From positions 1-34,698 of IMG/VR virus record IMGVR_UViG_3300010430_000275: 34,698 bases of DNA, one strand, 5' to 3'. This document shows positions 1 to 34,698 of this stretch, in pieces; position 1 is the stretch's first letter; each line of letters begins with the position of its first letter. The notes beneath the pieces were generated by a model. It ran no database searches. It saw only the letters and a list, made by a program, of their open reading frames with translations, and was not told the DNA's origin. The position numbers and the translations under genes were made by a program. The stretch is from a virus.

Positions 1-236
1 GACTGATCGTAAATCGTGACGACCTTGAAGGGCGGCGTACCCCAGACGGCGGGGGCATCGCCGACGGCGGACCCTTGGGCAATCCCGCCGGCGCCGTCCG
101 GGTAGAAGTCGGCTTGTTGCGGCGTTCCGCTGCTGTCTTCCAGGCGTACGGTCGGGCCGGTATAGGCGGCGCGAAGATGGCGGGTTAGTGATACCGCCAA
201 TTCTACCGACAGGCCAAGGTCATCCAGAATGGCCAT
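1..236 (-). CDS. Partial phage protein resembling arabinofuranosidase-catalytic/lectin-like domain
   Basis: The start ATG lies at 236-234 and the gene runs off the left edge, leaving about 78 codons. The visible N-terminus contains AYTGPTVRLED near residue 25 and ends VVTIYDQ. This pattern (R-A-Y-x-G-P, then V-T-x-Y-D-Q) is what I recall from phage-borne concanavalin-like / arabinofuranosidase-B catalytic domains, which occur on virion proteins that bind or cut surface glycans. The ATG follows the stop of the upstream leftward gene by one base, so it is translated in the same operon. The catalytic part is outside the window, so activity cannot be judged; a purely structural or carbohydrate-binding role is equally possible. 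Confidence 0.6.
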   Translation of the reverse strand, partial: MAILDDLGLSVELAVSLTRHLRAAYTGPTVRLEDSSGTPQQADFYPDGAGGIAQGSAVGDAPAVWGTPPFKVVTIYDQ

Positions 237-237
237 G

Positions 238-501
238 TCACGCCCCGGTCAGAGCCGTATAAACTTCATCGATCTTGGCCGAAAGTTCCGCTTCGATAGC
301 GTCGATATCGGCTTCAAGGGCGGTCTTTGTCGCGGCGTCGAATTCCAAATCGGCCTGGACCGTGGCGCGATGGGCCGCGAGGTTGTTCCGGCGGGTCGTC
401 ATGTCCGAAACGAGTTTACTTGCCGCGTTGGCGACGCCTTCCCGTTCCTGCAACAGCGCGGATGCAAGGCGGTTTACGCGGGCGGTGACGAGTGGGGACA
501 T
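238..501 (-). CDS. Small coiled-coil phage protein, unknown function
   Basis: This 87-residue protein is almost entirely helical in appearance. Its heptad-like acidic and alanine-rich stretch runs from about residue 20 to 83 (KLVSDMTTRRNNLAAH, then EADIDAIEAELSAKIDEVY). No signal peptide, membrane segment or cysteine is present. An AAAGGA ribosome site precedes the ATG at 501. It sits between two virion-accessory-like genes on the same strand with almost no spacing, so it is probably co-expressed with them. A chaperone or oligomerising structural component is possible, but I do not recognise a family. Confidence 0.65.
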   Translation of the reverse strand: MSPLVTARVNRLASALLQEREGVANAASKLVSDMTTRRNNLAAHRATVQADLEFDAATKTALEADIDAIEAELSAKIDEVYTALTGA

Positions 502-531
502 TCCTTTGTTCCTTTCAGCGTTGAAGGTTGA

Positions 532-903
532 TTAGGCCAGTCCGGGCATGGTGATATCGAATGCCGCCATGGACCATGTGTTGCCGTCCGTGACCACCTG
601 GCCGGCGGCAAGGGGGCCGGTTGCGATCAGGATTCCGGCACCATCGGTGATGGCCCAATGGCTGGCCGTGCCGGTTTCTGTTACGTCGCCTGCCGCAACC
701 GCGGGCACGGTGACTTTGCGGCCATTGCCGCCGTCCGTGGCGGGGGCGCCAACCGTAATGCCGGTTTCATTGCCAAGGGACAGGTCGGCATCGGTCGTGG
801 CCTTGGCGTAGGTGGCCGGCTCCGCGGAACAGATATCGATGCGGGCGGCATTGGCGACGAGCCAGGCAAGGCCTTGGTCGTAAACATTCGGGTGCAAATA
901 CAT
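532..903 (-). CDS. Virion accessory/decoration-like phage protein
   Basis: The 123-residue protein is rich in beta-forming Thr, Val, Gly and Ala. The pattern RIDICSAEPATYAKA, then GRKVTVPAV and ASHWAITD, recalls a small hypothetical family found near tail or fibre genes of rhizobial and related alphaproteobacterial phages. Its function is not established; a surface decoration or fibre-associated role is inferred from composition and context. A clear AAGGAG site precedes the ATG at 903. It is the first gene of the leftward operon 903 to 1, and two operator-like motifs lie directly upstream at 952-970 and 986-1004. Confidence 0.7.
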   Translation of the reverse strand: MYLHPNVYDQGLAWLVANAARIDICSAEPATYAKATTDADLSLGNETGITVGAPATDGGNGRKVTVPAVAAGDVTETGTASHWAITDGAGILIATGPLAAGQVVTDGNTWSMAAFDITMPGLA

Positions 904-951
904 TGGCTGTAGCTCCTTCGTTAAGGCAGTGCCGTTGGCGATGCAGCGGAC

Positions 952-1004
952 TTTGCGCGAAACGGAAACTAACAGCGGTTAAAAATTTGCGCAATATGGA
1001 AATT
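952..1004. promoter_or_regulatory. Two operator-like 19-mers upstream of leftward operon
   Basis: Two related 19-mers read on the plus strand: TTTGCGCGAAACGGAAACT at 952-970 and TTTGCGCAATATGGAAATT at 986-1004, 34 bp apart. They match the motif found in the repressor-cro intergenic region, for example TTTGCGTATAACGGAAATT on the minus strand at 2495-2477. Their position in the 101-bp gap upstream of the 532-903 gene suggests control of the leftward operon by the phage repressor or Cro. I could not pick out a convincing -35/-10 pair here. Confidence 0.55.
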
Positions 1005-1430
1005 CTAGCGGAAAATTTCCGTCACGGAATACACCGGGGCGGTCCGGGTGATCGAATCCAGGCGGATGCCCCGGCGCCGGCGGCCCATTGATTCGGTGAT
1101 GTAGAGGGCATCCGCATCGGATCCGGCGTGGTGGCCAAGCATTATCCGGCCATCCTTCAGGAAGATGGCGGCCAAATCATCCGGCCATGCGCCCCGTGGG
1201 CCAAGGGTGAAAAGCTGGCCTTTGCGCAGGGCGGGTGCCAGGCGGGCGGTGGTGCAGGTATAAAATTCGCCCGTCAGGTTGCAAAATGCACTGCGTTCCG
1301 CCTCCGCCTTCGCGGGTGCGATTTGCACGGTAACAGCCGGAAATGAATACAATACAGCTTGGTGCTGTTTCTCACCTGTGGTGGATAAACCGTGGCGGGC
1401 GGTTTCGCCCGGAAAACCTAGGTCTTTCAT
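1005..1430 (-). CDS. Hypothetical protein
   Basis: The protein has 141 residues from the ATG at 1430, which follows a strong GGGAGGCG ribosome site; an in-frame TTG at 1448 would add six residues but includes that site within the gene, so I reject it. The body has a plausible beta-rich segment around ALRKGQLFTLGPRGAWPDD and AAIFLKDGRIMLGHHAG, and a basic stretch GRRRRGIRLD near the C-terminus. No known motif is recognised. It lies between the leftward accessory operon and the repressor, all on the minus strand. Its stop overlaps the edge of an operator-like motif. The 243 bp upstream to the repressor stop show no gene. Confidence 0.6.
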   Translation of the reverse strand: MKDLGFPGETARHGLSTTGEKQHQAVLYSFPAVTVQIAPAKAEAERSAFCNLTGEFYTCTTARLAPALRKGQLFTLGPRGAWPDDLAAIFLKDGRIMLGHHAGSDADALYITESMGRRRRGIRLDSITRTAPVYSVTEIFR

Positions 1431-1673
1431 GTCGCCTCCCATTGGCAATACATCCCCTTGGCGGTCCCTGAGTCCAGGGCGCGGATTAAGGGTCGGTCGG
1501 GAGGCTCATTCCCGGCTGAGGCGGCGAGTGCGTCCTATCGCTGCCCCGCCACCGTTTTTTGAGGGAATCACACCAAATGATTACCGGTCAAGGTGGTAAA
1601 AATCCCGCAATCCGGGCATGTGCCTCAAGACTGCGTGAAATGTAGGGCACGAATTGGGCGGGATTAGGGCGGG

Positions 1674-2393
1674 CTAGACGCCAAAAAGGTCGTTGTCTGT
1701 CAGTATCTTGTAAACCTTGGCAACCTGTTCACCCGGAAAATACAATTCCTGCGACGGGTTGTGAAGGCACAAGGTGATGGCGGAGTGGTCGCGGCGCAGC
1801 ACACGGCCAAGCGCCACCTTGGGCCGCTGGCCGTCTTCCGGGTGCAGCTCCACCAAGGCGCTATCGCCAGGCCTAGCCGCGCGGTGCGGGTGGATGAAGC
1901 GCAGGTCGCCCGGGTTGTGCTCCGGCGCCATGCGGTCGCCTTCCACATAGATGGCGAAGGCGCCGGCCACGCCATCCAATGCCGGCGGGCGGCGCACTAG
2001 GCCAACGGATTTGGCCGAAATGTATAAATCCCGATCGCCAAAGGAATGGCTCTCCATCGCATATACCGGAACGTCACGGGGGAAGGATTCCGGCGTGATC
2101 GATGCCGCCGCGGACGGCGCAGCCGGCACGGCATCGGTTGGGTGGGTGTCGGTTTCATAGCCGGGCGGCGGCGCAAAGAGCGATGCCACCGACGTTCCGA
2201 AGATGCTGGCCAATTCGCGCAACCGGTCCATGGAGGGGTTTTGTTTGCCTTGTTCCATCCTGGAAACGGTGGAAACCGCGCTGTGGATCCGCTCCGCAAG
2301 CTGTTCCTGCGTCCAGCCGCGGGACTCTCTCCATTCGCGAAGGTGCAACGAGTCCGCCAAGGGTGCGGGCCTTCCGTTGGTGTTTGCGGTCAT
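1674..2393 (-). CDS. Phage repressor, XRE HTH plus S24-like domain lacking catalytic dyad
   Basis: The protein of 239 residues has an N-terminal HTH_3/XRE domain (about 17-72: WTQEQLAERIHSAVSTVSRMEQGKQ) and a C-terminal LexA/CI-like S24 fold (about 108-239). It should bind operators to maintain lysogeny. The usual catalytic serine motif G-D-S-M reads GDRM (R154), and the lysine expected in the K-R-L strand reads LGRV (G196), so self-cleavage looks lost; this is my alignment by eye. It is divergent from the Cro-like gene across a 105-bp operator region. A GGGGA site precedes the ATG. The domain otherwise keeps the family layout, including the Pro-Gly-Asp turn and the C-terminal dimerisation strands. 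Confidence 0.9.
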   Translation of the reverse strand: MTANTNGRPAPLADSLHLREWRESRGWTQEQLAERIHSAVSTVSRMEQGKQNPSMDRLRELASIFGTSVASLFAPPPGYETDTHPTDAVPAAPSAAASITPESFPRDVPVYAMESHSFGDRDLYISAKSVGLVRRPPALDGVAGAFAIYVEGDRMAPEHNPGDLRFIHPHRAARPGDSALVELHPEDGQRPKVALGRVLRRDHSAITLCLHNPSQELYFPGEQVAKVYKILTDNDLFGV

Positions 2394-2445
2394 GGTGTCC
2401 CCTTTGCCTTCCTATGATGTGTTGCCGCGGAACAAGCCAGAGCGG

Positions 2446-2463
2446 TTTGCGCAAAAAGAAATT
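2446..2463 (+). promoter_or_regulatory. Operator-like site in repressor-cro region
   Basis: The sequence TTTGCGCAAAAAGAAATT resembles the 19-mer motif at 986-1004 with one base missing in the centre. Its left part, TTTGCGCAAA (2446-2455), is a perfect palindrome. It sits upstream of the cro promoter and may act as the repressor-proximal operator. Confidence 0.45.
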
Positions 2464-2495
2464 GACGCCATACGCAAATTTCCGTTATACGCAAA
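2460..2495 (-). promoter_or_regulatory. Tandem operator-like 19-mers overlapping the cro promoter
   Basis: Read on the minus strand, TTTGCGTATAACGGAAATT (2495-2477) and TTTGCGTATGGCGTCAATT (2478-2460) are tandem copies, offset by 17 bp. On the plus strand the same repeat appears as ATACGCAAATTT at 2470-2481 and 2487-2498. Both cover the predicted -35 to -10 region of cro, so binding would block rightward transcription. Confidence 0.6.
2462..2491 (+). promoter_or_regulatory. Predicted rightward early promoter (cro)
   Basis: TTGACG at 2462-2467 and TATACG at 2486-2491 are separated by 18 bp and match the sigma-70 pattern. The expected transcription start falls at or within a base or two of the cro ATG at 2499, and no ribosome site is present, so the cro transcript may be leaderless. 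The promoter elements are embedded in the operator repeats. Confidence 0.5.
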
Positions 2496-2498
2496 TTT

Positions 2499-2744
2499 AT
2501 GAAGCTCAAAGACTGGTACAAATTCAGCGGCACCACGCAGCGGCACTTCTCGGAACGCACCGGCATTCCCGATGCAACCTTGTCGCGCCTAGCCAACGGC
2601 AGCTCCAAACCCTCCGGGGAAACGGCGGATATCATCTACCGGGCAACCGGTGGTCTCGTTACCGCCAATGACTATTACGGGCATTCGCCTGTTCCCACGG
2701 CTGATACGGGCGCCGAACCTGAAGGGAGAGTCGCCCATGCCTGA
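2499..2744 (+). CDS. Cro-like HTH regulator
   Basis: This 81-residue protein starts MKLKDWYKFSGTTQRHF and carries a helix-turn-helix at about 12-33 (TQRHFSERTGIPDATLSRLANG), followed by a short helix and the ATGGxVTANDYY segment typical of Cro/YdaS-like regulators of alphaproteobacterial phages. It is expected to bind the shared operators and favour lytic development. It is the first gene of the rightward early operon and overlaps the next start by 8 bp. There is no Shine-Dalgarno sequence before the ATG. The C-terminal tail is short and unstructured. Confidence 0.85.
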   Translation: MKLKDWYKFSGTTQRHFSERTGIPDATLSRLANGSSKPSGETADIIYRATGGLVTANDYYGHSPVPTADTGAEPEGRVAHA

Positions 2745-3348
2745 CGGTAATTCCATCGGGATGATCCCGGCCACTTTGGTCCTGGATCCTGAAACCGGCG
2801 TTTCCGCGATCGGTGAGCGCATTGCCCAACGGGTGCGCGGTGCCGGATCCCGCAAGGAAGTGGCCAGGGTCTTCAATGTCTCTCCAAGAACCGTGGAAAG
2901 CTGGGCGGACGGCAACCCGCCGGCCTTCAAGCACCTGGTGGCCATGGTTGATGAGTGGGGCGAGGCCTTTCTGGAGGATGTGTTTTCGCCGGTGTTGAAC
3001 AGCCGGCCACCGTTGGAAGTGCGCTTGGACCGAATGGCCAGTGACTTGAAGGCGATACGGGAAGGTTTGGCGGAGGAGCAAGGAAACCATGAAGCGCACC
3101 TGCACCCTTTTGCGGACGGCAATGGCGCATCTGATCGCGGATGCAGCGGAATTGCTCACGCGCCTGGCGCGCAAGGTGTCGCCAAACGGAAAAGGCGCTG
3201 GGCAGCGGCGTTGATCCTGCCGGTGGCCGTGCTGGCGATCGCTTTGCAAATGTCACCGGATGCGGATCCGGTCATGCGTGCCAGGGCGGGCGGATCCCGC
3301 ATTGTTCGCATCGTTCGCCTTCAGCGCATCGAAGGGGGCGCAGCATGA
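2737..3348 (+). CDS. HTH early protein with C-terminal membrane segment
   Basis: The 203-residue reading starts at the ATG at 2737, preceded by GAAGGGAG; a longer upstream extension is shadow. Residues 38-85 form an HTH-like unit (SRKEVARVFNVSPRTVESWADG, then HLVAMVDEWGEAFLEDVFSP) that I associate with small phage regulators. A heptad-like helix follows (91-116). Residues 155-171 are hydrophobic enough to be a transmembrane helix, followed by a basic tail. The 119-150 stretch (HEAHLHPFADGNG...) is of poor quality and coincides with a nested ORF at 3089-3214, so this may really be two or three small genes with no intervening stop in this frame. A soluble regulator ending near residue 118 is an alternative. 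Confidence 0.65.
   Translation: MPDGNSIGMIPATLVLDPETGVSAIGERIAQRVRGAGSRKEVARVFNVSPRTVESWADGNPPAFKHLVAMVDEWGEAFLEDVFSPVLNSRPPLEVRLDRMASDLKAIREGLAEEQGNHEAHLHPFADGNGASDRGCSGIAHAPGAQGVAKRKRRWAAALILPVAVLAIALQMSPDADPVMRARAGGSRIVRIVRLQRIEGGAA
3089..3214 (+). CDS. Possible nested small ORF (41 aa)
   Basis: This ORF is in another frame inside the 2737-3348 gene. It starts with ATG after GGAGGAGCAAGGAAACC, a good ribosome site, and reads MKRTCTLLRTAMAHLIADAAELLTRLARK, a plausible amphipathic helix typical of small phage proteins. Its TGA (3212-3214) overlaps a TTG (3211) in the host frame that would begin a 45-residue membrane protein ending at 3348, the layout of translational coupling. The host frame looks unlike real protein exactly here. 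No homolog is recognised, so existence is uncertain. Confidence 0.35.
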   Translation: MKRTCTLLRTAMAHLIADAAELLTRLARKVSPNGKGAGQRR

Positions 3349-3740
3349 AAGCCGATATCATTAAATTTCCCGAAATTCGCCGGATGAGAAGCCCGGTGGA
3401 TGCGTGCCGGGCGCTTCCCGGCAAGCCGCCTGTTTTCTCCCAAGGCGGTGCCTCCCTGTGTAACTGCCGCCGGCCTGGATCCTCAACGACAGGGCAAGCG
3501 CCCTTGGATTGCAGCCGGCGGCACCTTTTTACGCAGGATCGTGGCCTATCAGGGCGCGCCATCGCTGAAACCGTCTTGGCCTTCCTGGCCTGCACGGTGG
3601 CCGGCGCGCTCTTCACCGCGGGTGCATGCTGGTTTTTGGACGGGGAAACCGCCAAGGGCGTTGCCTCTTGGATTTCCGCTTTCATCGCCTTCCTGCCGGT
3701 GCCGCCAGTTTTGCGGCGCAATGGTTGGCTGCCCCGCTAA
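3345..3740 (+). CDS. Small membrane protein, early region
   Basis: The protein has 131 residues. Its ATG at 3345 overlaps the upstream stop as ATGA and follows a GAAGGGGG site. The N-terminus (MKADIIKFPEIRRM) is a normal phage-like start, the middle (about 28-70) is Cys/Pro/Arg-rich and low in secondary structure, and the C-terminal third holds two probable membrane helices (about 72-92, ETVLAFLACTVAGALFTAGA, and 101-120). The middle coincides with a strong hairpin plus T-run at 3465-3530, so the reading may fuse a short peptide, an RNA element and a downstream membrane protein. No family is recognised. Confidence 0.5.
   Translation: MKADIIKFPEIRRMRSPVDACRALPGKPPVFSQGGASLCNCRRPGSSTTGQAPLDCSRRHLFTQDRGLSGRAIAETVLAFLACTVAGALFTAGACWFLDGETAKGVASWISAFIAFLPVPPVLRRNGWLPR
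3465..3530 (+). terminator. Hairpin with T-run inside early operon (terminator or structured RNA)
   Basis: TGCCGCCGGC (3465-3474) pairs perfectly with GCCGGCGGCA (3514-3523) and is followed by CCTTTTT (3524-3530). The enclosed loop holds a second perfect stem, AGGGC (3491-3495) with GCCCT (3500-3504). The layout fits an intrinsic terminator or attenuator about 1 kb after the early promoter, which an antitermination system could override. It lies inside a reading frame, which is unusual. Confidence 0.5.
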
Positions 3741-3770
3741 TCGCACAACTGGCAGTGAGGAGTAACGGAA

Positions 3771-4166
3771 ATGGCTTCCAAGAAAACTGAGGATGTAGAC
3801 GGCGCGGACCAAAGCGGCGCCAAAAAGGCAGCGGCCAAAAAGGCTGCACCTGCGAAGCAGGCCGCGGCCACCAAACCCGCGACGGACGAAAAGCCGGCGG
3901 GCGAAAAGGCCATGGAATTTACTGAAGAGAGTGAGAAGGCGCTTAACACCCGCCTGCAATCCTTCATCGATCGGATTGAGCGGCTGGAAGAAGAGAAGAA
4001 GGCGCTAGGCGACGATATCAAGGAAATCTATTCCGAAGCGAAGGGCACCGGATACGATTCAAAGATAATCCGGAAAATCGTCCAAATTCGGAAAATGGAC
4101 GCCAACAAGCGCAAGGAAGAAGAGGCCTTGTTGGAAACCTACATGGCCGAACTGGGCATGATCTGA
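3771..4166 (+). CDS. GapR-like DUF2312 nucleoid protein with Ala/Lys-rich tail
   Basis: The protein has 131 residues. Residues 52-131 match DUF2312/Gap[22 protein letters not shown], then [34 protein letters not shown]. Caulobacter GapR is a small helical protein that clamps overtwisted DNA ahead of polymerases and supports replication. Here the domain is preceded by about 50 residues of lysine, alanine and proline ([13 protein letters not shown]), like a histone H1 tail, absent from the short cellular versions I know. GAGGAG lies 8 nt before the ATG. It is the first of the accessory early genes and may condense or relieve torsion on phage or host DNA. The family call is firm; the role in infection is inference. 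Confidence 0.9.
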
Positions 4167-4178
4167 AGGGGGATGGCA

Positions 4179-4778
4179 ATGACTATCCCCAATATCATGG
4201 AAATCGACGGTGAGGCGGAGGTCGGGCGCTATTACCTGGTGCCCACCGTTACCCAATTTTGGCGTGATTGGAAACCGCGGCCCTGGCCGGTGTTGCTGCC
4301 CAAGCATGAGGATGCCGCCATAGGGTTCAAGGATTATCACTGGCACCTGGATCTGCGGTTCCTGCCGGCTTTTGTGTTCAAGGAAAAAGCCAGATATTCG
4401 CAATTCGAATACCGCACCATCCTGACCGATGCTGCCGCCGCGCCGCTTATGGCGCACTGGCGTGAGCGGTTCAGGCAGGATCCCAATCCCGAACCGAAGG
4501 TGATTTGGCGCCGGCGCTTGTGCAAGCGGCAGATGCCGGAAACGGCATGGCCGTATTTCACGCCGGCGGGTGAGGGAAGCCGGGTTGGATTCCAAAAGAA
4601 GCTGGAAAAGCTGGTGGAGGGCAAAAGCCTCCGCCCGGGGCTGATCTGCCCGCACAAGGGTGTTTGTCTGAAAGGGCAGCCGGTGCGCGATGGCGTGGTC
4701 GAATGCCCGGCGCACGGCCTGCGCTGGAATGTCGAAACCGGCGCCCTGGTGCATACGGAATCCAAGGTGCCGGCATGA
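4179..4778 (+). CDS. Rieske [2Fe-2S]-motif protein
   Basis: The protein has 199 residues from the ATG at 4179, which sits 6 nt after GGGGG; an ATG at 4173 abuts that site and is less likely. The C-terminal part holds a Rieske signature, C157-P-H159, 16 residues, then C176-P-A-H179 followed by GLRW, the two Cys and two His that bind a [2Fe-2S] cluster. The N-terminal 130 residues are unusual, Trp/Pro-rich (FWRDWKPRPWPVLLP) with a DYHWHLDLRF segment, and show no oxygenase catalytic domain. The stop overlaps the GcrA-like start as ATGA, so both are co-expressed early. Redox sensing or an electron-transfer partner is possible; the cluster ligands may instead hold zinc. Confidence 0.75.
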   Translation: MTIPNIMEIDGEAEVGRYYLVPTVTQFWRDWKPRPWPVLLPKHEDAAIGFKDYHWHLDLRFLPAFVFKEKARYSQFEYRTILTDAAAAPLMAHWRERFRQDPNPEPKVIWRRRLCKRQMPETAWPYFTPAGEGSRVGFQKKLEKLVEGKSLRPGLICPHKGVCLKGQPVRDGVVECPAHGLRWNVETGALVHTESKVPA

Positions 4779-5158
4779 GCGATGCCTGGAAAACCGATAA
4801 GGAAGCCTTGCTGCGCCATCACTGGATGGACAAAACCGCATCCGCTATTGCGGATCTGCTAGGGCCTGGATTTACACGCAGCATGGTCTTGGGGAAGGCC
4901 CGGCGGTTGGGCCTGCCGCCCAAGAGCGGGCGGAAATCCGCGCCGATCAAAGGGCCGCGGGATGGCCGGCGCAACAAAGAGGGGGGCTGCCAATTCCCGG
5001 TCGGCAACCCTGGTGATTCCGATTTTTATTTTTGCGGGGCGGAGGTCATGGCGCCGGGCAAACCCTATTGCGCAACGCATTGCAGGATTTGCTACCGGGC
5101 CAAGACGGACAAGGAAGAAGAGCGGCTGCGCCTGGCCGTGGTTGGGGGGAAGGTGTGA
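4775..5158 (+). CDS. GcrA-family cell-cycle regulator
   Basis: The protein has 127 residues; I choose the ATG at 4775 (ATGA overlap) because the sequence then starts as the family does, with WKTDKEALLRHHWMDKTASAIADLLG. Residues 1-50 form the GcrA HTH, ending SMVLGKARRLGLPPK. A basic linker follows, then the C-terminal block CQFPVGNPGDSDFYFCG and PGKPYCATHCRICY, which in cellular GcrA contacts sigma-70 domain 2. Cellular GcrA activates promoters carrying GANTC sites methylated by CcrM. Two DNA methyltransferase genes follow downstream. A phage copy could redirect host polymerase to phage or cell-cycle promoters; that role is inferred. Confidence 0.9.
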   Translation: MSDAWKTDKEALLRHHWMDKTASAIADLLGPGFTRSMVLGKARRLGLPPKSGRKSAPIKGPRDGRRNKEGGCQFPVGNPGDSDFYFCGAEVMAPGKPYCATHCRICYRAKTDKEEERLRLAVVGGKV

Positions 5159-5163
5159 TGGGC

Positions 5164-5553
5164 CTAGCCGCGCGCCAATTTCTCTTCCGCGGCCTCCGCC
5201 AGGAAACCGCTGCGCCCGCGCGGTCCTACCGCCTTTTCAATCCGGCGCAACAGGCCTTCACGCATGGTGATGGCCACCTGTACCGCCTTGCCCGGCGGAT
5301 CCACGGAAACAACGGCCAAGCGCACTTCCTCCTCATCGGATGCCGGGCTGTAGTCGTGCTCCGCTTCAGCCTTGGCCATATCCGGCAATTCGGATTCGTC
5401 CACCTCTTCCAGCCACAAGTGCAGGGCCTCGCCCGCATTGCGGATGGCTTCCTTGATCGTGGCGCCTTCGCTGTAGCAACCCGGTGCGGCGGGGATTTCC
5501 ACCCACCAGCCGGTTTCCGGCGTCTTCCTCAATACGGCTGTGTAATCGGTCAT
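5164..5553 (-). CDS. hicB: HicB-family antitoxin
   Basis: The protein has 129 residues. Residues 1-65 have the HicB partial RNase-H-like fold: YTAVLRKTPETGWWVEIPAAPGC, then GATIKEAIRNAGEALHLWLEE. The C-terminal 40 residues (VQVAITMREGLLRRIEKAV, then RSGFLAEAAEEKL) look like a ribbon-helix-helix DNA-binding unit, which would let it repress its own promoter. It neutralises HicA, encoded just upstream on the same strand; GGAGGGT precedes the ATG at 5553. The pair is opposite to the flanking early genes, so it can be expressed from its own promoter in lysogeny. Its stop lies 5 bp from the gcrA-like stop in convergent orientation. Confidence 0.9.
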   Translation of the reverse strand: MTDYTAVLRKTPETGWWVEIPAAPGCYSEGATIKEAIRNAGEALHLWLEEVDESELPDMAKAEAEHDYSPASDEEEVRLAVVSVDPPGKAVQVAITMREGLLRRIEKAVGPRGRSGFLAEAAEEKLARG

Positions 5554-5582
5554 TTTACACCCTCCATGGTCTGCCCGATTGG

Positions 5583-5607
5583 GCGGGTATCAGAATTTGA
5601 TACCCGC
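5583..5607. repeat. Perfect 10-bp inverted repeat at hicA 3' end
   Basis: GCGGGTATCA (5583-5592) and TGATACCCGC (5598-5607) are perfect inverted copies around GAATT. The left arm includes the hicA stop codon. It could fold in the hicAB mRNA between toxin and antitoxin and tune their ratio, or be a protein binding site; no T-run follows, so a terminator is unlikely. Confidence 0.5.
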
Positions 5608-5775
5608 TTTCCGCTCTATATCCCGCAAGGTTCCCGGCGGCGTATCCTTCCTTGGGTGCGGCACCACCACGCGGTGCGGGTTGCCTTCCTTGCCGAAAAT
5701 GTGGTGGTCGCCACGCACGCGAAGCAGGGTCCAACCGTTGGCTTCCAGGGCCTTGATGATCTTGCGCGTGTGCAT
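5590..5775 (-). CDS. hicA: HicA-family mRNA interferase toxin
   Basis: The 61-residue protein starts at the ATG at 5775 (MHTRKIIKALEANGWTLLRV), which is the normal HicA start; the longer upstream reading runs into AT-rich repeats and is rejected. The fold is the dsRBD-like HicA fold, with the catalytic histidine in GDHHIF (H24 or H25) and the final HPRKDTPPGTLRDIERKAGI helix. HicA cleaves mRNA at the ribosome and is held by HicB. Toxin before antitoxin is the usual hicAB order. The gene is compact and appears intact, so the module is probably functional. Confidence 0.9.
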   Translation of the reverse strand: MHTRKIIKALEANGWTLLRVRGDHHIFGKEGNPHRVVVPHPRKDTPPGTLRDIERKAGIKF

Positions 5776-5792
5776 GGCTGCCTCCGTTCTCT

Positions 5793-5867
5793 CTATATAT
5801 ATAAATATATATTTCTGCCCGGCTGCGGTCAAGCGAAACTATATATAAATATATATTTTTTTTGGTG
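5793..5867. promoter_or_regulatory. AT-rich twin repeats in hicA/methyltransferase divergent region
   Basis: Two nearly identical AT tracts, CTATATATATAAATATATAT (5793-5812) and CTATATATAAATATATATTT (5839-5858), lie 46 bp apart between the divergent hicA and methyltransferase starts. Each contains the palindrome AAATATATATTT, and the second ends in a long T-run. In GC-rich DNA these stand out as promoter and operator elements, probably for HicB autoregulation and perhaps for rightward transcription of the methyltransferases. Confidence 0.55.
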
Positions 5868-5882
5868 CAAGGGGGGGTGCCG

Positions 5883-6716
5883 ATGATACACAAGGCACCG
5901 CCTTCAGCCGTCCGCATGGAACGCATCGGGGATGCCGTGCTGATCCAGGGCGATTGCGTGGCCATCCTGCGTGAACTGATTGCGGCAGGGCTATCGGTTT
6001 CCCACGTCATAGCGGATCCGCCCTATGAGGATGTTTACCACGAAAAATTCGGGGCGATCTGCCGGCGTGACGGCTACAGCGATGCCTACCCGGATTTTGA
6101 GGGCGTGGACTCGATCAGGGATGATGCCGCGGCGGGTGCCGTCCAGGTGTCCGCCGGGTGGGTGCTGTTCTTTTGCCTGGCGGAAGGCGTGGCCGCATGG
6201 CGCGATGCACTCCAGCGGGCGGAAGCCAAATACAAGCGCTGTTGCTTTTGGGTGAAACCCGATGCGCGCCCGCAATTCAACGGCCAGGGGCCGGCCTCGC
6301 CCGGTGAGTGTTTTGTGACGGCTTGGGCCGGCAAGGGCCATGCCCGGTGGAATGCCGGCGGCAAAAAGGGCGCCTATACGCACAATCAATCAAGCCCGGA
6401 ACGCCGGGCAAAGGATAAGGACAAGCGGCACCCGACCGAAAAGCCGCTTTCGCTCATGTCCGAAATTCTCCGCGATTTCACAAATCCGGGGGAATTGATC
6501 CTGGATTCCTTCATGGGTTCCGGTAGCACCGGCGTGGCAGCGCTGAAGATGGGCCGGCGGTTTATCGGTATCGAAAAGGATGCCCGGTATTTTGACTTGG
6601 CGGTCGAACGCATCACCGCCGTGGTCCAGGACCGCGAACAACAGCCCACCATGTTCGAAGTGCCCCGCGCCAAGTCGCAAAAGCTCAAACTGGTAGGGGG
6701 CAAAATGAATGCTTGA
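5883..6716 (+). CDS. DNA adenine-N6/cytosine-N4 methyltransferase
   Basis: The protein has 277 residues from the ATG at 5883, which follows an AGGGGGGG site; a TTG seven codons earlier is less likely. Motif IV is DPPY early (about residue 46, IADPPYEDVYHEKFG). The SAM-binding motif is FMGSGSTG near residue 216, preceded by HPTEKPLSLMSEILRDFTNPGELILDS. This DPPY-first order is the beta class. The middle (YKRCCFWVKPDARPQFNGQGP and HARWNAGGKKG) matches a phage/prophage family I recognise from alphaproteobacteria. Target site is not predictable here; it may protect phage DNA from restriction or imitate host methylation. Its end overlaps the next methyltransferase by 8 bp. Confidence 0.9.
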   Translation: MIHKAPPSAVRMERIGDAVLIQGDCVAILRELIAAGLSVSHVIADPPYEDVYHEKFGAICRRDGYSDAYPDFEGVDSIRDDAAAGAVQVSAGWVLFFCLAEGVAAWRDALQRAEAKYKRCCFWVKPDARPQFNGQGPASPGECFVTAWAGKGHARWNAGGKKGAYTHNQSSPERRAKDKDKRHPTEKPLSLMSEILRDFTNPGELILDSFMGSGSTGVAALKMGRRFIGIEKDARYFDLAVERITAVVQDREQQPTMFEVPRAKSQKLKLVGGKMNA

Positions 6717-8346
6717 TTTGGGAACAACCGCGCCGGGCGCGCCGCTTGTTATCGATTGCTTTGCAGGTGGCGGCGGTGCCTCCACCGGTATTGAGGCCGC
6801 ATTGGGCCGCGCGGTGGATGTGGCCATAAACCATGATCCGGAAGCGATCGCCATGCACCGCGCGAACCATCCGGCAACCCGGCATTTCTGCAAATCCGTC
6901 TATCAGGTGTCACCGCATGAGGCCACGCGCGGGGCGCCGGTGGCGTTGGCCTGGTTCTCACCGGACTGCAAGCATTTCTCCAAGGCCAAGGGCGCGCGCC
7001 CGGTAAAGCGCACGGTGCGTGATTTGGCCTGGACGGCGGTTGAATGGGCGCGCCGGGTGCGGCCCAAGGTGATCATTCTGGAGAATGTGGAGGAGTTCCA
7101 GAAATGGGGGCCGGTGCTGGAAGACGGGCGCCCTTGTCCCGATCGCCAGGGCCAAACCTTCACGGAATTTGTGAAGGCGCTGCGCCGGCAGGGCTATGCC
7201 GTCGAATGGAAAGAGCTACGCGCCTGTGATTATGGCGTGCCCACCATCCGCAAGCGCCTGTTTCTGATCGCCCGGCGCGACGGGCTGCCGATCACCTGGC
7301 CGGATCCCGCCCATGGCCCGGGCCTGAAGCCCTACCGGACTGCAGCGGAAATCATCGATTGGTCGTTGCCGTGCCCGTCCATATTCGATCGGAAGAAACC
7401 GCCCGTGGAGGCCACCTGCCGGCGCATCGCCAAGGGCATCGTGCGCCATGTGCTGGAAGCGGAACAGCCTTTCATCGTTCCGGTGACGCATCAAGGCGAT
7501 GCACGCGCCTGGCCGATGGCCGAACCGCTCCGCACGGTGACAACCGCGAACCGCGGGGAGTTTGCCCTGGTATCGCCCACCCTGGTGCAAACCGGCTATG
7601 GCGAACGGCAGGGGCAGGCACCGCGGGTGCCGGGCCTGGATAAGCCGCTGGGCACGGTGGTGGCCGGCGGTGCCAAACATGCGGTGGTTTCCGGTTTCTT
7701 CGCCCGTCAATTCGGGCGCAGCATCGGGCACGGCTGCGCGGATCCGCTGGGCACCGTCACCGCCGGCGGCAGCGGCAAGACGGCCTTGGTCGCGGCCTTC
7801 ATGGCGCAGCACAACACCGGCGCGCCTTCCCGATCGGCAGCGGTGCCGCTTTCCACGCTCACCGGGCGCTGCACGCAGCAACAGGTTGTGGCCGCTCACC
7901 TCACCCATTTCCATAGTTCCAACGTGGGCAGTGGCGGCGACGTGCGGCAGCCGCTCAAGACAATCACCGCCGGTGGCCGGCATGCCGGCTTGGTGGCTTC
8001 CTTCCTGGTGAAGTATTACGGCGAAGGCGGACAGTGGCAGGGGTGCGGCGAACCGCTGGGCACCGTCACCACCCGTGACCGGTACGGCTTGGTCGTGGTG
8101 GATATCCAGGGCGCATCCTATGTGCTTGCGGATATCGGCATGCGGATGTTGACGCAGCGCGAACAATTCCGCGCCCAAGGATTCCCGGAAAGCTATGTGA
8201 TCGGTGACAGGCCCGCGGACGGCCTGAAGCTGACCAAGACGGCGCAGCAAAAGATGTGCGGCAACAGCGTTTGCCCCGGCCTGGCGGAGGCCCTAGTGCG
8301 CGCGAACGCGCCGGCGGAAGCCTTCGCGGAAAGGGTGGCGGCGTAA
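6709..8346 (+). CDS. C5-cytosine DNA methyltransferase
   Basis: The protein has 545 residues. Motif I is FAGGGGAS (18-25). The catalytic loop is SPDCKHFS (84-91) with C87, where most C5 enzymes have P-P-C-Q; ENV (125-127) is motif VI, and the C-terminus has QREQFRAQGFPESY and QQKMCGNSVCP (motifs IX and X). Between, residues about 272-462 hold six imperfect repeats with the core P-L-x-T-V-T-x-x-x-(x)n-A-L-V, the likely target-recognition part. A TAGGGGG site precedes the ATG. Paired with the upstream enzyme, it would give the phage two base modifications. A role in evading host restriction is the usual expectation. Confidence 0.9.
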   Translation: MLDLGTTAPGAPLVIDCFAGGGGASTGIEAALGRAVDVAINHDPEAIAMHRANHPATRHFCKSVYQVSPHEATRGAPVALAWFSPDCKHFSKAKGARPVKRTVRDLAWTAVEWARRVRPKVIILENVEEFQKWGPVLEDGRPCPDRQGQTFTEFVKALRRQGYAVEWKELRACDYGVPTIRKRLFLIARRDGLPITWPDPAHGPGLKPYRTAAEIIDWSLPCPSIFDRKKPPVEATCRRIAKGIVRHVLEAEQPFIVPVTHQGDARAWPMAEPLRTVTTANRGEFALVSPTLVQTGYGERQGQAPRVPGLDKPLGTVVAGGAKHAVVSGFFARQFGRSIGHGCADPLGTVTAGGSGKTALVAAFMAQHNTGAPSRSAAVPLSTLTGRCTQQQVVAAHLTHFHSSNVGSGGDVRQPLKTITAGGRHAGLVASFLVKYYGEGGQWQGCGEPLGTVTTRDRYGLVVVDIQGASYVLADIGMRMLTQREQFRAQGFPESYVIGDRPADGLKLTKTAQQKMCGNSVCPGLAEALVRANAPAEAFAERVAA

Positions 8347-8555
8347 TGTCCTGGTTTAAGCGGCAGCGGGTGCAATGGATAGCCGAAAGCGTCTGGATAT
8401 TCGGTTTCATCAACCGTGAGCACATCATGAAAAAATTTGAGGTTGGGCCGGCCACCGCTGCCGCTGATCTGCGTGCCTATCGGGAACAGTATCCGCACGC
8501 GGCCCGCTACAACAAATCAGCCAAACGGTACGAATGCACCGGGCTGCCAAACTAG
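8346..8555 (+). CDS. Small winged-helix protein resembling WYL-protein N-terminus
   Basis: The protein has 69 residues; the ATG at 8346 overlaps the methyltransferase stop as TAATG. The sequence WIFGFINREHIMKKFEVGPATAAADLRAYREQYP, then ARYNKSAKRYECT, matches the DNA-binding winged helix at the start of WYL-domain regulators (a helix-turn-helix followed by the Y-N-x-S-A-K-R-Y strand), but no WYL domain follows. It may be a stand-alone DNA-binding regulator or a methyltransferase partner. The similarity is by eye only. No membrane segment is present. Confidence 0.65.
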   Translation: MSWFKRQRVQWIAESVWIFGFINREHIMKKFEVGPATAAADLRAYREQYPHAARYNKSAKRYECTGLPN

Positions 8556-8564
8556 GAGTTTGCC

Positions 8565-9011
8565 ATGATCATTTCCGTTATACGGGGCACAACCCGCGTT
8601 TTGGGGAAAAGCCAAGGTTATCTTGGCCTGCCGGTGCGCGATGAGTTGCGCGAGGGCGTGGCCTTCATGGTTTCCGCTTGGGAACCGACAGCCGATGAAA
8701 TCGCGGCCATCCAGGCGGGCGCTAAAATCGAAGTATCGATAATGGGCACCGTGCATCCGCCTATCATGCTGAGCGTGGGCACGGCGCCTGAAGGCGCGGA
8801 ACCGGATCCGGAGGCGGAGAAGGCGGAATGGTGCGCCCGTTTCGTGACCTACATGGTCGACCATGCCGGCTTTGAAAAATTCAATTGCGGCATGCCGGTG
8901 CGCGAATACGCGGAAATGGCCGCGCCGCTCTACTACGCGAACAAGGACCAACGGGAAGAGGGGCCGGACGTGTGCGCCGATGCCGATATGGACTGTTGGG
9001 AAGCGGAATAG
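8565..9011 (+). CDS. Conserved phage hypothetical protein
   Basis: The protein has 148 residues; TAGGAG lies just before the ATG. The N-terminal half (TTRVLGKSQGYLGLPVRDEL, then FMVSAWEPTADEIAAIQAGAKIEVSIMG and HPPIMLSVG) is a pattern I have seen in phages of alphaproteobacteria, without assigned function. The C-terminal half is acidic with several cysteines. It sits among small early genes in the same operon as the methyltransferases. I cannot name a role. Confidence 0.7.
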   Translation: MIISVIRGTTRVLGKSQGYLGLPVRDELREGVAFMVSAWEPTADEIAAIQAGAKIEVSIMGTVHPPIMLSVGTAPEGAEPDPEAEKAEWCARFVTYMVDHAGFEKFNCGMPVREYAEMAAPLYYANKDQREEGPDVCADADMDCWEAE

Positions 9012-9020
9012 GGGCGGTCC

Positions 9021-9215
9021 ATGAGTTGCCGGTGGCGCGTCTTAGATGGTGTTCGGTACTTCCATCCCGATTGCTGGGGTGGGGCGCTGAATGGCCCAGA
9101 CGGGTGCTATTGCTCAAAACCGGACAAGGCCACGATCGATGACCGCTTAGACGAAATGGAATCCAGGCTGCACTCGCTTGAGCAACAAATAGCGCGATTG
9201 TGCGCATCGAAGTGA
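9021..9215 (+). CDS. Small Cys-rich protein with C-terminal coiled coil
   Basis: The protein has 64 residues. The N-terminal half has C3, H15, C18, C29 and C31, close enough to hold a zinc ion (FHPDCWGGALNGPDGCYCSK). The C-terminal half (DRLDEMESRLHSLEQQIARL) is a clear heptad coiled coil. The layout suggests a small dimeric metal-binding protein, perhaps nucleic-acid or protein binding. No family is recognised. It overlaps nothing and lies 9 bp after the previous stop. Confidence 0.6.
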   Translation: MSCRWRVLDGVRYFHPDCWGGALNGPDGCYCSKPDKATIDDRLDEMESRLHSLEQQIARLCASK

Positions 9216-9226
9216 GGGAACAATCA

Positions 9227-9472
9227 ATGCCATACGACTACATCGCGCACTACTACGGCACCCGGTTTAAGCCGGGGCAGCGCGTGATTTTCACGGAGGA
9301 TGGCCGACGCGGCACGGTCCTGAAGCCTGCCGGTGATCCGCAATATGTGGATGTAAAATTTGATGCCGGCGGCGAAGGCCCTTGCCATCCAATGTCATTG
9401 GCGTTTCCGCCGGTGGAGGAACTGCCGCACATCGATCCCAAACACCTGGCCAAACTGCGCGCCCGCGCATAG
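9227..9472 (+). CDS. Small beta-rich (KOW/SH3-like) protein
   Basis: The protein has 81 residues from the ATG at 9227, preceded by GAGGGAA; a GTG or ATG further upstream overlaps the previous gene and is rejected. FKPGQRVIFTEDGRRGTVLKPAG, then YVDVKFDAGGEGPCHP, resembles the G-x-x-V turn and strands of small SH3-like barrels. This is a fold-level guess, not a family call. It lies 14 bp before dnaB, probably the same transcript. Confidence 0.6.
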   Translation: MPYDYIAHYYGTRFKPGQRVIFTEDGRRGTVLKPAGDPQYVDVKFDAGGEGPCHPMSLAFPPVEELPHIDPKHLAKLRARA

Positions 9473-9486
9473 CGAAAGATAGCCGC

Positions 9487-11031
9487 ATGAGTCTCTTGGC
9501 CGATCGCCCGGAAGAATTGGAACCGCCGCACCACCTGGAGGTGGAGGCAGCGCTATTGGGCGCGGTGATGCGCAGCCGCGATGCCTTGGCCCTGGTGCAT
9601 GACCGGCTGGAGGCTGCCTACTTCTATTCACCGGAGCACCAACGGATTTGGGAAGGCATTGAGCATCTGGTGGAGCGCGGGTCCGATGTGAACGCCACCA
9701 ACCTTTCCAGGTGGGCGGATGCCGATGGCTTGCTGAGCGAGGTGGGCGGCAGCCGCTATCTGTTCGAATTGGTGGCCAATGTCGTGGCGGTGATCAATGC
9801 GCGCGACTATGCCGAAACCGTGGCGGATTACTGGCGCCGGCGGGAAGCCATTGCCGTGCTGGGCCGCACGGTGGATGATCTATACAACCCGGATCTTGGT
9901 TTTACCGATCGGCGCAGCTCCGCCCAAGTGATCGAAGAGGCGGAAGCGGCCCTGGCCGCGGTGGTCGACCACGGGCAGGCTGTATCCGCCGTCCAGGCGG
10001 CGCCGGTGGCGGTGGAACAGGCCATGGCCTCGCTGGAGGCTGCCTACCGCAACCGTTCGGAAGTTACCGGCGTGCCCAGCGGCATTGATGGCCTGGACCG
10101 TCTGACGGCGGGACTGCAGCCGGCCAATATGATCGTGGTGGCCGGCAGGCCTTCCATGGGTAAAACCGCCTTTGGCGCCGGCATCGCCTTTGCCACCGCC
10201 TGGCGCATCTTCCACCAAGACCAGCTTGCGAGTGAATCCGGCGCCGGTGATCTGGCCGGCGGCTGCGTCTATTTCGTTTCGGCGGAAAATTCGGCCGATT
10301 TGTGCGTGAAGGAACAGCTTTCCCGCATGACGGGAATTCCGAAGCAGGAACAGCAACGCGGCACGATCGTGCAAGGCGAGTTCGACACGTTGCACGGCGC
10401 CGCGGAACAGGTGGGCAAGTGGCCTATCTACATCGATGACTCGCCGGATCTAACGCCGGCACGCATCAAGGCGCGGGTGGCGCGCGTGCATCGGCGCAGG
10501 CCGGTGCGGCTGATCCTGGTGGATTATCTGCAATTGCTGAGTGAACCGGCCTTTCGGGGTGATCCCGTCCATGAGGTGGGCGAAATCTCCAAAAGCATGA
10601 AGAGCATGGCCAAGCGGTTCAATTGCCCGGTGGTGGTGTTGTCGCAGCTTTCCCGGAAGGTGGAGGGGCGGGAAGACAAGCGCCCGCAAATGTCTGATCT
10701 GCGCGAGTCCGGACAGATTGAACAGGATGCGGATCTGATCGTGTTTCCCTTCCGTGAGGAATACTACCTGGCCAAGGAAGAGCCGCAACAGAAACCGAAT
10801 GAGGCGGATGGGGTTTTCCTGGAGCGCCGGGATAGGTGGCTGCGCCGGCTGGAGGAGCGCCGCGGGCGCGTGGAATTGATCGTGGCAAAGAACCGGCACG
10901 GCCCTACCGGTTCGGTTGATTGCCGTTTTGAGGGGCATGCGCTCCGCTTTTCCGATTTTCAGGATCCCGAAATGCCGGATCCGGTGGCGCGCCGGCGCGC
11001 GGAAGAGCGGAATGCAGAAGAAGAAAAATAG
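9487..11031 (+). CDS. dnaB: DnaB-like replicative helicase
   Basis: The protein has 514 residues from the ATG at 9487. Residues 13-120 are the DnaB N-terminal helical domain (HHLEVEAALLGAVMRSRDAL). The RecA-like ATPase begins near 190 with GVPSGIDGLDRLTAGLQP, Walker A GRPSMGKT (220-227) and Walker B RLILVDYLQLL (341-351), followed by DLRESGQIEQDADLI and a final R-G-R-V-E-L-I-V-AKNRHGPTG segment. It unwinds the phage fork as a hexamer. Length is a little above the usual 450-470, partly from an insertion after Walker A (DQLASESGAGDLAGG); no intein blocks are seen. Translation is probably coupled with the small gene before it. Host primase probably cooperates, as none is encoded in the window. 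Confidence 0.95.
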   Translation: MSLLADRPEELEPPHHLEVEAALLGAVMRSRDALALVHDRLEAAYFYSPEHQRIWEGIEHLVERGSDVNATNLSRWADADGLLSEVGGSRYLFELVANVVAVINARDYAETVADYWRRREAIAVLGRTVDDLYNPDLGFTDRRSSAQVIEEAEAALAAVVDHGQAVSAVQAAPVAVEQAMASLEAAYRNRSEVTGVPSGIDGLDRLTAGLQPANMIVVAGRPSMGKTAFGAGIAFATAWRIFHQDQLASESGAGDLAGGCVYFVSAENSADLCVKEQLSRMTGIPKQEQQRGTIVQGEFDTLHGAAEQVGKWPIYIDDSPDLTPARIKARVARVHRRRPVRLILVDYLQLLSEPAFRGDPVHEVGEISKSMKSMAKRFNCPVVVLSQLSRKVEGREDKRPQMSDLRESGQIEQDADLIVFPFREEYYLAKEEPQQKPNEADGVFLERRDRWLRRLEERRGRVELIVAKNRHGPTGSVDCRFEGHALRFSDFQDPEMPDPVARRRAEERNAEEEK

Positions 11032-11065
11032 TATAGGTTTGGGCACCAACTGACAGGAGTTTTCA

Positions 11066-11248
11066 ATGAAACGATATGCGCTCTTTGCCTACAACAGATA
11101 TTACCCTGGCGGCGGTTGGTTTGACTTTGTGAACACCTTCGACAGCATCGAAGAAGCCGTTACCTTTGCGACCAGCCCGCGCACTCGCGATTACATCCAA
11201 ATCATTGACCTAACCAATGGCGAAGACGTAACGCCGGCTGGGCTTTAG
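11066..11248 (+). CDS. Small conserved phage protein
   Basis: The 60-residue protein (MKRYALFAYNRYYPGGGWFDFV, then FDSIEEAVTFA and YIQIIDLTNGE) belongs to a small family that I recall from many phages and prophages. It is compact, soluble and has no assigned function. AGGAG precedes the ATG. It lies between dnaB and the replication initiator in the same orientation. Confidence 0.75.
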   Translation: MKRYALFAYNRYYPGGGWFDFVNTFDSIEEAVTFATSPRTRDYIQIIDLTNGEDVTPAGL

Positions 11249-11260
11249 TGGGGGCATCCA

Positions 11261-11626
11261 ATGAGAATAGTAGACCGTCAGACATTTCTAAGGCTTCCGG
11301 CAGGTACGCTGTATGCCAAGGTGGATGCGCCACCGTCCGTGGGCCTCTTTGGTGATCTGTGTGTAAAGGCAGAAACGGTCGGTGACGATATAGATTGGTG
11401 GTACTGGACCGTGGTCGGTATCGAGCCGCCGGGTGATGGCGACATTCTTCACTTGATCGATGCACAAGAGGCGATGATTTCCAACGATGCCTCTTTTCCG
11501 ATGGAAGAATCGTTATCCCGCGATGGCCTCTTTGAGGCGGGCCAATTGTTTATGATCTTTGAAAAGCCCGATTTGGAGCGGCTGCGGAGCGTCGTGGACG
11601 CAGCAATTTCACTCTCCGGTCGATAG
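11261..11626 (+). CDS. Hypothetical protein
   Basis: The protein has 121 residues and starts at the ATG at 11261 after GTGGGGG. It reads MRIVDRQTFLRLPAGTLYAKV, with Trp-rich DIDWWYWTVVG near residue 46 and acidic ends. The N-terminal R-x-x-F-L-x-L-P-x-G-T-x-Y pattern occurs in small phage proteins of unknown role. No motif, membrane helix or cofactor site is visible. It precedes the replication initiator by 12 bp. Confidence 0.65.
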   Translation: MRIVDRQTFLRLPAGTLYAKVDAPPSVGLFGDLCVKAETVGDDIDWWYWTVVGIEPPGDGDILHLIDAQEAMISNDASFPMEESLSRDGLFEAGQLFMIFEKPDLERLRSVVDAAISLSGR

Positions 11627-11638
11627 GAGTCGCTTACT

Positions 11639-12559
11639 GTGTCCATCTATGTGCAGCGCGAAGTTATCGACTATTCGAACGCGGACGGCCCGCGCCTTTT
11701 GGCCTTGCTGGCGATCGCGGATAGTTGCAACCGGGAAGGCGAGGGCTGGATATCCTTTGAACGCATCGCCCGGTGGATGCGGCGCAGCGAACGCGCGGCC
11801 TATAAGGCGGTGTCGGAACTGGTTTCCATGGAAGAGGTGGAGGTGATCGGCAAGCACGGGCACACCAATGTGTACCGTGTGAATGTGGGCGCTTATGCGC
11901 GCGATGCCGGCGCCACCCCTGACGAAACCGGCAGGGTCGGCAAGGGCGCCAATCCTGACGAAACTGGCAGGGTGCAAGTACCTGATAACACTGCCGAAAA
12001 TGGCACCCTGACGAAATCGGCACCCATGACGAAAACGACAGGGGCAACCCTGACGAAAACGACAGGGGCACACCTTATAGGGAATCCACCCAATAACCAC
12101 CCTACTGGTCTTGGGCAATCCGGACAGGGAAAAGCCGGTAAGGAAGCGGATGGGATAATTCCGTGGGAACAGGTGCGGCCCGTCTTCGCCGCGGTCTGCG
12201 ATGCGGTCGGCTGGCGGGTGGATGACGATTTCCGGCTTAGCCGCCGCGTGTCGGATGAGGTGCGGCACTGGATGGGCGAAGGCTGGGATTTGCAGCGGCA
12301 CATCCTGCCCACCCTGCGCGAACTGGTGGCGCGCTATCAGGGAGACGGCCTGCCGGCACCCAAGTATTTCCGGGAAGCGATCGCCCGTTGTGCGGCGGCG
12401 GATCCCGGCGTGCAGGCAACCGCCGGCATGACGGCTGAAGAGCGCAAGCGGGCAGTGCGGGTGCGGGACTATGCGCGGAGCGGCGTTTGGCTTTCGGAAT
12501 GGGGTGGCATGCCGTGCCCGGCTGAGGTGCAGAAAGTGCGTGAGGTGCTGCCGTGCTGA
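11639..12559 (+). CDS. Replication initiator/helicase-loader-like protein (lambda O-like organisation)
   Basis: The protein has 306 residues with a GTG start at 11639 after GGAG. Residues 15-82 form a winged HTH of the phage replication type (PRLLALLAIADSCNREGEGWISFERIARWMRRSERAAYKAVSEL). Residues 90-160 are a low-complexity linker encoded by iteron-like DNA repeats. Residues 170-270 form a helical domain (PWEQVRPVFAAVCDAVGW, then LPAPKYFREAIARCAAADPG) similar to C-terminal loader domains. It probably binds the origin within its own gene and brings the DnaB encoded upstream to it. The assignment is by layout and HTH, not by a named family. Confidence 0.75.
   Translation: MSIYVQREVIDYSNADGPRLLALLAIADSCNREGEGWISFERIARWMRRSERAAYKAVSELVSMEEVEVIGKHGHTNVYRVNVGAYARDAGATPDETGRVGKGANPDETGRVQVPDNTAENGTLTKSAPMTKTTGATLTKTTGAHLIGNPPNNHPTGLGQSGQGKAGKEADGIIPWEQVRPVFAAVCDAVGWRVDDDFRLSRRVSDEVRHWMGEGWDLQRHILPTLRELVARYQGDGLPAPKYFREAIARCAAADPGVQATAGMTAEERKRAVRVRDYARSGVWLSEWGGMPCPAEVQKVREVLPC
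11918..12068. other. Iteron-like repeat cluster, candidate phage replication origin
   Basis: Five copies of a repeat with the core TGACGAAA occur at 11918-11936, 11954-11972, 12007-12022, 12025-12044 and 12049-12068, with consensus near CCTGACGAAAMYGRCAGGG. A degenerate copy lies around 11981-12005. Copies 1 and 2 read PDETGR in the coding frame, while copies 3 to 5 read TLTKS or MTKTT in another codon phase, so DNA rather than protein sequence appears to be conserved. Position in the replication initiator gene matches the origin of lambdoid phages. Confidence 0.7.
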
Positions 12560-13227
12560 TCTATGCCGCCCTGCGTCGATCGGCTGGAGCGCCGCGTGAG
12601 ATAGAGGCCCTGTTGAACTGGGTCTATGGCGATCAAATGGCCCATTGCGGCGGTGCAAGCAATGCGGTCTTTACCGGCTACAGCCCAAGCGGTGCGCCCG
12701 ATTCCTCCACCAGCATGGCCGGCAGCGGTGGGCTGGTGCCGTTGCGCCCGCAAGTGCATCCCTATGCCGAAGCGGTCAACCGGGCCTTGGGCGAGGCCAT
12801 GGGCCAACGGGATGCGGATAAGCTGGTGGTCCATGCCGCCATGCGCAAGCGCCCTGCCCGTGGCGATGATCGCGTGTGGTTCGAAGCACCAGGACCGGAG
12901 GATATCAATCCGGCCACCGGCAAGCGCCTTGCGGCTTATCGCTATGAGGGGTTCCGCGGCTACAGCATGGAACAGCACAAGATGGTGGATAACCGGGTGA
13001 AGGTGGCCAGCAATGTGGTGCAGCGTGGCCCTTCACCCGATGTGCAGGCGCGGGACAGGGCGGCGTTTCGGGTATGGCGCCTGGCACTGGTGCGGGCCTT
13101 TGAGTCGCTGAAGGCGGCAGGGTTCGACGTGGAGCCGCCCGTTGTGAAGGCCCTGCCGGTGGAGCCGTGGGAATGCTGGAAACCCAAGTATGCCAAGGCC
13201 TCCGATAGGGTCGCCTATCGTGCCTGA
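12553..13227 (+). CDS. Unknown protein, possible late-gene regulator by position
   Basis: The protein has 224 residues, with a GTG start at 12553 overlapping the replication gene stop (GTGCTGA). The N-terminal part has LRRSAGAPREIEALLNWVYGDQMAH and a Gly/Ser-rich stretch. A central section is PEDINPATGKRLAAYRYEGFRGYSM, and the C-terminal third (FRVWRLALVRAFESLKAAGFDV) is helical. No motif I recognise. It is the last gene before the packaging genes, the position where Q-like antiterminators or other late regulators often sit, which is the only reason for that suggestion. Confidence 0.65.
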   Translation: MLIYAALRRSAGAPREIEALLNWVYGDQMAHCGGASNAVFTGYSPSGAPDSSTSMAGSGGLVPLRPQVHPYAEAVNRALGEAMGQRDADKLVVHAAMRKRPARGDDRVWFEAPGPEDINPATGKRLAAYRYEGFRGYSMEQHKMVDNRVKVASNVVQRGPSPDVQARDRAAFRVWRLALVRAFESLKAAGFDVEPPVVKALPVEPWECWKPKYAKASDRVAYRA

Positions 13228-13288
13228 AAAATAATTGTTGACGGTTCCCCCCACCTTATTGCATCCAAATGAAACGTTCACATACCCG

Positions 13289-13324
13289 CGCCCCGGTGAG
13301 GAAATCCTTGCCGGGGCGTTTCCT
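13289..13324 (+). terminator. Intrinsic terminator-like hairpin before the packaging genes
   Basis: CGCCCCGG (13289-13296) pairs with CCGGGGCG (13311-13318) around a 14-base loop and is followed by TTTCCTTT. It separates the early/replication operon from the late genes. A TTGACG at 13238-13243 upstream may be a -35 element, but no good -10 was found. Confidence 0.55.
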
Positions 13325-13351
13325 TTGGAGGGAAGACTGACAAGAGAACCG

Positions 13352-13717
13352 ATGCGCCCTTGTCGCCATCACCGTTGCGGATCACTGGTGGAAGGCGGCG
13401 GCTATTGCGACAAGCACAAGGGCAGCGGCAACCGTGACTATGACCGGCGGCGCGGATCCTCTACCGCCCGCGGCTATGGCTCCAGGTGGCAACGGGTTCG
13501 CAAGCTCTTCCTCTTGGCCAATCCGCTTTGCCGTCCGTGCCAGGAACAGGGCCGCGACACGGAAGCGGAAGCGGTCGACCATATCGTGCCTGTCACGGGC
13601 GCCGATGATCCGGCGTTCTGGGATGAGGGCAACTGGCAACCGATCTGCCAGCCCTGCCACTCACGCAAGACGGCAAATGAAGATGGCGGTTTCGGTCGTG
13701 CAAAGCGCGCTGTTTGA
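13352..13717 (+). CDS. HNH endonuclease
   Basis: The protein has 121 residues from the ATG at 13352; an upstream extension in the same frame crosses the terminator hairpin and is rejected. Zinc-type cysteines flank the core (C-x4-C near 3-8, C-x-x-C in LCRPCQE and C-x-x-C in ICQPCHS). The catalytic region reads AVDHIVPVTGADDPAFWDEGNW, with the DH-I/V-P of HNH nucleases and the N-W-x(2)-C-x-x-C-H-x(3)-K tail. HNH proteins next to terminase genes in HK97-like phages assist cohesive-end cleavage during packaging. Ribosome site is weak (AAGAGAA). Confidence 0.9.
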   Translation: MRPCRHHRCGSLVEGGGYCDKHKGSGNRDYDRRRGSSTARGYGSRWQRVRKLFLLANPLCRPCQEQGRDTEAEAVDHIVPVTGADDPAFWDEGNWQPICQPCHSRKTANEDGGFGRAKRAV

Positions 13718-13921
13718 AGCTCAAACGCGCGCCGCAAGCGGCCAGGCGGTAACGGTGCTCACCCAACGGAATCCCTTGCCAGGGTGCGTGCGGGATAGGG
13801 AGGGGGGCGGGTCGATTCTTCACCCGGCCTCTTCCCTAGACCGTCGTCCTAGTCGAATTTTTACGAGCCCGGAAAAAAAGGTGGGGGGGGGTCGTTTGGA
13901 CCGCTTTGGAGGTTGCCGAAC
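13718..13921. other. Non-coding stretch between HNH and terminase, candidate cos region
   Basis: No convincing ORF is seen in these 204 bp. They carry a 7-A run (13873-13879) and a 9-G run (13883-13891) plus a GGAGG ribosome site for the terminase small subunit near the right end. In HK97-like phages with an HNH protein the cos site usually lies close by. I cannot identify cohesive ends from the sequence. Confidence 0.3.
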
Positions 13922-14452
13922 ATGACGCAGGGTCGCCGGCCTTCGCCCGAACACCTCAAGCTCATCCAGCCAAAGGCGGAGCAAGGGCAGCCGATCGCTG
14001 AATTGCCGGGCAAAACCGGTGCCGGTGAAACAAAACCGCGGCAGCCTTCCAGCATCGATGTGCCGCCGGTGCTCACCCGCAAGATCGCGAAGGAAGAGTA
14101 TCAGCGCGTTGTTTCGGAGCTAACGAAACTGGGCAAATGGCACAACGTTTTCAAATCGACGTTGGCTATCTACGCGCAAGCCTATGCCGATTGGGTGGAG
14201 GCGGAGAAGGAACTGGCCAAGAAAGGCGCCGGCAAGGTCGCCACCTCTCCAAACGGCTATCAGGTGCAGGCCGCATGGCTGACAATCCGGAACAAGGCGC
14301 AGGATACGATGATCAGGGTCGCCAACGATTTCGGCCTTACGCTGATCAGCCAGGCGCGCCTTGCGAATGTGCAGCTTGATTTGTTCGATGGCGACGAAAA
14401 GCCACAAGGCAAAACGGGAACGGATGACGTGAATCCGTTTGCGAAAGTCTAG
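13922..14452 (+). CDS. terS: Terminase small subunit, P27 family
   Basis: The protein has 176 residues; the ATG at 13922 follows GGAGGTTG. It reads TQGRRPSPEHLKLIQPK, then DVPPVLTRKIAKEEYQRVVSEL and WLTIRNKAQDTMIRVANDFGLT, the P27-like layout with a short basic N-terminus, a helical core and the C-terminal helix ending before a charged tail. It recognises phage DNA and recruits the large subunit. It ends 1 bp before the large subunit start. Position between HNH and TerL is standard. Confidence 0.9.
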   Translation: MTQGRRPSPEHLKLIQPKAEQGQPIAELPGKTGAGETKPRQPSSIDVPPVLTRKIAKEEYQRVVSELTKLGKWHNVFKSTLAIYAQAYADWVEAEKELAKKGAGKVATSPNGYQVQAAWLTIRNKAQDTMIRVANDFGLTLISQARLANVQLDLFDGDEKPQGKTGTDDVNPFAKV

Positions 14453-14453
14453 T

Positions 14454-16178
14454 ATGACCGCTCTAGCCGTGGATCTGGAACGCGACTACGTGGAGGTCGC
14501 GCTGATCTACATGGAAGATGTGCTGGAAGGAAGAATCCCGGCCTGCAACTATCTCCGCCTGGCGTGCCAACGGCAGCTCAATGATCTGAAGCGATCGGCT
14601 GCCAATGATCCGGAATTCCCCTACGTTTTCGACGTGACCGCGGCCAGCCGCGTTTGCCGGTTTATTGAGCTGCTGCCTCACATCAAGGGCAAATGGGCGC
14701 GGCGGAAGGAACTGATTTTCCTGGAGCCTTGGCAGGTCTTCATCCTCACCTGCGTCTTTGGCTGGCTTCACAAGGAAACGGGGCTGCGCCGGTTCGCGAA
14801 CGTCTACAAAGAGGTCGCCCGAAAGAACGCGAAGACAACCGTTGCCGCCGGCGTGCTGCTTTTCATGCTCACGGCAGACGGTGAGGCCGGCGCCGAGTGC
14901 TACACGGCTGCCACCAAGAAAGAACAGGCCAAAATTCCGTTTGCCGCGGCCCGGGAAATGGCAAAGCGGTCGCCATCGCTCCGCGCGCAATATGGCTTGA
15001 TCGCTTATGAAACGCGGTTGGCCGTGCCGTCCGAAAACAGCGAAGCAAAGCCGCTGGATGCGAAAGGCTCCACGCAGGACGGCTTGAACGTCCATTGCAA
15101 TATCAACGATGAGCTACACGCATGGCCTAACCGGGAACTGTATGAGGTTTTGGAATCGGGCCGCGGTTCCCGCGATCAGTCTCTAGAATTCAATATCACC
15201 ACCGCGGGTTTCGATCGCTCCAGCATTTGTTACGAAACGCGGACCTACGGGATTCGAGTCCTGGAGGGTCGGGTAATAGACGAGTCCATGTTCGTTATCA
15301 TCTTCACCTTGGATAAGGATGATGATCCCTTTGATGAGGCGAACTGGCCGAAGGCGAATCCGAACCTTGGAATCTCGGTCAACGTCGATGATATGCGCAA
15401 AGCTGCGCGCCAGGCGAAAGAGGTCGCATCCAAGCGGAATGGCTTCCTAACCAAACGTCTAAATATCTGGTGCAACAGCGCTTCATCCTGGATGGATATG
15501 CCAAAGTGGGATGCCGCCGCGGATCCTTCCTTGAACCTGGAGCAAATGAGGGGGCGCGAGTGTTTCGCGGCGCTTGATCTGGCCGTGCGCAAGGACATTT
15601 GCAGCCGGATTCTATTGTTTCCGGACGGGCAGAACGGGGTCGCGGTCCTGGCGCGCCATTACGTGCCGTCTGTAACCGTCGATTTGATGGAAAACGCATC
15701 CTACATGGGATGGGTGGAAGAGGGTTGGCTTACCGTCACGGATGGGGCGGTGATCAATCAAGAGAAGGTAAAACAGGATCTTTATGCGGATCTTGAAATT
15801 GCCCGATGCCAAGAGGTGGTTTTTGACCGATGGCAGGGCGCGAAACTAATGGGCGAAATGATCGAAGACGGTTTAACCGTGGTCGATCTAGGCAACACCG
15901 TTGCCAATATGTCTGAGCCCATGAAGGAGTTGGAAAACCTCACATTGGATGGCCGGCTGCGCCATCAAGGTGATCCGATTTTGGATTGGATGGTTTCGAA
16001 CGTGTGCGCGTGGCGGGATGAGAAATCCAACATATTCCCGCGCAAGGAAACAAAAGACTCAAAGAACAAGATTGATGGCGTCGTGGCTTTGATCATGGCC
16101 CTTAACCGCTTCATGGCATTACGCGATGAGGGCGACGGCACCTATCTTGAGGATGGCGAATTGGTGGTGCTGGACTGA
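14454..16178 (+). CDS. terL: Terminase large subunit
   Basis: The protein has 574 residues from the ATG at 14454; an in-frame upstream TTG would overlap the small subunit. The ATPase has a Walker A of the RKN type (ARKNAKTT, 122-129) and Walker B with acidic pair DE (NCNINDELHAW, 219-220). The C-terminal nuclease begins near 350 with CFAALDLAVRKD, where D is the likely metal ligand, and DRWQGAKLMGEM lies in the same domain. HK97-like TerL proteins have this order. It translocates DNA into proheads through the portal and cuts it. The Walker A uses Ala where most members have Gly before K-T. Confidence 0.95.
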   Translation: MTALAVDLERDYVEVALIYMEDVLEGRIPACNYLRLACQRQLNDLKRSAANDPEFPYVFDVTAASRVCRFIELLPHIKGKWARRKELIFLEPWQVFILTCVFGWLHKETGLRRFANVYKEVARKNAKTTVAAGVLLFMLTADGEAGAECYTAATKKEQAKIPFAAAREMAKRSPSLRAQYGLIAYETRLAVPSENSEAKPLDAKGSTQDGLNVHCNINDELHAWPNRELYEVLESGRGSRDQSLEFNITTAGFDRSSICYETRTYGIRVLEGRVIDESMFVIIFTLDKDDDPFDEANWPKANPNLGISVNVDDMRKAARQAKEVASKRNGFLTKRLNIWCNSASSWMDMPKWDAAADPSLNLEQMRGRECFAALDLAVRKDICSRILLFPDGQNGVAVLARHYVPSVTVDLMENASYMGWVEEGWLTVTDGAVINQEKVKQDLYADLEIARCQEVVFDRWQGAKLMGEMIEDGLTVVDLGNTVANMSEPMKELENLTLDGRLRHQGDPILDWMVSNVCAWRDEKSNIFPRKETKDSKNKIDGVVALIMALNRFMALRDEGDGTYLEDGELVVLD

Positions 16179-17392
16179 TGCTAAACTGGCTATGGAAGCG
16201 CTCTAAATCCATCGATCAGGTGGCCCGTGAACTGGATGGAGTTGCGGGTGGGCGGAGGGTCGCCGGCCAGGTCGTCACGCAGGAAACGGCTTTGCAGGTG
16301 ACGGCGGTCATGGCCTGCGTTGAGGCGATCGCCACCGCGTGTGCTATGCCGCCCATGCACGTCATGCGTTGGGTTGGCGATGGCCAGAAAAAGAAGGCCA
16401 CGGATCATCCCGCTTATCGATTGCTGCACCGGCGCCCGAACGAATGGCAAACGTCCTATGAATTCCGGCAAACCATAACGGCTCATGCCGCCTTAACCGG
16501 CAATGGCTTTGCGCTGCCGGTTCGAGTGAATGGCAAGCTGGTGGAACTGATTCCGGTGTTGCCCGGCAGCGTCACGATCGAACGCCAAGACCGTTACAAC
16601 GTCATTTACGCGGTGCGCGATGAATATGGGGTCGTTGGCCGGTTCCGCCCGCATGAGATTTTCCACCTCCGGAATCTCTCATGGGACAGGATCAAGGGCC
16701 TGGAGCCGGTGGCGATGGCGCGGAAGGCGATCGGGTTGGCCATGGCATCGGAAGACAATATGGCGAAGCTGCACGGCAACGGCAGCAAGGTTTCCGGTTT
16801 TCTGTCCACGGAAAACAAGCTGGATCCTGAAACGATCGCCAAGCTGAAGGACAATTGGACGGACAAAACCACCGGCGCCAATGCGTTCAAAACGCCGGTG
16901 CTGGATAACGGTTTTAAATATAACCAATTGTCCATGAGCGCGGTCGATGCGCAGGCGATTGAAACGCGGCGCATGCAGGTGGAGGAAATCTGCCGCGCGT
17001 TCGGCGTTTTTCCGCAAATCATCATGCACTCCGATAAGGCGTTAGGGTTTGCCAATGCGGAGGCATTCTTTTCGGCGCACAACCGGATCACCGCCGGCAA
17101 GTGGCAAGAAAATTGGTGCCAAAAGGCGGATGAATTCATCCTGGATGGCGATGGCCCGCTGTTCGTTGAATTCGATAATAGAAACATGAACGCGGCCAGC
17201 CTGAAGGACCGGGGCGAATACTACGGTAAAGCGCTGGGAACGGGCGGCGGCGTGCCTTTCATGACAGTTAACGAGGTTCGGGCGGACAATGGGTTGCCGC
17301 CTATCGACGGCGGCGACGTGCTACGCGAGCCGGCAAGTTCAACCATGGCGCCAAGTGGTGAAACCGGAGGTGACGGTGATGCGGAAAAATAA
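16178..17392 (+). CDS. Portal protein, HK97 family
   Basis: The protein has 404 residues. It starts in the TGATG overlap with terL. Typical segments are VTQETALQVTAVMACVEAIATA near 45, HPAYRLLHRRPNEWQTSYEFRQ near 80, GRFRPHEIFHLRNLSWDRIKGLEPV near 150 and ICRAFGVFPQIIMH near 275, the HK97 portal signature. It forms the dodecameric vertex ring for DNA entry and head-tail joining. The C-terminal tail (from 380) is Gly/Ser/Glu rich and overlaps the protease start by 14 bp. Confidence 0.95.
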   Translation: MLNWLWKRSKSIDQVARELDGVAGGRRVAGQVVTQETALQVTAVMACVEAIATACAMPPMHVMRWVGDGQKKKATDHPAYRLLHRRPNEWQTSYEFRQTITAHAALTGNGFALPVRVNGKLVELIPVLPGSVTIERQDRYNVIYAVRDEYGVVGRFRPHEIFHLRNLSWDRIKGLEPVAMARKAIGLAMASEDNMAKLHGNGSKVSGFLSTENKLDPETIAKLKDNWTDKTTGANAFKTPVLDNGFKYNQLSMSAVDAQAIETRRMQVEEICRAFGVFPQIIMHSDKALGFANAEAFFSAHNRITAGKWQENWCQKADEFILDGDGPLFVEFDNRNMNAASLKDRGEYYGKALGTGGGVPFMTVNEVRADNGLPPIDGGDVLREPASSTMAPSGETGGDGDAEK

Positions 17393-18059
17393 CGGATTGC
17401 AGAACAAGCGGACTGCAGCGGCGCGGCTGGAAATCAAAGCCGCGGGTGATGATGGGGTCTTTGAAGGCTATGGGTCGGTATTCGATCAGGTCGACAGCTA
17501 TTCCGAAACGGTGGCCCGCGGCGCCTTCGCGGAATCTCTCAAGGATCACGCGGCTGCCGGCACGCTGCCGGCGTTGCTGTGGCAGCACAACCCGGCGCAG
17601 CCGATCGGCGTCTATACCGAAATGCGGGAAGACGAAAAGGGCCTTTACGTGAAAGGCCAGCTCACCCTTGAAACCCAAATGGGCAGGGATGCGCATGCCT
17701 TGCTGAAGGCCGGCGCGCTCAACGGTCTTTCCATCGGCTTTATGCCTGTGAAGTGGGAAGACAACAGCGATACGAATATACGGAAACTCGTACAAATCGA
17801 TTTGTGGGAGGTGTCGCTGGTGACGTTTCCTGCGAACGAGCGGGCGCGCGTCGAGTCGGTGAAATCCTCACTGGAGGGATGCGAAAGCCTGAAGGATGTG
17901 GAGCGCCAACTGAGGGATTCTCTTGGCGTCTCACAAGATGAGGCCACGGCGATCGTGGGCCGCATCAAGCGGATTGATCGGCAGCACCGTGATGGTGACG
18001 CGGCGAGGTCCGGAATCATGGAGAGCGTTACCAAAACGCTCGAAATTCTGAATCGATAG
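17379..18059 (+). CDS. Prohead protease, HK97 family (S78-like)
   Basis: The protein has 226 residues from the ATG at 17379 with GGAGG upstream; the longer N-terminal reading runs in another frame of the portal and is rejected. The family pattern is clear: FEGYGSVFDQVDSYSETVARGAF (28-50), catalytic H70 in LPALLWQHNP, and S118 in ALNGLSIGF. WEVSLVTFPANERARV (150s) closes the domain. It matures the capsid by cutting the delta domain. The C-terminal 55 residues are charged and helical. Confidence 0.95.
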   Translation: MRKNNGLQNKRTAAARLEIKAAGDDGVFEGYGSVFDQVDSYSETVARGAFAESLKDHAAAGTLPALLWQHNPAQPIGVYTEMREDEKGLYVKGQLTLETQMGRDAHALLKAGALNGLSIGFMPVKWEDNSDTNIRKLVQIDLWEVSLVTFPANERARVESVKSSLEGCESLKDVERQLRDSLGVSQDEATAIVGRIKRIDRQHRDGDAARSGIMESVTKTLEILNR

Positions 18060-18075
18060 CGCGAAGGAGAACACG

Positions 18076-19398
18076 ATGCGCAACAACCATTACGCGGCCT
18101 TCCTGGCGAGGGCCGCAACGGTCGGCTTTGCCTACCCCATGCGCGATGCCGCGCCCACGCTCCTGGAACTGAAGCAGGCGCAGGATGGCATCATGCAGGC
18201 ATTCAATGCGTTCATGGAAAAGAACGATGAGCGCCTGAAGGAAATGGCCGAAAAGGGCGCCGCGGATCCGCTCTTGAAAGAGCAAATGGACCGCATGACC
18301 ACGGAAATCAATGAACTGAAGGAGGTCGGTAAGGCCTTTGAAAAGTTCCAGCGGTTGGCGGCGCGGCCGGGCGGGGCCGGCAACCCGCTGGAGCGCACCT
18401 ATTCGCCGGAGCAAATCGAACACCGGGAAAAGTTCCTGGCGTTCCTGCGGCATCCGGAAGATGAACAGGTGCGGGCGCAGCTCCAGGACATCCAAAAGCG
18501 TGCGGTCACGACCACAAGCGATGCCGCCGGCGGCTATGCCGTTCCGGAAATCATTTCCGGGGTTGTCGATGCGGAGCTTACGGAAATCGCGTCGATGCGT
18601 GGAATCGTCCGTGTCGTGGAGGCCGGCTCCAAGGATTACAAGGAACTGGTCGACGTGAAGGGCACCGCCTATGGCTGGGTCGGTGAAACCGATGCGCGGC
18701 CCGAAACCGGCACGGCCAGCCTGGAGGAAGTGGCGCCCACGTTCGGCACCATCTATGCCTACCCGAAGGCGTCGGAAGAATCCCTGGATGATATCTTCTT
18801 TGACGTGGAGCGGTGGATCATCAATTCCTCCCTGGAAGCGTTCGAATCTGGCGAAGAAAACGCGATCGTGAACGGCAACGGCACCAAGAAGCCCACCGGT
18901 TTCCTGAACGGTACACCCACCGCGCAGGCGGACGGCACCCGGGCGTTTGGCGTGCTCCAGTACATGGCCGGCGGCCATGCGAGCTTGGTCAATGATCCGG
19001 ATAAGCTGGTGAAATTGGTCCAGACGCTCAAGAAAGGGTACCGCGCCCGCGCCCGCTGGATGATGAACAAGCTGACCGTGGGCGACGTAATGACGCTCAA
19101 GGACGGCGACGGCAACTATCTGTGGAAGATGGGCGACATTCAGAACGGCCAGCCGGATCGGCTGATGGGCTACCCGGTCTCGGAATCCGAAGAAATGCCG
19201 GATATCGCGGCCAATGCCTTCCCGATCGCCTTTGGCGATTTCTATGCCGGTTATGTCCTGGTGCCGCTTGTCGGCCTGCGGATCACCCGGGATGAAGTCA
19301 CCACGCCGGGCTACGTCAAATGGTACGTGCGGCGCCGGCTTGGCGGCAATATCGCCAAAAGCGAGGCCATCAAGCTCCTGAAGGTGGCGGCAACCTAA
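18076..19398 (+). CDS. Major capsid protein, HK97 fold
   Basis: The protein has 440 residues; AAGGAG lies 8 nt before the ATG. Residues 28-95 are a coiled-coil scaffold-like delta domain (LELKQAQDGIMQAFNAFMEK). The shell domain starts near 145 (TTTSDAAGGYAVPEII), where the protease probably cuts. PLVGLRITRDEVTTPGYVKWYVRRRLGG near the C-terminus is the HK97 family end. It forms the icosahedral shell. It is followed by a strong terminator, which may set capsid expression apart from connector genes. Confidence 0.95.
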   Translation: MRNNHYAAFLARAATVGFAYPMRDAAPTLLELKQAQDGIMQAFNAFMEKNDERLKEMAEKGAADPLLKEQMDRMTTEINELKEVGKAFEKFQRLAARPGGAGNPLERTYSPEQIEHREKFLAFLRHPEDEQVRAQLQDIQKRAVTTTSDAAGGYAVPEIISGVVDAELTEIASMRGIVRVVEAGSKDYKELVDVKGTAYGWVGETDARPETGTASLEEVAPTFGTIYAYPKASEESLDDIFFDVERWIINSSLEAFESGEENAIVNGNGTKKPTGFLNGTPTAQADGTRAFGVLQYMAGGHASLVNDPDKLVKLVQTLKKGYRARARWMMNKLTVGDVMTLKDGDGNYLWKMGDIQNGQPDRLMGYPVSESEEMPDIAANAFPIAFGDFYAGYVLVPLVGLRITRDEVTTPGYVKWYVRRRLGGNIAKSEAIKLLKVAAT

Positions 19399-19423
19399 AT
19401 CCGGTCGGATTTAGTCGGATAGG

Positions 19424-19456
19424 AAAGGGTCGGCCCAATCGGGTCGGCCCTTTTTT
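19424..19456 (+). terminator. Strong intrinsic terminator after capsid gene
   Basis: AAAGGGTCGGCCC (19424-19436) folds onto GGGTCGGCCCTTT (19441-19453) as a 13-bp RNA stem with two G-U pairs and the loop AATC, followed by a T-run to 19456. A small hairpin (AAATCC/GGATTT, 19397-19412) lies just before it over the capsid stop. It probably lowers transcription into connector and tail genes. Confidence 0.8.
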
Positions 19457-19470
19457 CTGAGGGGAAGAAA

Positions 19471-19692
19471 ATGAAAGCCAAAATCACAAGTTCATTCCGG
19501 ATCCGGGAAAGCCATGGCACCCGGAAATACACGCCGGGTGACGTTGCGGAAGGTGATTCCGCTGCCTATGCCGTTGCCAATGGGTATGGCGAGGCCCTGC
19601 CGGAGGAAAAAGCCGCGCCGGCGCCGAAGAACAAGGCGAAGAAGGCGGCACCGGCCAACAAGGCGCGCAAGCCGCGGTCCAGCCGAAAGTAG
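19471..19692 (+). CDS. Small protein with Lys/Ala-rich tail, head-tail region
   Basis: The protein has 73 residues: a folded-looking front (MKAKITSSFRIRESHGTRKYTPGDVAEGD, then AAYAVANGYGEAL) and a basic tail of Lys, Ala and Pro from residue 45. Small proteins with this start are common between capsid and connector genes of HK97-like phages and are usually annotated hypothetical. GAGGGG lies upstream. The basic tail may contact DNA or acidic head protein. Confidence 0.65.
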   Translation: MKAKITSSFRIRESHGTRKYTPGDVAEGDSAAYAVANGYGEALPEEKAAPAPKNKAKKAAPANKARKPRSSRK

Positions 19693-19698
19693 GCCGGC

Positions 19699-20271
19699 AT
19701 GCGTATTTCCCTAATCACTCCGCCGGCAGTCACCGCCGTTTCTTTGGATGAAGCCAAGGAACACTTGCGGGTATCACAAAATTCGCATGATGCCTTGATA
19801 ACCGATTTGCTGGCCGCTGCGATCGGGCGGCTGGATGGCCGGCGGGGTGTTTTGGGGCGGGCGCTGATCACGCAGCAATGGTCGTGGCGCATCGATCGTT
19901 TCCCGATCGGTTGCATGTCGATCGCGGTGCCTTTTCCGCCGCTGCAATCGGTTCAATCGATCACGTATCTGGATGAGGGCGGCGTGGCGCAAACCCTGGA
20001 ATCCGCCAAATACACGGTCGTAACCGATGAGGAGCCCGGGCTGATCCAATTGGCATTGGATGAGGTGTGGCCGGCCACGCAGGATGTGCCTGGCGCCATC
20101 ACCATCGCCTTTACCGCCGGCTATGGCGCGGATCCTTCCGATGTTCCGGCCAGCATTCGCAGTGCCATCAAAATGATGATTCTCCGGTGGTACGACAATC
20201 CGGAGGGCGGCGACGGAATGCCGGCGGGCGCTGAGGCGTTGCTGGAAACGCATAGGATTCACACATTCTGA
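19699..20271 (+). CDS. Head-tail connector, gp6-like
   Basis: The protein has 190 residues. LITPPAVTAVSLDEAKEHLRVSQ at the start and DDLLAA-like helix ITDLLAAAIGRLDGRRG match the gp6-like connector (YqbG) family, as do QWSWRIDRFP, PPLQSVQSITYLDEGG and VPASIRSAIKMMILRWYDNPEG. It forms the adaptor ring under the portal. Its TGA overlaps the next ATG (TGATG). Position is standard. Confidence 0.9.
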   Translation: MRISLITPPAVTAVSLDEAKEHLRVSQNSHDALITDLLAAAIGRLDGRRGVLGRALITQQWSWRIDRFPIGCMSIAVPFPPLQSVQSITYLDEGGVAQTLESAKYTVVTDEEPGLIQLALDEVWPATQDVPGAITIAFTAGYGADPSDVPASIRSAIKMMILRWYDNPEGGDGMPAGAEALLETHRIHTF

Positions 20272-20582
20272 TGCGCGCTGGGAAGCTGGATAGAGAAGTG
20301 ACGCTGCAAAAGCGCAGTGCATCACAGGATGCTTTCGGCGCGCCGGTGGAAACCTGGAGCACCTTGGCCACCGTGTGGGCGGAAGTGCGGGAAGAGCGCG
20401 GTCGGGAATTCTTTTCCGGCGGCACGGCCAGTGAAGAAAAGCGGTCTTTCTTTATTCGGTGGATGAACGGAATCACCAGCAAGGACCGAGTCCTATACAA
20501 CGGCATTGCGCACGATATCCGCTCCATTCGTGAAATTGGCCGGCAGGATGGCTTGGAAATCCTTGCCACGGTGGTGAGTTGA
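20271..20582 (+). CDS. Head closure / head-tail adaptor protein
   Basis: The protein has 103 residues. AGKLDREVTLQKRSASQDAFGAP, then TLATVWAEVREERGREFF and DRVLYNGIAHDIRSIREIGRQDGLEILA, is the SPP1 gp16 / HK97-type head-tail adaptor pattern. It closes the connector after packaging. Starts in overlap with the gp6-like gene and ends in overlap with the gp10-like gene, so stoichiometry is probably coupled. Confidence 0.9.
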   Translation: MRAGKLDREVTLQKRSASQDAFGAPVETWSTLATVWAEVREERGREFFSGGTASEEKRSFFIRWMNGITSKDRVLYNGIAHDIRSIREIGRQDGLEILATVVS

Positions 20583-21043
20583 TGGCCAGGCAGCGCAGCC
20601 GGATCACTGGCGCCAAGGAAATGGAACAAGTGCTGAAGCGCTTGCCCGATCAATTGGCGAAAAAGCACCTGCGCGCAGCGGTTCGCGCCGGCGCGGTTGT
20701 GGTTTCGAAGGAGGCAAAGGCGTCTGCGCCAAGAGGGCAAGAGCCCGCGGGCGAATATGGCCGGCTGCACGAAAATATCAGCATCAAATTAAACCGGAAA
20801 TCCCGTCTATCCGTGCATTTCATGGTCCACAACGGCGCCGCATTTTGGGGGCTGTTTCTGGAGTTTGGAACGCGGCTAATGGCGGCAATTCCGTGGTTTC
20901 GCCCAGCGTTCGAACGCTCCGCGCCGGCGGCGCTGGATAAGATTGGCGATCGCCTTGGTAAGGGCCTTGAGAAAGAGGCCACCGCTTTAGCCGGGCGCTA
21001 CAAGGATTTGAACAAGTCCCGGCGGAGGGCGTTGGCACGATGA
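20582..21043 (+). CDS. HK97 gp10-like tail component
   Basis: The protein has 153 residues from the ATG at 20582; a TTG one codon earlier is possible but less likely. ITGAKEMEQVLKRLPDQLAKKHLRAAVRAGAVVVSKEAKASAPRG is the gp10-like signature, followed by FWGLFLEFGTRLMAAIPWFRPAFE. It is part of head-tail joining or tail completion. The final ATGA overlaps the tail terminator gene. Confidence 0.9.
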   Translation: MARQRSRITGAKEMEQVLKRLPDQLAKKHLRAAVRAGAVVVSKEAKASAPRGQEPAGEYGRLHENISIKLNRKSRLSVHFMVHNGAAFWGLFLEFGTRLMAAIPWFRPAFERSAPAALDKIGDRLGKGLEKEATALAGRYKDLNKSRRRALAR

Positions 21044-21450
21044 GCGCGCCTGTGGAGAAGGTTCTAAACGATTTCGTGCTGGCGGATCCGGCGGTGGCCG
21101 GTTTCGTGGCGGCGCGCATGTACCCGGTGAAGCTGCCGCCTGGCGCGGTGTTCCCGGCAATCACGTATTTCCGAGTTTCTGCCGATCGCGCGGAGACATT
21201 GGACGGGCCGGCAGGCCGCGCCGCGGTGCGGATGCAATTGAGCGCATGGGGTCAAAGCTACGCGGATGCGAAGAATTTGGCGAAGGCGTTGCGGCTGCGA
21301 TTGAACGGGTACCGCGGCCCCATGACAGACGGCAGCGACACGGTCGACGTAACGCGGGTTTCTCTCATTACGGAAAACGATCTGCACGATGATGCGCGCG
21401 AGGTTTTCCAGGTGGTTCTAGATTTTCTGATAGTTCAAAAGGAGGACTAA
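21040..21450 (+). CDS. Tail terminator protein, DUF3168-like
   Basis: The protein has 136 residues. PVEKVLNDFVLADPAVAGFVAARMYPVKLPPGAVFPAITYFRVS and the C-terminal DDAREVFQVVLDFLIVQ match DUF3168 proteins, which cap the tail tube and meet the head connector. Starts in the ATGA overlap. The perfect AAAAGGAGG site of the next gene lies inside its last codons. Confidence 0.9.
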   Translation: MSAPVEKVLNDFVLADPAVAGFVAARMYPVKLPPGAVFPAITYFRVSADRAETLDGPAGRAAVRMQLSAWGQSYADAKNLAKALRLRLNGYRGPMTDGSDTVDVTRVSLITENDLHDDAREVFQVVLDFLIVQKED

Positions 21451-21453
21451 TCC

Positions 21454-21879
21454 ATGAGTGGTGAAAATTTCCTGGAAAGCCAGGGCATCGTGCTGAAGCG
21501 TGGCGACGGCGCCACGCCAACCGAAGCGTTTGCAGCCGTTCCGAAGCTGCGCAGCCTGTCCGGTCCGGACGGTTCGGCCACCGAAATCGACATTACCACG
21601 CTGGACTCCACGGCCCGTGAGTATGCGTTGGGGCTGAAGGACTCCGGCACCATCACGATCGAAGGGAATTACGTTCCTACCGATACGCAGCAGGCCGGAC
21701 TCCGCGCCGATTGGGGCGCCCGCACCCTCCGAAATTTCGAGCTTCATTTTACGGACTCGCCGGCCACGGTGTGGGCATTCTCCGCGTTCGTCACCTCCTT
21801 CTCCACGGATGCAGCCGTGGATGAGGTGCTGACATTCTCCGCAACCCTGCGAATCAGCGGCGACGTGGACGAATCCTAA
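21454..21879 (+). CDS. Major tail (tube) protein
   Basis: The protein has 141 residues. An AAAAGGAGG ribosome site 8 nt before the ATG is the strongest in the tail region, as expected of the most abundant tail protein. It shows SQGIVLKRGDGATPTEAFAAVPKLRSLSGPDGSATEIDITTLDST and NYVPTDTQQAGLRADW, then LTFSATLRISG, the beta-rich tail-tube pattern of phages with DUF3168 neighbours. It polymerises around the tape measure. Confidence 0.9.
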   Translation: MSGENFLESQGIVLKRGDGATPTEAFAAVPKLRSLSGPDGSATEIDITTLDSTAREYALGLKDSGTITIEGNYVPTDTQQAGLRADWGARTLRNFELHFTDSPATVWAFSAFVTSFSTDAAVDEVLTFSATLRISGDVDES

Positions 21880-21916
21880 CCGCCGGCATTCGGTTCTCCG
21901 GAAGGAAGTAACAATA

Positions 21917-22282
21917 ATGGCTAAACTACTGAATGCCGCCCAAATCCTGGCAGCAAAGGTGCCCTTTGAGGATGTGCCTTGCCCGGAACTGGGCGGCACC
22001 GTCCGAATCCAGGCGCTTTCCGCCGCGGCCCGCGAGAAATTGCAGGCGGTGCTTGGGGGCGGCACCAATGTTTCATCCGTTCAAATCGTCGCGGCAAGCG
22101 CCGTCAATGAAAAGGGTGATTTGCTCTTTTCGATCGATGAGTCGGAAAAGCTCTTGAGGGTCCACGGCGTTGTGATCGAGCGCCTTGCCGGCGTGGCGTT
22201 CAAAATCAACAGCCTCACCGTGGATGAAGCGGAGGAACTGGAGGGAAACCCCGCCGGCGCTTCCTCTTCCGGCTCTGCATAG
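21917..22282 (+). CDS. Tail assembly chaperone G
   Basis: The protein has 121 residues. It reads AQILAAKVPFEDVPCPELGGTVRIQALSAAAREK, the start of the small tail-chaperone family, and ends in Ala/Ser-rich NPAGASSSGSA after the slippery site. It coats or guides the tape measure before tube assembly. A fraction of ribosomes should shift at 22243-22249 to make the longer GT form. GGAAGGAAG lies before the ATG. Confidence 0.85.
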   Translation: MAKLLNAAQILAAKVPFEDVPCPELGGTVRIQALSAAAREKLQAVLGGGTNVSSVQIVAASAVNEKGDLLFSIDESEKLLRVHGVVIERLAGVAFKINSLTVDEAEELEGNPAGASSSGSA

Positions 22283-22587
22283 CGCTTGGCTACGCACACC
22301 CGGATCACCTCACGGAAGCGCTAACAGCGAAGCAGTTAGAGGAATGGTGGCTGTTCAACACATTGGAGCCGATCGGGGAAGAGCGGGCGGATATCCGGAA
22401 TGGGATTCTGTGCGCTCTAACCGCCAATCTTCAGCCTGGCCGGCGGCGCAAGCGGTTCAAGCCGGAGGATTTCATGCCTTGGAGGATGCAGAAAAGGCGG
22501 ACGGCCAAGGATATGCGGGCGGAATTCGAAGCGAAGGCCGCGGCCTTGGCGGCACGGGGTGGGGTGTCTATTCGGCAGGTGGAATAG
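21917..22587 (+). CDS. Tail assembly chaperone GT (-1 frameshift product)
   Basis: Frameshifting at codon AAC (22247-22249) joins 21917-22249 with 22249-22587 to give about 223 residues. The extension reads FLFRLCIALGYAHPDHLTEALTAKQLEEWW, then LEPIGEERADIRNGILCALTA and KPEDFMPW, matching the DUF4035-like T domain. It contacts the tape measure during tail assembly. The extension ORF has no good start of its own before 22363, consistent with frameshift expression. The last 20 bp overlap the antisense immunity gene. Confidence 0.8.
22243..22273 (+). promoter_or_regulatory. Programmed -1 ribosomal frameshift site
   Basis: GGGAAAC at 22243-22249 is in the X-XXY-YYZ phase relative to the chaperone frame (GAG GGA AAC). 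It is followed three bases later by a stem, GCCGG (22253-22257) with CCGGC (22269-22273). Same slippery heptamer type as the lambda G/GT site (GGGAAAG). Confidence 0.8.
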
Positions 22588-22768
22588 GCCGCTCCACGCG
22601 GGTTGCTGCCCAAATCAGGGCGGCTATCCATCCTAGCCCGGTCCATCCCAAAAACAGGTTTAGCAGGAAGATGGCAAAACCGTTGTGGTGCCGGCGGAGG
22701 CCGGCAACGCAGGTCGGGATGAAGTACCCGCAAACAATGAAAATCCAGAAAAACGCGGTTTCCACCAT
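22568..22768 (-). CDS. Superinfection immunity protein (Imm-like membrane protein)
   Basis: The protein has 66 residues on the minus strand amid rightward tail genes. It has two membrane helices (about 4-22 and 31-55) with RRHHNGFAIFLLNLFLGWTGLGWIAALIWAAT, the signature of the T4 Imm-type superinfection immunity family. The product would sit in the inner membrane and block DNA entry by related phages. Start ATG at 22768 is close to GGAGG (22771-22775 on the complement), and GTG at 22765 has better spacing. It overlaps the last 20 bp of GT and leaves a 40-bp gap before tape measure. Its antisense orientation fits expression from the prophage. Confidence 0.85.
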   Translation of the reverse strand: MVETAFFWIFIVCGYFIPTCVAGLRRHHNGFAIFLLNLFLGWTGLGWIAALIWAATRVERPIPPAE

Positions 22769-22808
22769 TTCCTCCGAGTTTTCGGAACACTAGGGCAGGG
22801 GTTTAGCA

Positions 22809-24878
22809 GTGGCAAGCATAGGCAATCTTACCGCGAACCTTAGCGCGGAAACCGCGGCGTTTAAGACGGATCTGGACCAAGCCAACCGGCAGCTAAGCTC
22901 TTCCTCCGCAAAGATGAATAGGTCGCTATCCAAACTTGATAAAGGTTTTGATCTACTGAGCAAAAAGGCCAGTATTTTTGCCAAGTCGCTCTCGGTCGGC
23001 GGTGTGGCGGTGGGCCTGACCGCGGCGGCTGCCGGCTTTGGCGTCCTGGCTAAAAAGTCACTGGATTTTGCGGACTCGATCGCCAAAACAGCCGATAAAG
23101 TAGGGTTTTCGACGGGCCAACTCCAGGAGCTTCGGGTAGCAGCCGGCCTTGCCGGCGTTAGCACGAAAAACCTTGATCTTTCCTTGCAACGTTTTTCCCG
23201 GCGCCTTGGGGAGGCAGCCCAAGGCAGCGGTACGTTAAAGGGCACCCTTGATCAATATGGCATCGCTGCCCGGAATGCGGATGGATCCACGCGCGCCAAT
23301 ATCGATGTGCTGAACGATCTGGCCAATGCCATCAAGGGTGCGGAGAGTGAGCAAGAGGCCCTGCGCATCGCTTTCAAGGCCTTTGATAGTGAAGGCGCCG
23401 CGTTGGTGAACCTGTTGCGGAACGGGTCTGATGGTATGGACGCCATGCGGCAACAGGCGCGCGATTTGGGCCTTGTGATAGAGGACTCGTTGTTGCGGAA
23501 CGCGGAGGCAACAAACGATAAGCTATCCCTCACTGCCCAAATCATGGATGTGCGGCTGAAGGATGCAATTCTGCGCGTCACGCCGGCGCTGGATAACATG
23601 TTGCGTGGGTTTCTGGAGAAGGCCCCGCAAATGGTCTTCTACGCTGAACGGTTCCTGCACATTTTCGGCTTGTTGGCTGAAGAGAGCGAGTCCACGCAGC
23701 TCCAGCGCTTCCTTGAGGCGCAGGTGAACACAACCGCGGAACTGGTGAAGTGGCAAGAGCGCCTGGCCAGTGCCACCCAAAAGGTAAAGGACAGCTCCGA
23801 TTTCGCGCTAGGTGACAACCTGGCGCTTTTGGAGCGGGCGCAAGAGAAGGTCCGCGAATTAACCGAAAAGCTGGGGGCAATTGAGGCCCGTTTGGCGGTC
23901 CTAAGAAAGAACCAAGAGAGCCCTACCGGTCTGGCCGTGACGGTAAATCCCGCGCCGGTGGGCGGTGGTGCCGGCGCGGATATGGATCCTAAAAAGTTTC
24001 CCCGTGCGCCGGATCTTAAAGGCTTCCTCCGCAAGCGCGATGAGGAGGCGTTGGCCTTCCTTGAGAAGATAGAAACCGATCGGCAGCGGCTTTTTGAATC
24101 CGAATTGGAACGCATCCAGCGGGAACGCGATGAGCGCCTGAAGATGCTGGAGGATTTGGCGTTGTCGGAAAAAGAGGCAGCCGATGCGCGGGTCCAAATC
24201 CGCCGGAACGCTGCCAAGGAAATATCCGAAATCAACAAACAAAAGCAGGAAGAAATCCTGCGCCAAATGGAGGAGGAGCGGAAGGAACAGGAGCGCATCC
24301 TGGAGGAGGAGCGCCGCGCCCGTGAAAAGTTCAATGAGGATATTGTGAACAGCGGGATTGATGCCCTGGAGCGCCTGGCAACGGGTTACGGCAGCTTTAA
24401 GGAAGTGGCTATTAGCGTGCTGGCCGATGTTCTCAAAGGGTGGCTTGCGCTTAACAAGGAAAGCTCCTCCGGCGGGTTGGGTGGCCTTTTCGGTGGCGGC
24501 GGCGGCGGCGGATTCGACATTTTCAGCATTATTTCGGGCGATGAAGGCGGATTTGGCATTGGTACGCTGTTCGGGTTTGCTGGCGGCGGCAATCCGCCGG
24601 TTGGGCGCCCGTCGATCGTGGGGGAAGAGGGGCCGGAACTGTTCGTGCCGCAAACGCGCGGAACGGTGATCCCGAACGACATCACGCAGCGGATCATGTC
24701 GGGCGAGCCCGGCGCCGGCGGCACCGTGGTGCAGCACATCAACGTGCATCCGGACGTTAGCGCGATCGCGGAGGCCCAAGTGCGGCGGATGCTGCCGCAA
24801 ATTCTCGAAATGGGTAAGGCCGCGAACCAAGAGGGGCGGATGCGCAACCCTCAATACTTCCAAGGGACAACAGGTTAG
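22809..24878 (+). CDS. Tape measure protein
   Basis: The protein has 689 residues with a GTG start at 22809. The N-terminal part (NLTANLSAETAAFKTDLDQANRQLSS) and the hydrophobic stretch LSVGGVAVGLTAAAAGFG (about 61-79) are typical. A helical body with long coiled coils (about 400-515, EIETDRQRL-like and EEERKEQERILEEERR) follows, then Gly-rich segments and FAGGGNPPVGRPSIVGEEGPELFVPQTRGTVIPN near 590-630, the usual phage tape-measure end. At about 1.5 angstrom per residue the tail would be near 100 nm long. Proteolytic or lytic domains were not seen. Confidence 0.9.
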   Translation: MASIGNLTANLSAETAAFKTDLDQANRQLSSSSAKMNRSLSKLDKGFDLLSKKASIFAKSLSVGGVAVGLTAAAAGFGVLAKKSLDFADSIAKTADKVGFSTGQLQELRVAAGLAGVSTKNLDLSLQRFSRRLGEAAQGSGTLKGTLDQYGIAARNADGSTRANIDVLNDLANAIKGAESEQEALRIAFKAFDSEGAALVNLLRNGSDGMDAMRQQARDLGLVIEDSLLRNAEATNDKLSLTAQIMDVRLKDAILRVTPALDNMLRGFLEKAPQMVFYAERFLHIFGLLAEESESTQLQRFLEAQVNTTAELVKWQERLASATQKVKDSSDFALGDNLALLERAQEKVRELTEKLGAIEARLAVLRKNQESPTGLAVTVNPAPVGGGAGADMDPKKFPRAPDLKGFLRKRDEEALAFLEKIETDRQRLFESELERIQRERDERLKMLEDLALSEKEAADARVQIRRNAAKEISEINKQKQEEILRQMEEERKEQERILEEERRAREKFNEDIVNSGIDALERLATGYGSFKEVAISVLADVLKGWLALNKESSSGGLGGLFGGGGGGGFDIFSIISGDEGGFGIGTLFGFAGGGNPPVGRPSIVGEEGPELFVPQTRGTVIPNDITQRIMSGEPGAGGTVVQHINVHPDVSAIAEAQVRRMLPQILEMGKAANQEGRMRNPQYFQGTTG

Positions 24879-25511
24879 ATGGCCATTATTTATCCGCTGC
24901 CGCTGCCGGCAGCCTTGCAGCGCATCGCAATCCGCCCGGTGAACGTGGTGAGCTTCACCCAATCCCCGTGGACCGGGCAGCAGCAGGTGCAGGACCATCA
25001 AGGCCAGTATTGGACTGCAGCACTCACGATTCCGCCGGCGCCTTCCCGTGCGTCCGCGGAAAAGTGGATCAATTTCCTGATAAAGCTGAAGGGTTCGCTT
25101 GGCACCTTCCTGTTAACCAATCCCATGTATGCAACGCCACAAGGATTTGCGGCGACGGTGGCGGGCGATCCGGTGGTCGATGGCGGTGGGCAGGAAGGCG
25201 AGGTCTTGAACGTCCAGGGCCTTCCGATTTCGACCACGGGCTATTTGCTGGAAGGCGATTTCATCCAATTGGGCACCGGCATCACCAGCCGGCTTCATAA
25301 AGTGATCGAGCCGGTCGATAGCGATGCCGATGGCAAAGCGGCCATATCCCTTTGGCCGCGGATCCGCCGCGGTGAGGCGCCGGTGGATTCCGCCGCGGTC
25401 GTCGTAGCCGATTGCGCCGGCGCGTTTCGGTTGGTCGGGCCAACGGAATGGGCGCATGAGCCCGGCATATATTCGCAAGCGGTTGAACTGAATGCCGTGG
25501 AGGCGTTCTAG
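24879..25511 (+). CDS. Distal tail-like protein (DUF2460 neighbourhood family)
   Basis: The protein has 210 residues starting immediately after the tape measure stop. It reads YPLPLPAALQRIAIRPVNVVSF, then WTAALTIPPAPSRASAEKWINFLIKLKGSLGTFLL and the C-terminal GPTEWAHEPGIYSQAVELNAVEAF, the layout of distal tail proteins preceding DUF2163 genes. It probably forms the ring joining tube and hub. I am sure of the position, less so of the family number. Confidence 0.75.
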   Translation: MAIIYPLPLPAALQRIAIRPVNVVSFTQSPWTGQQQVQDHQGQYWTAALTIPPAPSRASAEKWINFLIKLKGSLGTFLLTNPMYATPQGFAATVAGDPVVDGGGQEGEVLNVQGLPISTTGYLLEGDFIQLGTGITSRLHKVIEPVDSDADGKAAISLWPRIRRGEAPVDSAAVVVADCAGAFRLVGPTEWAHEPGIYSQAVELNAVEAF

Positions 25512-25516
25512 GCGTC

Positions 25517-26074
25517 ATGACTGAGCGGAATTTTCCCGTTGCATTGCTGGATGCTTTCGACGCTCCGGTCGTGCGGCCCTTCCTGATGTTTGAGGGCGAG
25601 TTTTCGACCACCCTGCGCCTATGGACGGGGCACGGCATACTCTATGCGCTTGGTGAGGAATGGACCGGGTCGGGCGTTATCCTCAAGGTTTCGCCAATTC
25701 AGGAAGGCTCCGATTTGGTTGCCCGCGGACTTACGTTCGAACTGTCCGGAGTGCCTTCCGAAATGATCGCCTTGGCCCTGGCTGAGGACTACCAAGGCAA
25801 TGCGGCCAGGGTCTATATCGGGGCATTCGATGAGGCGGGGGATTTGATCAGCGATCCCGGCCTATTGTTCGGCGCCACAATGGACACAATGACGATCGAA
25901 GAAGACGGGGAAAGCTCCACAATCCAGCTTGCGGTCGAAAATGATTTGATTGCCCTGGAACGTGACAACCGGGTGCTTTGGACGCCGGAGGAGCAAAAGC
26001 TGATTTACCCGGATGATACCGGATTCGATAGCGTGGCCCTGCTACAGGATACCGAAGTGGTGTGGAAGGCCTGA
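25517..26074 (+). CDS. Tail hub protein, DUF2163-like
   Basis: The protein has 185 residues. FEGEFSTTLRLWTGHGILYALGEEWTGSGVILKVSPIQEGSDLVARGLTFELSG... contains the DUF2163 N-terminal strands; VYIGAFDEAGDLISDPGLLFGATMDTM is the central signature and the tail ERDNRVLWTPEEQKL ends the domain. In this family the full DUF2163 proteins are often longer (about 280), so this is a short version. It lies between the distal tail and the NlpC/P60-like gene as in GTA-like tail cassettes. Confidence 0.75.
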   Translation: MTERNFPVALLDAFDAPVVRPFLMFEGEFSTTLRLWTGHGILYALGEEWTGSGVILKVSPIQEGSDLVARGLTFELSGVPSEMIALALAEDYQGNAARVYIGAFDEAGDLISDPGLLFGATMDTMTIEEDGESSTIQLAVENDLIALERDNRVLWTPEEQKLIYPDDTGFDSVALLQDTEVVWKA

Positions 26075-26075
26075 T

Positions 26076-26519
26076 ATGCCCAAAAAAATAGGATGGGAAA
26101 CGCGGTTGGATGCCTTCCTGCGCGAACGGCGCCGCATGCCCTTTTCTTGGCAGCACCACGATTGCTGCATGTTTCCTGCGGATGCCATCAAGGTTATGTC
26201 TGGCGTGGATGCGGCGGAGCGGTACCGGCTGAAATATTCAAAGGAAATCGGCGCGCGGCGCATCGTGATACTGGCCGGCGGCATGGAAGCGCTGGCCATG
26301 CAATCCATGGCCGCAATCGGCCTGGAAGAGGTGCCGCCGCTGAAGGCGCAACGCGGTGATCCGGTTTTGTTCAATTGCCGAACGGATGGTGATCCGGATG
26401 GGTTATCCGGCGGCATCCTGGATTTGAGTGGCCGGCGGATCCTGGCGCCGGTCGTTGATTCGGTCGGGCTGAAGGAGTTTCCAGTGACCGCGGCGATACG
26501 TGCGTGGAGGCTTGGCTAA
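26076..26519 (+). CDS. NlpC/P60-like (DUF6950-type) tail-associated hydrolase
   Basis: The protein has 147 residues from the ATG at 26076; a longer N-terminal reading overlaps the hub gene and is rejected. A cysteine in HHDCCMFPADAIKVMSG (C30/C31) fits the NlpC/P60 catalytic position, and RGDPVLFNCR the G-D strand, but the later histidine is not obvious. It probably acts on peptidoglycan at DNA injection, or has lost activity and is structural. Overlaps the J-like start as TAATG. Confidence 0.7.
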   Translation: MPKKIGWETRLDAFLRERRRMPFSWQHHDCCMFPADAIKVMSGVDAAERYRLKYSKEIGARRIVILAGGMEALAMQSMAAIGLEEVPPLKAQRGDPVLFNCRTDGDPDGLSGGILDLSGRRILAPVVDSVGLKEFPVTAAIRAWRLG

Positions 26520-29437
26520 TGGCGTTCGTCGCACCTGTCATTGCGTCACTTGCCGCGGGGGCATTCACTTCAGCCATTGGCCTTTCCGGCATCGCGGCCA
26601 CCATCGTTTCCGGGGTGATTAAGCTGGGGGTCGGGCTCCTAACCTCCGCTTTGACGGCCAAGCCAACCCAATCGCTTCCCAATTTGGCCGGCTTCTCCGC
26701 GGAGGCAGTAAATCGAACGCAAGCGCTCCGGCAGCCGATCACCGCGGCCAAGATGATCGTGGGCGATGTGCGGGTCGGCGGTGCGCTCACCTTCGTGGAA
26801 TCGACAAACAACAATCACGATATTCACCTGGTTACGACAGTGGCCAATCATACTGTGGCGAGTTTCGAGTCGTTCTATTTGAACGCGGATCCGATTTACC
26901 CTGAACAGCTTGCGGCGGATGGGTGGGTGAGTTCCGGCAAGTACAAAGACAAGGTGCGGATTCTTTGGGATGACGGATCCGCAACCGGCCAGCCTTTCCC
27001 GGAACTGGTGGAAGAATGCGAGGATTGGCTGGAAACCCACCGGCAGCAGGGGCATGCCAAGTTTGTTGTCACGCTCAAGTTTGATGATGATCTGTTCCCT
27101 ACGGCAATTCCCAACCCTTCCGCCCGGGTGCGTGGGCTCATGCCCTATGATCCGCGAACCGGCCACACCCGATATTCGCCTAATGGGGCCTTGGTCACGC
27201 CGGCATATATGACGCGGCCAACAAAGGCGGGCGGCATGGGGGTGAAGCCGTCCGCAATTGAGGTGGTCCAGCAAATTGCCGCGGCCAATATCGCTGAGGA
27301 AATCGTGCCCTGCCGTGCTGTGTCGCATGAGGTTGCGGCGATCGATACGGCGGCAAACGCGATTGATGTTGATCAGGATGTGTGCCTGTTTCAAAGCGGC
27401 GACCGCGTGGCGGTGTCTGTAAAGGACGGCGATTTGCCGGAAGGCCTGGCGGCATCCACGGGCTATTTCGTTACGGTGTTGCGGGAAACCGCGCTGGATA
27501 GTCTGAAATGCCGGATTGCCTTAGCTGCCGACTATGACGCAGCGATTGCCAAAGGGCCTTACATCGATATCACCGGCAGCGGATCCGGTACCATTACGAT
27601 CACCAAGACGGGTGAGCCGCGTTATTCGAGTAGCGGCGTGATCGAATCCGACCGCAAGCCGGTCGATATTCTCAACGATTTGCGCTCCAGCTTTGCCGGC
27701 AGAATTGTGCCAGTGAGCGGCACCTGGCTAATCAAGCCTGGCGCGTTCGAACTGGCGTCACCGGTGTTTGATGAAGGCGATTTCCGGGCTGCCATCCGCG
27801 TTGTCACCAAACGGTCGCGCCGTGAACGGTACAACGCGGTGAAGGGTGTTTATGCGAGCCCGTTGAACCTTGGGAATCCTTCCGACTATCCGCCGGTGAC
27901 AAGCGCTGTTTTTGAGGAAGAGGACGGCGGGGAAACCGAGTTTGGAAACCTGCCGCTGCCTTTCACCGGGCGCCCGGCCACGGCGCAGCGCATCGCCAAA
28001 ATCGAATTGAACAGGCACCGCCGGCAGCAGCAGGTCGTTGTGCCTGTGAACCTTCGCGGGTTCCGCGCTGTGGCAGCCGGCTATTGCCGTGTGACCTATT
28101 CCAAGTGGGGATGGGATGAAAAGGTCTTTGAGGTGGTGGATTGGTCCCTGGCGCCCGATCGCGATGCCAACGGCACGCCGGTGCTTGGGGTGGATCTGCA
28201 ATTGCAGGAATCGGATGCGGCAGTGTTTGATTTTGATCCGGAAAGTGATGAGGTGGTGCCCAAGCCTGCCGCCCGCACAACCCTGCCCAGCTCCACAAGC
28301 ATCGTGCCGCCCGGCATTCCCGCGATCACGGAAGAGCTTTACGAAACGCGCGGCGGTTCCGGTGTAAAGGCCCGGGCCATTGTCACCACCTCCTCACCGG
28401 ATGGGCGGGTGTCCGGTTATCAATGGCGATTTAAACCCACCGGCGCTGCCGCCTTTACCAATGCCGGCGTTACGCCGGATGGCCGGTTGGTGATCGATGA
28501 CGTGAAGCCCGGTACCTACACAATCCAGGTGCGGGCAATTACCACGTTCGGCAAAAAAAGCGATTGGGTGGAGCGCGCCGCGGTAGAAGTGGCAGGGTTG
28601 AGCGCTGAGCCGGCGGACGTTTCCGGCCTTTCCCTCACGCAGGTGGCTGGCATCGCGGTGATGCGCTGGGATAGGCATCCTGATCTGGATGTGCGCAAGG
28701 GCGGTGAACTGCACTTTCGGCACTCGCAGGATCCAGTTTCCGGTACTTGGGAAACCTCGCAAAGTATTGGCGAGGCGGTTGCCGGAAACGAAACGCAAAC
28801 CATGCTGCCGCTGAAGCCTGGCCTTTATCTTGTGAAGGCGCGGGATGCGGTGGGAACGTGGTCGACCAATGCCGCCACGGTTGTGGCGACGGGAACGCAG
28901 GCGGTGGCTTTTGCCAATGTGACAAGCCTTTCCGCGCATCCTTCCTTCACCGGCACAAAAACAGACACGGTGGCCGTATCCGGGGTTTTGTCGATCGCCG
29001 GCGCCGGCACCGTTGATGACATTCCGGACGTTGATTCCGTGACAAGTTGGGATGCTGAGGGCGGAGTGAAACCGGAGGGCGTCTATCAATTTGCATCCGG
29101 CGCGGATCTTGGAACCGTGAAGCGCGTGCGCCTGCGGTCGGTTCTATCAAGCCAAATCGTGAACGTCTTTGACTTCATCGATCAACGGTCGGGGCTTGTT
29201 GATAGTTGGGTCGATTTCGACGGCGCGCCGGATGGCAGCGACGGGGATTTACTCATGGAGTTCCGGCAAACGGCTGACGATCCGGCAGGCACACCGGACT
29301 GGAGCGATTGGACTCGATTCGAAAGCGCGGAGACTGAAGCCCGTGCCTTCCAATTCCGCGCCCGGCTGATCAGCCGGCAGGAATCCGTAAACGTCGAATG
29401 CGACGAAATGACCGTGCAAATTGATGAGGTGGCCTAA
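26519..29437 (+). CDS. Tail tip / host-specificity protein J-like
   Basis: The protein has 972 residues from the ATG at 26519. Residues 1-55 have two hydrophobic glycine-rich helices (VIASLAAGAFTSAIGLSG, TIVSGVIKLGVGLLTSALTA) near the start, as in related tip proteins. The hub domain follows (PITAAKMIVGDVRVGGALTFVE, RVRGLMPYDPRTG, RVVTKRSRRERYNAVKGVY). From about 615, fibronectin-III-like beta domains appear (RGGSGVKARAIVTTSSPDGRVSGYQWRF, TYTIQVRAITTFGKKSDWV). It forms the central spike or fibre that contacts the cell. Confidence 0.9.
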   Translation: MAFVAPVIASLAAGAFTSAIGLSGIAATIVSGVIKLGVGLLTSALTAKPTQSLPNLAGFSAEAVNRTQALRQPITAAKMIVGDVRVGGALTFVESTNNNHDIHLVTTVANHTVASFESFYLNADPIYPEQLAADGWVSSGKYKDKVRILWDDGSATGQPFPELVEECEDWLETHRQQGHAKFVVTLKFDDDLFPTAIPNPSARVRGLMPYDPRTGHTRYSPNGALVTPAYMTRPTKAGGMGVKPSAIEVVQQIAAANIAEEIVPCRAVSHEVAAIDTAANAIDVDQDVCLFQSGDRVAVSVKDGDLPEGLAASTGYFVTVLRETALDSLKCRIALAADYDAAIAKGPYIDITGSGSGTITITKTGEPRYSSSGVIESDRKPVDILNDLRSSFAGRIVPVSGTWLIKPGAFELASPVFDEGDFRAAIRVVTKRSRRERYNAVKGVYASPLNLGNPSDYPPVTSAVFEEEDGGETEFGNLPLPFTGRPATAQRIAKIELNRHRRQQQVVVPVNLRGFRAVAAGYCRVTYSKWGWDEKVFEVVDWSLAPDRDANGTPVLGVDLQLQESDAAVFDFDPESDEVVPKPAARTTLPSSTSIVPPGIPAITEELYETRGGSGVKARAIVTTSSPDGRVSGYQWRFKPTGAAAFTNAGVTPDGRLVIDDVKPGTYTIQVRAITTFGKKSDWVERAAVEVAGLSAEPADVSGLSLTQVAGIAVMRWDRHPDLDVRKGGELHFRHSQDPVSGTWETSQSIGEAVAGNETQTMLPLKPGLYLVKARDAVGTWSTNAATVVATGTQAVAFANVTSLSAHPSFTGTKTDTVAVSGVLSIAGAGTVDDIPDVDSVTSWDAEGGVKPEGVYQFASGADLGTVKRVRLRSVLSSQIVNVFDFIDQRSGLVDSWVDFDGAPDGSDGDLLMEFRQTADDPAGTPDWSDWTRFESAETEARAFQFRARLISRQESVNVECDEMTVQIDEVA

Positions 29438-29838
29438 TGTCTCAAAGTGATCTGGTAATTGAAAACGCCGGCGGTGCCTCTTTCCGGGCGGATGTGCAGG
29501 GCGCTATCCAGGCGGTCGGTACAAACCAAGCGGGCGGCACTGCGCCAGGCACTCCCTATCCCAATCAATGGTGGGCGGATACGGCAAACAACCGTTTGAA
29601 GCGCAGGAACAGTGCCAACAATGCGTGGATCGATTGCGGCCCGTTGGAAGGCCCTACGGATCTTTCCGAAGTCACCGATAAGACGGCGGCGCGTGCCAAT
29701 CTTGGCCTTACGATCGGCACCCATGTAGCCGCATACGATGCGGCCAAAGGGTCGAACGGGAACGGCAACCGCACCGTTTCCACCTCCGCGCCTTCCGGTG
29801 GCGCTGATGGTGATCTTTGGATGGTGGTGGCTGCGTAA
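29437..29838 (+). CDS. Small fibre-associated protein
   Basis: The protein has 133 residues and starts in the TAATG overlap with J. It reads QSDLVIENAGGASFRADVQGAIQAVGTNQAGG, then PNQWWADTANNRLKRRNSANNAWI, the common fibre or side-tail motif of phages, and ends Gly/Ser-rich with SAPSGGADGDLWMVV. It probably trimerises with or adds to the tip. Next gene starts in overlap (TAATG). Confidence 0.75.
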   Translation: MSQSDLVIENAGGASFRADVQGAIQAVGTNQAGGTAPGTPYPNQWWADTANNRLKRRNSANNAWIDCGPLEGPTDLSEVTDKTAARANLGLTIGTHVAAYDAAKGSNGNGNRTVSTSAPSGGADGDLWMVVAA

Positions 29839-30704
29839 TGCCTGAAACCTATGTGCATAACGGTGGCAGCTTTGCGGCGTTAAAGCAGGTCTTCGTGCGT
29901 GACGGTGGCGCCTGGAAAGAGGCCACCGAAATGTGGCTGAAGGACGGCGGGGTCTGGAAACTGGTGCATGAAAACACTGTTTCCGTTGTGATCGCATCCG
30001 ACGTTGACGGGTGGGTGCTGACGGAAGAGGGGATTGAAATCATTGATCCCATTTTCCTGGAAATCACCGTGAAGGCCGGCGCAACCGTCAAAGGGCGTGC
30101 AGGGCGGCAATACTCACTGGATTTGGCGGGGCTTAATTCCTCCAGCACCGTGAAACTGGTGGTGGAGGCCGGCGGCGCCATTATCGGTCGGGGTGGAGCC
30201 GGCGGGGCGGCAAACGGGTCCGTTGGTGCGGCGGGTCAAAGCGCCATTTACACCCGCAACGCCATCACGATCGAAAACTATGGAACCATTGCCGGCGGTG
30301 GCGGCGGCGGTGGTGCCGGCGGGCGGGGCTCTACCTCCAGCTCATACGATTGCAATTGCTCTACCAATGGTGAAGGCGAAACCGTTTGCGAAACCTGCAC
30401 GGCTACAACCTACCATCAAGGCGGCGGTGGTGGCGGGGGCGCTGGTAGCCCCGGCGGTGCTGGTGGTACGGGAAAGGTTGCCGGGTTTCCGGGAACCACG
30501 TCCGGTGGCACCGGAGGTGCTGGTGGTACGAATGCCGGCGTCGGCGGCGACGGTGGAGCATACGGTGTAACTGGCAGTGCAGGATCGAACGGCAACAGCA
30601 CCAACGGCGGCGCGGGCGGCGCGTCTGGCAACTGGATAGACGGCAGCTCCTACATATCCAGCCAAAGCGGCGACGGCGACACATTCGGCCCGGCGGTCAA
30701 CTGA
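29838..30704 (+). CDS. Poly-glycine tail adhesin
   Basis: The protein has 288 residues from the ATG at 29838. Residues 1-110 include repeat-like HNGGSFAALKQVFVRDGGAWKEATEMWLKDGGVWK and a beta domain. From about 112 to 280 the sequence is dominated by Gly-rich motifs (GRGGAGGAANG, AGGGGGGGAGGRG, GGGGGGGAGSPGGAGG), as in poly-glycine-II receptor tips of T4-like gp38 adhesins. A Cys-rich loop interrupts it: C172, C174, C184 and C187. A 15-bp DNA repeat (30456-30470 and 30516-30530) encodes part of it. It likely determines host range. Confidence 0.85.
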   Translation: MPETYVHNGGSFAALKQVFVRDGGAWKEATEMWLKDGGVWKLVHENTVSVVIASDVDGWVLTEEGIEIIDPIFLEITVKAGATVKGRAGRQYSLDLAGLNSSSTVKLVVEAGGAIIGRGGAGGAANGSVGAAGQSAIYTRNAITIENYGTIAGGGGGGGAGGRGSTSSSYDCNCSTNGEGETVCETCTATTYHQGGGGGGGAGSPGGAGGTGKVAGFPGTTSGGTGGAGGTNAGVGGDGGAYGVTGSAGSNGNSTNGGAGGASGNWIDGSSYISSQSGDGDTFGPAVN

Positions 30705-31321
30705 TGGATCTGGTCTTGTTGTCCGGTGGCCCTGATAGCGCGTTTGCGTTGGAATGGGCCCTGTCTAAGACGGATGCACCGATTGCTACCCTATTCGTGG
30801 GGCAAAGGACGCCGGCCAGCATACCCGAACGGGTGGCCGCGGCATCGATCGCGGAGCATTTGGGGGCCAAGTATCGCCCGGTGCTCCACCACGTAATGGG
30901 TATGGCTTGGCCCAACAATCTGCCGCCGCATTACAACGTTACGCTGGCCTATGCCTCCGCCGGCCTGATTTTTCAGCTTGGCGGCGTTCGGCGCATCTAT
31001 CGCGGCGATAGCAGGGAGGAACAAGTGGGCACCCGTCCGGAATCCGAAGGCATGAACCTTTCCGGTGAGGCGGTGTTTAACCATTGCCTGGCCGGCCTTC
31101 TATCGGTGCCTGGCGCCGATCGGATGGCAGGGGCGCCGATCCGCATGCCGGAGGTAATGTTGCCCGGCAAACCTCACTCAAAGCGGCAATACATCCGGGA
31201 AATGGATCCTGTTTTAAGGGACTTGGTTTGGTCCTGCCAATATCCGCGCATGAAGGCGGGGCGGGCCTTTCCCTGTGGCGAGTGCCGCAAATGCGAAATC
31301 TTGGAAGAGGCAAGACAATGA
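30704..31321 (+). CDS. QueC-like PP-loop ATPase in tail cassette
   Basis: The protein has 205 residues. PP-loop motif SGGPDS is at 7-12, VGQR near 33, and WPNNLPPHYNVTLAYASAGLIFQLGGVRRIYRGD (about 70-105) aligns with the nucleotide/substrate part of QueC. Four cysteines, C178, C191, C194 and C197 (PCGECRKC), form the QueC-type zinc site. Cellular QueC converts CDG to preQ0 with ATP. No other 7-deazaguanine gene (QueD, QueE, FolE, DpdA) is in the window. It starts in overlap with the adhesin gene and overlaps the next by ATGA, so it is made with tail proteins. Target may be nucleotide, DNA or a protein; unknown. Confidence 0.85.
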   Translation: MDLVLLSGGPDSAFALEWALSKTDAPIATLFVGQRTPASIPERVAAASIAEHLGAKYRPVLHHVMGMAWPNNLPPHYNVTLAYASAGLIFQLGGVRRIYRGDSREEQVGTRPESEGMNLSGEAVFNHCLAGLLSVPGADRMAGAPIRMPEVMLPGKPHSKRQYIREMDPVLRDLVWSCQYPRMKAGRAFPCGECRKCEILEEARQ

Positions 31322-32067
31322 ACCATTACGCGCAAGTGTCGGCTACCGGTGTGACGTTGTGGGGGCCTGGAGCGCTGCCGCACTTCATCAACGATAAAGA
31401 CGGCAACCCGATCGATTTGCACAAAATGACCGATGCGGCCAAGGAACAGCTTGGCATCTACAAGGTCCGTGAAATCGGCAAGGCGGACTATGATGAGCGG
31501 TTCCAGACGCAGGAACGGCAATACGGTGTGGAGGATGGCTGGCCAGTTTATCGCTATTCCTACCCGTTCCGCGACGGTGCCCGGGCGATGATGGCCCGTG
31601 CCGTCGATGAGTTGGCCGGCATTGAACGGGATAAGTTCCTTACGCTCACGCCGGGGCAGGATGAGGAATACAAGGCCGCGGCTGAGGAGGCCGCAAAGGC
31701 GCTGAGGGAAATGGAACTTGGTTCCGTGCCGCGCGCCGATGATTACCCGTTCCTGTCCGCGGATATCGGAATCACCATCAACCCGGGCACCGGCCTGCCC
31801 GTGGCATCGATCGAAGAGGCCGCGGCGGTCGTGCAGGGCGTGCGGGATGTTGCCTTTGCGGAAATGGCGGTGATCCGCCGGCGCCGCAAGGAAGGCAAGC
31901 GGGATGTTTTGGCCGCCGGCGGTGATGCGGAGGCCCTGGCCGTGCTCCAGGCCCTGGATATGACGGTGGCCGAAATCTTCATGGTGTCGGATCCCACGCC
32001 GCAACCGCTTGCCGACGCCGCGAAATTCAATCCGAACCTGAAACCGCTGCCGGAGGGTGTTGAATGA
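31318..32067 (+). CDS. Fibre-associated/assembly-like protein, unknown function
   Basis: The protein has 249 residues from the ATG at 31318; longer upstream readings overlap the QueC-like gene. It starts MNHYAQVSATGVTLWGPGALPHFIND and GVEDGWPVYRYSYPFRDG, a style I associate with DUF4376-type tail fibre assembly proteins, with helical A/E-rich middle and end (EEYKAAAEEAAKAL). Position between adhesin, QueC-like enzyme and methyltransferase suggests it belongs to the fibre module. The family call is uncertain. Confidence 0.55.
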   Translation: MNHYAQVSATGVTLWGPGALPHFINDKDGNPIDLHKMTDAAKEQLGIYKVREIGKADYDERFQTQERQYGVEDGWPVYRYSYPFRDGARAMMARAVDELAGIERDKFLTLTPGQDEEYKAAAEEAAKALREMELGSVPRADDYPFLSADIGITINPGTGLPVASIEEAAAVVQGVRDVAFAEMAVIRRRRKEGKRDVLAAGGDAEALAVLQALDMTVAEIFMVSDPTPQPLADAAKFNPNLKPLPEGVE

Positions 32068-32774
32068 TGAAAGAGGCATTTTCTGCATGGGCGCCAACGA
32101 TCGATCGGCTGCGCCCTTCGCCGGATGTTTCCGTGGCCGAAAAGGTTAGCGTGCTCCGCGCGCTGGAATTGGAGCCCGGTGGCCCGTCGATCGATTTGGG
32201 CTGTGCGGTGGGCATGTGGACTGCAGCGGCGGCCCGGCTGGGCTATGTGGCGGAGGGGGTGGATTTTTCACCGGAAATGGTGGCCCGGGCGGAGGAGTTA
32301 TTTCCGGATTCCACCTTCCTGGAGGGTGACGTGATGGCCCTGGAACCGTGCGGCAAGTATCAGCTCGTTACCGCCATGGGAAACCATGTCACGTATCACG
32401 CGGATCTTATCGCCTTCATGCAGGTGGTGCGGGGGTTGTTGGCGCCCGATGGGGTGGCGCTGATCGCCTTGCAGGATTTCGCGCCGCGCCTGGCGCATGG
32501 TGCGGGCAACTACCTGCCGGCGCCTTTCATTGTGAATCATCCGGACGGCACGGAAACGATCGTGGTGGAGCGCCGGCGCTTCACGGATCCGGAAGCGCGG
32601 GCCATGTCGGTGGAATTCCACATGCTTCCCAGTGAGGCGCCGGCGGCATCAATTCGCTATACCGGCTGGGCTTGGACGCTGAAGGATGTGAAAGCGGCGG
32701 CTGAGGAGGTCGGCTTATCCGGTGCATGGTGCCATCCGGTCAAGTACATGCCGGTCCTGAAGCTGACGCGATAA
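32064..32774 (+). CDS. Class I SAM-dependent methyltransferase in tail cassette
   Basis: The protein has 236 residues; the first of two consecutive ATGs (32064) is 6 nt after GGAGGG and overlaps the previous stop. Motif I is IDLGCAVGMW (43-52), followed by VDFSPEMVARAEELFPD and FLEGDVMALEP, the Rossmann methyltransferase order. No DNA methyltransferase DPPY or PC motif is seen, so the substrate is probably a small molecule, sugar or protein. It closes the fibre module with the QueC-like enzyme; both might modify the tail adhesin or a host surface molecule. Confidence 0.85.
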   Translation: MMKEAFSAWAPTIDRLRPSPDVSVAEKVSVLRALELEPGGPSIDLGCAVGMWTAAAARLGYVAEGVDFSPEMVARAEELFPDSTFLEGDVMALEPCGKYQLVTAMGNHVTYHADLIAFMQVVRGLLAPDGVALIALQDFAPRLAHGAGNYLPAPFIVNHPDGTETIVVERRRFTDPEARAMSVEFHMLPSEAPAASIRYTGWAWTLKDVKAAAEEVGLSGAWCHPVKYMPVLKLTR

Positions 32775-32796
32775 AGCACTGAATTGGGGGGCGCTA

Positions 32797-33156
32797 ATGC
32801 CGGAATTCAACATTCCGCTTCCTTATGTGCTGGCTTTGATCGCGTGGGTGATTGGGGCAATGGTCACATTCGGAATTGGATTTTTTACCGTTTGGCGTTT
32901 GGTCATGGGTAAAATCAACGATCATGCCAACCAAATCCAAATCCAAATTGCGGAGCACGCCAAAGAGTCGAGCCGGCGGTCGACCGAGTTGCATAACCGC
33001 ATCAATGACGTGCGTGAGAAGTACGTGCGGCGGGATGATCTTGCCCAGCACGTTCACCACCTAAGCAGCCAATTTGAGGAATTGAGCCGGCAGATTTCCG
33101 GCGTATCTGAGCGGCTGGATAAGGTGATCATTCGGAGTTCGGAAGTAGGCAGGTGA
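32797..33156 (+). CDS. Membrane plus coiled-coil protein, lysis region
   Basis: The protein has 119 residues. One membrane helix (about 9-31, YVLALIAWVIGAMVTFGIGFF) is followed by a heptad helix from 38 to 115 (KINDHANQIQIQIAEHAKE, DLAQHVHHLSSQFEELSRQI). N-in/C-out with a long periplasmic coiled coil would fit an inner-membrane spanin-like or lysis accessory protein, but no outer-membrane partner is visible. GGGGGG lies before the ATG; the end overlaps the next gene as GTGA. Confidence 0.65.
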   Translation: MPEFNIPLPYVLALIAWVIGAMVTFGIGFFTVWRLVMGKINDHANQIQIQIAEHAKESSRRSTELHNRINDVREKYVRRDDLAQHVHHLSSQFEELSRQISGVSERLDKVIIRSSEVGR

Positions 33157-33716
33157 AACCCTTTTGGGTGTTGGCCGGCCTTGTTTCGGCTTTGTTTCTG
33201 ACGGCGGTCCTGGTGGCCGCCGTTTTCATTTCCAGGCAACTGGAAGGGACTGAAGGAGTGAGCAACATGGATTTGCGTTTGGAGCGGTTGGTGTCCGACA
33301 AGGAATCCACCGTGGGTGCCCTGTTCGTGGATGGGGAGTTCCTTTGCTGGACGCTGGAAGACGGATTCCGGGCGCAGAAAGTCGCCAAGGAAACGCGGAT
33401 TCCGGCCGGCGCGTATCGCATCAATCTGCGGACTGAAGGCGGTATGCACCCGCGCTATAAGGAGCGGTTTGGAAGCCTGCACCGCGGCATGCTGTGGCTT
33501 CAGGACGTGCCCAATTTTGAATGGGTGTATCTGCATGTTGGAAACAACCATGAGCACACGGAGGGCTGCATTTTGGTGGGCGAATCCGTGAACGCCAGGC
33601 GTGGGGATATGTCCCTGCAAGCCAGCCGGGATGCCTACCGGAAACTGTGCATGATGGTCATGGACGCGGCCAGTGTGGGGCACCTCACAATCGATATTGT
33701 GGACCGCGACCGATGA
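33153..33716 (+). CDS. DUF5675 protein with optional N-terminal membrane anchor
   Basis: The protein has 187 residues from GTG at 33153 in overlap with the previous stop. Residues 4-28 form a membrane helix (FWVLAGLVSALFLTAVLVAAVF). The DUF5675 domain starts at 39: MDLRLERLVSDKESTVGALFVDG, FLCWTLEDGF, IPAGAYRINLRTEGG and HTEGCILVG. An internal ATG at 33267 with AAGGAG before it gives a 149-residue soluble form that begins as family members usually do. The domain is often found beside phage lysis genes. A role in lysis or murein binding is possible, not shown. Confidence 0.75.
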   Translation: MKPFWVLAGLVSALFLTAVLVAAVFISRQLEGTEGVSNMDLRLERLVSDKESTVGALFVDGEFLCWTLEDGFRAQKVAKETRIPAGAYRINLRTEGGMHPRYKERFGSLHRGMLWLQDVPNFEWVYLHVGNNHEHTEGCILVGESVNARRGDMSLQASRDAYRKLCMMVMDAASVGHLTIDIVDRDR

Positions 33717-34033
33717 GCGCCTGTGGCCGCTTCCTGCGCCGTCTGGAAGGCGGCTACGCGCATTGGTGCCCTGGCTGCCAGGAAATGCACTACATCGCGG
33801 TGGATCGGCCTTTGGCGAACGGCGCCCGGTGGCAATTCAACGGCGATCTAGAGCGCCCGGATTTTTCGCCTAGCGTCCTGATCAGGTGGCCGCGGATTGA
33901 AGGCAGGGCGGATCTGGTTTGCCACTACTTTCTCCGCCACGGGCATCTCCAGTTTTGCAGCGATTCCACGCATGAGCATGCCGGGAAAACCGTTCCCTTA
34001 CCGGAATGGCCGGCGGAAGAGGAGGGTTGGTAA
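33713..34033 (+). CDS. DUF6527-family phage protein
   Basis: The protein has 106 residues, ATG at 33713 in ATGA overlap. GGYAHWCPGCQEMHYIAVDRP, then PDFSPSVLIRW and CHYFLRHGHLQFCSDSTHEHAGKTVPLP, matches DUF6527, a family in lysis regions of alphaproteobacterial phages. C-x-x-C, H, and later C-H and C-x(4)-H suggest a zinc site. Biochemical role is unknown. It lies between DUF5675 and holin genes. Confidence 0.85.
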   Translation: MSACGRFLRRLEGGYAHWCPGCQEMHYIAVDRPLANGARWQFNGDLERPDFSPSVLIRWPRIEGRADLVCHYFLRHGHLQFCSDSTHEHAGKTVPLPEWPAEEEGW

Positions 34034-34552
34034 ATGGACATTGGCGATATTCTTGGCCGTGCGGCAAAGGGCATTCTGAACGCTGCCACCGGGGGCCTTT
34101 CCGATACGGTGATTGATATTGTGGATGACGTGTTGGGCGGCAATGAGGACAGTGGCCTATCTCCGGATCAGCGCGCCAAAGTCAAGATTGCCGTTGAACG
34201 GGAAGTGACCAAGCGGGAAGTGAATGCGGCCCGGGCATCGATCGATGCGGAGCGGGTGCTGAATGAGCGCATTGCGGCCCTGGAGGGTACGGCAAGCGAT
34301 CTGAAGGCCCTGCCGGTGGTCGGGCGCCTGGTTATCTTCCTCCGCGGTGCGCAGCGTCCGGTGTGGGGGTTCGGCAGCCTCTATATGGATTACATGGTGT
34401 TCTCCAAGAAATGGCCGCTCACGCCGGAAAGCTATGAGGAGATTGCCTTTTGGACCATCAATTTTCTGGTGCTTGGCTTCCTGTTCGGTGAGCGGGCGGT
34501 GAAGAATATTCTTCCGATGGTTATGGCCTTCCTGGAGGCGCGGAAAGCGTAG
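34034..34552 (+). CDS. Holin, GTA 3-TM type
   Basis: The protein has 172 residues and starts immediately after the previous stop. The N-terminal half is amphipathic and charged, and the C-terminal half carries LPVVGRLVIFLRGAQRPVWGFGSLYMDYMVF, then IAFWTINFLVLGFLFGERAVKNILP, the GTA_holin_3TM pattern. It would permeabilise the inner membrane at the end of infection. A perfect hairpin terminator follows the stop, closing the late operon. No endolysin with a recognised catalytic domain was seen nearby; DUF5675 may fill that role. Confidence 0.85.
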   Translation: MDIGDILGRAAKGILNAATGGLSDTVIDIVDDVLGGNEDSGLSPDQRAKVKIAVEREVTKREVNAARASIDAERVLNERIAALEGTASDLKALPVVGRLVIFLRGAQRPVWGFGSLYMDYMVFSKKWPLTPESYEEIAFWTINFLVLGFLFGERAVKNILPMVMAFLEARKA

Positions 34553-34578
34553 CCGGGGGCGTCCTGATCTGATTGAAT

Positions 34579-34605
34579 GCCCCGGCCTCGTGCCGGGGCC
34601 TTTTC
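34579..34605 (+). terminator. Late-operon intrinsic terminator
   Basis: GCCCCGGC (34579-34586) pairs perfectly with GCCGGGGC (34592-34599) around CTCGT, followed by CTTTTC. It lies 27 bp after the holin stop. Confidence 0.85.
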
Positions 34606-34623
34606 TTTGTTTGCTTTTCGATA

Positions 34624-34643
34624 TGTGAACAAATTGTGAGCAA
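34624..34643. repeat. Short direct repeats in AT-rich terminal region
   Basis: TGTGAACAA (34624-34632) and TGTGAGCAA (34635-34643) repeat with 11-bp phasing in the AT-rich stretch between terminator and att-like core. They could be integrase arm-type or accessory sites. Confidence 0.35.
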
Positions 34644-34680
34644 TAACAAATCATCTAATTGATAAATAACATTAGTTTCT

Positions 34681-34698
34681 GTCTTCTCGACCGCACCA
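34681..34698 (+). other. att-like core matching the 3' end of tRNA-Leu
   Basis: The final 18 bases, GTCTTCTCGACCGCACCA, read like the 3' end of a bacterial tRNA-Leu gene: half of the T-stem, the acceptor strand CGACCGC, discriminator A and CCA. The bases just before do not continue as tRNA (no TTCGA loop), as expected for the distal copy of an attachment core. The complete tRNA should lie at the other end of the prophage, outside the window. Confidence 0.6.

Follow-up and report, generated by a model that had tools for sequence, protein, structure and literature searches.

A QueC-like enzyme gene overlapping a poly-glycine tail-fibre adhesin gene points to a possible chemical modification of tail tips by phages

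A divergent QueC-like PP-loop protein is encoded in translational overlap with a poly-glycine tail-fibre adhesin in a linear IMG/VR viral contig of 34,698 bases (the window, which was analysed at its full length), and the same adhesin/QueC-like junction recurs in three other divergent viral contigs. Most plausibly, the adhesin is modified by this phage relative of Cap9, which has an intact ATP loop and zinc site. The tie between the enzyme and the adhesin is supported by the recurrence of the junction and by a nearest fold that modifies protein; from these, we infer modification of the adhesin itself. Overall, the analyses raise the possibility that phages carry an enzyme for the chemical modification of their tail tips.

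As listed in Table 1, five same-strand genes with overlapping ends, from the short fibre gene to the methyltransferase gene, occupy positions 29437-32774. The earlier note on this DNA was exact in the coordinates, SGGPDS loop, and four cysteines of the QueC-like protein. It was also right that the start of this gene overlaps the adhesin gene: the adhesin stop and the QueC-like start share 1 nt (TGATG). The next two junctions also overlap and are of the ATGA type. Upstream of a siphovirus head and tail set (terminase, portal, capsid, tape measure, distal tail, and J-like proteins), the record encodes DNA methyltransferases and a DnaB-type helicase. The virus had been called a prophage, a status that the linear contig does not establish.

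Table 1. Genes of the adhesin/QueC-like region of the window.
Feature	Position	Strand	Evidence and remarks
Short fibre protein, 133 aa, C-terminus SAPSGGADGDLWMVVAA	29437..29838	+	PHROG_29834 E=1.5e-16; upstream partner of adhesin
Poly-glycine gp38-type tail-fibre adhesin, 288 aa	29838..30704	+	Pfam GP38; PHROG_2056
QueC-like PP-loop ATP pyrophosphatase, 205 aa	30704..31321	+	SGGPDS loop, Cys4 zinc site, profiles, predicted fold
DUF4376 / tail-assembly-chaperone-like protein, 249 aa	31318..32067	+	Structure model; Foldseek matches
Class I Rossmann SAM-dependent methyltransferase, 236 aa	32064..32774	+	Pfam Methyltransf_25 E=1e-11

The window adhesin matched Pfam GP38 (31.6 bits, cut-off 25) and the PHROG_2056 profile 'tail fiber protein; host specificity' (E=2e-15), and contains up to 54% Gly in 50 residues. 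The gene behind the QueC-like gene is present as described earlier, but its product, which had been taken for a fibre-type protein, is better described as DUF4376/tail-assembly-chaperone-like: Foldseek searches with its model (pLDDT 80, pTM 0.62) matched DUF4376 and 'phage tail assembly chaperone' proteins. The methyltransferase gene is real. It had been proposed to form a tail-modifying pair with the QueC-like gene; the adhesin-linked QueC-like enzyme stands, and the working pair is unsupported because the contigs L012 and L018, both of which keep this gene order, have no methyltransferase. It was thus rejected as a constant partner and is accessory, not a conserved member of the arrangement.

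The QueC-like protein contains the SGGPDS loop at residues 7-12 and a zinc site formed by C178, C191, C194, and C197, with the spacing C12CxxCxxC instead of C8CxxCxxC. The PHROG_1550 'QueC-like' profile matched the protein (E=7.9e-13), as it did the relatives in L012, L018, and L013. The Pfam QueC match was marginal (22.9 bits, cut-off 22) and covered only residues 3-58. In an alignment of 12 proteins, the SGGxDS loop, Lys160, and the four cysteines are invariant, which argues for retained catalysis. An AlphaFold2 model built from 12 sequences had a mean pLDDT of 87 and a pTM of 0.86, with residues 110-118 uncertain. The top Foldseek match of this model in the PDB was Cap9 (9nto_B, a modified complex with its protein partner; E=6e-6, probability 1.00), followed by asparagine synthetases. 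The sequence profile ranked QueC 3bl5 (1.5e-15) and 2pg3 ahead of Cap9 9nto (4e-11). Since Foldseek favours Cap9 and the sequence profile favours QueC, the predicted fold is assigned to the QueC/Cap9 group; sequence alone gives no Cap9 placement.

The substrate motifs of canonical QueC are lost. According to PMC13329287, YxQxHxxE, VPxRN, and YPDC form the catalytic signature of QueC, and the E. coli enzyme requires their key residues Y35, R99, and Y131. The counterparts in the window protein are VGQRTPAS, PHYN, and TRPESE, so that none of the three motifs is intact, and all three are also broken in its adhesin-linked relatives. The NCBIfam QueC equivalog model gave 21.7 bits against a cut-off of 150.3. 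Judged by motifs and scores, the window protein is not a QueC orthologue. Neither residue of the Tyr/Asp pair that recognises deazaguanine in QueC and Cap9 is kept in the alignment, in which the counterparts are uncertain because the model is poor at residues 110-118. As the earlier note had found, the whole record lacks the QueD, TGT/DpdA-type, radical-SAM (QueE), and FolE families, and every family search was positive in control genomes (14 of 14 for the TGT model, which was used for DpdA-type enzymes). No match to the Ares TGT, QueD, QueE, or FolE proteins was found by phmmer in the scanned relatives. The proposal that virion DNA is modified using a host intermediate is disfavoured, because the recognition residues are missing and the record has no TGT/DpdA-type gene; modification of DNA by the QueC-like protein is unlikely. 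QueC-like matches in Rosebush-type mycobacteriophages and Rhizobium phage RHEph05 were set aside as genuine QueC within pathway sets, which are of a different kind.

The neighbourhood check that had been proposed, for QueC-like genes beside phage adhesins, was carried out on viral contigs with the QueC-like enzyme alone as the query, leaving out the adhesin. These scans identified L012/L017, L013, and L018. The adhesin stop overlaps the QueC-like start in four divergent contigs, by 1 nt in the window and L013 and by 4 nt in L012 and L018. The full order of fibre, poly-Gly adhesin, QueC-like, and tail-assembly-like genes is kept in L012 and L018, where the C-terminal pattern of the fibre protein (SAPSGG..DGD.W) recurs just upstream of the adhesin, although identity among the proteins is only about 25-47%. 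L013 contains three QueC-like genes and two poly-Gly genes: one QueC-like gene begins within the stop codon of a gp38-type adhesin gene, and the two others follow a poly-Gly gene and a tail-assembly homologue. The Pfam GP38 scores were 31.5 bits for the L013 adhesin and 20.3 bits, under the cut-off of 25, for that of L018. Homologues of the tail-assembly-like protein adjoin the QueC-like gene in L012, L018, and L013, and a scan with this family, using patterns derived from these same sequences, identified only these three contigs.

More distant arrangements were also found. In the AT-rich marine-type contigs L025 (with its near-duplicate L026) and L027, a poly-Gly gene is followed by 2OG-Fe(II)-oxygenase-type genes and then by the QueC-like gene. 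The maximum-likelihood tree grouped the window, L012, L018, L025, and L027 with moderate support (88/88), on long branches that may have been joined falsely. All five lie downstream of a same-strand poly-Gly gene. Among the enzyme-found contigs, excluding the window, 3 of 11 have a poly-Gly gene directly upstream. By a Poisson-binomial calculation, this many would arise by chance with a probability of about 0.008 per contig or 0.015 per gene. This modest figure, to be taken as an indication only, relies on approximate gene calls and on background rates that were guessed where a contig has no poly-Gly gene, and takes no account of the stop/start overlaps or the kept four-gene order. The exact arrangement is rare and carried by only a few contigs. 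A final viral scan with the two closest syntenic proteins found no further contigs; there was no match in single-protein scans of viral contigs (queries P0001, P0002, and P0003) or in tblastn of plasmids (P0001 and P0008). One match in a genome-contig scan (L002) was antisense to other genes and was rejected.

Cap9, the type IV CBASS deazaguanylation ligase, activates a carboxylate by adenylation and couples it to the glycine at the N-terminus of a protein partner (PMC11996544, PMC13279940). Both proteins have a compact QueC fold of about 200 aa, the SGGxDS loop, a Cys4 zinc site, and an operon link to one protein gene, and Cap9 is the best Foldseek match. The window protein differs from Cap9 in having neither the Tyr/Asp that recognise CDG nor the YxQ and RN motifs; the record has no match to the CD-NTase (SMODS) family, and the protein's partner, a poly-Gly adhesin, does not start with MGGS. 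A Met-Gly start was sought in the adhesin, fibre, and tail-assembly proteins, and only the L012 adhesin has it; the N-terminal-glycine rule of Cap9/QatB was thus rejected as a general rule. Comparison of the adhesin C-termini revealed no clear common motif. QatC of qatABCD, which acts on a protein partner (PMC13279940), also has the QueC fold with its CDG-recognising residues replaced. However, QatC has about 400 aa, N- and C-terminal extensions, and a C(x)19CGxCxxRR site, and no QatA-type KAP ATPase/NTPase family match was found in the window's record. Canonical QueC (3bl5; E. coli QueC) shares the fold, ATP loop, and zinc site, but not the catalytic motifs, nearby pathway genes, or equivalog score.

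The gp38 adhesins of T-even and S16-type phages are likewise followed by a tail-assembly-type gene, whereas in the window the QueC-like gene is inserted between the two; no such case was found in the literature searched. The family survey in PMC13329287, in its available text, covers canonical QueC, QatC, Cap9, LarE, a PfkB-linked group, WbpG-type amidotransferases, GMP synthase, and three archaeal clusters, and its main text describes no phage tail group. A literature search of partial coverage found nothing linking QueC-like genes to tail adhesins, the work on the QueC family being on defence and metabolism. The novelty of the adhesin-linked genes is provisional because this coverage is partial.

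The best explanation is a phage-specific PP-loop ligase of the QueC/Cap9 group that would modify a virion protein, most likely the upstream poly-glycine adhesin, while the tail tip is made; this is proposed tentatively, at somewhat less than an even chance. Like QueC and Cap9, the enzyme would use ATP to adenylate a carboxylate, which would then be joined to an amine (or to ammonia); one of the reactants would be a protein. A small acid might be attached to an amine of the adhesin, or a carboxylate of the adhesin might be amidated. The donor need not be deazaguanine, because the residues that recognise it are missing, and the reaction is not proposed to duplicate that of Cap9, because the N-terminal glycine rule does not hold here. 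While the reaction proceeds or afterwards, the adhesin may be held by the downstream tail-assembly-like protein. We infer catalysis, a protein substrate, and the adhesin as the target from the retained loop and zinc site, the fold, and the gene overlap. If the enzyme modifies the adhesin, phage host recognition would rely on a covalent step that gene sequences do not reveal, and both bacteria (CBASS, Qat) and their viruses would use the QueC fold to modify proteins.

Other explanations were also considered. The protein might be a non-enzymatic or accessory factor of tail-tip maturation, such as a scaffold or chaperone, or a neutral cargo gene, which would fit the rapid divergence (20-30% identity between most family members) and the rare occurrence; this is unlikely, as the loop, Lys160, and four cysteines are invariant throughout the alignment. 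It is quite unlikely that the enzyme's substrate is a small molecule or a glycan on the host surface, amidated for instance at a sugar acid in the WbpG manner, so as to alter the receptor and block superinfection, with the adhesin nearby as part of a host-specificity cassette. The conserved adhesin/tail-assembly position and the stop/start overlap point to expression with late virion genes, and the operon includes no glycosyltransferase or membrane partner. WbpG-type LPS amidotransferases do sit in cluster 5 of the QueC family (PMC13329287), and the model weakly matched a Legionella N-acetyl sugar amidotransferase (8wex, E 0.07), but the WbpG cysteine signature is CxxC(x)6CxC, unlike the C12CxxCxxC of the window protein; the methyltransferase that follows in the window would suit a glycan substrate. 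An anti-defence or defence component akin to Cap9/QatC that reached the tail operon by drift, for instance one competing for deazaguanylation substrates, is improbable: the Cap9-like fold and the QatC-like lack of the CDG-recognising Tyr/Asp are consistent with it, whereas the missing SMODS and KAP families, the late-gene position with translational overlap, and the repeated tie to virion instead of defence genes argue against it. A role for the enzyme in the synthesis or use of a 7-deazaguanine base (preQ0 or ADG) that starts from a host intermediate and serves phage DNA or tRNA is highly improbable, since QueC membership by fold and Pfam, and the complete QueC/D/E/FolE/TGT sets of other phages, are set against the lost motifs, the low equivalog score, and the missing pathway families.

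The ligase reading of the adhesin locus may extend to other virion proteins. Muddy gp16, FF47 gp16, and PIS136 ExsB (PHROG_1550) belong to the same divergent phage lineage, with 25-30% identity, and are encoded among or behind virion structural genes; they differ in lying behind Gly-Glu-tailed capsid or major-tail genes and not behind a poly-Gly adhesin gene. The capsid and major tail proteins of FF47 and Muddy both end in Gly-Glu tails (in Muddy, ...GGGSGEGEGESE and ...GGGGEGEGEGE); of their two genes, it is the major tail gene that lies ahead of the QueC-like gene. In PIS136, two genes lie between the gene for a protein ending ...GEGEGEGGEGGEG (annotated as hypothetical and taken here to be the capsid protein) and the QueC-like gene, which is accompanied by an ATP-grasp gene. 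The gene just ahead of the L020 QueC-like gene encodes a capsid protein ending ...GSGEGEGEGEEI. These tails beside QueC-like genes suggest that glycine-rich stretches of virion proteins may be a shared substrate type. The window adhesin itself has no Gly-Glu tail, and the tail was rejected as an exclusive marker because, among the (GE)4 matches listed, the L131 tail has no QueC-like gene in the stretch examined, and because L015 and L024 lack the motif. A phage branch of QueC-fold ligases that gives glycine-rich virion proteins a new covalent modification, with poly-glycine adhesins as targets in one sub-branch and the C-terminal Gly-Glu tails of capsid and major-tail proteins in another, is a possible but rather doubtful generalization. 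If true, host recognition and virion surfaces would be shaped after translation, by a process that shares ancestry with the protein deazaguanylation of bacterial immunity. Because the Muddy-type branch is found in a culturable mycobacteriophage, the idea is directly testable by mass spectrometry of purified virions.

Linkage to a poly-Gly gene is not universal in the family. The QueC-like gene lies before the terminase in L023/24, and in L015 and L023/24 terminase or head genes are nearby, and the stretch examined shows neither a poly-Gly nor a Gly-Glu partner. Ackermannviridae and jumbo phages have QueC-like genes outside the virion structural regions, and in Vibrio phage 1.188 the gene follows that of a DUF1983 tail protein.

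Glycine-glutamate repeats are carried at the C-termini of capsid and major tail proteins in mycobacteriophages Muddy and FF47. The Muddy ends are GGGSGEGEGESE in the capsid protein and GGGGEGEGEGE in the major tail protein, and in both phages the major tail gene is followed directly by the QueC-like gene. In Saccharomonospora phage PIS136, the protein with the C-terminal sequence GEGEGEGGEGGEG is probably the capsid protein. Downstream of its gene come two genes, then the QueC-like gene, and next an ATP-grasp gene whose annotation reads cyanophycin synthetase. The QueC-like and ATP-grasp products are possibly two ligases sharing one target tail. In an unrelated environmental phage (L020, 2631-4959), a QueC-like gene lies directly 3' of a capsid gene whose product ends in GEGEGEGEEI. 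Another phage contig (L131, 3485-4561, reverse complement) encodes a 358-aa protein with the C-terminus GGEGEGEGE, and no QueC-like gene was found in its fetched stretch; thus, Gly-Glu tails are no exclusive mark of a QueC-like locus.

Features of the window and of phages with Gly-Glu tails
Source	Positions	Feature	Remark
Window	5862-8346	Two neighbouring DNA methyltransferase genes, N6/N4-type and C5-cytosine-type	Early region
PIS136 (L003)	5382-10442	Stretch with the probable capsid, QueC-like and ATP-grasp genes	
Muddy (L032)	6494-7483	gp9, capsid protein	C-terminal Gly-Glu repeats
Muddy (L032)	9388-10029	gp15, major tail protein	C-terminal Gly-Glu repeats
FF47 (L004)	2459-3451 and 5343-5984	Capsid and major tail proteins	C-terminal Gly-Glu repeats

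Poly-glycine genes also occur with QueC-like genes. In phage contig L013 (5806-12346), two poly-glycine genes share a single tail operon with three QueC-like genes that differ from one another, as though every adhesin came with a dedicated enzyme. In two marine-type phage contigs (L025, 3490-8217; L027, 210-6124), at least two 2OG-Fe(II)-oxygenase-type genes come after the poly-glycine gene, and a QueC-like gene follows them; this group behind the tail gene is a possible modification island.

Some QueC-fold proteins have SAG(I/V)EST in place of SGGxDS (L014, 7491-12044; L016, 5641-11115). Their genes adjoin epimerase-like and asparagine-synthase-like genes, with a sulfotransferase-like gene also present in L016. 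In L021 (5390-6423) and L022, the QueC-like gene retains the GRN and FPDC motifs, and adjoins a YhhQ-like gene of the queuosine precursor transporter type; it looks closer to true deazaguanine metabolism.
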